Shown here: positions 1-49,279 of the stretch, piece by piece
Numbering within the stretch: the first letter of the stretch is position 1
How the letters are laid out: each line of letters begins with the position of its first letter
Assembly (NCBI GenBank): GCA_017941355.1
Contig: JAGAWN010000225.1
Coordinates: 1-49,279 of the forward strand
DNA from: Ruminiclostridium sp.
GTDB taxonomy: Bacteria; Bacillota; Clostridia; Oscillospirales; Ruminococcaceae
Reading direction: 5' to 3'
Length of the DNA stretch: 49,279 nucleotides
Translations under genes and position numbers: made by a program
Notes under the pieces: generated by a model
Seen by the model: the letters and a program-made list of their open reading frames with translations, nothing else
The model's database searches: none
Told to the model about the DNA's origin: nothing

Positions 1-26
1 AGGACGAAATGAGCTTGACATCAAGG

Positions 27-136
27 AATGTGTCCGTTGTTTAAATGCACCGCAGGCGCATTTAAACAACATCTGAAAATCTGTTTTGCAGATTTTCAGT
101 CAATAACTGCCAAAAGGCAGTTATTGAGGACACATT
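27..136. repeat. Cloverleaf palindromic element with three hairpins inside a closing stem
   Basis: Four perfect inverted repeats are nested almost without spare bases. The outer stem pairs aatgtgtcc (27-35) with ggacacatt (128-136). Inside are a 13-bp stem (36-48 with 58-70), an 11-bp stem (73-83 with 89-99) and a 12-bp stem (100-111 with 116-127). Only two bases (71-72) lie unpaired between stems. Either strand, or its RNA, could fold into a four-way junction. No open reading frame or transposase is associated. It may be a short interspersed palindromic element (MITE- or REP-like) or a structured RNA; the sequence does not decide which. It is not a simple terminator because there is no U-tract after a single hairpin. 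Confidence 0.85.
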
Positions 137-359
137 AATTATTATAACACTTTCCGTTTTATAATTCAACTGTTTTGTGAAAAATGTAATGATTTTGTAA
201 TAAATTGAATACGCGGAAAAGGGCTGAAAAAGGATCATTAGCTGTTCGGATATAATGCGGTCTTGCGCGGTTCCGGCGAAACGGTAAAACGTTTTTTGTT
301 GTACATGACTAAAGTGTGGATCGGTTTTATGTGCAGTGTGCCGAAAATGCAAAAAGCGC
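137..359. other. Gene-free AT-rich stretch
   Basis: Between the cloverleaf element and the padR promoter I see no convincing gene. Short open frames here lack a ribosome binding site and recognisable protein features. No clear promoter or terminator was found inside this stretch. Confidence 0.5.
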
Positions 360-388
360 TTGACATACTATGTCTGTCGTGGTATTAT
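360..388 (+). promoter_or_regulatory. Sigma-A-type promoter of the padR operon
   Basis: A -35 ttgaca (360-365) and a -10 tattat (383-388) are separated by exactly 17 bases. Transcription would start near 395, about 100 bases before the padR start codon. The spacer, the -10 box and the start region lie inside the large palindrome at 365-410. Confidence 0.8.
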
Positions 389-410
389 GATACTACGGCA
401 GACATAGTAT
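365..410. promoter_or_regulatory. Large palindromic operator over the padR promoter
   Basis: atactatgtctg (365-376) is repeated inverted as cagacatagtat (399-410). The pairing continues inward through 377-384 with 391-398, with two G-T wobbles, leaving a 6-base loop (385-390). ATGT/ACAT-type half-sites are known for PadR-family operators, and this one covers the spacer, the -10 box and the predicted start, so autorepression by the PadR encoded just downstream is the likely role. That role is inferred. Confidence 0.7.
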
Positions 411-492
411 CGTCTGACGTAATATCCGATACCGCCGCACCGTTATCCCTCTACAAATTCGCGGTGCGGCAATTCCGCGGGGAGGTGGGAGT

Positions 493-813
493 TTGATAAG
501 CAGCGATATAATCCGGGGTTACACCGACACGATGATACTGTTCATAGTGTCCCGCGGGGATTCCTACGGCTACGAGATATCCAAGCAGATCAAGGACATA
601 TCAGAGGACAGCTACGTCATGAAAGAAACTACGCTCTATTCGGCACTGACGCGGCTCGAAAAGAACGGCTTCATTACGTCCTATGCCGGTATCCACGACG
701 GACGCAAGCGCACATACTACAAGATCACGGAGCAGGGAACAGCCTACTACAAAGAGAAGTGCGCCGAGTGGGAGCTGACAAAGAAAGTTATCGACAAGTT
801 TATTGAAACATAA
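493..813 (+). CDS. PadR family transcriptional regulator
   Basis: A 106-residue protein with the PadR winged-helix fold: a helix-turn-helix beginning near residue 9 (TDTMILFIVSRGDSYGYEIS), the typical TLYSALTRLEKNGFI recognition helix, and a wing containing GRKRTYYKIT. It is a short PadR (PadR-s1 type) with little C-terminal dimerisation helix. The start is TTG at 493, preceded by ggaggt at 481-486. It probably binds the palindrome at 365-410 and represses its own operon. The next gene starts 15 bases downstream and encodes a HAAS-domain membrane protein, the usual partner of such small PadR regulators. The inducing signal is unknown. Confidence 0.9.
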   Translation: MISSDIIRGYTDTMILFIVSRGDSYGYEISKQIKDISEDSYVMKETTLYSALTRLEKNGFITSYAGIHDGRKRTYYKITEQGTAYYKEKCAEWELTKKVIDKFIET

Positions 814-828
814 CAGGAGGAAAAGAAA

Positions 829-1806
829 ATGGAGATCATAATGAGCTACATAGACAGCATGTTTGCGGGAGTCCCCGTGACCGATGACACCAAGCGGCTT
901 CGCGAGGACATCACCGCGAATATGTGCGACAAGTACGATGAACTGATAAAGGAAGGCAAAAGCACGAACGAGGCTATCGGAACGGTAATATCCGAGTTCG
1001 GCAATATCGACGAGGTGCTGACGGAAATGGGAGTTTCCCGCGTTCAGGCTGTCCCCGCGGCAATTCAGACCGCAGACCCTGCGCGTCCCCACGTCAAGCG
1101 TATCCGGCTTTTCGGATCGCTTGCCGGGATAGGAGCGGGGCTTATTGTCTGCGGAGCCTCGTTCGTTTCGGCACTCGCTGCCGCAAACTATTGGGGCAGA
1201 ACGTTCTCCGAATTCGGAGCGGCAGGCGTTGTTCTGCTCCTCGGCGGAATGACGATGATAATATTCGCAATGCTGGTTCGGACACGGATACTGACCGAGT
1301 GCGCAGCGCTCACACCGGAGATCAGGAACCTGCTGAAGCTGCAATATGCCGAAAACGAAAAGCATGATTTCAAGCTTAGAATGATATTCGGCGGCTTGCA
1401 GCTCGGCGCGTTCGTGATATGTATTCTTGCGGACATACCTTCGGGAAATTCGTGCAACGCGCATATATTCATGACGCTTGTGGTGGCTGCTGCATTCGCC
1501 AATGAGATGTATATAAGGCTTGTCCACAGGACTTACGGCATCGTTTTCGGGGAGCCGAAAACCCCGCTTACTTTGCGGTATTTCATTGAACTTCTCACAG
1601 TGCCGTTCCTCACTCTCGGGCAGACATTCGCCCGTTACTGTTACGATTCGTTTGGTTCAATGAGCGGCTTCGATGTGGCAGGATTCTTTGTGATCGCGTA
1701 TATGACCGCGTTTACGGTGGCGGGAATGTTCGACCGCGCGAAGAAGCGCACCGAGCAGATACTCACAAATACCGCAGTAAAAACAGAGGAGCAGACAGTC
1801 AGATGA
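829..1806 (+). CDS. HAAS-domain (DUF1700-like) polytopic membrane protein
   Basis: A 325-residue protein. Residues 1 to about 70 form a HAAS / 'permease prefix domain 1' type helical domain (VTDDTKRLREDITANMCDKY, then an EAIGTVISEFGNIDEVLTEMG segment). About six hydrophobic segments follow between residues 87 and 310, and the C-terminus is charged. HAAS domains commonly accompany PadR regulators and are thought to couple a membrane or signalling partner to them; the exact function is unknown. The start at 829 has aggaggaaaag just upstream. It forms a two-gene operon with padR and ends at a bidirectional terminator. Confidence 0.75.
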   Translation: MEIIMSYIDSMFAGVPVTDDTKRLREDITANMCDKYDELIKEGKSTNEAIGTVISEFGNIDEVLTEMGVSRVQAVPAAIQTADPARPHVKRIRLFGSLAGIGAGLIVCGASFVSALAAANYWGRTFSEFGAAGVVLLLGGMTMIIFAMLVRTRILTECAALTPEIRNLLKLQYAENEKHDFKLRMIFGGLQLGAFVICILADIPSGNSCNAHIFMTLVVAAAFANEMYIRLVHRTYGIVFGEPKTPLTLRYFIELLTVPFLTLGQTFARYCYDSFGSMSGFDVAGFFVIAYMTAFTVAGMFDRAKKRTEQILTNTAVKTEEQTVR

Positions 1807-1815
1807 TAACAAAAC

Positions 1816-1842
1816 AGCCGCTATGTGTGAAACATAGCGGCT
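1816..1842. terminator. Bidirectional intrinsic terminator
   Basis: A perfect 10-bp stem, agccgctatg (1816-1825) with catagcggct (1833-1842), has T-rich sequence after it on the plus strand (ttgttcgtt) and on the minus strand (gttttgtt). It lies between the convergent HAAS gene and araD. Confidence 0.85.
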
Positions 1843-1851
1843 TGTTCGTTA

Positions 1852-2979
1852 TCAGAATGTGAAATCCAGCGGTTCTGCCGGAGGAACGGGTTTCTTCGGA
1901 GCAGGAGGAGCTGCGGGAGTCACGGGAGCAGCAGGCGCCGCAGACATACCGGTTCTTGCCGTTACAGATCCGAATGGCGGCGTTGACGGTGCGATCCCCA
2001 CAGGATCCGGTTCCAGAGGGAGAAGATCTTCACCCGGAGCGTCCGGTTCAAGCGGCATAATATCCATACCGGAGGACATATCCGAGTCTCCGGAGGGTAC
2101 AGCCTTGTCGTCGAACTTGAAAACGTCCTCTTCCTTTTTGGGAGGTTTGTTGATAACGGGACGCGCGACTTCGCCGATCTCTGAAATGTTTTTGAGTTCA
2201 ACCGTATGGTTGCTGGGTGCTATCTGGATATCTTCCTCGCTGCTATTTGAGGCAGCAGAGGGATCCAGCGCCTTGATGCTGCCGAAGCCCTGACCGTAAT
2301 AAGCATTATCGCCGTGCTTGCGGAAATAATGCTTGTCAAGCAGAGCATCGCTGATACGCGTAAGACCGAACTGAAAGTTGGTGTTGTAAACAGCCATGTG
2401 TGCGATCTCTTCAAGAACTATCGCGTTCTCGACCGCCTTTTCCGGAGTCTCTCCCCATGTGAAGGGTCCGTGCTGAGCCACAAGGCACGCCTGGACTTCC
2501 ATTGGTCCCAGATTCCTGCGGGCGAGGGTGTCAACAATAGCGTAGCCGGTGTTCAGCTCGTAGTTCTCTGTTATCATATTTTCCTCAAGCGGCATCGTAC
2601 AGGGAACATCGCCGTAGAAGTAATCCGCGTGAGTGGTTCCGTAAGCGATGATGTCAAGACCCGCCTGCGCCCATACGGTAGCGAAGCGCGAGTGGGTATG
2701 TACTATGCCTCCGAGTTCTTCGTAAGCCTGATACAGCGCGATGTGAGTCGGGGTATCCGAAGACGGGCGGTATTCGCCCTCTACAACTGCGCCGTCCATG
2801 TTGACTACCACCATTTTATCGGGTGTAAGTTCATCATACGACACGCCGGACGGCTTTATAACGATAAGATTTTTTTCGCGGTCAATCGCGGAGACATTGC
2901 CCCATGTGAGTATAACAAGCCCGCTGTCACGGAGCTGAATGTTGGCTTTGCAGACACGTTCCTTGAGTTCTTCTAACAT
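1852..2979 (-). CDS. araD: L-ribulose-5-phosphate 4-epimerase with long C-terminal extension
   Basis: A class II aldolase-fold enzyme that interconverts L-ribulose-5-phosphate and D-xylulose-5-phosphate. Residues 1 to about 230 match AraD throughout: LTWGNVSAIDRE, KPSGVSYDEL, SSDTPTH, GGIVHTHSRFATVWAQAG (two zinc histidines), TTHADYFYGDVPCT, AQHGPF (third histidine) and LDKHYFRKHGDNAYYGQ (catalytic tyrosine). E. coli AraD ends at this last motif; here about 145 residues follow, acidic, Pro/Ala-rich and probably disordered, with a repeated PLEPD motif. The start is ATG at 2979, 15 bases inside a longer frame, because aggagg lies just before it. No other arabinose gene is nearby, so this is not part of an araBAD operon here. 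Confidence 0.9.
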   Translation of the reverse strand: MLEELKERVCKANIQLRDSGLVILTWGNVSAIDREKNLIVIKPSGVSYDELTPDKMVVVNMDGAVVEGEYRPSSDTPTHIALYQAYEELGGIVHTHSRFATVWAQAGLDIIAYGTTHADYFYGDVPCTMPLEENMITENYELNTGYAIVDTLARRNLGPMEVQACLVAQHGPFTWGETPEKAVENAIVLEEIAHMAVYNTNFQFGLTRISDALLDKHYFRKHGDNAYYGQGFGSIKALDPSAASNSSEEDIQIAPSNHTVELKNISEIGEVARPVINKPPKKEEDVFKFDDKAVPSGDSDMSSGMDIMPLEPDAPGEDLLPLEPDPVGIAPSTPPFGSVTARTGMSAAPAAPVTPAAPPAPKKPVPPAEPLDFTF

Positions 2980-3048
2980 TGCGCCCTCCTGCATGAACGA
3001 CTGTATATTCGCAGTACCGTTTTACCGGCACACATCATCACAATAATT

Positions 3049-3077
3049 ATTATACACCTAACCCGCCGATATTGCAA
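3049..3077 (-). promoter_or_regulatory. Predicted araD promoter
   Basis: On the minus strand ttgcaa (3072-3077) and tataat (3049-3054) are separated by 17 bases, about 70 bases upstream of the araD start. The -10 box is consensus and the -35 matches four of six bases. Confidence 0.65.
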
Positions 3078-3164
3078 TAATATTCCTGATTTTCTACAAT
3101 TGATTATAAAAATGTTGTAAAATTTTGGCTATTTTCACAACAAAATAATTTACATTCCGGGTGC

Positions 3165-3470
3165 TTATTTTACGCTGATGAAGAATTCCTTTTTTACGCG
3201 TCCGTTTTCGTCGAACTCAACTCCGTCAGCTTCCAGCATATCGCGCTGTGCATTCCCGCCGCCGAAAGCAAAAGCTTCCGATACCTCACCGAAACGGTTC
3301 ACCACGCGGTAACACGGGATATGAGCGGGATCCGGGTTGACGTGAAGAGCGTAACCCACGACTCTGGCAAGTCTCGGATTCCCGGCGAGCCGCGCGACCT
3401 GTCCGTAAGACGTGACTTTACCTCGGGGAATGGTCTGTACCACCGCGTATATCTGCTCAAACGTGTTCAT
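3165..3470 (-). CDS. MGMT-family single-domain DNA-binding protein (alkyltransferase-like)
   Basis: A 101-residue protein equal to the C-terminal DNA-binding domain of O6-alkylguanine-DNA alkyltransferases, without the N-terminal domain of Ogt/Ada. It has the IPRGKVTSYGQVARLAG winged-helix motif and the active-site region IPCYRVVNRFG. The alkyl-accepting cysteine of the PCHR motif is present but the following histidine is tyrosine, so it may be a minimal transferase or a damage sensor like the alkyltransferase-like proteins. Its start overlaps the end of nadE by 14 bases, so the two are probably translated from one message. The ribosome binding site is weak, which fits coupling. Confidence 0.85.
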   Translation of the reverse strand: MNTFEQIYAVVQTIPRGKVTSYGQVARLAGNPRLARVVGYALHVNPDPAHIPCYRVVNRFGEVSEAFAFGGGNAQRDMLEADGVEFDENGRVKKEFFISVK

Positions 3471-5343
3471 TTCCGTCCGCTCCGGGCAGTGAGATGTGTT
3501 CGGCTTCTTCGAGCCATGCCCGTCCCGCCGCGTCAGACGGCATTACAAATCCGCCGCGGGGTGAAAGTCCCACAGAGCCGGTAAGCACGCCGTCCGGCAG
3601 GCAGGAACGCTTGAACTGCTGCGAGAAGAAACGTTTCAGAAATACTTTGAGCCATTTCAGTACAGTCTCCGCCGGGTAATCGTCACCGAACGCGCAGCAC
3701 GCAGTTCTGAACAGCTTTTCCGGCGAATATCCGTGACGCAGCATAAAGTACAGGAAGAAGTCATGCAGTTCGTAAGGACCCACGCTGTCCTCTGTTTTCT
3801 GTGTTATCTCGCCGTTCTCTGCCGGCAGCAGTTCCGGGCTTACGGGAGTATCGAGAATGTCGTGCAGAACATCATGCAGCTGCGCATTTTCGCAGCTGTC
3901 CGCATAATACGCGACAATACGCCGTATCAGCGTTTTCGGCAGTGACGCGTTTACGCCGTAGTTGGCAATATGATCTCCCGCAAAGGTAGCCCAGCCGAGG
4001 GCAAGCTCCGAAAGGTCACCGGTGCCGACAACAAGCCCGTTCTCATCGTTGGCGATATCCATAAGCACCTGCGTGCGTTCCCGCGCCTGTGCGTTTTCAA
4101 ATGCAGTATTGTGCAGTTCCCGGACGTGTGAGATGTCGCGGAAATGCAGGTTTACGGACTCGCTGATGTCGATCTCGCGCAGGGAAGCGCCGAGCCCCTC
4201 GCAAAGCCTGTGAGCATTGCCGCGGGTACGTTCCGAGGTACCGAAGCAGGGCATGGTCACGGCGGAGATATCGGAACGCGGGCGCTCCAGCATATCCATT
4301 GTTTCAGCGCAGACGATAAGCGCAAGTGCGCTGTCAAGACCGCCGGAAATGCCGATAACGGCTTTTTTGGCACCGATGTGTCTTATGCGCTTTGCAAGTC
4401 CCTCGCACTGCATACGGATAAGCAAACCGCAGCGCTTCGCAAGTGCGTTCTCGTCCTCCGGCACAAACGGAAGTCTTGGGAATCTGCGGGACAGCACCGT
4501 GGTGTGCGGCAGCAGGCTGAATTCCCGTATTTCGCAGCAATGTGCGGGAGCGCCGCCGCCGAATCCTGCCTTGCTCCTACGTTCGCAAGCAATTGCACCG
4601 AGGTCGGTATCGGCGGTGACAAGTCCGCTCTCAAACAGCTTGCTTTCCGCGAGGATATGTCCGTTTTCGGCGATGATGTCGTGACCGGAGAACACCATGT
4701 CTGTGGTGCTTTCGCCGCTGCCCGCGGTTGCGTAAACGTAAGCGCAGGCAAGACGGGAGGACTGCGCACTTATCAGCGTTCTGCGCAGTTCCGCTCTTCC
4801 GGCAAGCTCACAGTCAGCCGACAGGCAGAGAATGATATTCGCACCGCCGATTGCGAGAAACTCCGACGGCGGTGCAACCGTTGAAAGCTCACTGCCGAAC
4901 TCGATGCCGAAGCTGAGATCCGGGTAATCCGAGCAGGTGAAAACTACCGGCTTGAAGTCATCGGTGAAGTACCTTCGCTCCTCCGCGGAAAGCTGACGTT
5001 TCGGAACAATGCCGATGATCTCGCCCTTTGTGAATACCACCGCGCAGTTTTGCAGTCTGCCGTTTGCGCGTACCGGAGCGCCGACTGCACATACGATATC
5101 GAACTGCGCGGCTGCGCCGATGATGTGTTCAAGGGCGCGCTGAGCGTCATTCAGCAGCGTACTCTGTCTGTACAGATCACCGCAGGTAGAGCCGGTAACG
5201 CAAAGTTCCGGCAGAGCGAGAACCCTTACTCCCCGCATATATGCTTCGGTAATTGCGGAAATGATGCTGCGCGCGTTGAATCCGCAGTCTCCGGGGCGTA
5301 CCTCCGGTGAGACTGCTCCGATCTTGATAAATCCGTCTTTCAT
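3457..5343 (-). CDS. nadE: Glutamine-type NAD+ synthetase, glutaminase cysteine missing
   Basis: A 628-residue two-domain NAD synthetase, which converts nicotinic acid adenine dinucleotide to NAD. The N-terminal nitrilase-fold amidase domain (to about residue 290) keeps the glutamate (LALPELCVTGSTCGDL) and lysine (GIVPKRQL) of the E-K-C triad. At the nucleophile position, normally EICEDLW, it reads EFGSELS: residue 150 is Gly (GGC) where Cys (TGC) is expected. The C-terminal synthetase domain is intact, with the ATP loop GISGGLDSALAL and VVGTGDLSELALGWATFAGD. It may therefore use free ammonia. The start is ATG at 5343, with ggaggg eight bases upstream, not the longer frame reaching 5394. It follows the HPt gene and overlaps the MGMT-like gene. 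Confidence 0.9.
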   Translation of the reverse strand: MKDGFIKIGAVSPEVRPGDCGFNARSIISAITEAYMRGVRVLALPELCVTGSTCGDLYRQSTLLNDAQRALEHIIGAAAQFDIVCAVGAPVRANGRLQNCAVVFTKGEIIGIVPKRQLSAEERRYFTDDFKPVVFTCSDYPDLSFGIEFGSELSTVAPPSEFLAIGGANIILCLSADCELAGRAELRRTLISAQSSRLACAYVYATAGSGESTTDMVFSGHDIIAENGHILAESKLFESGLVTADTDLGAIACERRSKAGFGGGAPAHCCEIREFSLLPHTTVLSRRFPRLPFVPEDENALAKRCGLLIRMQCEGLAKRIRHIGAKKAVIGISGGLDSALALIVCAETMDMLERPRSDISAVTMPCFGTSERTRGNAHRLCEGLGASLREIDISESVNLHFRDISHVRELHNTAFENAQARERTQVLMDIANDENGLVVGTGDLSELALGWATFAGDHIANYGVNASLPKTLIRRIVAYYADSCENAQLHDVLHDILDTPVSPELLPAENGEITQKTEDSVGPYELHDFFLYFMLRHGYSPEKLFRTACCAFGDDYPAETVLKWLKVFLKRFFSQQFKRSCLPDGVLTGSVGLSPRGGFVMPSDAAGRAWLEEAEHISLPGADGNEHV

Positions 5344-5362
5344 GGTATCCCTCCGTATTACA

Positions 5363-5394
5363 ATGCGCGTTCCCCACATAAGGGGAGCGCGCAT
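5363..5394 (-). other. Intercistronic hairpin before nadE
   Basis: Thirteen-base arms (5363-5375 and 5382-5394) pair with a single mismatch around a 6-base loop, between the HPt stop and the nadE ribosome binding site. No T-run follows, so a strong terminator is unlikely. An RNA-processing or partial-attenuation role is possible. Confidence 0.55.
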
Positions 5395-5411
5395 GATCGT
5401 TTATTCATGTA

Positions 5412-5756
5412 TCAGAACTTTGAGATCTCGATGAGTCTCTGCTTCTGAGCTTTGGCTTCATAGAGCATTTTGCTGTAGTCCGTGTCGGTGCGTGAACGCA
5501 GCAGCTCGGTCATTTCGCAGATAGGCTCATATATCGGCGTAAGTGAGATGTTGCCGTACATACCTTTCAGAGCGTGTGCGACTTCAAAAGCCTTGTCGAG
5601 ATCCTTTTCGGCAATGCAGCGTTCAAGTTCGTCGATACGCTCGTCGGGAAGAACGCTTTTTACAAGATCAATATAGAATTGCTCGTCGTTCAGGCATCTC
5701 GAAACGCCTTCCTGAACGTTAGCGCCGAAAGCCTTGAGATTTTCGATTGTAAGCAT
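5412..5756 (-). CDS. HPt (histidine phosphotransfer) domain protein
   Basis: A 114-residue all-helical protein consisting of one HPt domain. The phospho-accepting histidine lies in VAHALKGMYGNIS (HxxKG motif), around residue 62, followed by the usual helix EPICEMTELLR. HPt proteins relay phosphate between response-regulator receiver domains. It starts 30 bases after the gene for a REC-GGDEF-EAL protein, whose receiver domain is the obvious partner; that pairing is inferred. No sensor histidine kinase is encoded next to it. Confidence 0.85.
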   Translation of the reverse strand: MLTIENLKAFGANVQEGVSRCLNDEQFYIDLVKSVLPDERIDELERCIAEKDLDKAFEVAHALKGMYGNISLTPIYEPICEMTELLRSRTDTDYSKMLYEAKAQKQRLIEISKF

Positions 5757-5786
5757 AGTATGTCCCTTTCATGTACAGAATACAGC

Positions 5787-7481
5787 TCAGTGCTGATTTA
5801 TGGCAGCTTCGACCAGCTTCTCGAACTCCTCTTCCGGGATCGGTTTTGAGAAGTAGTAGCCCTGTATGATATCGCAGCCCAGTTTTTTCAGCAGATCGTA
5901 CTGTTCCTTTGTCTCAACGCCCTCTGCGATGACCGGGATATTGAGGAATTTAGCTATGTCGATCATAAGCTGGACCATCTTCATATCTTTTTCGTCCTCC
6001 GTGAGCTTGCGGATAAACATCATATCCAGCTTCAGAGCGTCGATAGGCAGGGCAGCCAGCATATTCAGCGATGAGTAACCGGAGCCGAAATCGTCCATTT
6101 CAACTCTGAATCCGTCCTCCCGCAGTTTCTTGACTGTTTCGATGATCTGTGAAGAGTTGTCGGTATATGCGGATTCCGTTATTTCCAGCAGATACTCGTG
6201 GGGTTCAAGCCCCTCTTCTTTTACGATCTCCAGCAGCTTCTCTTCAAGATGCGGATCGTATATATCTATTCTTGACACATTGACGGAGATCGGGATAGTT
6301 ATGCCGAACTTGTCTTTCCAGCGGCGTATCTGAGCAGCCGCTTCTTTCCATACATAGTGATCCAGCTTCTGAACAAGACCGTTCTCTTCGAACAGCGGCA
6401 CAAAGCTGCCGGGTCCCACAAGACCGTATTCCGGGTGATCCCAGCGGATAAGAGCCTCGGCGCTTGACAGCACAGGCTCGCTGCCGGTTATGTTGTATTT
6501 GGGCTGATAATAAACCTTGAACTGCCGTTCCTCAACACCGGCATCCATGTCGTTGATAAGCTTTTCGGAGTACAGCTCGCGCTCGTGCATTGTATCGTCG
6601 TACAGTGTGAAGCTTGTATTGTAGCTGTTTCTCAGAGAGTTGCAGGCGAGTGTTGCCCGGTCGAAACGCGCTTCAATGTCAATTTTTTTGTCCGCGTTTT
6701 TATAAACGCCCATTCTCAGGCTGATCCTTGAGTTGCCGGAAATTTCGGTTATCTCGGTGACTATGCGGTTGAGAAGAGCCTCGTAGCTGTCACGGTGCGA
6801 GATGTACAGGAAGAACGTATCCGCGTCGCTGCGGCAGGCGATACCGTCAGCATCGTCAAGGATCCGGTTGAGCTGACCCGCGATGCAGCTTATAACGGTG
6901 TCACCGAAGAGTCTGCCGTGCAGTTCGTTTATCAGGTGGAAACGGTTTATGTTGATAACCAGAACGTCCATAGCGGCTTCCGGATAATACTGGTCATGCC
7001 GTCTGCAATGCTGGAAGAAGAATTCCTTTGTGTACAGACCGGTAAGCGTATCGTTCTCGGTGGCACTGATAATGCTGTTGTCCTCGGCAAGTTCGATCGA
7101 ACGCCTTACACGCGCAAGAATGACCTCCGGCATATCGTAGGGCTTCGGGATAAAGTCGGCGGCGCCGAGCTGTAAGCTCTTTACTTCCGCTGTACGTTCG
7201 GAAGTAAGCACTATTACCGGGATCCGTGAAAGGTTGGGGTCGTCGTGCAGAAGTGCGAGCAGTTCGTAGCCGTCCATTTTAGGCATAATAAGGTCAAGCA
7301 GCACCATAGACAGGGTCTTTTCACGCTTTCTGATAAGTTCGAGAGCCTCCTGACCGTCCTCGGCATAGATAACGTCGTATTCTTCCTCGATTATCCTTCC
7401 GAGCAGCCGTCTGTTTACATGCTCGTCGTCCACGATGAGAACCAGTCTCCTGATCCCGTCTTTTCTTGCAGCTTCCGCCAT
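5787..7481 (-). CDS. Response regulator with degenerate GGDEF and intact EAL domain
   Basis: A 564-residue cyclic-di-GMP protein. Residues about 13-130 form a receiver domain (LIVDDEHVNRRLL, phospho-acceptor in LLDLIMPKMDGYEL, LTSERTAEV, PKPYDMPE). Residues about 140-300 are GGDEF-like but the signature is degenerate (CRSDADTFF where RxGGDEF is expected), so cyclase activity is unlikely. The EAL domain (about 310-560) is complete: SAEALIRWDHPEYGL, NVSRIDI, EITESAYTD, MDDFGSGYSSL, LKLDMMFI, EGVETKEQ and QGYYFSKP, predicting phosphodiesterase activity. The start is ATG at 7481 behind a ggagg; an earlier in-frame ATG at 7502 lacks one. The HPt gene follows 30 bases downstream. It probably heads the operon with HPt, nadE and the MGMT-like gene. 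Confidence 0.92.
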   Translation of the reverse strand: MAEAARKDGIRRLVLIVDDEHVNRRLLGRIIEEEYDVIYAEDGQEALELIRKREKTLSMVLLDLIMPKMDGYELLALLHDDPNLSRIPVIVLTSERTAEVKSLQLGAADFIPKPYDMPEVILARVRRSIELAEDNSIISATENDTLTGLYTKEFFFQHCRRHDQYYPEAAMDVLVININRFHLINELHGRLFGDTVISCIAGQLNRILDDADGIACRSDADTFFLYISHRDSYEALLNRIVTEITEISGNSRISLRMGVYKNADKKIDIEARFDRATLACNSLRNSYNTSFTLYDDTMHERELYSEKLINDMDAGVEERQFKVYYQPKYNITGSEPVLSSAEALIRWDHPEYGLVGPGSFVPLFEENGLVQKLDHYVWKEAAAQIRRWKDKFGITIPISVNVSRIDIYDPHLEEKLLEIVKEEGLEPHEYLLEITESAYTDNSSQIIETVKKLREDGFRVEMDDFGSGYSSLNMLAALPIDALKLDMMFIRKLTEDEKDMKMVQLMIDIAKFLNIPVIAEGVETKEQYDLLKKLGCDIIQGYYFSKPIPEEEFEKLVEAAINQH

Positions 7482-7555
7482 TGTTTGTTCCTCCGTAAAC
7501 ATATTGCGCAGACGGAATACAGAAAATTACCGTCTGTTATATTCAGTTATTGTAT

Positions 7556-7584
7556 ATTATAACATATTTTTCAACAGATTTCAA
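7556..7584 (-). promoter_or_regulatory. Predicted promoter of the GGDEF/EAL-HPt-nadE operon
   Basis: On the minus strand ttgaaa (7579-7584) and tataat (7556-7561) are 17 bases apart. The leader of about 65 bases contains a 7-bp inverted repeat (7509-7515 with 7530-7536). Confidence 0.7.
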
Positions 7585-7617
7585 GTATTTTAATGAAAAA
7601 AGACGATTTTTAAGCCT

Positions 7618-7846
7618 CGCACATTATTCGTGCGGGACTCAGTCTGTCGAAAAAGTCCCTTTTTAGACAGATGTCCTACGCGGACAGCGCCAGCGTGGTC
7701 TGTCGGTCAGCCCCTCTGGCGCAAGCGCCACCTCCCCGCATTCGGGGAGACACGCTGGACCCATGCCGTTTCACGGAGATTCGAGAATCTGCAAAAAGAA
7801 AAAAGACTTTATTGACAAACACAGCCCCGCACATTATTCGTGCGGG
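7618..7846. repeat. Multi-hairpin palindromic element flanked by a 19-bp direct repeat
   Basis: The 19-mer cgcacattattcgtgcggg occurs at 7618-7636 and again, in the same orientation, at 7828-7846. About 190 bases between them are dense in inverted repeats. ccagcgtg (7690-7697) pairs with cacgctgg (7751-7758). Inside lie tggcg-caag-cgcca (7717-7730) and ctcccc-gcattc-ggggag (7732-7749). Another imperfect stem pairs about 7644-7655 with 7659-7670. No coding sequence is evident. The arrangement suggests a short palindromic mobile or interspersed element inserted at the ribU terminator, but database copies would be needed to show mobility. Confidence 0.65.
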
Positions 7847-7852
7847 GCTGTG
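7820..7852 (-). terminator. Terminator of ribU
   Basis: A perfect 13-bp GC-rich stem (7820-7832 with 7840-7852) with a 7-base loop lies just after the ribU stop codon; tttgtc follows on the minus strand. The plus strand lacks a comparable T-run. Confidence 0.75.
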
Positions 7853-7856
7853 AATA

Positions 7857-8489
7857 TCAGTCCTTGCGGCGTATAGCTTTTGCAAGCGGTTTGTAGATGA
7901 AGAAAACGATGACCGAATCTATCATGAACTTCGCAAAGGTGAACGGCATATTGAACCATATCAGAGCGTCCCAGAGCGAACCGACACCGCCGTTGAGTTC
8001 CCTGTACATACCGATGATCGCGTCCATAGGCAGTCCGTAAAAGCTTTCATAGAACGGGTAGGTAATGTAGTAGTTGATGAATATGCTTGCCGCTGCAACA
8101 ATAACAGAGCCTGCTATCATAGCTATGAGAGCGGTGGTTTTGGTAGGCTTCACCTTGTAGATGAACCATGCCGGGATAACCATTACCGCGCCGAGCAGGA
8201 AGTTGCACAGCTCTCCCACGCCCGCGGACTGGGAAACGGCAATATGGATAAGGTTTTTGAGCAGGCAGACCGTGACTCCCGAGATCGGGGACACAAGGAA
8301 TGTGGCGAGGATCGCCGGCAGATCGGAGAAGTCGAATTTCACAAAGCTCGGAATGAAGAACGGAACCGGAAATTCGAGATACTGCAGTATCACCGATATT
8401 GCGGTGAGAATGGCAGTCAGGGTCAGGAAGCGCACGCTTCTTATGCGCTCGGTGTGTACCTTTGGTGTTGCTGATGTTTTTGCTGTCAT
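7857..8489 (-). CDS. ribU: ECF transporter S component, riboflavin-type
   Basis: A 210-residue integral membrane protein with about six hydrophobic segments, typical of the substrate-binding S component of energy-coupling factor transporters. RibU-like features are the N-terminal region after RFLTLTAILTAISVILQYLE, the FPVPFFIPSFVKFDFSDLPA segment and the LKNLIHI stretch. It would take up riboflavin together with a shared EcfA/EcfT module encoded elsewhere. Riboflavin as substrate is strongly supported by the FMN riboswitch directly upstream. The start is ATG at 8489 after aaaggag; a longer frame to 8540 runs into the riboswitch terminator. It stands alone, between a riboswitch and a terminator. 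Confidence 0.9.
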   Translation of the reverse strand: MTAKTSATPKVHTERIRSVRFLTLTAILTAISVILQYLEFPVPFFIPSFVKFDFSDLPAILATFLVSPISGVTVCLLKNLIHIAVSQSAGVGELCNFLLGAVMVIPAWFIYKVKPTKTTALIAMIAGSVIVAAASIFINYYITYPFYESFYGLPMDAIIGMYRELNGGVGSLWDALIWFNMPFTFAKFMIDSVIVFFIYKPLAKAIRRKD

Positions 8490-8514
8490 GGTGTAACTCC
8501 TTTCGTCGGAGGAA

Positions 8515-8546
8515 CAAAAATGCCCCGCTGCGCAACGCAACAGGGC
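8515..8546 (-). terminator. Riboswitch-controlled terminator before ribU
   Basis: An 11-bp stem (8536-8546 with 8522-8532, two G-T pairs) with a 3-base loop is followed on the minus strand by a T-run (8520-8516). It lies between the FMN aptamer and the ribU ribosome binding site, the position of an expression platform. Confidence 0.85.
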
Positions 8547-8573
8547 TGTACTTTCGTAAAAGCACTTTTGTTT

Positions 8574-8745
8574 CTTTCATCCGGACTATACCGTCGGCAT
8601 CGGAATCTCACCGATTCGGCGCACTTTCGTGCGTTCGCGGGCTTTATTGAAGTTACTGTAACGCGCACTTTTGTGAGCGCTTCAGGAGATCTTCAATGCT
8701 GCATCGTGCAGCACCGCCGGTGGGGAATCGCACCCCGCCCCGAAA
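8574..8745 (-). promoter_or_regulatory. FMN riboswitch (RFN element)
   Basis: Read on the minus strand, the conserved blocks of the FMN aptamer appear in order: ttcggggcggggtgcgattcc near 8744-8724, caccggcggt just after it, cccgcgaacgc in the middle, then cggtgagattccgatgccg and acggtatagtccggatgaaag at the 3' end (to 8574). Variable hairpins lie between the blocks, including one with gctgcacgatgcagc. FMN binding is expected to favour the terminator at 8515-8546 and so reduce riboflavin uptake when FMN is plentiful. Confidence 0.95.
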
Positions 8746-8762
8746 CACAATGTTGATTATTT

Positions 8763-8791
8763 ATTCTATGCGGATGTCCGCATATTGACAG
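8763..8791 (-). promoter_or_regulatory. Possible ribU promoter
   Basis: On the minus strand ctgtca (8786-8791) and tagaat (8763-8768) are 17 bases apart just upstream of the riboswitch. A short palindrome (tgcggacatccgca) fills the spacer. The match is moderate. Confidence 0.4.
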
Positions 8792-8793
8792 AA

Positions 8794-9195
8794 TTATTCG
8801 TCGTCGTCGTTCTCGTCGAACTCAAACTCGATAGCTGCGCCGCAGTTGGGGCAGTCGAGCTTTCCGTCGGCGATAATGCTGAAATCTGTGGTAATGGTAT
8901 TTCCGCAGCTGGGACAGGTTATCTCATATAATTCCTCATCGCCGTCATAATCGTCATCGTCGTCATCTCCGAAAACCTCGTCCTCGATGTCGATAAGGCT
9001 TTCTTCAACGTCGTCAACGACATCTGTGAGATCTGCGAGATCGCTGTCGATATCCTCGATATTCAGCGCGATATCGCCAAGCACGTCGATGATAGCTGTC
9101 AGTATCTTGCCCTCGGGGGTTTCAGTGTTGAGCTTCATACCCTCGGCAAGTCCCTTTATATATGAAACCTTTTCTGCGATCGTCATATTTTCCAT
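8794..9195 (-). CDS. CD1247-like protein with acidic linker and zinc ribbon
   Basis: A 133-residue protein. Residues 1 to about 70 are helical (TIAEKVSYIKGLAEGM, then an IALNIEDIDSDLADL heptad-like stretch) and resemble the N-terminal domain of the clostridial CD1247 family. A very acidic linker follows, then a zinc ribbon with two Cys pairs (CPSCGN and CPNCGA) around residues 94-118. The function is unknown. It sits just downstream of efp, an arrangement I recall as common in Clostridia. The start at 9195 is supported by gggagc seven bases upstream. Confidence 0.7.
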   Translation of the reverse strand: MENMTIAEKVSYIKGLAEGMKLNTETPEGKILTAIIDVLGDIALNIEDIDSDLADLTDVVDDVEESLIDIEDEVFGDDDDDDYDGDEELYEITCPSCGNTITTDFSIIADGKLDCPNCGAAIEFEFDENDDDE

Positions 9196-9309
9196 TTTAA
9201 TTGCTCCCGAAAATAATAAATACTAAGTGTTTGCCGGTGCGCAGAGAATAACGGCTGCAATGCGGTTTTCTGCTTACGCCGTATAACTGCGCGGACAGAT
9301 GAAGGCGCC

Positions 9310-9873
9310 TTACTTGTTTGCGCGCTCCATGTATTCACCGGTTCTTGTGTCGATACGGATAATGTCGCCGATGTCGATGAAGAGCGGAACTCTGATCTCT
9401 GCCCCTGTCTCGACTGTTGCGGGCTTTGTGGCGTTTGTGGCTGTATCGCCCTTGAAGCCGGGGTCTGTATCGGTAACTTCGAGCTCAACGAAGTTAGGGG
9501 GTTCTACGCCGAACACCTTGCCCTTGTAGGAGAGGATCTTGCAGACGGTGTTTTCCTTAACGAACTTGAAGCTGTCGCCAACTTCGGAAGCGTTGATCGG
9601 AACGTCCTCATAAGTTTCGCTGTCCATGAAGTGGTAAAGCTCGCCGTCAGCGTATGTGTACTCCATATCTTTTCTCTCGATGAAAGCTGTGGGGAACTTA
9701 GCGGTGGGGTTGTAGGATTTCTCAACTACCGCGCCGGTAAGCACGTTCTTGGTCTTTGTCCTTACGAAAGCCGCGCCTTTGCCGGGCTTAACGTGCTGGA
9801 ACTCGACTACCTGCATTACCTGTCCGTCTTCCTCGAAAGTCATACCGTTTCTGAAATCGCCTGCTGTTATCAT
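9310..9873 (-). CDS. efp: Translation elongation factor P
   Basis: A 187-residue protein of normal family length. It binds ribosomes stalled at polyproline stretches and helps peptide bond formation. The KOW-like N-terminal domain begins [16 protein letters not shown] and carries the tip loop [16 protein letters not shown], with lysine at the position modified in some bacteria. The middle and C-terminal OB domains follow (ending [17 protein letters not shown]). An aaggagg lies 9 bases before the ATG. It follows pepP and a 49-residue gene in the same direction, a conserved clostridial neighbourhood. No lysine-modifying epmA/epmB genes are present. Confidence 0.97.
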
Positions 9874-9919
9874 TGGTTTATCCTCCTTGTAATATACCGA
9901 TTAATCAAAATATGCGGTT

Positions 9920-10069
9920 TTACTGCTCTTGTTCCTTTGCCATTGCGAGTTTGTCAAGAAGTTCCACTATTTCCTCGACAGAGTACTCCTTTTTTTCACC
10001 GTTCGAGAAGATCAATCTTAACTCATATAAAGTCGCCATTTTAGTATCTTGTCTTTCTTTTTCTGTCAT
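9920..10069 (-). CDS. Small conserved-looking hypothetical protein (49 residues)
   Basis: A 49-residue protein beginning MTEKERQDTKMATL, with a predicted beta strand (LYELRLIFSNGEKKEYS) and a C-terminal helix (VEEIVELLDKLAMAKEQ). The start is chosen at 10069 because aaggag lies nine bases upstream; the frame continues upstream to 10102 without one. It lies between pepP and efp. The good ribosome binding site and position support a real gene, but I do not recognise a function. Confidence 0.6.
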   Translation of the reverse strand: MTEKERQDTKMATLYELRLIFSNGEKKEYSVEEIVELLDKLAMAKEQEQ

Positions 10070-10217
10070 TTGAACCACTCCTTTCAAACGATCGCAAATC
10101 AATACTTATCTAATATATTGTACTATATTTTCCTCGAAATTGCAATAGTTTTTGAAAAAATTCAGAAATTTTTGCGAATTGCCGAAAAACCGGCATTTCA
10201 CAGCCCCGGGTTTAGTG

Positions 10218-11285
10218 TTATATGTATATCAGTGTTTTCGGCGCTTTGGTAAGGTTGATACAGCCGTCGGTAGTTACCACGACCATATCTTCTATCCGGA
10301 CGCCGTACTTGTGGGGAATATAGACTCCCGGCTCTATGGTGATGACCATACCCTCGTGCAGAGTGAACGGGCTTTTTGCGGAAACAGTGGGTGCTTCGTG
10401 TATCTCAAGTCCCACGCCGTGTCCGAGACCGTGAGTGAAGTATTTTTCATATCCCCACGCATCGAGAGTGCTTCGTGCGACGCTGTCAACCAGCTTGCCG
10501 GTAACATCGGCGTGAACAGCTTTCATAGCGTCCGACTGTGCGCCCCATACCGCGTTATATACTTTTGTCATTTCCTCGTCGGGCTTGCCTATAACGACGG
10601 TTCTTGTCATATCGGAGTGATATCCGTCAACCACCGCGCCGAAGTCGAGAGTGAGAAATTCCCCGTTCTGCAGGGGCTTGTCGGTAGGTACGGCGTGAGG
10701 GCAGGCGGAGTTTATACCCGAAGCGGCGATAGTGTCAAACGAGATCCCGTCAGCTCCGAGATCCATCATGTAGAAGTCAAGCACCGAAGCCACCTGTTTT
10801 TCGGTCATGCCGGGGCGGATGTTGGTGATAAGCTTGGCGAGTGCGCTTTCCGCTATACGCTGAGCGGCTTCTATCTTTGATATCTCTTCCTGACTCTTGA
10901 TGATACGCATTTTCTCGATAGTCGAAGAAAGCCAGTTGGATTTGTCAACGATAAGCGGCGAGAAGAGCTTCTGGTAGTCCTCCAGTTCGCTTACGGTCAC
11001 GGTCTTGCTCTCAATGGAGATGACCTTGATACCGTGCTGCTCGATAAGCGCCCAGAGCAGTTTGCGCATATCCGTGAGAAGCTGCACTTCAACGCCCTCT
11101 GCTTGCTGCGTCGCGTGTTCAAAATAGCGCGAGTCTATCAGAAAGTAGCTTTTCTCGCGGGTTATGAACACAACTCCCGCGGAGGACTTGAAGCCTGTGG
11201 AATACTGTCTTGAGACCGGGCTTGTTATCAGGGCTGCGTGAGAGGGGTCTTTAAGCTCCGCAGCTATCCTGTCTGTTCTTGTCAT
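10218..11285 (-). CDS. pepP: Xaa-Pro aminopeptidase (M24 family)
   Basis: A 355-residue metallopeptidase that removes N-terminal residues preceding proline, in the cytoplasm. An N-terminal creatinase-like domain (to about residue 125) is followed by the pita-bread M24 catalytic domain. All five dimetal ligands are visible: two aspartates in LDFGAVVDGYHSDMTRT, the histidine in HGLGHGVGLEIHE, and glutamates in TIEPGVYI and VRIEDMVVV. The start is ATG at 11285 behind aaaggag. It is the gene between aroQ and efp in a typical Clostridia cluster. PepP and PepQ subfamilies are hard to separate by eye, so the symbol is approximate. Confidence 0.92.
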   Translation of the reverse strand: MTRTDRIAAELKDPSHAALITSPVSRQYSTGFKSSAGVVFITREKSYFLIDSRYFEHATQQAEGVEVQLLTDMRKLLWALIEQHGIKVISIESKTVTVSELEDYQKLFSPLIVDKSNWLSSTIEKMRIIKSQEEISKIEAAQRIAESALAKLITNIRPGMTEKQVASVLDFYMMDLGADGISFDTIAASGINSACPHAVPTDKPLQNGEFLTLDFGAVVDGYHSDMTRTVVIGKPDEEMTKVYNAVWGAQSDAMKAVHADVTGKLVDSVARSTLDAWGYEKYFTHGLGHGVGLEIHEAPTVSAKSPFTLHEGMVITIEPGVYIPHKYGVRIEDMVVVTTDGCINLTKAPKTLIYI

Positions 11286-11303
11286 GATATAATCTCCTTT
11301 TCA

Positions 11304-11726
11304 TTACAGGCTCAGAGCGTCTATCGCAAGCCTGTAAACTTTTTTCCCGAAACCGCAGATAACGCCTGTGCAGACTGCCGATATCACCGAATGGTGACGG
11401 AACTCCTCCCGCTTGTGGACATTGGACAGATGCACCTCAACGCAGGGCAGTTCAACAGACGCGAGAGCGTCGCGTATCGCAATGCTGTAGTGGGTGTAAG
11501 CGCCGGCATTTATCACGATCCCGTCTGCGCTTCCGCGTGCGGAATGTATGAAATCAATGATCGCTCCCTCGGAATTTGCCTGGTAGAATGTGGGCTGGAC
11601 TCCCACGGTGCGGCAGTAGTCGGCAAGTTCCGCGTTAATGGATTCCAGAGTGTCGCTGCCGTAGATCTCAGGCTCTCTCAGTCCGAGCATATCAAGATTC
11701 GGTCCGTTTATGATGTATATTTTCAT
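11304..11726 (-). CDS. aroQ: 3-dehydroquinate dehydratase, type II
   Basis: A 140-residue enzyme of the shikimate pathway that dehydrates 3-dehydroquinate to 3-dehydroshikimate. The N-terminal INGPNLDMLGLREPEIYG carries the conserved asparagine, arginine and catalytic tyrosine. INAGAYTHYSIAIRDAL and VEVHLSNVHKREEFRHHS carry the substrate-binding residues and the catalytic histidine. Type II enzymes are small dodecamers, and the length fits. The ATG overlaps the stop of the upstream TIM-barrel gene by 4 bases (ATGA), so translation is probably coupled. pepP follows 18 bases downstream. Confidence 0.97.
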   Translation of the reverse strand: MKIYIINGPNLDMLGLREPEIYGSDTLESINAELADYCRTVGVQPTFYQANSEGAIIDFIHSARGSADGIVINAGAYTHYSIAIRDALASVELPCVEVHLSNVHKREEFRHHSVISAVCTGVICGFGKKVYRLAIDALSL

Positions 11727-12568
11727 TTTGCAAATCCCTCGTAATATCTCTTCATTTCCGCAGCGTCCTCCGCCTGTGTTCCGTCGCTCTCGCAGACTAT
11801 CGAAGGTTCAAGACCGCGCTTTGCGAACTGTTCCATAAGCGGCTCATACTGCGGACCGTATTCGTTGTCCTCAAATGTAAGGTGCTTTTTCTCACCGCCG
11901 TCGGTGAACATGATCTTGCTGAAATGCACATGGAAGTGTTTTAAGCGCTCATACCCAAGTTTGTTTTCTATCTCGTCGAGGATAGCGGCATAGTCTGCTT
12001 CGCTCTTTATGCCTCCGAGAGTGCGCGCGTTGAGATGTCCGAAATCCACGCAGGGCAGGAAGCGCTCGTCGATGCCGCAGAGTTCGATGACCTCGCTGAG
12101 CGTACCGAGCTGGTTGATCTTTCCCATAGTCTCCGGACAGATGATGATCTCCGGAAGTCCCGCTTCATCAAGTGCTTTCTGCGATCGTGTGAGAGTATCC
12201 TTTGCAAGCGCCAGCGCTTCGGCGCGGGTCATTTTCGCGCAGGAGCCGGAGTGTACCACTATCTTGCGTATCCCGAGCCTGTGTGCGGCCTGTGCGCTTT
12301 CGAGTATGTAATCCACGCTTTTCAGCCGTGTTTCCTCTTTTTCACTCGAAAGCGATATGAAGTATTGTGCGTGCAGCGTCAGGTAAATGCCGTTGTCAGC
12401 GGCGAGCTTCGGCAGCAGTTCGTAGGTCTTTTCGGAAATACGAACTCCGCGTCCGCATTCCACCTCATACCCGTTGAGTCCCATTGACAGCAGGTATTCG
12501 GGAAGCTGCTCCGGGAACTTTCTTTTTCCGAAGCTGTCCGAGTTTCCGCCCGGAGCGAAAGATATCAT
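11723..12568 (-). CDS. TIM-barrel protein of the xylose isomerase-like / endonuclease IV superfamily
   Basis: A 281-residue TIM barrel. Motifs include GLNGYEVECGRGVRI, LTLHAQYFISLSS, KIVVHSGSC, IICPETMGKINQLGT, PCVDFGHLNARTLGG and KHFHVHFSKIMFTDGGEKKH. The His, Glu and Asp residues at strand ends resemble the metal sites of endonuclease IV (Nfo) and sugar phosphate isomerases. It is too divergent for a firm AP-endonuclease call; this group is usually annotated as TIM-barrel or deoxyribonuclease IV-like. The start is ATG at 12568, six bases after ggaggt, rather than the ATG at 12586 inside the yqeG stop region. It sits between yqeG and aroQ. Confidence 0.8.
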   Translation of the reverse strand: MISFAPGGNSDSFGKRKFPEQLPEYLLSMGLNGYEVECGRGVRISEKTYELLPKLAADNGIYLTLHAQYFISLSSEKEETRLKSVDYILESAQAAHRLGIRKIVVHSGSCAKMTRAEALALAKDTLTRSQKALDEAGLPEIIICPETMGKINQLGTLSEVIELCGIDERFLPCVDFGHLNARTLGGIKSEADYAAILDEIENKLGYERLKHFHVHFSKIMFTDGGEKKHLTFEDNEYGPQYEPLMEQFAKRGLEPSIVCESDGTQAEDAAEMKRYYEGFAK

Positions 12569-12582
12569 GTGATGACCTCCGA

Positions 12583-13077
12583 TCATTTAAGTTTTGAGAA
12601 GTCTCTGCGGAAAACAAGGCTTTCCGCGGCGCGTTTCACCTTGAAAAGAATTCCTTTTTCGATGTGAAACGGCTCAACGAGGATCGTTTTTGTCCCTGCG
12701 AAGTTTCCGCCCATGACATCGGTGAAGATCTGATCGCCCACCACAGCGGTGCGGCTCCTGTCGGTGCCGAGATGTTTAAGAGCGCGGGTAATGCCTATTG
12801 TCAGAGGCTTTGCGCCGTTTGCAACAAAAGGAAGTCCCAGCTTCCGGGCGAGGGGCGCAACGCGGCGGTTGGTATTGTTTGAAACAACTACCATTTTAAT
12901 GCCCAGAGCGCGCATTTCGTCCAGCCATTCCGGGATCCCCTGTTCCGCAGCCGGATCGCCGTGCATTGAAAGCGTGTTGTCGAGATCGAGGATAAGCGCG
13001 TCGATGCCGTGTTCTTTCAGGAATGCTTCGTCAATGCTCAGTACATTTTTTATCCATATATGGGGTTTGAATATCAT
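12583..13077 (-). CDS. yqeG: YqeG-family HAD phosphatase
   Basis: A 164-residue HAD superfamily (subfamily IIIA) phosphatase. Motif I is LILDLDNTL (DxDxT nucleophile), motif II VVVSNNTN, then AKPLTIGITRALKHLG with the motif III lysine, and motif IV VVGDQIFTDVMGG. The N-terminus KPHIWIKNVLSID is characteristic of YqeG. The substrate is not known with certainty. It lies downstream of rpsU and upstream of the TIM-barrel gene, separated from rpsU by a hairpin that may act as a partial terminator. Confidence 0.92.
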   Translation of the reverse strand: MIFKPHIWIKNVLSIDEAFLKEHGIDALILDLDNTLSMHGDPAAEQGIPEWLDEMRALGIKMVVVSNNTNRRVAPLARKLGLPFVANGAKPLTIGITRALKHLGTDRSRTAVVGDQIFTDVMGGNFAGTKTILVEPFHIEKGILFKVKRAAESLVFRRDFSKLK

Positions 13078-13100
13078 AGGATCAACTCGTTTACAATAAA

Positions 13101-13129
13101 TTAAGCGGACTCGACACGAACCCGCTTAA
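13101..13129 (-). terminator. Hairpin after rpsU, probable terminator
   Basis: ttaagcgg (13101-13108) pairs with ccgcttaa (13122-13129); on the minus strand it is followed by tttattg. The T-run is short, so partial readthrough into yqeG is possible. Confidence 0.5.
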
Positions 13130-13148
13130 ATTTCTGTGTAATGCAGCA

Positions 13149-13325
13149 TTACTTGAATTTGCGCTTGCGTGCAGCTTCGGACTTTTTCTTACGCTTCACA
13201 GAAGGCTTTTCGTAGTGCTCTCTTTTGCGAACCTCAGCCAGTACGCCGTCTCTTGCGCACGAACGCTTGAAACGCTTTAAAGCCGTATCGAGCGACTCGT
13301 TTTTGCCAAGACGTATCTCTGCCAT
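13149..13325 (-). CDS. rpsU: 30S ribosomal protein S21
   Basis: A 58-residue, very basic ribosomal protein of the small subunit. It begins [20 protein letters not shown] and ends in a Lys/Arg-rich tail ([15 protein letters not shown]), as in bacterial S21. The start at 13325 follows a gggaggg; the frame extends upstream to 13373 but that part lacks S21 character. A strong promoter lies about 90 bases upstream and a hairpin follows the gene. Confidence 0.97.
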
Positions 13326-13417
13326 TTTTTTCCCTCCCTTTGCCTTACGGCACAGGATATTTATCAAAAACAAAGTAATGATAGCTAAAATATGGGCTGT
13401 AATTAAACCCAGAAGTC

Positions 13418-13446
13418 ATTATACATGAAATTACATAATTTGTCAA
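13418..13446 (-). promoter_or_regulatory. Strong rpsU promoter
   Basis: A perfect consensus on the minus strand: ttgaca (13441-13446), a 17-base spacer and tataat (13418-13423). The surrounding intergenic region (13326-13550) is AT-rich and holds no other feature I can support. Confidence 0.85.
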
Positions 13447-13550
13447 GCATTATTTTATAAATAACGCAATTTTTCAGCATAACAGACAAGATTGTTTATA
13501 AATCATATTGCATAATGACTAATTAAATGAGTAGAACAGCCTTATGAAGC

Positions 13551-13904
13551 TTAGTTAAGGAACTCCGAGATCCCGATCTCTTCTCCGTCCGCCCAAAGCT
13601 TCTCCAGCCCGTAGAACTCGCGCGTCTCGTTCAGGAAAACGTGTACCACCACGTCGATGTAGTCGAGGGTTATCCAGTTCGTACCCTGCTGATTTATCGA
13701 GCATTTCGGCTGAACGCCTTCTTCGCCCATTCTGAACTCCACCTCGTCGGCAAGTGCCTTGACCTGCGTGGAACTTGTACCCTCCGCAATGACAAAGTAG
13801 TTTGCGAGGATAGTTATGTCACCTATGCGGATAACCTTGATGTTGCCCGCTTTTTTTGAATCCAGTGCCTTGACTGCGATCTTTACTTCTTCAATATCGG
13901 TCAT
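13551..13904 (-). CDS. rsfS: Ribosomal silencing factor RsfS
   Basis: A 117-residue protein of the RsfS/YbeB/Iojap family, which binds ribosomal protein L14 and blocks subunit joining when nutrients are short. Family motifs are ALDSKKAGNIKVIRIGDIT, YFVIAEGTSSTQVKALADE and the near-invariant WITLDYIDVVVHVFLNETRE followed by FYGLEKLW. It starts 10 bases after yqeK with taaggag upstream. nadD-yqeK-rsfS is the standard Firmicutes order. Confidence 0.97.
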   Translation of the reverse strand: MTDIEEVKIAVKALDSKKAGNIKVIRIGDITILANYFVIAEGTSSTQVKALADEVEFRMGEEGVQPKCSINQQGTNWITLDYIDVVVHVFLNETREFYGLEKLWADGEEIGISEFLN

Positions 13905-13914
13905 TCTGATCTCC

Positions 13915-14481
13915 TTATTTCTTACGTTTGTCCATGTAGTAGTTGAACGCCTCGACAGTCGAGACGGGTATCTTCTTATCGTTTGCGGAAAGGTTCTGTA
14001 CCGACCATTTCAGCGCGCGGTACATACCGTCGTCCAGGTCTTTCAAAGCGTATGCGCGGTATTTCTCAACGTCCGGGAAATCACGCTCCGCCGACACAAG
14101 ATCGCCGAGATACACTATCTTTTCGAGCTTCGACATCGCCGCTCTCGCGACCGTGTGATAGCGCACAGCATTGAGGATATCCTCATCATCTATGCCGAGT
14201 TCGGTGCGCAGGTAGTATGCCGCCGCAATGCCATGCCATGTACTTTTTGATGCAAGCTCGGCGGGGTCAACGTAATACCCGCTTGACATCATCTCTTTCC
14301 GCTGCACCTCAGCTTCTGCTTCCTTGCGGCAGTCGTGGAGGATACCGGCTGTATAAGCCTTCTTCACATCGCCGCCGTGTATCTCGGCAAGCTTCACGCA
14401 CATATCCGCGACGTTGCAGGAGTGGATGAAACGCTTCTTTCCCATCATGCCGCGTATCAAGTCCCTGTATTCGTCAGCCAC
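13915..14481 (-). CDS. yqeK: YqeK-family HD-domain Ap4A hydrolase
   Basis: A 188-residue HD-domain metal phosphohydrolase; characterised YqeK proteins hydrolyse diadenosine tetraphosphate symmetrically. Metal ligands are seen in RFIHSCNVADMCVKLAEIHG, AGILHDCRKEAE (HD pair), TWHGIAAAYYL and AVRYHTVAR, with a final aspartate in VYLGDLVS. The start is GTG at 14481, inside the end of nadD (8-base overlap), suggesting translational coupling. Confidence 0.93.
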   Translation of the reverse strand: MADEYRDLIRGMMGKKRFIHSCNVADMCVKLAEIHGGDVKKAYTAGILHDCRKEAEAEVQRKEMMSSGYYVDPAELASKSTWHGIAAAYYLRTELGIDDEDILNAVRYHTVARAAMSKLEKIVYLGDLVSAERDFPDVEKYRAYALKDLDDGMYRALKWSVQNLSANDKKIPVSTVEAFNYYMDKRKK

Positions 14482-15064
14482 GGTAAAGCCCCCTGTCGTA
14501 GATGTATTTCAGAACTGCCGGAGGCACAAGTCCCTCTGCGCTTTCTCCCTTTTGCAGCATTTCCCGTATCTGCGTCGAGGAAACGTCCGGAATGTCGAGG
14601 TTCAGCACTTTCACGCGTCCCAGTTCGTTTGCGTATTCCTGCATATCGGTGTAGCTCATGCCGCCGCGGGTCACGGCTGTTACTCTGCATTCCTTGAGGA
14701 GCGCTTCGTACCTGTACCACTTCTCGATCGTGTAAAGCTGATCTCCGCCGATTATCAGGTACAGTTCGCATTTCGGCAGTATCTCTTTCAGCGCGCGGAC
14801 GGTGTTTATGGTGTAGCTTCTGCCGTTAAGCTTTTTTTCGATATCCGAGACGGAAAACCCGTCTTCTCCCTCAAAAGCCAGCCGTGTCATTTCCAGCCTG
14901 TCCGCGAATGACGCGCATACGTTCTTGTCGTCAAAAGGCGGCAGCGATGTGGGAATAAGCATCATTTCCGTAAGCTTCAGTTCCTTTTTTGCCGCTTTCG
15001 CCATTTCGACATGACCTATGTGTATCGGATCGAATGCGCCGCCGAAAACTCCGATCTTACTCAT
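14474..15064 (-). CDS. nadD: Nicotinate-nucleotide adenylyltransferase
   Basis: A 196-residue enzyme that makes nicotinic acid adenine dinucleotide from nicotinate mononucleotide and ATP, the step before NAD synthetase. The nucleotidyltransferase motif GVFGGAFDPIHIGHVEMA is at the N-terminus, and the ISSTREL-like motif appears as VSSTQIREMLQKG near the C-terminus. It overlaps yhbY upstream by 8 bases and yqeK downstream by 8. The glutamine-type nadE with the altered glutaminase site (3457-5343) would act on its product. Confidence 0.96.
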   Translation of the reverse strand: MSKIGVFGGAFDPIHIGHVEMAKAAKKELKLTEMMLIPTSLPPFDDKNVCASFADRLEMTRLAFEGEDGFSVSDIEKKLNGRSYTINTVRALKEILPKCELYLIIGGDQLYTIEKWYRYEALLKECRVTAVTRGGMSYTDMQEYANELGRVKVLNLDIPDVSSTQIREMLQKGESAEGLVPPAVLKYIYDRGLYRG

Positions 15065-15353
15065 CTACAGCCACCACCCGTTTTGTGGGATCGGGGTTCT
15101 GCCGGTAGATAACGAATTTTGTGCCTATTACCTGAACCGGCTGAGCGTTCAGTCTTGCGCAGAGTTCCGTGCAGACTTCACGGGGCGAGAGTTCGCAGGT
15201 CTCATGCACCTTGCCCTTTATCATCTCGCGTGCGGTGAGCGCGTCGTCCGCCTGCTTCACAACATCGTCACCGATGCCGTTCTTTCCGACGTACAGAATG
15301 GTGTCGTATGAATTTGCGATAGCGCGCAGTTTAGCGCGTTCTTTTCCGGTCAT
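15057..15353 (-). CDS. yhbY: YhbY-family (CRM domain) RNA-binding protein
   Basis: A 98-residue single CRM domain protein associated with large ribosomal subunit assembly. It begins TGKERAKLRAIANSYD, has the GxxG-type loop in LYVGKNGIGDDVV, and the C-terminal half VQVIGTKFVIYRQNPDP. The start at 15353 follows aaggag; the frame upstream overlaps the preceding gene and looks low in complexity. It ends inside the start of nadD. Confidence 0.93.
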   Translation of the reverse strand: MTGKERAKLRAIANSYDTILYVGKNGIGDDVVKQADDALTAREMIKGKVHETCELSPREVCTELCARLNAQPVQVIGTKFVIYRQNPDPTKRVVAVDE

Positions 15354-15363
15354 TTTGTTCTCC

Positions 15364-15651
15364 TTAAAGCTTGATGAACTTGCCATGCTTTTTGTCGGAG
15401 TCCTCGTCCTCGTCGCCGAGTTCCTCGTCCTCCCAGTCCGGCTCGTCATCTTCGGAATTGATGTTGTTGTTGCTTGCGATCTTGTAAGTCACTGTCTTGC
15501 GGGGCGACAGCAGCATACCGAGTACGAAGCCCGAAAGCAGAGCCACCGAGAATTCAAGCCCCAGCATCTTCTTGCTGACGGTGATCTCCTCGTCTGCCGT
15601 CTTTGAGATCTGAGTAAGTTTCTTTGAAATGATTTCCGAAATTATCTTGTT
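15364..15651 (-). CDS. Small single-pass membrane protein, YtxH-like
   Basis: A 95-residue protein with a charged N-terminal helix, one hydrophobic segment around residues 33-48 (LEFSVALLSGFVLGMLLSP) and a strongly acidic C-terminus (EDDEPDWEDEELGDEDEDSD). The transmembrane-then-SPRK pattern resembles small YtxH-type proteins, but I do not identify a function. The start at 15651 follows aggagg; it lies between rdgB and yhbY in the same operon. Confidence 0.7.
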   Translation of the reverse strand, partial: NKIISEIISKKLTQISKTADEEITVSKKMLGLEFSVALLSGFVLGMLLSPRKTVTYKIASNNNINSEDDEPDWEDEELGDEDEDSDKKHGKFIKL

Positions 15652-15673
15652 CATCTGAGTTTCCTCCTGAGTA

Positions 15674-16264
15674 TTATTTGTTTGCGTCTGCAAGTATTTC
15701 CGTAAGCTGCCTTATAGCGGAAGCACGGTGGCTTATGCGGTTCTTTTCCTCTGCCGGCAGCATTGCCACGCTCGTATCCTCATCTACCATGAAGATCGGG
15801 TCATAGCCGAAGCCGTTGTGACCGAGGGGTTCCGTACCGATAAAGCCTTCGAGTGTACCGCGGACGCTGTATTCGGTGTCGTCGTCGAGTATGCAGTAGA
15901 TCGAGCAGACGAACCGCGCGGTCCTCATGCTCATATCCACGCCGTCAAGTTCATCGAGTATCTTCTGCACCCGCTGTTCGTCGGTGGCATTCTCGCCGGC
16001 GTACCGTGCGGAGTAGATACCGGGCGCTCCGCCGAGAAAATCCACTTCCAGTCCGCTGTCGTCGGCTATGACCGGGCAGTGACATATCTCATACACAGCC
16101 GCTGCTTTCTTGTGCGCGTTTTCCGCGAAAGTCTCGCCGTCCTCAACGACTTCGATCTCGATCCCCGCGTCTTTCAGCGACACAGGCTCATAACCGAGCG
16201 GTTCCAGCATTTCTTTTATCTCGCGTACTTTACCTTGATTGTTAGTTGCAATTACAAGTTTCAT
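15674..16264 (-). CDS. rdgB: XTP/dITP pyrophosphatase (RdgB/HAM1)
   Basis: A 196-residue house-cleaning enzyme that hydrolyses dITP, XTP and similar non-canonical nucleoside triphosphates. It carries VIATNNQGKVREIKEML at the N-terminus, the catalytic region VIADDSGLEVDFLGGAPGIY, SARYAGENATDEQ, and HNGFGYDPIFMV and SHRASAIRQL near the C-terminus. Its ATG overlaps the ftsY stop by 4 bases. Length is normal. Confidence 0.96.
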   Translation of the reverse strand: MKLVIATNNQGKVREIKEMLEPLGYEPVSLKDAGIEIEVVEDGETFAENAHKKAAAVYEICHCPVIADDSGLEVDFLGGAPGIYSARYAGENATDEQRVQKILDELDGVDMSMRTARFVCSIYCILDDDTEYSVRGTLEGFIGTEPLGHNGFGYDPIFMVDEDTSVAMLPAEEKNRISHRASAIRQLTEILADANK

Positions 16265-17211
16265 TCTTCTTCGCTATCCTCGTTATCATCATCTTTTTTC
16301 CCGTCGTCGGCAAACAGGATCTCTGCGTAATCCTCGGGAATGAAGTTCTGCAGATCGTCTATCTTTTCGCCCACTCCGACAAGCTTTACCGGGATCCCGA
16401 GTTCGTCCTTTATCGGCAGTATTATACCGCCTTTTGCGGTCCCGTCCAGTTTGGTCAGCACGATACCGGTAATGTCGCAGACTTCCTTGAAGAGCCTTGC
16501 CTGATTGACCGCGTTCTGACCAGTGGTAGCATCAAGCACAAGCAGCGTTTCCAGCGAGCAGTCGGGAAGCTGCCGGTTCACGATGTTCGAGATCTTTTTC
16601 AGCTCGTCCATGAGGTTTTTCTTGTTGTGAAGTCTGCCTGACGTGTCGATAATGAGTACGTCCGCGTTTCTTGCTTTGGCTGCGGTGCAGGCATCGAACA
16701 CCACGGAAGCGGGATCGCTGCCCTCAGCGTGCTTTATGATATCGACGCCTGCCCGGTCTGTCCAGACGTTCAGCTGGTCGATAGCGGCAGCGCGGAATGT
16801 ATCTGCTGCCGCAACGATAACGCGCTTTCCGTCGCGTTTCAGGTTTGCAGCGAGTTTTCCGATAGTGGTGGTCTTGCCCGCGCCGTTCACGCCGATCACG
16901 AGTATGGCGGAGGGCTTTGTTTCCAGCATCAGCGAGTTATCGCCCCGCAGCATATCCGCGACTATCCCTTTGAGCAGTCCTTTCACAGCGTTCGTTTCGG
17001 TAGTGCCTGTGCGCTTCACCTCGGCGCGCAGACGTGTGCAGATATTCTCTGCCGTGACCGCGCCGATGTCGGACATTATAAGTGTTTCTTCCAGTTCGTC
17101 GAAAAAGTCCTCGTCGATCTTCGTGAACGAGTTCACAAGAGTGTTGACCTTTGCGACAAAGCTGTCCTTTGTCTTTTTTAGACCTTCTTTAAGCTTGTCA
17201 AAAAATCCCAT
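16261..17211 (-). CDS. ftsY: Signal recognition particle receptor FtsY
   Basis: A 316-residue SRP GTPase that docks the SRP-ribosome complex at the membrane for co-translational insertion. It has a short N domain, then the G domain motifs GVNGAGKTTTIGKLAANL (G1), DTFRAAAIDQL, DTSGRLHNKKNLMDEL (G3) and TKLDGTAKGG (G4). Unlike E. coli FtsY there is no long acidic N-terminal A domain; instead the C-terminus is acidic (DDGKKDDDNEDSEEE). The start follows aaagga. It lies 101 bases after smc, as in many Firmicutes. Confidence 0.97.
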   Translation of the reverse strand: MGFFDKLKEGLKKTKDSFVAKVNTLVNSFTKIDEDFFDELEETLIMSDIGAVTAENICTRLRAEVKRTGTTETNAVKGLLKGIVADMLRGDNSLMLETKPSAILVIGVNGAGKTTTIGKLAANLKRDGKRVIVAAADTFRAAAIDQLNVWTDRAGVDIIKHAEGSDPASVVFDACTAAKARNADVLIIDTSGRLHNKKNLMDELKKISNIVNRQLPDCSLETLLVLDATTGQNAVNQARLFKEVCDITGIVLTKLDGTAKGGIILPIKDELGIPVKLVGVGEKIDDLQNFIPEDYAEILFADDGKKDDDNEDSEEE

Positions 17212-17312
17212 TGGCTGTCCTTTCTGAGAGTGTGTTCCGAGAATGTGGCTCTGCCCTGTCTCTGCGCTGTATAGCCCTGAGCAACGTGTACAGCGGGTGT
17301 CATGATTCTTTA

Positions 17313-20300
17313 TCAGTCTAAGTCAAGTTCCATGTCGTCGATAAGTTCCTGATGAATGAGTCTCGAAACGCCCTTTTCCTGCATGAAAACGCCGTACAGC
17401 ACATCGCAGCCCTCGATCGTTCCGCGCCTGTGGGTGATTATCATAAGCTGCGTTTTGGTGCAGAAGCGTTTGAGGTAGGTGACATACTTCACAACGTTTA
17501 TCTCGTCCAGCGCCGCATCGACTTCGTCCAGCATACAGAACGGGGTAGGGCGGTGCTGCAGTATCGCAAGGTATATTGTGATAGCCACCATTGTCTGCTC
17601 ACCGCCGGAGAGGGAGATGAGGTTCTTTATCAGCTTTCCGGGCGGGGCTGCGTATATCTCTATCCCGCTTTCAAGAACGTTCTCCGGGTCAATCAGTTCG
17701 AGGTGCGCTTCACCTCCGCCGAATATCTCGCGGAATATCGAGCTGAACTGCTTGTTTATCTCGTTGAAGCTTGACAGGAACCGCGCCTTGATGTCGGCGG
17801 TGAGGTTGTTTATCAGCTTTTCCAGTTCGTCCCTGGACTTCTCCACATCTCGCAGCTGCACGGAGAGTGCGTCATACTGTGACTTGATCTCCTCGTATTC
17901 CTCAATGGCGGCAAAGTTTATGCTGCCGAGAGCCGAGATCTGCCTGCGCAGATCCTGCAAACCGCGTCTTGCGGCATCGAGATCGTCGATCTTCTCAGCG
18001 AGCGCCTTGGCTTCGCTGACCGTCATGTTGTACTTATCCCAGAGTGAAATGCGCAGCTTGTCATTTTCGCGTTCGACTGCGGTTTTCTTCTCTGTTGCGG
18101 CAGCAAGTGCGTTTGAGAACTTCTCCTTGTCGGAGCTTTTCTCCCGTACTTCTTTTGCAAGCTCGCTTATGCGCTTTTCACAGTCGTTCTCCTTGCGGAT
18201 AAGTTCGTTTATCGCGTTTCCGGTCTCACCGTATCGCTTGTTTGCTTCTTCTATGTCTTTCTTTTTGGTTTCGATCTCAGCCTGCAGTTCACGGGTCGAG
18301 GCGTTCACTTCCTCGGTTTCCCTGTCAAAGCGTTCTCCGCTTCCCGCGGCAGCGTCCCTTGCGCGCTCGACCTCGGTTTTCTGCGCAAGAATGGTTTTGA
18401 CTTCATTCTCCGCGTTCAGCCGCGCAATATTCGTTTCCGAGATCTTGTCGGAGATCTCGGCTCTCGCTGTGTTCGCCTTTTCCAGCTTTTCGCCAGCGGC
18501 TTTCATTTTTTCTTCGTTCTGCGCTATCTGTTTTGACAGTTTATCCACAGTCCCGCGGGAGGAAACTATAAGCTCCTCCTGCTCCTTGATCTGCTTTCTG
18601 CTCTTTGCGATAAGAACTTCCGCGTTGTCCTGCTGTTCCTCGGACTGCCGGATAAGGTCTTTAAGTCCGTTGATCTCGGCGTTCAGACGAGCCTCCTCGC
18701 GCTCTATCACATTCAGCCTGTCTCCGAAGCCCTCGATCTCGATCTCCATTTTCGAGACTTCAGCGGACAGCGCGGAATATTCCGCCTGCTGGGTCTTTAT
18801 CTTTTCGGAAAGTCCCGCAATATCTTTTTCGAGACTGTCTATCTCCTGCTTACGGGAGATTATACCGGAGCCTTTGTTCCTGTTTGCGCCGCCCGTCCAT
18901 GAACCTCCCGCGTTTACCACGGTACCTTCGAGGGATACGATACGGAACTTGTGACCGAATTTACGGGCAATGCGTCCGGCGGTGTTCTTGTCATCCACGA
19001 TCACGGTGCGTCCCAGCAGTGACCGGATTATCTCACGGTACTTGTCATCGCACTTCACGATCTCGGAAGCGATACCCTCGTAGCCGTCCTCGCCGTCAAG
19101 TCCGCTCTGTGTGAGCAGGCTGCCGCGAATGGTGGCAATGGGGTAGAATGTGGCTCTTCCGGCTTTTGTCTCTTCGAGGAAGCTTATGCAGCGCTTCGCG
19201 GCTTCGTCGGTATCGACGATGATGTTCTGCATCGCGTTGCCGAGCGCAGTCTCGATCGCCAGCGCGTATCTCGGCTCCACCGACATGACCTCGCTTACGG
19301 TGCCGTGAACGCCGCCTATCCGTCCGGCGCGCTTTGCGGACATTACCGCCTTGACGCTCTCGAAGTAGCCCACCATGTTCTTTTCAACGTCCGACAGTGC
19401 TTCCAGCTTCTGGCGCTTGCTGTCGAAGCTGTACCGCATCTGTTCATACGCGGTGCGGCTCTCGGTAAGCTTTGCGTTCTTGTTGTCATATAGTTTTCTG
19501 TAGCCGCTCAGCTTGTTTTCCAGTTCGGCTTTCTCTTCGCCGAGGGCTTCCAGTTCTTCGTTCAGATGTCTGCGTCTTGCTCTGTGTTCCTCGGCAGCTT
19601 TCTCGCGGTCATCAATGCTCTGTGAATCGGTTTCGAGACGTTCCTCGATATCTGCTTTGGTTTTCTCTGCCTGCTGGAGCGTGAGTCTTGCTTCGGTAAG
19701 CTTTGCGTAAAGTACGCCCGTTTCGCTGTCGAGAGCCTTGTATTCCCCGTCAAGTTCCTTGTCCGTCTCATCTGCGGAATCAAGGCTGGTTTTCAGTTTT
19801 TCGATGTCCTCCGAGAGCTTCTCTGCTTCACGCCGCTTAGCTTCGGCGTTCTTTTCAAGTCCCGCTATCTGCGCGGAGAATTCCCCTGCGCTGCGCTTGC
19901 TTTCCTCGCGGCGCTTCTCTATATCGGCAATGCGCTCGGCATTGTGCTTTATCTCGTTTTCAAGGACAGCTATCTGCTTGTCAGCCTCGGCGATCTCATC
20001 GCGGACACTTTCCGAACTTCTGCGCAGGTCATCGAGCTGTGCGGCGTACTGACTTTTCTTTATGGAGAGCGATTCGCTCTGCTGTTCGAGTTCGTTTATC
20101 TCGCGGTCAAAATGCTCGCACTGCCCCTGGTTTTCGAGAACAGAGTTGTCTATCTCTGTCATGTCGCGTTCGATCTTTTCAAGTTCCGCAGTTGTGACCG
20201 AGATCTCGATGTTTTTCTCCCGCTCGATAAGCCCCTTGGCTTTGATCGCTTTCTCCGACTGCCTTTGCAGCACCGGGACACGCTCCGCCAGCGCAGTCTC

Positions 20301-20882
20301 GGTATCTTTCAGGCGCAGGTAGTTGGCTTCCGCGCGTGAAAGCTCGCGTTCGGCATCGGCTTTCTGATGCAGGAATTTTGAAACACCCGCAGCCTCCTCA
20401 AATATCTCGCGGCGCTGACTGCCCTTTGCGTTTACGATCTCCGCAACACGTCCCTGTCCGATTATCGAGTAGCCCTCGCGTCCGAGACCGGTACCCATGA
20501 GCAGCTCCTGGATATCTTTCAGCCTGCATTTCTCGCCGTTTATAAGGTACTCGCTCTCGCCGGTGCGGTAAAGCTTACGCGCGATAACCACCTCGTCATT
20601 GTCAACATTCAGAGCCCGGTCGGTGTTGTCGATCGTGAGTGCAACTTTCGCAAATCCCATCTGCTTGCGGGTGACAGTCCCGTGGAAGATAACGTCCTCC
20701 ATCTTGTCGCCGCGCAGGGTCTTTGCACCCTGCTCACCCATGACCCACCGCAGAGCGTCGCTTATGTTGCTCTTTCCGTTGCCGTTGCTTCCGACTACCG
20801 CGGTCATCTTTGTGTCGAAATCCAGCACAGTCTTGTCGGCAAAGGACTTGAAGCCTTGTATTTCCAGTGTTTTAAAGTGCAT
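17313..20882 (-). CDS. smc: Chromosome partition protein SMC
   Basis: A 1189-residue SMC ATPase that organises and segregates the chromosome with ScpA and ScpB (not in the window). The N-terminal head has the Walker A motif GSNGNGKSNISDALRW near residue 32. Long coiled coils flank a hinge domain at about residues 520-670 (GGVHGTVSEVMSVEPRYAL). The C-terminal head has the signature LSGGEQTMVAITIYLA and Walker B FCMLDEVDAALDE. Length is normal. Its start overlaps the end of the Elp3-like gene by 11 bases, and ftsY follows. Confidence 0.98.
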   Translation of the reverse strand: MHFKTLEIQGFKSFADKTVLDFDTKMTAVVGSNGNGKSNISDALRWVMGEQGAKTLRGDKMEDVIFHGTVTRKQMGFAKVALTIDNTDRALNVDNDEVVIARKLYRTGESEYLINGEKCRLKDIQELLMGTGLGREGYSIIGQGRVAEIVNAKGSQRREIFEEAAGVSKFLHQKADAERELSRAEANYLRLKDTETALAERVPVLQRQSEKAIKAKGLIEREKNIEISVTTAELEKIERDMTEIDNSVLENQGQCEHFDREINELEQQSESLSIKKSQYAAQLDDLRRSSESVRDEIAEADKQIAVLENEIKHNAERIADIEKRREESKRSAGEFSAQIAGLEKNAEAKRREAEKLSEDIEKLKTSLDSADETDKELDGEYKALDSETGVLYAKLTEARLTLQQAEKTKADIEERLETDSQSIDDREKAAEEHRARRRHLNEELEALGEEKAELENKLSGYRKLYDNKNAKLTESRTAYEQMRYSFDSKRQKLEALSDVEKNMVGYFESVKAVMSAKRAGRIGGVHGTVSEVMSVEPRYALAIETALGNAMQNIIVDTDEAAKRCISFLEETKAGRATFYPIATIRGSLLTQSGLDGEDGYEGIASEIVKCDDKYREIIRSLLGRTVIVDDKNTAGRIARKFGHKFRIVSLEGTVVNAGGSWTGGANRNKGSGIISRKQEIDSLEKDIAGLSEKIKTQQAEYSALSAEVSKMEIEIEGFGDRLNVIEREEARLNAEINGLKDLIRQSEEQQDNAEVLIAKSRKQIKEQEELIVSSRGTVDKLSKQIAQNEEKMKAAGEKLEKANTARAEISDKISETNIARLNAENEVKTILAQKTEVERARDAAAGSGERFDRETEEVNASTRELQAEIETKKKDIEEANKRYGETGNAINELIRKENDCEKRISELAKEVREKSSDKEKFSNALAAATEKKTAVERENDKLRISLWDKYNMTVSEAKALAEKIDDLDAARRGLQDLRRQISALGSINFAAIEEYEEIKSQYDALSVQLRDVEKSRDELEKLINNLTADIKARFLSSFNEINKQFSSIFREIFGGGEAHLELIDPENVLESGIEIYAAPPGKLIKNLISLSGGEQTMVAITIYLAILQHRPTPFCMLDEVDAALDEINVVKYVTYLKRFCTKTQLMIITHRRGTIEGCDVLYGVFMQEKGVSRLIHQELIDDMELDLD

Positions 20883-21870
20883 TTTCTATCCTTAGTCTTG
20901 TTCCGTTCTCTTGTTTTATGGTAAAGTCAAACCCCAGTCTGTGAAGCTTTTCTTTGTTCGCTCTCTTCTGACCGACGATCCTGCTAATGTTTGAGGAGTC
21001 GGTATATACCGTGAATCTGTGGCTGCCGAGCTGTTCCATGCGGGATTTCATTTCGTTGAAGAATATCCGGCTCTCGACTATCTCACGCAGCGCCGGGTGA
21101 TACACTCCCCCCAGCATCTTCTCCTCCACATCGCGGCTTGCGTGCAGTCCAAGCCGTATTACGGGGATACCTGCCGCGTCAAACAATGTAAGCAGTTCCG
21201 CGCACAGTTCCACAGTCTCATCGAATGTGAACGTGGTGTACTCTCCGCGTTTGTACAGTTCCCCAAGCCGCGTTCCGCCAAGTATCACGGTAGGGTAAAT
21301 GCGCACGGTATCGGCTTTCAGTTCAACGAACCGTCGGGCGGTGTCAATGCAGTATTCCTGCTTGTCGCCGTAAAGCCCGGTCATCATCTGAAGTCCGAGT
21401 GACAGACCTCTGCGCTTAATCAGTTCAGCCGCGCGTTCCACATCTTCCGCGGAATGTCCTCGCTCATTTAGACGAAGAACATCGTTGTTCATGCTCTGCG
21501 CGCCAAGCTCCACTGCCGTCATTCCGCAGCCGCAGAGAATATCGAGGATCTCCTCGTCTATGAAATCAGGGCGGGTAGAGCAGCGGATCCCTGTGTAAAC
21601 ATCGGGAGCATTGTTTACTGCGTCCCGTGCCGCTTCAAGCAGCGACTTCATGTAATCCCGGTCTATCCCGGTGAAGCTGCCGCCGAAAAAAGCGATCTCC
21701 GCTGTCATTCCCCGTTCCCGCAGAACGGGAAGCTGTTCGTTCAGCACGTTTCGTACATCTGCGGCAGACGGCGCTTTTGTCTCGCCGCTTATCGTTCTCT
21801 GATCGCAGAATGTGCAGCGGTGAGGGCAGCCGATATGCGGCACGAACACGGAGATATTAGTCTGTTTCAT
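20872..21870 (-). CDS. Elp3-like radical SAM protein
   Basis: A 332-residue radical SAM protein with the cluster motif CPHRCTFC near residue 15, then FFGGSFTGID (SAM-binding glycines), RCSTRPDFID, ELGAQSMNND and GLSLGLQMMTGLYGD. It matches the radical SAM half of elongator protein 3 without the acetyltransferase domain, a type common in Clostridia between rnc and smc. The substrate is unknown; a tRNA-modification role by analogy would be inference. The start lies inside rnc (14-base overlap) and the end inside smc. Confidence 0.9.
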   Translation of the reverse strand: MKQTNISVFVPHIGCPHRCTFCDQRTISGETKAPSAADVRNVLNEQLPVLRERGMTAEIAFFGGSFTGIDRDYMKSLLEAARDAVNNAPDVYTGIRCSTRPDFIDEEILDILCGCGMTAVELGAQSMNNDVLRLNERGHSAEDVERAAELIKRRGLSLGLQMMTGLYGDKQEYCIDTARRFVELKADTVRIYPTVILGGTRLGELYKRGEYTTFTFDETVELCAELLTLFDAAGIPVIRLGLHASRDVEEKMLGGVYHPALREIVESRIFFNEMKSRMEQLGSHRFTVYTDSSNISRIVGQKRANKEKLHRLGFDFTIKQENGTRLRIENAL

Positions 21871-22537
21871 AACCCATAAGGCTCAGAGCCTCTTTCGCGG
21901 CAGCCTGTTCGGCTTCTTTCTTGCTGAATCCGCTGCCGGAGCCTATCACCTGACCGTTCAGCAGCACATCAGCCGTGAACTGCCTGTGATGAGCGGCACC
22001 CTGTTCGCCGGATATCCTGTATTCTATGACCTCTTCGGGGTTCTGCTGTATCACTTCCTGCAAAAAGGTCTTGTAATCGCTCATAAGGATCTTCAGCTTT
22101 GAACTGTTGAGAGATTCCGCCGAGGGCAGGAATCCCACCACGAATTCCCGCGCCTTTTCAAAACCGCCGTCCAGGTAGATCGCGGCGATAAGCGCCTCGA
22201 AAGCGTCCGCGAGTATGGATTTCCTGTCGCGCCCGCCTGTGCTTTCCTCGCCCTTTCCGAGCTTTATGTAACTTCCGAGATCTATTCGTTTTGCGAACTT
22301 GTACAGCGTTTCCTCGCATACAAGCTTGGCGCGTATCTTTGTAAGCATACCCTCCGGCACGTTGAGCTGCGTGAACAGGTACATCGAAACTACCAGCGAT
22401 AACACACTGTCACCGAGAAATTCAAGTCTCTCGTTGCTGTTCTGCTTTCCGTTGACGTAGGAAGAGTGAGTGAGCGCCTTTTCGAGATAAGAGCTGTTTT
22501 CAAATCTGTACCCTATGTTCTTTTCAAATGGGATCAA
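21857..22537 (-). CDS. rnc: Ribonuclease III
   Basis: A 226-residue double-strand-specific endoribonuclease that processes rRNA precursors and structured RNAs. The catalytic signature NERLEFLGDSVLSLVVS is at about residues 35-51, with the second acidic cluster in ADAFEALIAAIYLDGG. A C-terminal double-stranded RNA-binding domain follows (DYKTFLQEVIQQNPEEVI through KKEAEQAAAKEAL). The start is TTG at 22537, overlapping the plsX stop (TTGA), with aaaggag upstream. The smc cluster lies downstream. Confidence 0.97.
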   Translation of the reverse strand: MIPFEKNIGYRFENSSYLEKALTHSSYVNGKQNSNERLEFLGDSVLSLVVSMYLFTQLNVPEGMLTKIRAKLVCEETLYKFAKRIDLGSYIKLGKGEESTGGRDRKSILADAFEALIAAIYLDGGFEKAREFVVGFLPSAESLNSSKLKILMSDYKTFLQEVIQQNPEEVIEYRISGEQGAAHHRQFTADVLLNGQVIGSGSGFSKKEAEQAAAKEALSLMGYETD

Positions 22538-23544
22538 TTTGTATCTCCTTTGTAATCTGCCAGCGCTGCCGCTATCTTGCCGATCACGTCCTGCTCCGCG
22601 AAATCGTTCGCCTGACGGATAGCGTTCTTGAACGCAAGCGCGTCGCTGCTGCCGTGTGCCTTTATTACGGGCTTTGCCGAACCGAGAAGCGGCGAACCTC
22701 CCACCTCGCGGTAATCCATCTGTTTCGATATCTTTTTGATGCCGCCCATTGCGAAGACGGCGCCGATCTTTGACGCTCCGCCGAAGATTGTTTCTTTCAG
22801 AGCGCGCTTCATGAACTTCCCCATGCCCTCAACGGCTTTCAGGTAGATGTTTCCGGTGAATCCGTCCGTCACTATGACATCGCAGGCACCCAGCGGCACA
22901 TCTCTCGCTTCCACATTTCCGATGAAGTTCAGCCCGGAGTTTTTCAGCAGCTCATAAGCGCCGTGTTCAAGCTCGCGCCCCTTTTCTTCCTCAGCACCGA
23001 TGTTGAGCAGTCCTACACGCGGGTTGGAAATACCCATAAGTTCTTTCATGTAGATGCTTCCCATAACGCCGAACTGCAGCAGCATCTCCGGTCTGCATTC
23101 AAGGTTTGCGCCGCCGTCGAGCAGCAGGTACTGTCCCGAGATAGACGGCATTATCGGTACCAGCGAGGGGCGCTTTACGCCCTTTATGCGTCCTGCCACC
23201 ACGGTTCCGCCGACAACGATAGCGGCAGTGCTTCCCGCGCTTACGAACGCGTCTGCCTTGCCCTCGTTCACAAGACCGAAAGCCCGCCCCATTGAGCAGT
23301 TCGCTTTTGCCTTGCGGATATCCTGCGGATTGTCCTCTATGCGGATAACGCCGTCGGCATTCTCGACCGTTATGCCCTCGGAAGATACTCCCAGAGCGGC
23401 AATGCGTTCTTTGATCTTAGCTTCGTCACCGGTCAGTATAACTTCGATGTGTCTGTCCTTGTATTCTGCGACAGCCTCAGCCGCGCCTTTTATTACTTCG
23501 TCCGGAGCGTTGTCGCCGCCGAACGCGTCAATTGCTATTCTCAA
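22534..23544 (-). CDS. plsX: Phosphate acyltransferase PlsX
   Basis: A 336-residue enzyme that converts acyl-ACP to acyl-phosphate for phospholipid synthesis. Motifs: IAIDAFGGDNAPDEVIKGA, FVSAGSTAAIVVGG, VPIMPSISGQYLLLDGGANL, VGLLNIGAEEEKG and VIVTDGFTGNIYLKAVEG. The start is TTG at 23544 with aaaaggag upstream. In many Firmicutes acpP lies between plsX and rnc; here plsX and rnc overlap directly and acpP is absent. Confidence 0.97.
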   Translation of the reverse strand: MRIAIDAFGGDNAPDEVIKGAAEAVAEYKDRHIEVILTGDEAKIKERIAALGVSSEGITVENADGVIRIEDNPQDIRKAKANCSMGRAFGLVNEGKADAFVSAGSTAAIVVGGTVVAGRIKGVKRPSLVPIMPSISGQYLLLDGGANLECRPEMLLQFGVMGSIYMKELMGISNPRVGLLNIGAEEEKGRELEHGAYELLKNSGLNFIGNVEARDVPLGACDVIVTDGFTGNIYLKAVEGMGKFMKRALKETIFGGASKIGAVFAMGGIKKISKQMDYREVGGSPLLGSAKPVIKAHGSSDALAFKNAIRQANDFAEQDVIGKIAAALADYKGDTN

Positions 23545-23616
23545 AGTAAAAACTCCTTTTTCTTTTTTCAGAGACTTCCGTTGGAACGTGACCGGTATCT
23601 CCGTTTACGTCAGCAT

Positions 23617-24396
23617 TCATACGTTTCTGCTCATTTCCCGGCAGAATATAGCCGCAGCTATGGCTGCGTTCAGCGATTCCGCGTTCTGTATGGGGATATA
23701 TATTTTCTCGTCTGCCGCGTCAATGACTTCCGCGGAAACTCCGTTGCCCTCGTTGCCTATCACGACCGCGCACTTTGCCGGGAAACGCGTGCTGTCTATG
23801 CTCACGGCGTTCCTGTCAAGCACCGAAGCATATACCTTACCGCCGCTCTCCCGGAACCGCTCAATGAACGGCGGCAGGGGAGTTACCGCAAACGGAAGTC
23901 GGAACAGGCTTCCCATGGCGCCGCGTACAACTTTCGGTGAATACACGTCCGCACATTCCGGCGAGAGAATGACTCCGCCTATGCCCAGAGCATCGCAGGT
24001 CCTCAGAATAGTCCCTATGTTGCCGGTGTCCTGCAATCCGTCCAGCAGAATAAACCTGCCGTTTTCAATTGTACACATTTCTGCGGATTTGTCAAGCATC
24101 TGCGCGGTCATAAACATACCCTGCGGCGATTTTGTGTCGGAAATATACGAACCGAGATCGTCTGTAATGATGTACGGTTCGCATACGGAGCAGATAAGCT
24201 CATAAACCCCGCTGTATTTCTTCGCGGCGGTCTCGGTCACAAAAGCCGAATTGATCGTCAGCCCCGCACGGACAGCCTCTTCGCACAGACGTACACCCTC
24301 TATGCAGAAAAGATGCTGTTCCTCACGGGCGCGGCGTTCGCGGTCAAGTTCGCGGAATGTCATCACCGCCGGATTTTTTCTTGACGAAATAACCAT
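23617..24396 (-). CDS. TrmH/SpoU-family RNA 2'-O-methyltransferase
   Basis: A 259-residue SPOUT methyltransferase. An N-terminal L30e-like substrate-binding domain (FCIEGVRLCEEAVRAG) is followed by the knotted catalytic domain with motif 1 LQDTGNIGTILRTCDALGI, motif 2 VVIGNEGNGVSAEVI and motif 3 IPIQNAESLNAAIAAAI. This pattern is typical of rRNA guanosine or uridine methyltransferases (RlmB/TsnR-like); the exact target is not evident. Its start region overlaps the -35 box of the divergent promoter at 24397-24402. plsX starts 72 bases downstream. Confidence 0.92.
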   Translation of the reverse strand: MVISSRKNPAVMTFRELDRERRAREEQHLFCIEGVRLCEEAVRAGLTINSAFVTETAAKKYSGVYELICSVCEPYIITDDLGSYISDTKSPQGMFMTAQMLDKSAEMCTIENGRFILLDGLQDTGNIGTILRTCDALGIGGVILSPECADVYSPKVVRGAMGSLFRLPFAVTPLPPFIERFRESGGKVYASVLDRNAVSIDSTRFPAKCAVVIGNEGNGVSAEVIDAADEKIYIPIQNAESLNAAIAAAIFCREMSRNV

Positions 24397-24425
24397 TTGA
24401 CAATGAACCTCAGATGTGATAAAAT
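24397..24425 (+). promoter_or_regulatory. Promoter of the unknown membrane protein gene
   Basis: ttgaca (24397-24402), a 17-base spacer and taaaat (24420-24425). It abuts the start codon of the divergent methyltransferase gene. Transcription would begin near 24432, which rules out the longer reading frame starting at 24416. Confidence 0.8.
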
Positions 24426-24454
24426 GTTTGCATAAAACAAAAGCTGGTGATGAT

Positions 24455-25414
24455 ATGTTTACCGAACTTGGCGGTATTACGCAGGAAACGGGGCTTGCCT
24501 TTGACGGAGTCTCCCGTCTTTACGGCAGCAAGCGCGGCTACGGCACGGTAGTGACCGACATTGAAGCCGAGGGCAGCTACCGTGTGGAGATGTTCTGCGA
24601 TATGGGATCCGCGCGCGAAAGCGAAATATCCGCGCTTATCACGGAACTTGCGGAGAGCTTACCCAAAAACACTCTCACGGCGCAGTCCTGCGAGTGGGGG
24701 TATGTGCTTGCCGTTCTCAACAAGTACAGTCTCCTGCAGGAAAACGTTGAATATCTGATAGAATTTTTGGATAAACTTGCCGACGGACTTGCAAGTCTCG
24801 GCGTACAGGGCAGGGAATACAGGCTTCTCGGTGAGGACAAGCCGGCTGCCGCGGAACAGGCTCCGAAAGGCGCGGTGCGCGTGAAGCTCGGATTTGACCT
24901 GCGCAGTATTCTTGGAATACTCGGTGCGCTTCTCGGTGCGCTTGCAATGGTAGTCGTTGCGGTTCTGACGGTGAATGCGGATTTTGAGATAAACACGCTT
25001 GAACTCCGGTTTGAGATATCGACATACATACTTTCGGGACTGACCGCCGCCGTGGTATTTGCCGACTATCGGTTCATTGCACGGAAGCTTGATCCCTGCG
25101 GAGTCATCGTCTGCCCGCTGTTCACAGTTTCCGCGGTGATACTTTCGGGGCTTGGTGCCGGGGTACGGGCTTGCGCGCGTTTTGCGGAAGTGCCGTTTTT
25201 GCAGGCTCTTCGCGGTTTTCCCGGATATCTTGAAGCCTATGAGAGCGTCGGCAGCTTCATGTTCGGCTATATCACGCGCGGGCTTGTGCTTGCGGTGATC
25301 GCGTGTATCCTTATTTACATCTTTTATTTCAGCCGTCACCCGGACGAAACAGAGAGATCCGAGAAGTACTCCGTACCCGGCGAGGACTTCCCGATAAAGC
25401 TGAAGAAGCGCTGA
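24455..25414 (+). CDS. Unknown protein with soluble N-domain and polytopic membrane C-domain
   Basis: A 319-residue protein I do not recognise. Residues 1 to about 135 look soluble (alpha/beta, with a long helix around QENVEYLIEFLDKLADGLAS). About five hydrophobic segments follow between residues 150 and 300, including ILGILGALLGALAMVVVAVL and LVLAVIACILIYIFYF. The C-terminus is charged. The start at 24455 is chosen because the promoter at 24397-24425 lies upstream and ggtgat precedes it. It stands alone between two minus-strand operons, ending at a bidirectional terminator. Confidence 0.75.
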   Translation: MFTELGGITQETGLAFDGVSRLYGSKRGYGTVVTDIEAEGSYRVEMFCDMGSARESEISALITELAESLPKNTLTAQSCEWGYVLAVLNKYSLLQENVEYLIEFLDKLADGLASLGVQGREYRLLGEDKPAAAEQAPKGAVRVKLGFDLRSILGILGALLGALAMVVVAVLTVNADFEINTLELRFEISTYILSGLTAAVVFADYRFIARKLDPCGVIVCPLFTVSAVILSGLGAGVRACARFAEVPFLQALRGFPGYLEAYESVGSFMFGYITRGLVLAVIACILIYIFYFSRHPDETERSEKYSVPGEDFPIKLKKR

Positions 25415-25439
25415 AAGACTGAATCCATAATGCGAAAAT

Positions 25440-25463
25440 ATCACGCCCGGCTGCGGGCGTGAT
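25440..25463. terminator. Bidirectional intrinsic terminator
   Basis: atcacgcccg (25440-25449) pairs perfectly with cgggcgtgat (25454-25463) around a 4-base loop; T-rich sequence follows on the plus strand (atatttctgttgttctt), and attttc on the minus strand. It separates the unknown membrane gene from rplT. Confidence 0.9.
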
Positions 25464-25478
25464 ATATTTCTGTTGTTC

Positions 25479-25832
25479 TTAAAGCGCAGCCTTTGCCTTG
25501 TCGCAAAGCGCTGTGAAGCCTGCCGCGTCGTTTATAGCGATCTCGGAGAGCATCTTGCGGTTGAGGGAGATGTCTGCCTTTTTAAGACCGTTGATGAATG
25601 TGGAGTAATTCATGCCGTTAAGCTTGCACGCCGCGGAGATTCTTGTGATCCAGAGCTTTCTGAAATCTCTCTTCTTCAAGCGTCTGCTGATGTATGCGTA
25701 CTGACCGCTCTTCCATACGGCTTCCTTCGCGGTCTTGAAGAGCTTGCTCTTACCGCCCCAGTAGCCCTTGGCGAGCTTCAAAGTTTTATTTCTTCTTTTG
25801 CGTGTGGCTAAAGCGCCTTTAATTCGTGCCAT
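25479..25832 (-). CDS. rplT: 50S ribosomal protein L20
   Basis: A 117-residue basic ribosomal protein needed early in large-subunit assembly. It begins [20 protein letters not shown] and contains [20 protein letters not shown] and [20 protein letters not shown], all typical of L20. In Firmicutes L20 also binds the leader of its own operon (predicted at 26702-26844). It is the last gene of infC-rpmI-rplT. Confidence 0.98.
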
Positions 25833-25857
25833 ATCAGTTACCTCCTGTTAATAATCC

Positions 25858-26064
25858 TTACTTAGCGTAGGGCATAAGTGCTTTTACTTCCGCGAGATTG
25901 GTATGATCCGCATAACCTGCCGCGCGGTTTATTCTCTTGCGCTTGGTAGCCTTCTGCGTAAGTCTGTGACGGCGGTTTGTACGCTGGTACTTGATCTTGC
26001 CTGTAGCTGTAAACTTAAAGCGCTTTTTGGCACCGCTGTGTGTTTTGATCTTGTTCTTTGCCAT
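25858..26064 (-). CDS. rpmI: 50S ribosomal protein L35
   Basis: A 68-residue, very basic ribosomal protein beginning [20 protein letters not shown] and ending [12 protein letters not shown], as in bacterial L35 (usually about 65 residues). A ggaggaaac lies before the ATG. It is the middle gene of infC-rpmI-rplT. Confidence 0.97.
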
Positions 26065-26115
26065 TTTAGTTTCCTCCTTTGTATTTGGGAACTCCCCCGT
26101 TTCCGGGTAAGTTCG

Positions 26116-26685
26116 TTACTGCTCGGCGGGCTTGTCGCCGTCGGCGGTTTTGGTCTTTTTGGGTGCAGTCTGGGGCTTCGGGGAGATCACGATCATATAG
26201 TTCTTTCCCTCGAGCACTGCTGACTTCTCGGTACTGCCGTATTCAGCGCAGGCTTCCACGAATTTTTTCATCAGGTCTTCACCGAGGTTCATGTGAGTAA
26301 GCTCTCTTGCGCGTCTGAAACGCACGCGCAGTTTGACCTTATCGCCGCCCTTGAGGAATTTTACTGCCTGATTCACCTTTGTGTTAAAGTCGTTTGTATC
26401 GATATTGAGCGACATCTGGATTTCTTTGAGCTCTGCCTGTTTCTGGTTCTTACGGGCTTCTTTTTCGCGTTTGGACTGCTCAAAGCGGTACTTTCCGTAA
26501 TTCATTATACGGCAAACGGGCGGGTTTCCCTGGGGTGCGATGAGGACGAGGTCTAAATCGGCTTCCTCTGCTTTTCTGAGGGCATCTGCCGAAGACATAA
26601 CGCCGAGCTGTTCGCCTTCCGCTCCGATAACTCTGACTTCCTTTTCGCGTATCTCATCGTTTATGAGAAGATCCTTTTTGCTGAT
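26116..26685 (-). CDS. infC: Translation initiation factor IF-3, probable ATC start
   Basis: IF-3 prevents premature subunit joining and checks start codons. The N-terminal domain (KDLLINDEIREKEVRVIGAEG) and the C-terminal domain (KEARKNQKQAELKEIQMSLNIDTNDFN onward, cited here only by its ends) are complete; a Lys/Thr-rich tail follows. The frame can open at GTG 26694, but aaggga then directly abuts the start codon. An in-frame ATC at 26683-26685 lies about nine bases after it. infC genes in several bacteria use AUU, AUC or AUA, letting IF-3 repress its own translation, so ATC is preferred here (189 residues). If GTG is used, the protein is 192 residues. Confidence 0.9.
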   Translation of the reverse strand: MSKKDLLINDEIREKEVRVIGAEGEQLGVMSSADALRKAEEADLDLVLIAPQGNPPVCRIMNYGKYRFEQSKREKEARKNQKQAELKEIQMSLNIDTNDFNTKVNQAVKFLKGGDKVKLRVRFRRARELTHMNLGEDLMKKFVEACAEYGSTEKSAVLEGKNYMIVISPKPQTAPKKTKTADGDKPAEQ

Positions 26686-26701
26686 GGTGTACACTCCCTT
26701 T

Positions 26702-26844
26702 CTGGAAAAACAAAAGCGCAGGACTCACCTGCGCCAAGAATCAATAGCCGTAAACTGGTATTGTTCTTATAAACGACCGCGCCTGACTGTGTGGAACACG
26801 CCGGCGGGTGAGATCCGATCTGCTTTGGTTTATAATTACTTTGA
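26702..26844 (-). ncRNA. L20-type leader of infC-rpmI-rplT
   Basis: About 145 bases lie between the promoter at 26846-26874 and infC. They contain conserved-looking structured sequence (on the minus strand ggatctcacccgccggcgtg and a gcgcggtcgttt segment) and end in an intrinsic terminator just before the infC ribosome binding site. This matches the design of Firmicutes L20 leaders, in which L20 binding promotes termination. The family assignment is by position and layout, not by a covariance search. Confidence 0.75.
26706..26734 (-). terminator. Leader terminator before infC
   Basis: On the minus strand gcgcagg (26734-26728) pairs with cctgcgc (26722-26716) around a 5-base loop, followed by ttttgttttt (26715-26706). 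It is the likely attenuator controlled by the L20 leader. Confidence 0.88.
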
Positions 26845-26845
26845 T

Positions 26846-26874
26846 ATTATACAACGTGACGATTGATTTGTCAA
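26846..26874 (-). promoter_or_regulatory. Consensus promoter of infC-rpmI-rplT
   Basis: On the minus strand ttgaca (26869-26874), a 17-base spacer and tataat (26846-26851): a perfect consensus, as expected for a translation-factor operon. Confidence 0.9.
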
Positions 26875-26985
26875 GTACTTTGCGAAAAAAATATGACACA
26901 TTTTTCATCTTCGCACGAAAGCACATCACGCGACTGATATGAAATGCTTTCTGCGTTATCTCTTCCGTTCTGACGGCAAACGGGA

Positions 26986-27336
26986 TCACCGGGGATCCGG
27001 GCTTGTGCTTCCCGTCTGAGCGCCGAGCTTGTATGTTCTTCTGCCCCTGACCTCGCCGCTTTCGACAAGCTTCATATACTTCACATACTCGTCGTCGATG
27101 TGACGGACAAGCGCGGTAAGCCCGTCCTCGCTCTTTTCTTCTTCATGTTCGTCGGTCATTTCCGACAGATCCGAACACAGTTCCCCGTACCATATATCGG
27201 ACAGGAGCCTGTCGTCTTTTGGCTTTATGCGGAAATTGAATGTATTCTCGCTGCCCACAAACGTATTTCCCTCAATGAACATAGACAGATCCGGTATATC
27301 AAAGAAACCGGAACGTTTGATCTTGACTTCTGCCAT
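26986..27336 (-). CDS. Unrecognised 116-residue acidic protein
   Basis: A 116-residue soluble protein beginning MAEVKIKRSGFFDIPDLSMF, with a basic C-terminal stretch (RGRRTYKLGAQTG) after an acidic middle (DEHEEEKSEDGL). I do not recognise a family. The start follows ggaggt closely. It lies 65 bases after secG in the same direction, with a hairpin between them. Confidence 0.6.
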   Translation of the reverse strand: MAEVKIKRSGFFDIPDLSMFIEGNTFVGSENTFNFRIKPKDDRLLSDIWYGELCSDLSEMTDEHEEEKSEDGLTALVRHIDDEYVKYMKLVESGEVRGRRTYKLGAQTGSTSPDPR

Positions 27337-27361
27337 ATACAGACCTCCGCAGTATAAGTAT

Positions 27362-27385
27362 GCGGCACGGGGGTTCCCGTACCGC
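27362..27385 (-). other. Intercistronic hairpin after secG
   Basis: gcggcacggg (27362-27371) pairs with cccgtaccgc (27376-27385), with one wobble, around a 4-base loop. No clear T-run follows on the minus strand, so it may be a weak terminator or an RNA-stabilising stem. Confidence 0.45.
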
Positions 27386-27401
27386 AGTAAGTGTACTGTT
27401 A

Positions 27402-27836
27402 TTATTCGGCTGCAGCCGTTGTTTCCGCAGCTGTTTCCGCAGCTGTTTCCGCTGCTGTTTCCGCTGCTGTTTCATCTGCGGCATCGGTAACTTCCGCTTC
27501 GGCTTCCGCGTCACCCTCTGCCGCCGTGGTATCAAATACGACGCTCTGCGTTTCTGTCATTGTTGTGGGAGTTGTGTCTGAACTTCCGCCCCAGTAAACC
27601 GAGATGAGGTTTACCGCTATAGCGACCACAAATACGATCACAGCAGCGATCTTTGTTGCCTTGGCGAGCTTTGCTTCCTTGGTTCTTCCGCTGTTCTTCT
27701 GGAAGTAGTTATCCGCGCTTCCGCCCGAGATGACGTTTGACATTCCCTGTTTCGATTCCTGCATCAGCACGACTGCGATGATGAATACGCACGAAAGTAT
27801 CAGCAGTATTGCAAATATTATTTCTATAACCGTCAT
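27402..27836 (-). CDS. secG: Preprotein translocase subunit SecG with long repetitive tail
   Basis: A 144-residue small subunit of the SecYEG translocon. Residues 1 to about 80 are standard SecG: a first membrane helix (IEIIFAILLILSCVFIIAVV), the loop LMQESKQGMSNVISGGSADNYF, and a second helix (IAAVIVFVVAIAVNLISVYW). Most SecG proteins end near here. Residues 85-144 are Thr/Ala/Glu-rich and close with repeated AETA units encoded by a 12-bp tandem repeat. The tail should lie outside the membrane. The start is supported by ggagga, and a promoter lies about 55 bases upstream. Confidence 0.95.
   Translation of the reverse strand: MTVIEIIFAILLILSCVFIIAVVLMQESKQGMSNVISGGSADNYFQKNSGRTKEAKLAKATKIAAVIVFVVAIAVNLISVYWGGSSDTTPTTMTETQSVVFDTTAAEGDAEAEAEVTDAADETAAETAAETAAETAAETTAAAE
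27418..27477. repeat. 12-bp tandem repeat in the 3' end of secG
   Basis: Five adjacent 12-base units related to gctgtttccgca (the first gttgtttccgca, the last gctgtttcatct) encode the AETA repeats at the SecG C-terminus. Being in frame, gain or loss of units would lengthen or shorten the tail without breaking the gene. Confidence 0.85.
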
Positions 27837-27888
27837 TTTCTATTCCTCCGTAATGTCACAAAGACCCGTTTTTCATAACATAGAATTT

Positions 27889-27917
27889 ATTATATCATAC
27901 TTCTCCGGGAAATGCAA
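27889..27917 (-). promoter_or_regulatory. Predicted secG promoter
   Basis: On the minus strand ttgcat (27912-27917), a 17-base spacer and tataat (27889-27894), about 55 bases before the secG start. Confidence 0.7.
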
Positions 27918-27963
27918 GTGTTTTTTGAAATTTTTATCCGGGAACATATTTTGGGGCGGATAC

Positions 27964-29091
27964 TCAGATCTCTTCGTAGTTTCCGAGGAACCTGTAGAAT
28001 TTCATTTCCCGTTCCAGTCCCGTCAGCAGCTTCATCACGTTCTCGTCCCGTATGCTTCCGATGAAATCGAGGTAGAAAATGAACTCGAACGCATCATCTT
28101 TCAGGTAGGCAAGCCAGTCCGGCATGGGTCTGCTCTCTATGCGGCACAGGTTAAGTCCGCGGTACGCAAAGCGTGTCAGCGTGCGGTAGAGACTTCCCGC
28201 AACGTGCGGAACGGTGATGCACAGCGAAACAACGTCCGCGTTTTTGGGTATCTGCAGATCTCTCGATATCATAATGAACCGTGTGAAGTTGTCCTTTATG
28301 TCCGTGATGTCGGAAGCCACCGGCTCAAGCCCGAAAAGCCTTGCGCACGAAGCCGAGCATACCGCCGCCACCGAATTGTCCGCCGATTCCGCGACTGCCT
28401 CCGCGGCCTTTGCCGTTGAACTTGCCTCCGAGAACGCGAACCCTCCGTCCTCCAGAAAGCGCGAGCATTGTTTCAGCGCCATTTCGTGCGACATCACGAC
28501 CTTTATGTCCGAAAGCTTCGAGCCTTTCTTCGCCGCGAGAACATGGTTTATCGGGATCATCGTACTTTTGCAGATATGGAATCTGTGCCGCAGCATAAGA
28601 TCGTATGTTGCCGCTACCTCTCCCGCCGTCGAGTTTTCTATGGGAACGACTCCGTAGTCGATAGCCTCGTCCTCGACTGCTCTGAACACCGATGCAAAGT
28701 CGGAGAAATACTTTATTCTGCAGTTGCCGCCAAAGAATTTCTCGCAGGCGTCCGCCGTGTAGCTTCCTTTGGTGACTGCGCCCACAAGCGGATTTGCCTT
28801 TCCCGGCTCCGATATCACCGGCTTTGACTCGGTAAGAAGTTCCCGCTGACGGCATTTGGAAATATCCATAAGCGTTGTGAACAGCAGTCTTGCCCCGTCC
28901 TCAAGCTCCGGCGGGATCCCGTTCACCGCGCGTTTCAGCACTTCCTCCTCGCGTCCGCCCTGGAATACCTCCATGCCGTTTGCACGCTTGTATTCCGCGA
29001 TGTCGCAGGCTATCCGGGTGCGCTTCTCGAAAAGCTTTGCTATCTCATCATCTATGCTGTCTATCTGGTTTCTGAGTTCTTTAAGTTCCAT
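27964..29091 (-). CDS. pheA: Bifunctional chorismate mutase / prephenate dehydratase
   Basis: A 375-residue enzyme of phenylalanine synthesis. Residues 1 to about 85 are an AroQ-class chorismate mutase (LRNQIDSIDDEIAKLFEKRT). Then comes prephenate dehydratase: GSYTADACEKFFGG, GVVPIENSTAGEVAATYDLM (the conserved Thr region) and NFTRFIMISRD. A C-terminal ACT-like regulatory domain (VPHVAGSLYRTLTRFAYRGL with the ESRP motif) should bind phenylalanine. The start is ATG at 29091, seven bases after aaggg, rather than TTG at 29097. It starts 10 bases after the pseudokinase gene in the same direction. Confidence 0.95.
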   Translation of the reverse strand: MELKELRNQIDSIDDEIAKLFEKRTRIACDIAEYKRANGMEVFQGGREEEVLKRAVNGIPPELEDGARLLFTTLMDISKCRQRELLTESKPVISEPGKANPLVGAVTKGSYTADACEKFFGGNCRIKYFSDFASVFRAVEDEAIDYGVVPIENSTAGEVAATYDLMLRHRFHICKSTMIPINHVLAAKKGSKLSDIKVVMSHEMALKQCSRFLEDGGFAFSEASSTAKAAEAVAESADNSVAAVCSASCARLFGLEPVASDITDIKDNFTRFIMISRDLQIPKNADVVSLCITVPHVAGSLYRTLTRFAYRGLNLCRIESRPMPDWLAYLKDDAFEFIFYLDFIGSIRDENVMKLLTGLEREMKFYRFLGNYEEI

Positions 29092-29101
29092 TTGCAAGCC
29101 C

Positions 29102-30922
29102 TTATTCTTCTATTATCTCTTCTTCGCCGTCATCATCGCCGGCAGGCTCGGTCTCGGGCGTTTCCGTGACCGCTTCTGTCGCTGCGGGTCTTACCGCGTA
29201 GTAAACGGTAACTCCCTCGTTCTCGGAGATATACACCCTGTCGCCGATGTTCTTGCTGCAGCGCACCACATAGCCCGCCTTGACCTCGTTTGTCTCCTCG
29301 GGAACGGCGTCGTACCGCACTCCGAGAGTCTGGAGCTTATTGGTGTAATCACTCAGCTTCATACCGGTGTAGTCCGGCAGATAGGTGAACGCGGGACCCT
29401 TGCTGACCTTGATGTGTATCGTGGTACCGCCCGTGACCTGAGTTCCTTCGGGTATATCCTGCTCCATTATGATGCCCTCGGCAAACTCGTCGGTGTATTC
29501 GTCCTCCACCTCGAACGTGAGCAGGGAGTAACGGCTCTCCAGTGATGAATTGTAGAATCTGTTCACGAAGTTCGGAACCAGAAGCTTTTCGCCGGCAGGC
29601 TCGGTCACCGGAGCGGTCGTTGTGGGAACTGTTCTCGGTGTCGTAACCGGGGCTGTCGTTTCGGCAGCCGTTGTCGTCTGCGCTGTTACGGTGTTGCTCT
29701 GTATGTTCTGTGATTCCTCGGAGAAGTAGATTATGCAGATGACCAAAGCCGCCACCAGCGCGAAGAATACTATGAATCCTGCCGCTGCACCGAAGTTTTT
29801 GCGCTCCTGCTTCTTTTTCTTCTTCTTTTTCTCTTCGGCGCGGCGATGCTCTTCATGCTCCTCAACGTCGTATTTCACATGAACCGTGGGAGTTATGGGT
29901 CCCTCGTCCTCTTCTTCTTCCTCAACTATATGCACGGGAGCGTCCGCGGCTTTGGCGGTCCCGGCAGGTTCGCCGAAAAGCTTTGCGCGCAGTTCCGGTA
30001 TATCGTGTATGCGTTCGGCGCGGTTGATCCTCATGCCCTCCGCGATAGTCTCCGAAACGTTTACCGGAATGTCGTCGTTCACTCTGCGTGCGTTCACGAG
30101 AGTATCTCCGACTCTTCGCGCCCCGGCGTGAGGCGGAACTCTTCCGGTTATGGATCTGTACAGGACTGCGCAGAATCCGTAAACGTCAGTCCAGCTCCCC
30201 TGCCTTTCGGAAAGATCGTACTGCTCGCAGGCAGCGTAGCCGTCGTATATCTTGCAGGTGATGCGGGATTCCGAGGTTCTTGCCGCCGAGATCTCCACCG
30301 ATGTCAGAACGGGTCTGTCATCCGCGGTTATCAGTATAGTCTCCGGGCTTAGTCCTCTGTGAACGATGCCTTTTTCGTGCAGTGCCGCGAGGGTATCCAG
30401 CAGAGGCGGGAAAAGCTTTGAAGCCTCTGTCCACGACAGTATCCCGCCGTGCTGACCGAGGTATTCCTCCAGCGTCACACCGTTTATGTGTTCGGAGACA
30501 ACATATCCTGTTCCGTTTGCGGCGAAGATATCGAAGGTTTTCTTCAGACCGCCCTGCTCGAAACCTGTCATGATCGTCTTATGCAGGTCGGCGTATTCCG
30601 AAAGGTACGATTTGAACAGCGGCAGAGCGCCCTCCACGACTTCGACGGATTCGCCGTCCGCACCGCGCCTGCACAGCGTCCCCGGCATGAACTCCTTTAT
30701 TTCGACAGTGATCCCGAGTTTGGTGTCGAACGCGATATATCGCATTCCCTCACCGCCCTTTGAGAGCAGTTTCCCAAGCACATACCTGTCTGCCAGGAAA
30801 GTTTTCGGCGCAAGGCTCCCTGCCGGGTATGCGTCTGTATCTGTATAACCGCACACCTCGCAGGGACCGCTGTAGAGCTTTTCGCTCATGCAGCCCATAC
30901 AACGGTTTATCTCTTTCTTCAT
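29102..30922 (-). CDS. PASTA-domain pseudokinase with N-terminal zinc ribbon
   Basis: A 606-residue membrane protein of the PASTA kinase (PrkC/StkP) architecture. Residues 1-30 have two Cys pairs (CMGC and CEVC) that look like a zinc ribbon. Residues about 40-320 have the kinase fold: a glycine loop SKGGEGMRYIAFD and the lysine in VEIKEFMP. The catalytic loop reads IVHRGLSPETIL (residue 190 is Gly where HRD has Asp), and the DFG position reads SVE. Both catalytic aspartates are gone, so phosphotransfer is unlikely. A basic cytoplasmic linker, one membrane helix (about 385-405), a Thr/Pro-rich spacer and two PASTA domains (about 448-580) follow. PASTA domains bind peptidoglycan, so it may be a wall sensor or scaffold. 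The start follows ggaggt. Confidence 0.9.
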   Translation of the reverse strand: MKKEINRCMGCMSEKLYSGPCEVCGYTDTDAYPAGSLAPKTFLADRYVLGKLLSKGGEGMRYIAFDTKLGITVEIKEFMPGTLCRRGADGESVEVVEGALPLFKSYLSEYADLHKTIMTGFEQGGLKKTFDIFAANGTGYVVSEHINGVTLEEYLGQHGGILSWTEASKLFPPLLDTLAALHEKGIVHRGLSPETILITADDRPVLTSVEISAARTSESRITCKIYDGYAACEQYDLSERQGSWTDVYGFCAVLYRSITGRVPPHAGARRVGDTLVNARRVNDDIPVNVSETIAEGMRINRAERIHDIPELRAKLFGEPAGTAKAADAPVHIVEEEEEDEGPITPTVHVKYDVEEHEEHRRAEEKKKKKKKQERKNFGAAAGFIVFFALVAALVICIIYFSEESQNIQSNTVTAQTTTAAETTAPVTTPRTVPTTTAPVTEPAGEKLLVPNFVNRFYNSSLESRYSLLTFEVEDEYTDEFAEGIIMEQDIPEGTQVTGGTTIHIKVSKGPAFTYLPDYTGMKLSDYTNKLQTLGVRYDAVPEETNEVKAGYVVRCSKNIGDRVYISENEGVTVYYAVRPAATEAVTETPETEPAGDDDGEEEIIEE

Positions 30923-30964
30923 ATCTTACCTCCGCCGCCCCTGTATGCGGGAGCGGTATTATTA

Positions 30965-31402
30965 TTATTTCAGCAATTCAAGCTTGGTTCCTGTTACGCG
31001 TTCGGCAAGGCTGTTTGCCCAGCGCTCGGTAAAGAAGCTGTAATATGATATCCCATTTTCACTTCGATGACGCTCAAATCCCGGCGTCATGCACCATACC
31101 GAGGACGGCAGCACGATCACCGGCAGGTAAAGAACGCCGAGCATGAGCGATTGTATGCAATGCCCGTATTCATGCGCGCACAGTTCCTCCCGCAGTTTTC
31201 CCTGAGCCTGTTCGGAAATGAATATGAACAGTCCCAGCGAAAGGCTCTGGCTCCTGTTCCAGTCGGTTGCGATGCTTCCTCTGTATATGAAGTGCCGCCG
31301 TTTTGCAAGTGCGAGGAACAGCACAGCGCCCGCGAGCGTCTGCAAGGCTCCCCATGTGCATTGCAGCACCGTGAAAATAACCCGTTTCAATACCGAAATC
31401 AT
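30965..31402 (-). CDS. Membrane protein with HEYGH metallopeptidase-like motif, predicted leaderless
   Basis: A 145-residue protein with an N-terminal membrane helix (VIFTVLQCTWGALQTLAGAV), the zinc-protease-like motif AHEYGHCIQS around residues 77-86, a second hydrophobic segment (LMLGVLYLPVIVLPS) and a later Trp-Ala pair (ERWANSLAERV). The HExxH and trailing sequence resemble small membrane metalloproteases, but I cannot assign a family or substrate. The ATG at 31402 has no ribosome binding site and lies only about three bases after the predicted start of transcription; an in-frame stop lies just upstream, so no earlier start exists. The pseudokinase gene follows 42 bases downstream. Confidence 0.7.
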   Translation of the reverse strand: MISVLKRVIFTVLQCTWGALQTLAGAVLFLALAKRRHFIYRGSIATDWNRSQSLSLGLFIFISEQAQGKLREELCAHEYGHCIQSLMLGVLYLPVIVLPSSVWCMTPGFERHRSENGISYYSFFTERWANSLAERVTGTKLELLK

Positions 31403-31411
31403 ATATAGATT

Positions 31412-31440
31412 ATTTTACACGTTCCCCCGCTAAATGTCAA
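31412..31440 (-). promoter_or_regulatory. Promoter of the HEYGH protein gene
   Basis: On the minus strand ttgaca (31435-31440), a 17-base spacer and taaaat (31412-31417). Transcription should begin near 31405, so the message would begin almost at the start codon. It is back to back with the plus-strand promoter at 31461. Confidence 0.75.
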
Positions 31441-31460
31441 TTGTATGTATGCACAAAACC

Positions 31461-31489
31461 TTGACAATACAAACGGGGTATGATACAAT
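31461..31489 (+). promoter_or_regulatory. Promoter of the small unknown plus-strand operon
   Basis: ttgaca (31461-31466), a 17-base spacer and tacaat (31484-31489). Transcription would start near 31496, giving a leader of about 190 bases that contains the 25-bp tandem repeats. Confidence 0.75.
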
Positions 31490-31504
31490 AATATTACTAA
31501 CCCC

Positions 31505-31604
31505 GCTGCACCCATTCCGGCAGCATGACGCTGCACCCATTCCGGCAGCGTGACGCTGCACCCTTTCCGGCAGCGTGACGCTGCACCCTTTCCGTGGGTG
31601 ACTT
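31505..31604. repeat. 25-bp tandem repeat in a 5' leader, three full copies and a partial one
   Basis: Units start at 31505, 31530 and 31555, with a partial or decayed fourth at 31580. Each begins gctgcaccc, continues with a short attccg or tttccg, and ends gcagc plus a/gtgac. Each unit can form gctgc...gcagc, and neighbouring units can form gcagcg-tga-cgctgc across the junction. The repeats lie about 9 bases after the predicted transcription start. Nothing coding is evident. The rest of 31605-31683 holds only the leader and the ribosome binding site. Confidence 0.85.
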
Positions 31605-31683
31605 TTGATAAAGGGGCGGGTCATCTGCCTCGCAGCCGTTATTCACTGCTGATTTGTATCGGTCGTTTTTGGGAGGTTTTCCT

Positions 31684-31998
31684 ATGAGAGGTGAACTGAA
31701 GAAGTTCTCGGATATCGACTTTAAGGGCGGCAATGTTCGCTGGTGCTGCGAAGCACCGGAAGAGGATATGCTTGTGGTGGAATACGCGAACGGGATAACA
31801 CTGTATGTGGGCTTCACAAACCGGTTCATTGTCGAGGTGATAAAGGACGGCGAACACAGTGTGCCGTTTGCGCAGGCTGTCACGGACAGCCGCCGGGAAA
31901 TGTATGAAACGGTGAAACGCGCTGTAACGCTTGCGAGCGTGGAATCTGCGCGTTGCCGGAGCAATTACGGCGGCTTGTGGGAAACAAGAATGATCTGA
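31684..31998 (+). CDS. Unrecognised 104-residue protein
   Basis: A 104-residue soluble protein beginning MRGELKKFSDIDFKGGNVRW, with VVEYANGITLYVGFTNRFIV in the middle and a helical end (EMYETVKRAVTLASVESARC). I do not recognise a family. The start follows gggagg by seven bases; the frame extends upstream to 31654 without a ribosome binding site. The next gene starts 18 bases downstream, so they are probably co-transcribed. Confidence 0.65.
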   Translation: MRGELKKFSDIDFKGGNVRWCCEAPEEDMLVVEYANGITLYVGFTNRFIVEVIKDGEHSVPFAQAVTDSRREMYETVKRAVTLASVESARCRSNYGGLWETRMI

Positions 31999-32015
31999 CT
32001 GCGGAAGGAGAAAAT

Positions 32016-32351
32016 ATGCTGTTCGGAAAGAAAAAGCCTGCCGGAATGGACATAAAAAGCCTCCGGGCGCTTGATAAAAAGCCGGTGAAGTACGTCACCG
32101 AGCGTGACAGCGAGACCTTTCGTGAACTGAAAGTCGGTGCGGAGGGCGCGATAAACGTCAGTGACACCGAGTTCACGGTGGTATGCGGCGGCGTGAATGC
32201 GATACGATGTGCGCTGAACGAGGTAAACGCGGCGGAGCTTATGAACAAGTCCGGACTCACGATAAAGGGCAAAGACCTCGATACCGGCAGTGAGCGCAGT
32301 GTTATTGCCTACTACAGCGACGGTACCGTCAGCGCAAACAGAAAACACTGA
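32016..32351 (+). CDS. Unrecognised 111-residue protein
   Basis: A 111-residue protein beginning MLFGKKKPAGMDIKSLRALD, with a long charged stretch (KYVTERDSETFRELKVGAEG) and ending SDGTVSANRKH. No family is recognised; it looks soluble with beta-rich segments. The start follows aaggag. It follows the 104-residue gene in the same direction. Confidence 0.65.
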   Translation: MLFGKKKPAGMDIKSLRALDKKPVKYVTERDSETFRELKVGAEGAINVSDTEFTVVCGGVNAIRCALNEVNAAELMNKSGLTIKGKDLDTGSERSVIAYYSDGTVSANRKH

Positions 32352-32421
32352 CATTTTCCGACTCCCAGCGCTTGTTCTCGCCGGAAAGTGATGTCCGGCG
32401 CGGCTGAATAATGTCGTATGA

Positions 32422-32456
32422 CCCCGAAAAACGTGCCTGCCGCGCGGTTTTCGGGG
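32422..32456 (+). terminator. Hairpin downstream of the unknown pair, weak terminator
   Basis: ccccgaaaa (32422-32430) pairs with ttttcgggg (32448-32456), with a GC-rich loop; aaactttt follows on the plus strand. The T-run is delayed and short, so termination may be partial. Confidence 0.45.
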
Positions 32457-32496
32457 AAACTTTTATGTGGAAATCCCCGCATATCTGTGCTATCAT

Positions 32497-32517
32497 TGAG
32501 TAAAAGAAGTTTACTCA
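32497..32517 (+). promoter_or_regulatory. Inverted repeat touching the noc ribosome binding site
   Basis: tgagtaaa (32497-32504) and tttactca (32510-32517) are separated by 5 bases. The ribosome binding site aggagg (32517-32522) begins on the last base of the repeat. It could be an operator or an RNA stem affecting noc translation. It does not resemble the parS consensus. Confidence 0.55.
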
Positions 32518-32530
32518 GGAGGTACAAAAA

Positions 32531-33370
32531 ATGACGATATTTCAGAAAAATCAGCCCGAAACCCCTGCCGCAAACGCGGTAAACAAGGTGGTCGAACTTC
32601 CCGTAAGTTCCATAGTCCCCAATCCCGCACAGCCGCGGGTGATATTCGACGAATACGAACTTTCCCGTCTTGCGGTGAGCATACAGCAGAACGGCATTTT
32701 GCAGCCCCTCACTGTGCGGAAACTCGAAAATTCGCTGAATTACGAACTTATCGCGGGGGAGCGCAGACTCCGCGCCTGCAAGCTGCTCAACATGAGTTAT
32801 GTTCCCTGCATAATCATCACCGCGTCGGTCAAGGACAGCGCCGTTCTCGCAGTCCTCGAAAACCTCCAGCGTGCCGATCTCAGCTTCATGGAGGAAGCCT
32901 ACGCGATAAAGAATCTGATCGACTATTACGGCTTCACGCAGGAAGAAGCCGCCGCCCGCCTCGGAACAGCGCAGTCCACCATTGCGAACAAGCTTCGCCT
33001 GCTGAAACTCACGGACGACGAGAAAGCACTGGTCGTAAAGTACAAGCTGACCGAGCGGCAGGCGAGGGCGCTGCTGCGGCTGGAATCGGAACAGCGCCCC
33101 GACGCTATACACTACATCGGCTCCAATCAACTCAACACCGCCCAGACGGACAGCTATATCGACGATCTCGTCAAGGGCAAGCCTCATAAGCCCACCGTTC
33201 ACAAACGCTGGAGTTTCCGGGCGGTAAGTCTCTACATCAATACATTCAACAAAACGATAGACGCTATGCGGGAAGCCGGGATCGACTGCGAAGCCTCCCG
33301 GAACCGCACCGATGAGTTTGTAGAGTATGTAGTCAAAATACCTCTGAGAACCAAAGAGAACGAAAGCTGA
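32531..33370 (+). CDS. noc: ParB/Noc-family DNA-binding protein
   Basis: A 279-residue ParB-fold protein. ParB-type motifs are PVSSIVPNPAQPRVIFDEYE, the CTPase loop LIAGERRLRACKLLNM, LENLQRADLSFMEEAYAI, and a helix-turn-helix near YYGFTQEEAAARLGTAQS. The C-terminal part (residues about 205-279) is a small dimerisation-like domain. It is shorter than a typical ParB (Spo0J) and no ParA gene is nearby, so Noc, which keeps division off the nucleoid, fits somewhat better; the split between Noc and ParB by eye is uncertain. recG follows. Confidence 0.85.
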   Translation: MTIFQKNQPETPAANAVNKVVELPVSSIVPNPAQPRVIFDEYELSRLAVSIQQNGILQPLTVRKLENSLNYELIAGERRLRACKLLNMSYVPCIIITASVKDSAVLAVLENLQRADLSFMEEAYAIKNLIDYYGFTQEEAAARLGTAQSTIANKLRLLKLTDDEKALVVKYKLTERQARALLRLESEQRPDAIHYIGSNQLNTAQTDSYIDDLVKGKPHKPTVHKRWSFRAVSLYINTFNKTIDAMREAGIDCEASRNRTDEFVEYVVKIPLRTKENES

Positions 33371-33386
33371 CTTGACTTGTTCCGCA

Positions 33387-33415
33387 TTGACAGACTTCCT
33401 GAAATGTGGTATAAT
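33387..33415 (+). promoter_or_regulatory. Consensus recG promoter
   Basis: ttgaca (33387-33392), a 17-base spacer and tataat (33410-33415): perfect consensus, about 30 bases upstream of recG. Confidence 0.88.
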
Positions 33416-33446
33416 ACAGTGATACGCAAAGAACGGGGGTGAGGGT

Positions 33447-35471
33447 ATGCACGAAAGCGACGGTATCTCAAAGCTGAGGGGCGTGGGTCCGAAACGCGTT
33501 CAGCTTTTTGAGAACATGGGGATAAGAACCGTCGGCGATCTTCTGCGGTACTTTCCCCGGGATTATACCGACTATACAAAGCCGGCTCCCATAAGCAGCC
33601 TTATGCCCGATGAAACGGCAGTCTTTGCCGGAAAGATCACCCGCAAGCTGCACCCGTACATAACGCCGAAATACTCACTTTACAAGGTCGTTGTGAATGA
33701 CGGGACGGACGATATCCTCATCACGTTTTTCAATTCGCAGTTTGTTTTTGAAAAACTCACCGAGGGCGGCGAATATGTATTCAGCGGCAAGATCAAGGGC
33801 AGCCCGTTCGCAAAGGAATGTTCGTCACCGGGTTTCATTCAGGCGGGGGATCCGAATGTCCTTGTACCGAAATATCACCTCACCGCCGGTATAACCGCGA
33901 ATGTGGTGTCGCTTGCGATAAAGGATGCTTTGGCGCAGTGCGCGGTGAGTGAGCCGCTGTCGGAGGAGATCCGTGAAAAGCACGGTCTTGTCGGTTATAA
34001 AAAGGCGCTTTCGGACGTGCATTTCCCGGTGAGCCATGAAAGCCTCGAAACTGCGCGGCACAGGCTGGCGTTTGAGGAACTCCTCACCTTGCAGCTCGGG
34101 CTTCGGCTGATGAAAAACAGCACCAAAAAAGCCGCGTCCGTTGTGATGTCGGACACGGATATGAGCGGATTCTTCGGCAGTCTGAGATTCACTCCCACCG
34201 GCGCACAGCTGCGTTCTGTCGAGGAGTGCATTGCGGATATGAAAAGCGGAGTCCCCATGAACCGGCTGTTACAGGGCGATGTCGGAAGCGGCAAAACCCT
34301 TGTGGCTGCGGCGCTGTGCTTTTTTGCGGCGAGAAACGGCTGTCAGTCCGCGCTCATGGCTCCCACGGAAATACTTGCGAAGCAGCACGCCAACACTCTT
34401 GCGGATTTCCTCGAACCCCACGGTATCACCGTTGCCCTGCTTACCGGCAGCACCGTCAAGAAACCGGTATATGCAGCTATCGAAAGCGGGCAGGCGGCTG
34501 TTGTTGTCGGAACTCACGCGCTGATACAGTCGGCAGTGCAGTTCCGCAGGCTGGGACTTGTCATCACCGATGAACAGCACCGTTTCGGCGTGCGGCAGCG
34601 CACTGTGCTTTCATCAAAGGGCGAATCCCCGCATACTCTGGTAATGTCCGCAACGCCGATACCGCGTACTCTCGCGTTCGCGGTGTACGGCGACCTCGAT
34701 GTGTCGGTTCTTGACGAAATGCCGAAAGGGAGGGTGCCGATACGCACCTACGGTGTGGATTCGAGCTACCGTGAGCGGATATTCCGTTTCATAATCAAGT
34801 ACATAAAAAACGGTTTTCAGGCATACATCGTCTGTCCCTTTGTCGAAAAGAGCGATTCAATGTCCGACAAGGCTTCCGCGGAGGATTATTTTGCGGCGCT
34901 GAAACAGACATGGTTCTCCGATATACCTATAGGGCTTCTGCACGGGAAGATGAAGCAGACCGAGAAAGACCGCACAATGGCGGCGTTCAAGGACGGCACG
35001 ATAAAGCTGCTTGTGGCAACTACCGTTATAGAAGTCGGCATAGATGTACCGAACGCGGTCATCATCGTCGTAGAGAACGCGGAGCAGTTCGGACTTTCGC
35101 AGCTCCACCAGCTGCGCGGACGTGTCGGGCGCGGTTCCGAGCAGTCCCACTGCATACTGATAACCGACAGTCGGTCGGAGTACACGAAAGCCCGGATAGA
35201 CACAATGGTGCGCACCTCCGACGGCTTCGAGATAGCAAACGAGGATCTGAAGCTGCGGGGACCCGGAAACTTCTTCGGCGCGGCGCAGCACGGACTTCCT
35301 ACGCTGAAGATCGCGGACCTTAACGCGGACGTTATGCTCCTGCATGAAACGGAAAGACTGGCGGAGGACATACTCGCCGGAGATCCGAAGCTGTCCTCTG
35401 CGGAAAACAGCGGATTAAGACGGCTGGTAGAGGGACTTTTCCGGGAACGCGAGACTTTCGGTGTGAACTGA
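33447..35471 (+). CDS. recG: ATP-dependent DNA helicase RecG
   Basis: A 674-residue branch-migrating helicase that rescues stalled replication forks. The N-terminal wedge/OB domain begins LRGVGPKRVQLFENMGIRTV. Helicase motifs are LLQGDVGSGKTLVAAAL (Walker A), MAPTEILAKQH, TDEQHRFGVRQR (DEQH box), MSATPIPRTLA, LVATTVIEVGIDVPNA and QLHQLRGRVGRG. Length is normal. The ATG follows gggggtgagg. It is transcribed from its own consensus promoter. Confidence 0.97.
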   Translation: MHESDGISKLRGVGPKRVQLFENMGIRTVGDLLRYFPRDYTDYTKPAPISSLMPDETAVFAGKITRKLHPYITPKYSLYKVVVNDGTDDILITFFNSQFVFEKLTEGGEYVFSGKIKGSPFAKECSSPGFIQAGDPNVLVPKYHLTAGITANVVSLAIKDALAQCAVSEPLSEEIREKHGLVGYKKALSDVHFPVSHESLETARHRLAFEELLTLQLGLRLMKNSTKKAASVVMSDTDMSGFFGSLRFTPTGAQLRSVEECIADMKSGVPMNRLLQGDVGSGKTLVAAALCFFAARNGCQSALMAPTEILAKQHANTLADFLEPHGITVALLTGSTVKKPVYAAIESGQAAVVVGTHALIQSAVQFRRLGLVITDEQHRFGVRQRTVLSSKGESPHTLVMSATPIPRTLAFAVYGDLDVSVLDEMPKGRVPIRTYGVDSSYRERIFRFIIKYIKNGFQAYIVCPFVEKSDSMSDKASAEDYFAALKQTWFSDIPIGLLHGKMKQTEKDRTMAAFKDGTIKLLVATTVIEVGIDVPNAVIIVVENAEQFGLSQLHQLRGRVGRGSEQSHCILITDSRSEYTKARIDTMVRTSDGFEIANEDLKLRGPGNFFGAAQHGLPTLKIADLNADVMLLHETERLAEDILAGDPKLSSAENSGLRRLVEGLFRERETFGVN

Positions 35472-35503
35472 TAAGCGCACGGCTGAGGTATGTCTGCGGG
35501 CGT

Positions 35504-35770
35504 TCAGCTCTCTCCCCGCAGTATATCGAGCATCAGCAGAGCGCCGTGCCGGAATCCCTTTACATACTCGCCGAGATCGCTTTCACTTGCTAAATGAATG
35601 TGGGCTTTGAGCAGATCGTCCGTCAGTTCAGAAGCTTCCGGGAATTGTCCGGTAAGCGCGTCCTCGGCATCACAGACGGCTTTGTGCGCGGCATTTATCC
35701 TTGCCTTGTACTCGTTGGTCTGTTCGCAGGGGAAAAGTGTTCCCGAGTAGATCTTTTCGATTATTGCCAT
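35504..35770 (-). CDS. Small hypothetical protein, DUF6809-like
   Basis: An 88-residue protein beginning MAIIEKIYSGTLFPCEQTNE and ending GFRHGALLMLDILRGES. The N-terminal IIEKIYSG and C-terminal FRHGALLMLDIL resemble the DUF6809 family of Clostridia; this is a motif-level resemblance. The start at 35770 follows aaaggag rather than the longer frame to 35812. It has its own predicted promoter at 35819-35847 and is convergent with recG. Confidence 0.7.
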   Translation of the reverse strand: MAIIEKIYSGTLFPCEQTNEYKARINAAHKAVCDAEDALTGQFPEASELTDDLLKAHIHLASESDLGEYVKGFRHGALLMLDILRGES

Positions 35771-35818
35771 GATGTACTCCTTTCCGTAGTGTCGCAGTAA
35801 TTGAGGTAGCATGGTTAT

Positions 35819-35847
35819 ATTATATCATATAATCCTATGATTGTAAA
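35819..35847 (-). promoter_or_regulatory. Predicted promoter of the DUF6809-like gene
   Basis: On the minus strand tttaca (35842-35847), a 17-base spacer and tataat (35819-35824). The left arm of the inverted repeat at 35831-35880 covers part of this promoter. Confidence 0.65.
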
Positions 35848-35880
35848 TGCACGAAATTTACAAAATACAATCATAGGATT
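35831..35880. promoter_or_regulatory. 15-bp inverted repeat between divergent genes
   Basis: aatcctatgattgta (35831-35845) and tacaatcataggatt (35866-35880) are perfect inverted copies 20 bases apart; gtaaat (35843-35848) and atttac (35856-35861) extend the symmetry inward. It covers the -35 and spacer of the minus promoter and lies just upstream of the ribbon-helix-helix gene. An operator for that protein is the natural guess, but it is inference. Confidence 0.75.
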
Positions 35881-35907
35881 TGTGAACATATATTAAAGGT
35901 AACAAAT

Positions 35908-36123
35908 ATGGACGGGATAAAACAACCTAAAAACAGTTCTGCAAAAATAAAAGCCAATAACAGATACAGAGCAAAGACTTACAAACGCATCTTACTTGAT
36001 ATAAGACCTGAAATTGATGAAGAGATAAGAAATGAGGCTAAAGAAAAAGGACTCAGCGTCACAAGCTATCTTGTCGGACTTCACAAAAAGCACATGGAAG
36101 AAAAGAACGGAGAAAACCAATGA
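35908..36123 (+). CDS. Ribbon-helix-helix-like DNA-binding protein
   Basis: A 71-residue basic protein. After a flexible N-terminus, KRILLDIRPEIDEEIRNEAK and EKGLSVTSYLVGLHKKHMEE look like the strand, first helix and second helix of an Arc/CopG-type (RHH) protein. The base composition is clearly more AT-rich than its neighbours and it favours codons such as AGA and AAA, suggesting recent acquisition. Its stop overlaps the start of the methyltransferase gene by 4 bases (ATGA). A weak -10 like tatatt lies upstream; the ribosome binding site is aaaggt. Confidence 0.7.
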   Translation: MDGIKQPKNSSAKIKANNRYRAKTYKRILLDIRPEIDEEIRNEAKEKGLSVTSYLVGLHKKHMEEKNGENQ

Positions 36124-37235
36124 ACTATGACCTTACAGCGCCCTGTCACTTCGGGCTTGAAAAAACACTCTCATTCGAGATAAAACGCGCCGGCGGAGAA
36201 AACGTAACAGTCCGCGACGGGCGCGTTGATTTTACCGGTAGCGAACGTGTGATAGCAAAAGCAAACATCACCTGCGCCGTTGCAGAGCGTGTCGGTATCG
36301 TCCTCGCGCGGTTCAGGGCGGACAGCTTCGACGACGTTTTTGAAGCCTGCAAGCAGATACCGATAGAGCAGTTCGCGGGGCGCACGGACAAGCTGCACAT
36401 CGTAAAGGGACATTCGCTGAACTCAAAGCTTACCAGTATTCCCGCACTCCAGCGCACGATCAAGAAAGCGCTTGTGATCCGTATGCAGAACGCGTACAAG
36501 GTTCGGGAGCTGCCGGAAACGGGCGCGGTCTTTCAGGTGCATTTCCTGCTGATGAAGAACGAAATGACGGTGACCCTTGACACATCGGGTGCGGGGCTGC
36601 ACAAGCGCGGCTACCGGGCAATGTCAAATGCCGCGCCGATCAAGGAAACCCTCGCCGCGGGCATCGTGGATATAGCGCACCTCCGCCCCGGCGATACGGT
36701 GATCGACCCGTTCTGCGGCAGCGGCACTATACTCATCGAATCGGCGCTGAAAGCCGCAAACATTGCTCCGGGCATCAACCGGAGATTCGCAGCAATGGAA
36801 TGGGAATTCATCGACAAGTCTGTCTGGGAGGAGGAGTGCGCCGCCGCCCGTGCAGCAATACGCACAGACTGCGGATTCACGGCTTACGGCTATGACAAAG
36901 ACCCGGAGGCGGTGAAGCTTGCGGAGGAGAATGTACGCAAAGCCGGAGTGTCCGACTATGTGAGAGTCTCCCGCCGTGATATCCGGGATTTCCACTATCC
37001 CGCGAACCCCGTGAAGATCATCACCAATCCGCCGTACGCGGAGAGAATGGGCGAACTTGCGGAAGCGCGCGAGCTGTACAGGACAATGGGAAAGGTACTG
37101 CTCCCGCGGGGCGACAGTTCGGTCTATGTGATAACCTCGGTAGAGGATTTTGAGGAGCTTTTCGGTGAGAAAGCGGACAGGAACCGCAAGCTGTACAACG
37201 GCATGATACAGTGCAGGCTGTACAGCTTCAATTAA
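36120..37235 (+). CDS. THUMP-domain class I RNA methyltransferase
   Basis: A 371-residue protein of the RlmL/RlmK/TrmN-like group (YpsC in Bacillus). An N-terminal ferredoxin-like and THUMP region (to about residue 160, with LDTSGAGLHKRGYRAMSNAA at its end) recognises RNA. A Rossmann methyltransferase domain follows, with the SAM motif VIDPFCGSGTILIESAL and the catalytic motif ITNPPYAERMG (NPPY, typical of N2-guanine methylation). The target is probably 23S rRNA or tRNA; which one cannot be read from the sequence. The AT-rich RHH gene overlaps its start; the HI0933-like gene follows 8 bases downstream. Confidence 0.92.
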   Translation: MNYDLTAPCHFGLEKTLSFEIKRAGGENVTVRDGRVDFTGSERVIAKANITCAVAERVGIVLARFRADSFDDVFEACKQIPIEQFAGRTDKLHIVKGHSLNSKLTSIPALQRTIKKALVIRMQNAYKVRELPETGAVFQVHFLLMKNEMTVTLDTSGAGLHKRGYRAMSNAAPIKETLAAGIVDIAHLRPGDTVIDPFCGSGTILIESALKAANIAPGINRRFAAMEWEFIDKSVWEEECAAARAAIRTDCGFTAYGYDKDPEAVKLAEENVRKAGVSDYVRVSRRDIRDFHYPANPVKIITNPPYAERMGELAEARELYRTMGKVLLPRGDSSVYVITSVEDFEELFGEKADRNRKLYNGMIQCRLYSFN

Positions 37236-37243
37236 GGTGCGAT

Positions 37244-38488
37244 ATGGGCAGACAGATTTATGACGCGGTCATAGTGGGAGCCGGAGCGGCGGGAATGTTC
37301 GCGGCGGTAACGGCTGCCGGAGCGGGAGCGGTGACAGCCGTTATCGAGCGCAATGAAAAGGCAGGGCGGAAGCTTGCCATAACCGGGAAAGGGCGGTGCA
37401 ACGTCACCAACGACTGCAACGCCGAAACGGTGATGAAGAATCTGCCGAAGAACCCGAAGTTCATGTACAGTGCGCTTTCGGAACTGCCGCCCTCCGCGGT
37501 AATGGAGTTTTTTGAGAACGAGGGAGTACCGCTGAAAACCGAGCGCGGGAACCGTGTGTTTCCCGTGTCGGACAAGGCTTATGACATTGTGGATGCGCTG
37601 TATAACAAGATGAAGAAGCTGGGCGTAAAGCTGATAAACGCGCGCGCCGAGGAAGTCTGTGCCGTGAACGGAGCAGTTTCCGGGGTTATGACGGAGCGCG
37701 GACTGATCCCGGCACGTTCCGTGATAATCGCAACAGGCGGGCTTTCCTATCCGGGTACCGGCTCTACGGGGGACGGGTATGAGTTCGCGCGGAATCTCGG
37801 ACATACGGTGACTCCGCTGAAACCGTCGCTCGTGCCGCTCGAAACACGGGGCGGCTGCGCGGATATGGCGGGACTGAGCCTGAAAAACGTAACTTTTACC
37901 GTGCTTGAAGCGGGGAAGAAAAAGCCGGTGTTCCGGGAAATGGGCGAGATGCTGTTCACGCACACGGGCGTTTCCGGACCGCTTGTGCTGAGTGCAAGTT
38001 CGGTCATGGGCGAGATCACGGAGGGCAGATACTCCGCGTACATCGACCTCAAGCCTGCGCTTGACACGGAGACGCTTAACGCGCGGGTAATGCGCGACTT
38101 CGGAGAGCGTAAGAACGTGCAGCTTGCGAACGCGCTGCGGGGGCTGCTGCCGGGTGCGGTGATCCCCGCTGTGCTGGAGGCTGCCGGCATCGGCGGGAGC
38201 AAGCAGTGCAACGCGGTCACCCGTGAGGAACGTGCGGCGCTGGTGAGTGTGCTGAAAGGGCTGCCGCTGGAGATAACGGGCTACCGTCCGATAGCGGAGG
38301 CGATAATCACCGACGGCGGTATATCGGTGAAAGAGATAGATCCGCGTACAATGGAGTCAAAGCTGATAAGCGGTTTGTACTTTGCGGGAGAGATAATAGA
38401 TGTTACCGGATTCACCGGCGGCTTCAACCTCCAGACAGCGTGGGCAACGGGTTTTGCGGCAGGAAGAGCCGCGGCGGCGGGGCTGTGA
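37244..38488 (+). CDS. HI0933/YhiN-family FAD-dependent flavoprotein
   Basis: A 414-residue flavoprotein. The dinucleotide-binding motif VIVGAGAAGMFAAVTAAGAG is at the N-terminus, followed by KLAITGKGRCNVTND, ATGGLSYPGTGSTGDGYEFA, LFTHTGVSGPLVLSASS and the C-terminal GLYFAGEIIDVTGFTGGFNL, all typical of the HI0933 family (often annotated as aminoacetone oxidase family). The physiological reaction is uncertain. The start is ATG at 37244 after aaggtg; the frame extends upstream into the methyltransferase gene. Confidence 0.93.
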   Translation: MGRQIYDAVIVGAGAAGMFAAVTAAGAGAVTAVIERNEKAGRKLAITGKGRCNVTNDCNAETVMKNLPKNPKFMYSALSELPPSAVMEFFENEGVPLKTERGNRVFPVSDKAYDIVDALYNKMKKLGVKLINARAEEVCAVNGAVSGVMTERGLIPARSVIIATGGLSYPGTGSTGDGYEFARNLGHTVTPLKPSLVPLETRGGCADMAGLSLKNVTFTVLEAGKKKPVFREMGEMLFTHTGVSGPLVLSASSVMGEITEGRYSAYIDLKPALDTETLNARVMRDFGERKNVQLANALRGLLPGAVIPAVLEAAGIGGSKQCNAVTREERAALVSVLKGLPLEITGYRPIAEAIITDGGISVKEIDPRTMESKLISGLYFAGEIIDVTGFTGGFNLQTAWATGFAAGRAAAAGL

Positions 38489-38517
38489 ACCGGCTGACTG
38501 CGCGGCAGTTGTTCGTC

Positions 38518-38546
38518 TTGACAAAACAAAACGCTGATGATATAAT
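38518..38546 (+). promoter_or_regulatory. Consensus polC promoter
   Basis: ttgaca (38518-38523), a 17-base spacer and tataat (38541-38546), about 38 bases before the polC start codon. Confidence 0.88.
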
Positions 38547-38583
38547 AAAATTTACATTTCCTATATAGAAAGGAAGAAGTTAT

Positions 38584-41500
38584 TTGCCTGCAAAATTAAA
38601 AGATCTGTTTGACAATCTTACTTTTGACAGCGCGGCGGCGGAGGGAGAAGTTCTGTCCGTGCTGCACAAGGAAAAGGAAAATTCCATTCTGCTTCAGATA
38701 GGCTATGAGGCGAGGGTACCGTTCAATGTGCTGTTCGATGCGGCGGACTCTATCCGCGCGGAGCTTGAGTGCAAGCAGGTAAGCATATACCCGAAATACA
38801 ATCCCGGTCTGTTCGACGCGGACGCTGTGCTGGATATCGCGTCGTTCCTGCGGCGGGAGGGATTCAACGTCAACGGATATTTCGATGACGCTGTGGCTTC
38901 CGTGAACGGCAGCGAGGTCACTGTCGAGATAAGGCAGAACGGTGCCGCTCTGCTGTTGGAATCCGGCATAGAGCGCCAGATAAAGAAGTTTTCCAAAGGC
39001 TTCTACGCCGTTGATGTGAATGTAACGCTGACCGGGCATACTCAGTTTGACATCGACGAATATACAGCCAAATCCGAGGCTGCCGACGCGGCTCTTCCGA
39101 TACCGATTATCCCTCCTCCTCCTGCCGCTGACGGCGGCACGAAGCAGTCCGGAGGCGGATTTGTCGGCGGAGGTTCGTTCGGCGGAGGTACAGGCAGCGG
39201 CGAAAAGCGTTCCTATTCACGCGGACCCACTGTACATGAGGAACCGAAGCCGGTCACACTCGCTTTTTCGCATGAGATGTTCGGAGATGAAGCGGAACTG
39301 CGCGTAGGCAAGGAGATCAAGGAACCGCCTGTCCGCATGATAGATGTCATCGACGAGAGCGACAGCGTCACCGTCTGGGGCGAGGTGTTCTTTGTTGATG
39401 AAAAGTCCATCAAGGACGGCAAGTTCACCAAGAAGACCGTGTATTTCTCCGACCGCACTTCCTCGCAGATACTCAGCATTTTCACGGCTTCCGACAAGGC
39501 TGCGGGCTACTCGTTCGTAAAGGAAGGCGCGGCTATCCTCGTAAACGGCAGCGCCAAATTTGACCGCTTTATGAACAATTCCCTTGTCATAGAGCCTAAA
39601 TCCATTATGACTGTCAGGACGATCTCCAAAAGCGATACCGCCGAGGAAAAGCGCGTAGAGCTGCACATGCACACCAATATGTCCGATCTCGACGCGATAA
39701 CGCCCCCGGCTGAACTTGTAAAGCAGGCTTTCAAGTGGGGACACCCCGCCGTGGCGATCACCGATCACGGCAACGTTCAGGCTTTTCCGGAGATCATGAA
39801 TACCGTAGATAAGATCCGTAAGGATAATCCCGACACGAAATTCAAGCCCATTTACGGTATGGAGGCTTATTTCGTGAACAACGAGGCGCCGGTCATCGAG
39901 GGCTGCACCTCATGGGGCATCGACGATGAACTGATCGTGTTTGATACCGAGACCACAGGACTCAGCGCGGCGGAGTGCAGACTTACGGAAATAGGAGCCG
40001 TGAAGCTGCGCAACATGGAGATCGTAGATGAATTCCGCACATTTGTGGATCCCGAAATGCACATTCCGGAGGATATAACCAAGCTTACGGGCATTACGGA
40101 CGAAATGGTGAAGGACGCGCCGGGCGAAAAGGAAGCGGTCACGGAGTTTATGAAATTCTGCGGCAATGCTCCGCTCTGCGCGCACAACGCGAAGTTCGAT
40201 ATGTCGTTTATCCGGGCTGTGAACGAGCGTCACCGTCTTGGATTCCGACCGGACTTTTTCGACACGCTTGCACTGTGCCGCGCGCTGGTGCCGGGCAAGA
40301 AGAACCACAAGCTCGACACTATGGCTGAGCATTTCGGACTCGGTGACTTCAATCACCACCGCGCTGTCGATGACGCGAGAATGCTTGCTATGATCTACAT
40401 CAAGCTTATCGCCGAAAGCCGCAAGGGACGTGATGTTAAGAAGCTGGGAGATCTGAACCTGCTCACCGGCAGCGACCCGCGCAAGCTTCCGTCCTATCAC
40501 ATGATAATCCTTGTTAAGAACAATACGGGACTCAAAAACCTGTATCATCTTATCGGACTTTCAAACCTGGAGTATTTCCACAAGAAGCCGAGAATACCCA
40601 TGTCCGAACTGAAAAACTACCGTGAGGGACTTATCATCGGAAGTGCCTGTGAAGCCGGAGAACTGTACCAGGCGATAGAGAACAAGAAGTCCGATGAAGC
40701 GATAGAAGAGATAGCAAAATTCTATGATTATCTTGAAATACAGCCGATCGGCAATAACCGGTTCCTTGTTGACAAGGGAGTTGTGAGCAGTGATCTGGAA
40801 CTGCACAAGATAAACAAGCGCATCTGCGATCTCGGCGACAAGCTTGGCATACCGGTAGTTGCAACCACCGACGCACATTTCAAGAGCAAGGAGGACGCGA
40901 TCTTCCGCGAGATACTGCAAGCCGGTCAGGGCTACGATGACAAGGAGCAACAGCCTCCGCTCTACTTCCGCACCACCGATGAGATGCTGGAGGAGTTCCT
41001 GTATCTCGGCGATGAAAAGGCAAAGGAGGTCGTTGTGGACAACCCGCGCAGGATAGCGGATATGGTGGAGTTCATACGACCCATACCGAAAGGTACGTTC
41101 ACCCCGTTCCTCGAAGGCGCGGAGGAGGAACTTCAAAGGCTCTGCTGGGACAGAGCAATGGACTGGTACGGCTATGAGGGAAAGATACCGGATATCGTTT
41201 CCGACCGTCTGAAACGCGAGCTTGACGCTATCATCAAGTACGGATTCTCCGTGCTTTACATGATCGCGCAGAAGCTGGTGGCGTTCTCGGAGAAGAACGG
41301 CTATCTGGTAGGTTCCCGTGGCTCCGTCGGTTCGTCATTTGTTGCGATAATGTCCGGCATATCGGAAGTCAACCCGCTCCCGCCGCACTACCGCTGCCGC
41401 AAGTGCAGATACAACGAGTTCATTGCTGACGGCTCGGTAGGTTCCGGATTTGACCTGCCGGAGAAGAACTGCCCGCACTGCGGGGAGCCGATGTTCCGTG

Positions 41501-42981
41501 ACGGACATGATATCCCGTTCGAGACGTTCCTCGGTTTCAAGGGCGACAAAGCCCCCGATATCGACCTTAACTTCTCCGGTGAGGTACAGGCGAAAGTCCA
41601 TAAGTACACAGAAGATCTGTTCGGTCAGGATCACGTATTCAAAGCCGGTACGATTTCCGCTATCCAGGAAAAATCCGCGATAGGATATGTTAAGAAGTGG
41701 CTCGAAAAGAAACAGATATCCGTGAATCAGGCGGAGCTTCTCCGTCTTGCGCGGGGATTCACCGGTGTAAAGCGCACCACCTCTCAGCACCCCGGCGGAA
41801 TGGTCGTTGTTCCGAACAACTACGATGTTTACGACTTTACAGCCGTTCAGCACCCCGCAGATAAAACCGACGGCGACATGATAACCACGCACTTCGACTT
41901 CCATGCTCTGCATGATACCATTCTGAAGCTTGACGAGCTCGGACACGATGCACCGACTCTGTACAGACATCTTGAAGACATGACAGGTATCAAGATAGCT
42001 GATGTAAGCACATCTGACCCAAAGGTTTACAGTCTCTTCACTTCCCCGGAAGCGCTCGGTATCACCACCGAAGAGACCGGTATAAAGACCGGAACTTTCG
42101 GACTTCCGGAAATGGGTACGCCGTTTGTTATCGGAATGCTGCTTGACTCGAAACCGAAGAATTTCTCCGACCTGTTACAGATCTCCGGTCTGTCCCACGG
42201 TACCGACGTATGGCTCGGAAACGCTCAGGAGCTTATTGCGAACGGTACCTGCACGATCAGTGAGGTAATAGGTACCCGTGACAACATCATGGTGTATCTG
42301 CTGCATAAGGGAGTTGAGCCGTCCCTCGCGTTCAAGATCATGGAGATCACCCGAAAAGGAAACGCGAAGAAGCTGTTCGATGATACCATATATCAGGCGT
42401 TCAAGGACAACAACGTTCCCGACTGGTACGTCGAGAGCTGCAAGAAGATCAAATATATGTTCCCGAAAGCGCACGCGGCGGCTTACGTTACCGCGGCGGT
42501 CAAGCTGGGTTGGTTCAAGGTATATTATCCTTCGGAGTTTTATGCTGCCACACTTACCAAGCATACCGGGAACATTGAGGTCGATATCGCTCTCAAAGGC
42601 AAAGACGCTGTGAAGGCACGCATGACTGCCATTGCCAACAATCCGGACAGAACAGCGAAAGATGATGCCGTATATGAAGCGTATCAGATCATCTATGAGA
42701 TGCTGTGCAGGGGGATAAGCTTCCTGCCTCCGAATTATCTGAAATCTCACGGAACCAAATATCTCATAGAGAACGGTGATCTGCGGCTCCCGTTCATGGC
42801 AGTCGAGGGCTGCGGCGAATCCGCGGCGAAGATGCTGTATGACGCTATCCGGCAGGGCGGATTTGTCAGCATAGAGGATATAATGTCCACTTCCGGCGTG
42901 AACAGCTCCGTTATCGACAAGCTCAAATCTGTGGGAGTTTTTGAGGGCTTGCAGGAGACCGCGCAGATGACATTCTTTTAA
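38584..42981 (+). CDS. polC: DNA polymerase III alpha subunit, Gram-positive PolC
   Basis: A 1465-residue replicative polymerase. The N-terminal domain is joined by a Pro/Gly-rich linker (about residues 175-215) to an OB domain. The PHP domain (from about residue 356, HMHTNMSDLDAITPPAEL and ITDHGNVQAFPE) is split by a DEDD proofreading exonuclease (about 453-620: VFDTETTGLSA, HNAKFD, HHRAVDDAR). The polymerase core includes a zinc-binding pair (CRKC and CPHC, about 937-965), PDIDLNFSGEVQ near 990 and TSQHPGGMVVVP. The start is TTG at 38584 after aaaggaag. It is transcribed from a consensus promoter; hisI follows 17 bases downstream. Confidence 0.97.
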   Translation: MPAKLKDLFDNLTFDSAAAEGEVLSVLHKEKENSILLQIGYEARVPFNVLFDAADSIRAELECKQVSIYPKYNPGLFDADAVLDIASFLRREGFNVNGYFDDAVASVNGSEVTVEIRQNGAALLLESGIERQIKKFSKGFYAVDVNVTLTGHTQFDIDEYTAKSEAADAALPIPIIPPPPAADGGTKQSGGGFVGGGSFGGGTGSGEKRSYSRGPTVHEEPKPVTLAFSHEMFGDEAELRVGKEIKEPPVRMIDVIDESDSVTVWGEVFFVDEKSIKDGKFTKKTVYFSDRTSSQILSIFTASDKAAGYSFVKEGAAILVNGSAKFDRFMNNSLVIEPKSIMTVRTISKSDTAEEKRVELHMHTNMSDLDAITPPAELVKQAFKWGHPAVAITDHGNVQAFPEIMNTVDKIRKDNPDTKFKPIYGMEAYFVNNEAPVIEGCTSWGIDDELIVFDTETTGLSAAECRLTEIGAVKLRNMEIVDEFRTFVDPEMHIPEDITKLTGITDEMVKDAPGEKEAVTEFMKFCGNAPLCAHNAKFDMSFIRAVNERHRLGFRPDFFDTLALCRALVPGKKNHKLDTMAEHFGLGDFNHHRAVDDARMLAMIYIKLIAESRKGRDVKKLGDLNLLTGSDPRKLPSYHMIILVKNNTGLKNLYHLIGLSNLEYFHKKPRIPMSELKNYREGLIIGSACEAGELYQAIENKKSDEAIEEIAKFYDYLEIQPIGNNRFLVDKGVVSSDLELHKINKRICDLGDKLGIPVVATTDAHFKSKEDAIFREILQAGQGYDDKEQQPPLYFRTTDEMLEEFLYLGDEKAKEVVVDNPRRIADMVEFIRPIPKGTFTPFLEGAEEELQRLCWDRAMDWYGYEGKIPDIVSDRLKRELDAIIKYGFSVLYMIAQKLVAFSEKNGYLVGSRGSVGSSFVAIMSGISEVNPLPPHYRCRKCRYNEFIADGSVGSGFDLPEKNCPHCGEPMFRDGHDIPFETFLGFKGDKAPDIDLNFSGEVQAKVHKYTEDLFGQDHVFKAGTISAIQEKSAIGYVKKWLEKKQISVNQAELLRLARGFTGVKRTTSQHPGGMVVVPNNYDVYDFTAVQHPADKTDGDMITTHFDFHALHDTILKLDELGHDAPTLYRHLEDMTGIKIADVSTSDPKVYSLFTSPEALGITTEETGIKTGTFGLPEMGTPFVIGMLLDSKPKNFSDLLQISGLSHGTDVWLGNAQELIANGTCTISEVIGTRDNIMVYLLHKGVEPSLAFKIMEITRKGNAKKLFDDTIYQAFKDNNVPDWYVESCKKIKYMFPKAHAAAYVTAAVKLGWFKVYYPSEFYAATLTKHTGNIEVDIALKGKDAVKARMTAIANNPDRTAKDDAVYEAYQIIYEMLCRGISFLPPNYLKSHGTKYLIENGDLRLPFMAVEGCGESAAKMLYDAIRQGGFVSIEDIMSTSGVNSSVIDKLKSVGVFEGLQETAQMTFF

Positions 42982-42998
42982 TGTGAAAAGGAGAAACC

Positions 42999-43406
42999 AT
43001 GAGCCTTATAGAAGAGACGGACGAGCTTATGCTCGATTTTGACAAGCTTGGGAAGATAGACCCCGCAAACAGGGTCATTCCCGTCGCTGTACAGAACCTC
43101 GATACCAAGGAGGTCATACTCATAGCCTATGTCAACGAGCAGGCGCTGAAAGAGAGCATAAAGCAGCGAAAAGTCATACTCTGGAGCACTTCCCGCAATA
43201 AGCTGTGGTTCAAGGGTGCGGAAAGCGGCAATACATTCACGCTGCATCACATATTCGTGAACTGCGAGCAGAACTCACTTGTGTTCCAGGCTACCCCCGA
43301 CAAAGGCGGTATCTGTCACACCTCGCATAACGGAGTACCGAACAACTGCTACTACCGTGAACTTGACATGGATACGGGAAAGCTGATAAACCTTAACGAA
43401 ACATAA
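42999..43406 (+). CDS. hisI: Phosphoribosyl-AMP cyclohydrolase
   Basis: A 135-residue histidine-synthesis enzyme that opens the adenine ring of phosphoribosyl-AMP. HisI motifs are LIAYVNEQALKESIKQRKVI, LWSTSRNKLWFKGAESGNTF and a zinc-binding cysteine in FVNCEQNSLVF followed by GGICHTSHNGVPNNCYY. It stands alone, not fused to HisE, and is transcribed after polC on the opposite strand from the rest of the his genes. The ATG follows aaggag. Confidence 0.96.
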   Translation: MSLIEETDELMLDFDKLGKIDPANRVIPVAVQNLDTKEVILIAYVNEQALKESIKQRKVILWSTSRNKLWFKGAESGNTFTLHHIFVNCEQNSLVFQATPDKGGICHTSHNGVPNNCYYRELDMDTGKLINLNET

Positions 43407-43412
43407 CAAAAT

Positions 43413-43438
43413 CCCCTGCGAGCTTTCGTTCGCAGGGG
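43413..43438. terminator. Bidirectional terminator between hisI and hisE
   Basis: cccctgcga (43413-43421) pairs with tcgcagggg (43430-43438); tgttttt follows on the plus strand and attttg on the minus strand. It ends both the polC-hisI and the his operon transcripts. Confidence 0.9.
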
Positions 43439-43444
43439 TGTTTT

Positions 43445-43771
43445 TCATGTGTTTTTATCAACAGTGTGGAACTGTTTGAGATTTCCGGTCTTGTTGCTGC
43501 GTTCCGCGAGAACGGCTTCAACGTCCTCCCACGGCAGACCGCGCTCAACGCACATGACCATGATGTGATACATAAGATCTGCGATCTCGTTTTTAAGCTC
43601 GTTGTTGTCCGCGTTTTTCGCCGCGATGACCATTTCTGTACATTCCTCGCCGCACTTCTTGAGTATCTTGTCTATGCCCTTTTCAAACAGATAGCAGGTG
43701 TATGAGCCCTCCTGCTTCTCGCTCTTTCGATCAACGACAGTCCCGTAAAGCTCTTTCAGTACATTTTCCAT
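43445..43771 (-). CDS. hisE: Phosphoribosyl-ATP pyrophosphatase
   Basis: A 108-residue enzyme that removes pyrophosphate from phosphoribosyl-ATP in histidine synthesis. The MazG-like motif KILKKCGEECTEMVIAAKN is followed by NELKNEIADLMYHIMVMCVE. The start at 43771 follows ggaggaaac; the frame runs far upstream into hisF without start features. It is the last gene of the minus-strand his operon; hisI, its usual partner, is convergent on the other strand. Confidence 0.96.
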   Translation of the reverse strand: MENVLKELYGTVVDRKSEKQEGSYTCYLFEKGIDKILKKCGEECTEMVIAAKNADNNELKNEIADLMYHIMVMCVERGLPWEDVEAVLAERSNKTGNLKQFHTVDKNT

Positions 43772-43785
43772 GTCAGTTTCCTCCG

Positions 43786-44550
43786 TTATATGTTGTTTCT
43801 TACAGGTATGTTTTTTTCTTTCAGGTGTGTCTTTACCTCTCCGACTGTCAGCTCGCGGAAGTGGAACAGGGAAGCCGCGAGTGCAGCACTTGCCGGAGTG
43901 CGCTCGAACACCTCCGAAAAATCGGAGAGTTTTCCGCAGCCGCCGCTTGCTATCACGGGTATTTTCACCCGGCTGCACACGAAGTTCAGCATCTCGATGT
44001 CAAATCCGGCTTTAGTACCGTCGGTGTCGATCGAGTTCAGGCATATCTCACCTGCGCCGCGCTCTTCGATCTCTCGTACCCAGTCGCCGAGGTCAAGGTT
44101 CATGTCAACGCGCCCGCCGTTTATGAAAACGCTGTAGCCGCCATTGCCGTTTCGTTTTGCGTCTATGCCGACAACAACACACTGACTGCCGAATATCTCC
44201 GCCGCGTCGCTGATGAGTTTCGGGTTCTTCACTGCCTGTGAGTTCACTGAGACCTTGTCCGCTCCCGCACGCAGCGTATCGCGGAAGTCATCGACCGTGG
44301 CGATACCGCCGCCGACGCACAGCGGGACGAACACCTTTTTTGCAGTCTCGCGTACAACGTCAAGCATCACGCCGCGTCCCTCGTGCGAGGCGGTAATGTC
44401 GTAGAAGACGATCTCGTCCGCGCCCTGACGGTTGTATTCGTATGCGCACTCCACCGGGTCGCCCACGTCCTTTATTCCCTCAAAGTTCACGCCCTTCACG
44501 ACCTTGCCGTTGCGCACATCGAGACAGGGGATTATTCGTTTTGCTAACAT
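43786..44550 (-). CDS. hisF: Imidazole glycerol phosphate synthase cyclase subunit
   Basis: A 254-residue TIM-barrel subunit that, with HisH, makes imidazole glycerol phosphate and AICAR. Motifs are [20 protein letters not shown] (catalytic Asp region), [44 protein letters not shown] and [18 protein letters not shown]. An aaggag lies before the ATG. It lies 9 bases after the 156-residue unknown gene. Confidence 0.97.
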
Positions 44551-44559
44551 ATTATCTCC

Positions 44560-45030
44560 TTATTCTTCAACATACCGCCATTGCAGCTTTTCCGCAATGA
44601 CGTATGATGTTCCTTTTCTTCTTCCGGTAGTCCGGCTAAGCTGACCGGACAGCAGCGCGCGGTCTTCGTAGGTAAGCGGGTCAATGGGATCGTCAGCCCA
44701 GAGTATCAGCTTTTCGTCCCGTGTTCTGCCGCGAAGATCGGTGCGAAACTCAAGTGTACATTCGAGCAGCGACGGAAGTTCAAGATCGTCCAGTCCACAG
44801 AACGAGAACTTCCGCACACCGGTGAATTTAAGTTCCACCCGCTTGATCCAGTCGCCGTCAAAGATCACCGAAAGTTCATGGGAATCGAGTCCCTGCGCGA
44901 AAACAAGACCGTTTTCGACAGCGTGATCTCCGCTTGTGTAATTTGCCGAAACAATGACCGTATCGTGGAAATACCCCGTTTCTTTCATCAGAACGTCAAT
45001 GTCCGCGTCGGTGTTAATGCCGTGCCACAT
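44560..45030 (-). CDS. Unrecognised 156-residue protein inside the his operon
   Basis: A 156-residue soluble protein beginning MWHGINTDADIDVLMKETGY, with HDTVIVSANYTSGDHAVENG and an Arg-rich end (SRTTGRRKGTSYVIAEKLQW). It is not a his enzyme I recognise. Its start overlaps the hisA stop by one base (TAATG) and hisF follows 9 bases downstream, so it is an integral operon member. Confidence 0.7.
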   Translation of the reverse strand: MWHGINTDADIDVLMKETGYFHDTVIVSANYTSGDHAVENGLVFAQGLDSHELSVIFDGDWIKRVELKFTGVRKFSFCGLDDLELPSLLECTLEFRTDLRGRTRDEKLILWADDPIDPLTYEDRALLSGQLSRTTGRRKGTSYVIAEKLQWRYVEE

Positions 45031-45746
45031 TACCTTTCAGCCTCTGCGAGAGCTTCTTTCAGATCGAGAGTCCCGCTGTATATCGACTTTCCGCAGATAG
45101 CGCCGTACAGATCAAGCTCACGGCATTTCCGGATATCGCCGATGTTCTTCACACCACCGCTTGCGATGATGTTCGCGCTGCAGGCTTTGTTGATCTCGTC
45201 AAGCTGCTCCGCGTTCACGCCGGCAAGCGTGCCGTCCTTTGATATGTCGGTGAAGATGATGTATTTCACGCCGATATCGGACATTGCTTTTGCAAGGTCG
45301 GTGAAGCGCACGTCCGATGTTTTAAGCCAGCCCTCGGTAGCGACCATGCCGTTCTTCGCGTCTATGCCCACCGCGATATGCTCACCGTACTCTTTCACGA
45401 GAGTTCTGACAAGTCCGGGGTCTTTGACTGCCGCAGAGCCGATTATCACGCGCTCCACGCCTCCGGACAGGTACATTTCCGCGGCTTCGGGAGTTCGTAT
45501 CCCGCCGCCCACCTCGACTTTCAGCTTTGTGTTCTTTGCCACGTCGAGGAAGATATCGCGGTTCTGCTGTGTAGCGTCCTTTGCGCCGTCGAGATCGACC
45601 ATGTGTATCCACTGCGCGCCGCATCTCTCGAACATTCTCGCGGTGTCCATGTAGCTTTCGGCGACTTTGTGGGCTGTACCGTAATCGCCTTTTACGAGCC
45701 GGACGCAGTTGCCGTCCTTGATGTCAATTGCGGGTAGAATTATCAT
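45030..45746 (-). CDS. hisA: ProFAR isomerase
   Basis: A 238-residue TIM-barrel isomerase of histidine synthesis. Motifs: ILPAIDIKDGNCVRLVKGDY, VEVGGGIRTPEAAEMYLSGG, VIIGSAAVKDPGLV, VGIDAKNGMVATEGW, IIFTDISKDGTLAGVN and IIASGGVKNIGDI. The ATG follows aaaggag. It is preceded by the toxin-antitoxin pair and followed by an unknown gene. Confidence 0.97.
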   Translation of the reverse strand: MIILPAIDIKDGNCVRLVKGDYGTAHKVAESYMDTARMFERCGAQWIHMVDLDGAKDATQQNRDIFLDVAKNTKLKVEVGGGIRTPEAAEMYLSGGVERVIIGSAAVKDPGLVRTLVKEYGEHIAVGIDAKNGMVATEGWLKTSDVRFTDLAKAMSDIGVKYIIFTDISKDGTLAGVNAEQLDEINKACSANIIASGGVKNIGDIRKCRELDLYGAICGKSIYSGTLDLKEALAEAER

Positions 45747-45761
45747 TGCTGTCTCCTTTGG

Positions 45762-46025
45762 TTATTTGCTGTAATGACCTCTGCATGAGAAGATCCTTAC
45801 GATATCATCTTCGACCAGATATACGATACGATGCTCATCGTTGATGCGTCGGCTCCAGAAGCCGCTTAAATTCTCTTTAAGCGGCTCAGGCTTTCCTATT
45901 CCGTCAAACGGGTCTCTGCGGATATCATTCAGCAGTTTATTTATTCGTTTAAGTGTATTTTTGTCTTCTGTCTGCCATGACTGATATTCGTCCCAAGCGT
46001 CATTATCCCAAAGAAGTCTTCTCAT
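45762..46025 (-). CDS. yoeB: YoeB-family (Txe) mRNA endonuclease toxin
   Basis: An 87-residue toxin that cleaves mRNA in the ribosomal A site. YoeB motifs are WDNDAWDEYQSWQTEDKNTL, PFDGIGKPEPLKENLSGFWS (catalytic glutamate), RRINDEHRIVYLV and IFSCRGHYSK (catalytic His and Tyr). The gene starts inside the antitoxin gene by 4 bases. It is 15 bases from hisA. Confidence 0.95.
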   Translation of the reverse strand: MRRLLWDNDAWDEYQSWQTEDKNTLKRINKLLNDIRRDPFDGIGKPEPLKENLSGFWSRRINDEHRIVYLVEDDIVRIFSCRGHYSK

Positions 46026-46285
46026 ACGTCATCGACCTCAATAAGTTCATGTTCGCTGAACTCAAGCTTTCCTGCCTTGTAATCCTTCATTTTCTGTTCA
46101 AGGTAGCTGATATTGCTTTCCGAGTAGAACGGGTCTGCGTTTATCTCGAAGGGAATACGTTTTTCTCTGCCTACTTTCGTGAGGAAAACAGTTATCGCCG
46201 CCGACATACTGAGTCCCATTTCGTTAAGGGCTTTTTCTGCACTTTCCTTTACTTTTTCATCAATTCTGAAATTTACCTGTGTCAT
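46022..46285 (-). CDS. RelB/DinJ-family antitoxin
   Basis: An 87-residue antitoxin. The N-terminal part QVNFRIDEKVKESAEKALNE followed by MGLSMSAAITVFLTKVGREK is the ribbon-helix-helix DNA-binding domain of the RelB/DinJ group; the acidic C-terminus should wrap the toxin. It is paired with a YoeB toxin rather than RelE, a mixed pairing. The ATG follows aaggag. It likely represses the promoter at 46310-46338. Confidence 0.9.
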   Translation of the reverse strand: MTQVNFRIDEKVKESAEKALNEMGLSMSAAITVFLTKVGREKRIPFEINADPFYSESNISYLEQKMKDYKAGKLEFSEHELIEVDDV

Positions 46286-46309
46286 AATGCAACAACTCCT
46301 TTCAACTAT

Positions 46310-46338
46310 ATTATACCACTGCGTATATACGTTGTCAA
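46310..46338 (-). promoter_or_regulatory. Toxin-antitoxin promoter with palindromic operator
   Basis: On the minus strand ttgaca (46333-46338), a 17-base spacer and tataat (46310-46315). The spacer holds a perfect 10-bp palindrome, cgtatatacg (46322-46331), the probable binding site for the antitoxin. Confidence 0.8.
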
Positions 46339-46345
46339 GTGAATT

Positions 46346-47362
46346 CTATACATTTCCTGAAATTTCATTTTTCGGCTTATATTTTACCGACGTGAATATG
46401 ACCGCTGCAATCTCCGCCGGCAGCATTAAAATGAATAAAACCGCGAGAACGAACGGTATCAATGTCTCCATTCCGACTTGGTTTATCACGCAATACGCCC
46501 AGACCGTGAAAAATACCGAAACTATGAATTTCATCATATCTGTCAGGCGGGTAATGTGCAGACGTATCAGAAACTCACCGTCGGCGGTCACTTTCATTCC
46601 GAGCTTTTTCAGCTTGTTCACCGCAAGCGAGCAAAGACTCAATGCTCCCAGCAGACCGAATCCTGCCGCAAAAGGATAGAATCCGAGCAATTTGCTGTCT
46701 ATGACATCGAAACTGCCGTCCCCGCCGAAATGCACGCCTATCCGCTCCGGAAGTCCGCCGTACATTATCAGCATATACACAAGCATGACTGCAAGCGCTC
46801 CGAAAGCTGCGGCATTTATCGCGATATGCACGGTGCGCTTCTTCTTCCGGAAGCCTTCCGCGTCTGCAAGATATGCTTTCTCCCACTTTGAAGCATCGTT
46901 TATCCCCGCTGCAACGGCAATGAGCGGTATCAGCAGCAGGAACAGCAGGTTGCGCAGATCGGTGAGTGTAAAGAACGCGCTCATTCCGATCTCATGCACG
47001 ACGCAGTAAGTCCACACAGAAAAGAAAACTGCCCATATCAGCTTCAGCAGGTCGAGCAGAAGTGTGATGACGCACCTCAATATCCTGTTTCCTTTATCGC
47101 TGAGACTGAATCCGGGATTTTTGATTTTGTTCACTGCAAAGGTGAGCAGGCTGAATATCCCCAGCAGACCGAAGCCCGCAGCAAACGGATAGAACCCGAA
47201 CAGCTTGCTTGCGAACACGTCCGGTTCGCCTTGCGGGTCAAAATGCACTCCCACGGTATCCGGGAGACTGCCGAAGGAGAAAAGAAAATAGATGAGAAAG
47301 GCACCGAGCAGCCCGAACGCGATAATGTTCGCGGCGAGGTGGATTATCCTGTACGCTTTCAT
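46346..47362 (-). CDS. Membrane protein with duplicated DUF1648-like module
   Basis: A 338-residue polytopic membrane protein made of two similar halves. Half one contains LPDTVGVHFDPQGEPDV followed by SKLFGFYPFAAGFGLLG; half two contains LPERIGVHFGGDGSFDV followed by SKLLGFYPFAAGFGLLG, then similar VNK-type ends. The LPxxxGVHF motif is that of DUF1648. Each half has several membrane helices. Function unknown. Its start overlaps the end of the preceding gene closely (TAAATG). It separates hisH from the toxin-antitoxin pair. Confidence 0.8.
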   Translation of the reverse strand: MKAYRIIHLAANIIAFGLLGAFLIYFLFSFGSLPDTVGVHFDPQGEPDVFASKLFGFYPFAAGFGLLGIFSLLTFAVNKIKNPGFSLSDKGNRILRCVITLLLDLLKLIWAVFFSVWTYCVVHEIGMSAFFTLTDLRNLLFLLLIPLIAVAAGINDASKWEKAYLADAEGFRKKKRTVHIAINAAAFGALAVMLVYMLIMYGGLPERIGVHFGGDGSFDVIDSKLLGFYPFAAGFGLLGALSLCSLAVNKLKKLGMKVTADGEFLIRLHITRLTDMMKFIVSVFFTVWAYCVINQVGMETLIPFVLAVLFILMLPAEIAAVIFTSVKYKPKNEISGNV

Positions 47363-47701
47363 TTACTTTCTCCTCATGTCCTTTTCCCAGTGGTTCATGA
47401 AACGCGCCTTTGTTTTGTAAAGACTATGCAGCTGAACCTGCTGTGCAGTGAAAGGTCTGCCGCTTCTCAGCACCCGTTCCTCACTTTCCCATTCGGTTTC
47501 AGCTTCCGCTCTTGTCCAGCGGATATAGCAGTCGTGTCTGTCGGTGGGGTCGGTGTAACGGTGGTGCAGCGCGGATTTTCCGGCGCGAAGCTCACGCGGT
47601 GAACGTCCGCGCCGGAATAGTCTGTTGGCGTGAGTCTTTGCCCACTTTGCGCTGCCGCCGTTGAGTTTGATAACCGGGTGCTTTTTGTAACTCCTGCTCA
47701 C
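47363..47701 (-). CDS. Unrecognised 112-residue basic protein
   Basis: A 112-residue basic, Arg/Lys/Trp-rich protein beginning MSRSYKKHPVIKLNGG, with SALHHRYTDPTDRHDCYIRW. The MSRSYKK opening is seen in small hypothetical proteins of Firmicutes. The GTG start overlaps the hisH stop by 4 bases (GTGA), suggesting coupled translation. No function is evident. Confidence 0.65.
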   Translation of the reverse strand: MSRSYKKHPVIKLNGGSAKWAKTHANRLFRRGRSPRELRAGKSALHHRYTDPTDRHDCYIRWTRAEAETEWESEERVLRSGRPFTAQQVQLHSLYKTKARFMNHWEKDMRRK

Positions 47702-48297
47702 AGAGCGAGAAAATTGCGCAGAATGGTAAGTCCGGTCTCGCCGCTCTTTTCCGGGTGGAACTGGCAGCCGTACACGTTCCCGCTGAACACGCAGGCAGAG
47801 ACACTCCCGCCGTAGTCGGTGTAGGCGGCTACATTCTTCCCGTCGCAGTGCGCGGCGTAGGAATGGACGAAATACACATACGGCTCGTCACCAAGCCCGT
47901 CAAGAAGTCCGCACTTCTCGTTGTAGATCAGCCTGTTCCAGCCGATCTGCGGTATCAGCAGGTCAGGAGGTGTCATAAGCTCCACAGTTCCGGGTATGAG
48001 TCCGAGACCGTCGGTTTCTCCGAACTCAAAGCTCTTGTCGAAGAGCATCTGCATTCCGAGGCATATACCGAGCAGCGGCTTTTTCTGCGCCTGCTCCTTT
48101 ATCGTGTCTATCAGTCCGGTCTCGCCGAGAGCCTTCATAGCGTCCGGGAACGCGCCTACTCCCGGCAGGATAATCCTGTCGGCGCTTTCGAGGTCGGCGG
48201 CACTTTTGGTGACGGTGCTTTCCGCGCCGATGTAGTCAAGCGCGTTCTTTACGCTGAAAAGATTTCCCGCGCCGTAATCTATTATTGCAGTTTTCAT
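47698..48297 (-). CDS. hisH: Imidazole glycerol phosphate synthase glutaminase subunit
   Basis: A 199-residue class I glutamine amidotransferase that feeds ammonia to HisF. The oxyanion region DYGAGNLFSVKNAL, the nucleophile in PLLGICLGMQMLFDKS and the His/Glu pair in GCQFHPEKSGETGL are all present. Length is normal. Confidence 0.97.
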   Translation of the reverse strand: MKTAIIDYGAGNLFSVKNALDYIGAESTVTKSAADLESADRIILPGVGAFPDAMKALGETGLIDTIKEQAQKKPLLGICLGMQMLFDKSFEFGETDGLGLIPGTVELMTPPDLLIPQIGWNRLIYNEKCGLLDGLGDEPYVYFVHSYAAHCDGKNVAAYTDYGGSVSACVFSGNVYGCQFHPEKSGETGLTILRNFLAL

Positions 48298-48310
48298 ATA
48301 TGTCCCCTTA

Positions 48311-48493
48311 TCAGAAGCCGGTTTTCGGCTTGCCTGTCGGTATAGCGTTCATCTTTCTGACTATCCTGTCATATACCTCATTGTACATATCCACAAGCTC
48401 TTCCGGAGTCTTGCCGGTTATGTTCTGCTTCTCGACATACAGATACGCGAGGGCTTCCGCTTTGTTCGAGGGGTAATATTTAATCTCGTTCAT
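48311..48493 (-). CDS. Small hypothetical protein in the his operon
   Basis: A 60-residue helical protein beginning MNEIKYYPSNKAEALAYLYV and containing TGKTPEELVDMYNEVYDRIV. Function unknown. The start at 48493 is 6 bases after aaagga; the frame goes further upstream into hisB. It lies between hisB and hisH. Confidence 0.65.
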   Translation of the reverse strand: MNEIKYYPSNKAEALAYLYVEKQNITGKTPEELVDMYNEVYDRIVRKMNAIPTGKPKTGF

Positions 48494-48512
48494 TCCGTAT
48501 CCTTTCCGGGAT

Positions 48513-49097
48513 TCACAGTGTTCCCTTTGTGCTGAGCGCTGCACCCGTGTCATTGAGTCTTACTGCCTGTTTCAGCGCGTGCGCCAGTGCTTTGAACAGC
48601 GCTTCCGTGATGTGGTGGTCATTCTTGCCGTACTCACAGCGCAGGTGCAGGGTTATACCGGAGTTGAATGCGAACGCGCGCATGAATTCTTCGGTAAGGC
48701 AGGTGTCGTATTCGCCGATACGCTCGTTGGTGAACTGCGCATTCAGCACGAGGAACGGGCGGGCGCTTATGTCCAGTGCGCAGAATCCGAGCGCTTCGTC
48801 CATAGGAATGAACGCGCTCCCGTAGCGCATTATACCGGATTTGTCGCCCAGCGCTTCCGCGAAAGCCTTGCCAAGCGCTATCCCTACGTCCTCAACGGAG
48901 TGATGACCGTCAACATACAGGTCGCCCCTGCACTTCACGCTCATGTCGAATCCGCCGTGAACGCACAGGGCGGTGAGCATATGGTCGAAGAAGCCGATGC
49001 CGGTGTCGATATCGGGCTTTCCGCTGCCGTCAAGGTCGAGACGGACAGTGATATCCGTTTCTTTGGTTTTTCTTGCGATCTCTGCTGTCCTGCTCAT
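48513..49097 (-). CDS. hisB: Imidazoleglycerol-phosphate dehydratase
   Basis: A 194-residue dehydratase of histidine synthesis, without the phosphatase domain of E. coli HisB. Metal-binding motifs are DTGIGFFDHMLTALCVHGG, YVDGHHSVEDVGIALG, and EYGKNDHHITEALFKALAHA. The start is ATG at 49097 after aaggagg; the partial hisC frame ends just before it. Confidence 0.97.
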   Translation of the reverse strand: MSRTAEIARKTKETDITVRLDLDGSGKPDIDTGIGFFDHMLTALCVHGGFDMSVKCRGDLYVDGHHSVEDVGIALGKAFAEALGDKSGIMRYGSAFIPMDEALGFCALDISARPFLVLNAQFTNERIGEYDTCLTEEFMRAFAFNSGITLHLRCEYGKNDHHITEALFKALAHALKQAVRLNDTGAALSTKGTL

Positions 49098-49098
49098 G

Positions 49099-49279
49099 TC
49101 AAGCCTCCTTAATGATCTCGTCAAGCGCATTGTACAGTGCGTTCATTTCCTCGTCCGTGCCTATGGTTATGCGCAGATAGTCGCCTATTACCGGCTTATC
49201 CCAGTATCGCACGAATATCTTGCGGGCTTTGAGCTTTTCAAAGACAGTCTTTGCGGGAACAGTTCCGGGCTTTGCAAAA
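49099..49279 (-). CDS. hisC: Histidinol-phosphate aminotransferase, C-terminal fragment
   Basis: The last 59 codons of a gene that continues past the right end of the window; reading from the right edge it encodes GTVPAKTVFEKLKARKIFV, then RYWDKPVIGDYLRITIGTDE and a helical end DEIIKEA. This is the C-terminal domain of HisC, which makes histidinol phosphate. Its stop (49099-49101) lies one base before the hisB start codon, so the two are tightly linked. hisG and hisD, which usually precede it, would lie beyond the window. Confidence 0.9.
   Translation of the reverse strand, partial: FAKPGTVPAKTVFEKLKARKIFVRYWDKPVIGDYLRITIGTDEEMNALYNALDEIIKEA

What the first reader, a model, noticed from the sequence alone, without database searches (positions are those of the whole stretch)
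27..136. Four-way-junction palindromic element built from perfect inverted repeats
A 9-bp closing stem holds three perfect hairpins of 13, 11 and 12 bp with only two spare bases. Such tight nesting of perfect arms is unusual for RNA leaders and suggests selection on DNA or a multiplying palindromic element. No transposase is present. It lies just upstream of a regulated operon. Seen: the pairings. Inferred: the role.
Basis: partly seen in the sequence, partly recalled or inferred. Interest (0 to 1): 0.75.

Follow-up and report, generated by a model that had tools for sequence, protein, structure and literature searches.

The report
Mobile twin-cloverleaf repeat element
The palindromic cluster is the right half of a roughly 256-base-pair mobile repeat, made of two folded "cloverleaves", that has spread in many copies through some gut bacteria of one genus and often lies just downstream of the core sequence of a promoter.

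Summary
In detail: window 27-136 is a 9-bp stem around three near-perfect hairpins, folding far better than chance (z -12.9). It is the right lobe of a ~256-bp repeat whose left lobe is cut off by the contig end. Complete copies have two four-way-junction lobes, each with three hairpins, ends AATGT...ACATT, and a 4-bp target duplication (52 of 70; 15.5 expected from shuffled flanks). Arms change by paired substitutions (96.4% of cells paired; 35-41% with partners slid). 20 of 71 genomes of the genus carry it. In a fixed register 89 of 109 junctions are NATAAN and 39 are TATAAT, a strong preference; 15 of the 39 also have a near-consensus -35 box at 17 bp, not significantly more than intergenic TATAAT sites (p 0.13). 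There the element lies just past an intact promoter that would read it as a 5' leader. One such promoter is without the element in three relatives. Best reading: a non-autonomous mobile element (MITE-like) moved by an unidentified enzyme in trans. The role of the folds is unresolved; G-U/A-C counts show no sign of selection on the transcribed RNA. New variant of a known kind.

The parts
1..8 (+). Cut remnant of hairpin C (3' arm GGACGAA at 2-8) of the left lobe; the rest lies beyond the contig end
   Evidence: Comparison with complete copies
9..21 (+). 3' strand of the left lobe's closing stem (ATGAGC 9-14, GACAT 17-21); its partner ATGTC/GCTCAT is missing here
   Evidence: Folds of complete copies; coordinates
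22..26 (+). CAAGG linker between the two lobes
   Evidence: Present in the 40-copy alignment, (these bases were part of the search pattern, so their constancy is partly by selection)
27..136 (+). Right lobe: four-way junction with closing stem 27-35/128-136
36..70 (+). Hairpin D (arms vary between subfamilies by paired changes)
73..99 (+). Hairpin E (arms vary between subfamilies by paired changes)
100..127 (+). Hairpin F (arms mostly conserved)
137..140 (+). AATT, presumed right copy of the 4-bp target duplication; the left copy is not in the contig, so this is inferred from other copies
141..169 (-). Promoter-like sequence in the flank: TTGAAT (169-164), 17-bp spacer, TATAAT (146-141), reading into the element
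   Evidence: 2 such sites found in 520 bases, 1.5 expected from shuffles

Best explanation
It is a non-autonomous mobile element (MITE-like). A complete copy is about 256 bp, has no gene, and carries two lobes; each lobe is a closing stem around three hairpins. An integrase or transposase acting in trans, not identified, recognises the two unequal ends (left AATGTCTGCTCA, right inward AATGTGTCCTCA). It inserts the element in one orientation at NATAAN sites, TATAAT above all, and duplicates 4 bp. When the site is a promoter -10 box, the element lands just downstream of it, the -35 and -10 survive, and the promoter would transcribe the element, right end first, as a 5' leader of the next gene. 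Shown here: repeat family, ends, duplications, orientation, site preference, paired changes in the arms, and one site empty in relatives. Inferred: the enzyme, that the folds are needed as folded DNA (single strand or cruciform) during mobilisation, transcription of the element, and any effect on genes.
For: Copies: 54 BLAST rows in the window's own genome, counting partial and reverse palindrome matches; 20 of 71 genomes of the genus match the right-lobe model at E 1e-4 or better. Complete copies: 70, of which 46 are 250-262 bp, 22 shortened, 2 longer. Target duplication: exactly 4 bp in 52 of 70; shuffled flank pairs give mean 15.5, max 29 of 70 in 2000 shuffles. Structure: 96.4% of 1969 cells paired, 19 of 46 pairs changed on both sides; slid controls 35-41% paired and 2-6 such pairs. 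Divergent relatives in G019 and G026 keep two lobes of three hairpins with other arm sequences. Site, fixed register: 89 of 109 junctions NATAAN, 39 TATAAT; 39 of 89 against 336 of 2207 intergenic NATAAN sites, p 4e-10. Empty site: the promoter that holds a copy in G002 is without it in G011, G438 and G000; all four have TATAAT with a TTGTNN hexamer 17 bp away. Neighbouring insertions at one site, head to tail (L032, L064, L104, L132).
Against: No enzyme with matching ends was found. End patterns in G011 gave no long element with both ends, though 18 of 118 matches, of the one-mismatch kind, were not listed. Y1, rve and UPF0236 have no match in the window's genome; its one DDE_Tnp_1 match, a DUF772/DDE_Tnp_1_6 (IS1182-type, name recalled) gene, has no such ends nearby. 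15 of 70 complete copies lack a 4-5 bp duplication; L012 and L019 share a right flank but have different left flanks, so some are assembly joins or rearrangements. Promoters: 70 of 109 junctions are not TATAAT in the fixed register, and of the 39 that are, 15 have 5 or more of 6 matches to TTGACA at 17 bp against 88 of 336 intergenic TATAAT sites (p 0.13). A looser register gave 20 of 46 (p 0.02). In another count 72 of 121 junctions were neither promoter-like nor at the end of a long open frame. Many copies sit at contig ends of draft genomes.
Confidence: 0.85

Rival explanations
1. A mobile regulatory RNA: selection keeps the folds because the transcribed leader controls, stabilises or terminates the transcript of the gene downstream.
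For: In 9 of 10 promoter-type copies with enough flank, the nearest open frame on the left reads away from the element, so the leader would precede it (crude gene calls; 58 copies examined). Arms show paired changes. One weak terminator-like hairpin lies on the transcribed strand.
Against: If the transcribed strand were selected as RNA, broken pairs should favour G.U on that strand, that is A.C on the strand shown. Observed 32 A.C and 48 G.T distinct events. Most junctions are not promoter-like. The folds of both strands are alike, so DNA explains them equally well. No Rfam family matches.
Confidence: 0.2
2. A REP-type palindromic repeat moved by a RAYT (Y1 tyrosine) transposase acting on single-stranded hairpins.
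For: Many hairpin copies, and mini forms of a single hairpin.
Against: A 4-bp target duplication in 52 of 70. No Y1_Tnp match in the window's genome or in G034, both rich in copies; matches occur in 17 of 60 genomes, carriers and non-carriers alike.
Confidence: 0.03
3. The element is mobilised by a known promoter-targeting DDE transposase (TnGBS/ISLre2/ISKra4 type).
For: Those elements insert in a fixed orientation next to sigma-A promoters (PMC3942029, passages read).
Against: They insert 15-17 bp upstream of the -35 box; this one inserts at the -10 box, on its downstream side. UPF0236 (PF06782, the ISLre2-type family by recall) is found in 1 of 20 genomes, a broken piece in the carrier G448, and in none of the other 11 carriers searched (none of the 14 control genomes matched, so there was no positive control). 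ISKra4-type transposases were not searched.
Confidence: 0.05
4. Spread through an RNA copy: the host promoter transcribes the element and a reverse transcriptase re-inserts it.
For: The start of transcription expected from the -10 position would fall within the first bases of the element (inference from the sequence).
Against: Such starts would leave out terminal bases, yet the right end keeps ACATT in 63 of 70 copies. No reverse transcriptase was searched for.
Confidence: 0.04

Closest known systems
bcr1-bcr3 repeats of the Bacillus cereus group (BCR group A)
   Same: Short structured intergenic repeats in tens of copies, described as MITE-like, mobility tied to an AT-rich TTTAT motif, often part of UTRs (PMC6542083 and PMC3446304, passages read). 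Here the flank motif is NNTTAT.
   Different: Other lineage; no sequence comparison was made. A two-lobe architecture is not mentioned in the passages read; the original bcr papers were not held.
MITEs in general (Correia, RUP, ERIC, recalled)
   Same: Non-coding, multicopy, short inverted ends, short target duplication, enzyme needed in trans
   Different: Two nested four-way-junction lobes with covarying arms, loss of whole hairpins, 4-bp NNTT duplication at NATAAN; no parent transposon found
[quoted passage not shown]
   Same: Oriented insertion at a fixed place relative to sigma-A promoters, with unequal inverted repeats setting the orientation (PMC3942029, passages read)
   Different: They carry their transposase and insert 15-17 bp upstream of the -35 box; this one inserts at the -10 hexamer and carries no gene
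REP/RAYT palindromes
   Same: Palindromic, high copy
   Different: Target duplication present and no Y1 transposase match in two rich carriers

Membership tests
MITE (non-autonomous DNA transposon) | Short, multicopy, no gene | tested here: met
   256 bp modal length; 1 to 54 right-lobe matches per carrier genome, 54 being the scoring cap
MITE (non-autonomous DNA transposon) | Terminal inverted repeats | tested here: met
   Short: AATGT/ACATT exact in 62 of 70 copies; 10 of the first 12 bases of the two ends alike (counted)
MITE (non-autonomous DNA transposon) | Target site duplication | tested here: met
   52 of 70 exact 4 bp against 15.5 in shuffles
MITE (non-autonomous DNA transposon) | Parent transposon with matching ends | tested here: inconclusive
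   None found in G011 by end patterns, 100 of 118 matches listed; other carriers only partly examined
REP/RAYT | Y1 transposase in the genome; no target duplication | tested here: not met
   none in G000 or G034; duplications
TnGBS/ISLre2 promoter-targeting elements | Insertion 15-17 bp upstream of the -35 box and a p-MULT transposase | tested here: not met
   Insertion at the -10 hexamer; PF06782 only as a broken piece in 1 of 20 genomes
BCR repeats of Bacillus cereus | Sequence homology to bcr1-bcr18 | not tested
   No bcr sequence was fetched
Rfam RNA family | Match above the gathering score | tested here: not met
   Window: only an FMN riboswitch at 8565-8751. Three relatives: only matches below the gathering score; the ARRPOF hit does not follow the element's borders

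The most novel reading that the evidence does not exclude
A mobile element that homes to active promoters: its integrase recognises the melted -10 region or RNA polymerase itself and inserts the element so that the host promoter is kept and reads it. It would be a bacterial counterpart of promoter-seeking retroelements, with twin folded lobes serving as its recognition structure and an enzyme outside the transposase families tested here.
Probability: 0.1. Interest if true: 0.8.

Novelty: new variant of a known kind. Interest (0 to 1): 0.5.

Why it matters
A 256-bp twin fold has spread through part of a genus of gut bacteria without a visible transposase, preferring the TATAAT hexamer in an orientation that leaves a promoter upstream of it intact. 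It is a natural test case for how a transposition enzyme picks such sites and for how gene-free repeats can add transcribed leaders to many genes. Arms that change by paired substitutions say the fold itself is kept, which gives a clear design for bench tests.

Tried and rejected
Unique local palindrome or chance: rejected. Rfam RNA: rejected. The ARRPOF match on L036 (24.5 bits, gathering 127) covers a stretch that does not coincide with the element, so it is taken as chance.

Parent transposon: end patterns in G011, G034 and G002 gave pairs about 50 to 260 bp apart, mini forms down to about 46 bp, and ends left single by contig breaks or truncated copies; two single ends (L174, L175) look like chance. 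The listings were cut: G034, G002 and 18 one-mismatch places in G011 were not all seen. Transposase families tested: Y1_Tnp (60 genomes), DDE_Tnp_1 and rve (15 genomes each), UPF0236 (20 genomes); none tracks the element. No search was made for IS256-, ISL3-, IS66- or IS6-type families, Cas1 or reverse transcriptases.

'It targets promoters' in the strong form: weakened by my own controls. With the -10 register free (offsets 0-5), 46 of 109 junctions are TATAAT and 20 of those have a -35 of 5 or more matches, against 102 of 650 TATAAT sites at large and 88 of 336 intergenic ones (p 0.02). With the register fixed as in the controls it is 15 of 39, p 0.001 against all sites but p 0.13 against intergenic ones. 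32 of 121 junctions lie at the end of a long open frame, against 422 of 9125 control sites, so gene ends are a second niche.

RNA-strand test by G.U bias: not significant. The subfamily labels in that script were crude, and hairpin D is misaligned by one base in one subfamily, which lowers the paired percentage.

Selection in the data: complete copies were picked by patterns for the linker and both ends (up to 2 mismatches) and partly by an exact 18-base pattern, so the constancy of those bases is partly by construction; the arms were not selected on.

Wider distribution: 9 of 394 genomes of the order matched at E 0.01. Three belong to the genus; the other six had single hits. I viewed four of those six (L186, L188, L190, L191) and saw no two-lobe element; two (L187, L189) were not viewed. 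In one search, six listed contigs bear names of other groups (L082, L086, L093, L116, L122, L154); none gave a complete element.

Literature: searches turned up no description of this element in the held open-access library (listings, and passages of four papers); subscription papers are mostly not held, so this is no proof that it is unpublished.

Full report
OBSERVATION. As RNA, window 20-145 folds at -63.6 kcal/mol, against a mean of -22.5 for 200 shuffles, z -12.9.

WHAT IT IS. A BLAST of window 20-145 against the window's own genome gave 54 rows. These include partial copies and reverse matches of the palindrome. Many copies, the window's included, sit at contig ends, as expected of a repeat that breaks assemblies. 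Laid out with their flanks, they show that the lobe is half of a larger unit. A complete unit reads: 4-bp duplication; AATGTCTGCTCATCA; hairpins A, B, C; ATGAGCTTGACATCAAGG; AATGTGTCC; hairpins D, E, F; GGACACATT; duplication. ATGTC/GCTCAT pairs with ATGAGC/GACAT, so the left half is a second four-way junction (folds). As single-stranded DNA a complete copy (L043) has z -17.7. The window starts inside hairpin C, so only window 1-136 of the element is present here.

COPIES AND DISTRIBUTION. Most of the 85 stretches come from metagenome assemblies named Ruminiclostridium, Ruminococcus, Ruminococcaceae UBA3215 or uncultured Clostridia; several titles name a rumen or abomasum source. One viral contig also matched. 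A right-lobe model matched 20 of 71 genomes of the genus at E 1e-4 or better; among those at least 90% complete and at most 5% contaminated, 7 of 41. Matches per carrier ran from 1 to 54, the number of candidates scored per genome, with 34 in the window's genome. In the order, 9 of 394 matched at E 0.01, three of them in the genus; four of the other six were viewed and show no two-lobe element.

MOBILITY. Of 70 complete copies (after removing identical contexts), 52 have an exact 4-bp duplication, 3 have 5 bp, 2 have 3 bp, 4 have 1 bp and 9 have none. Shuffling left and right flanks among copies gives 15.5 four-base matches on average and at most 29 in 2000 shuffles, so the match is not just shared base preference. 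Because the next target base is A in 65 of 70, as is the first base of the element, a 5-bp reading cannot be excluded. Whole hairpins are missing in shortened copies, and two copies (L050, L089) carry the hairpin-A loop inverted. Head-to-tail neighbours share one site (L032, L064, L104, L132). For a copy in G002, the orthologous promoter lacks the element in G011, G438 and G000; TATAAT and a TTGTNN hexamer 17 bp away are kept in all four. One more orthologous region without the element was seen, with a diverged site.

STRUCTURE. On 44 right lobes (43 distinct), 96.4% of 1969 cells pair, and 19 of 46 pairs have changes on both sides. Sliding the partners by 1-3 columns drops pairing to 35-41%. 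Both-sided changes sit in hairpins D (10 pairs), E (8) and F (1), none in the closing stem. Junction bases and ends are nearly fixed, but the linker and ends were also the search patterns, so that part is partly by construction. Divergent elements in G019 and G026 keep two lobes of three hairpins with different arms. Departures from Watson-Crick pairing were 48 G.T against 32 A.C distinct events on the strand shown (p 0.09). That gives no support for selection on the RNA of the other strand, the one a neighbouring promoter would make.

SITE. Read towards the right end of the element, junctions have the form NATAAN. In a fixed register, one base before the element, 89 of 109 are NATAAN and 39 are TATAAT. 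Among NATAAN sites that is 39 of 89 against 336 of 2207 intergenic ones (p 4e-10). Of the 39, 19 have at least 4 and 15 at least 5 of 6 matches to TTGACA at exactly 17 bp. Controls: 157 and 102 of 650 TATAAT sites at large, p 0.002 and 0.001; 127 and 88 of 336 intergenic ones, p 0.22 and 0.13. Letting the register float over offsets 0-5 gives 46 TATAAT, of which 25 and 20 have such a -35; no other spacing from 10 to 25 exceeds 3 of 46 at the stricter level, and of the 63 other junctions 4 and 0 do. That looser set differs from intergenic sites at p 0.04 and 0.02. So the preference for the hexamer is strong, many of the sites are real promoters by their -35 box, and extra targeting of promoters as such is not shown. 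Another count with longer flanks had 121 junctions: 18 promoter-like, 32 at the end of a long open frame, one being both, 72 neither. In promoter-type copies the nearest left open frame reads away from the element in 9 of 10 (crude gene calls). One G026 copy and two of the G019 copies show a 17-bp-spaced promoter at the same place. In the window the promoter-like sequence is TTGAAT-17-TATAAT at 169-141 on the minus strand, four bases from the element. It faces off the contig, not towards the PadR gene at 493.

MECHANISM. Most likely an enzyme in trans binds the two unequal ends and inserts the element at NATAAN. The folds then matter for mobilisation as folded DNA; this last step is inference. 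The enzyme was not found: Y1, rve and UPF0236 have no match in the window's genome, and its one DDE_Tnp_1-type gene lacks such ends.

COMPARISON. It works like a MITE and meets the tested MITE features, except that no parent transposon is known. The B. cereus bcr repeats are close in style. TnGBS/ISLre2/ISKra4 elements also target sigma-A promoters, but 15-17 bp upstream of the -35 box, and REP/RAYT is disfavoured by the duplication and the missing Y1 protein.

One search repeated the promoter test in one register and lowered its strength; interest went from 0.55 to 0.50 and the probability of the promoter-homing reading from 0.15 to 0.10.

Noticed in passing
window 366-410: An inverted repeat (TACTATGTCTG...CAGACATAGTA) overlaps a TTGACA-17-TATTAT promoter-like site before the PadR-like gene at 493-813; it looks like the operator of that regulator (inference).
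   Followed up: partly
window 8565-8751 (-): FMN riboswitch aptamer (Rfam RF00050, 100.6 bits) upstream of an open frame at 7857-8540.
   Followed up: no
L050 and L089 (hairpin A): The loop of hairpin A is inverted relative to other copies while the arms still pair, as if the loop had flipped during replication.
   Followed up: no
L106 and L144: Two 324-bp copies carry about 68 extra bases forming further hairpins at the tip of hairpin D.
   Followed up: no
L166 876-921, L172 1426-1471, L178, L179: Mini forms of about 46 bp consist of one hairpin-F-like palindrome with right-type ends on both sides.
   Followed up: partly
L012 and L019: Two copies on different contigs share a right flank but have different left flanks and no target duplication: rearrangement or assembly join.
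   Followed up: no
L163 (IMG/VR contig, 1829-1846): One viral-collection contig holds the framework pattern; whether it is a phage copy or a host flank was not checked.
   Followed up: no
G000, G002, G011, G034, G448, G449, G450: Several carriers have larger assemblies (3.0-4.5 Mb) than most genomes of the genus without the element; not tested statistically, and assembly quality differs.
   Followed up: no
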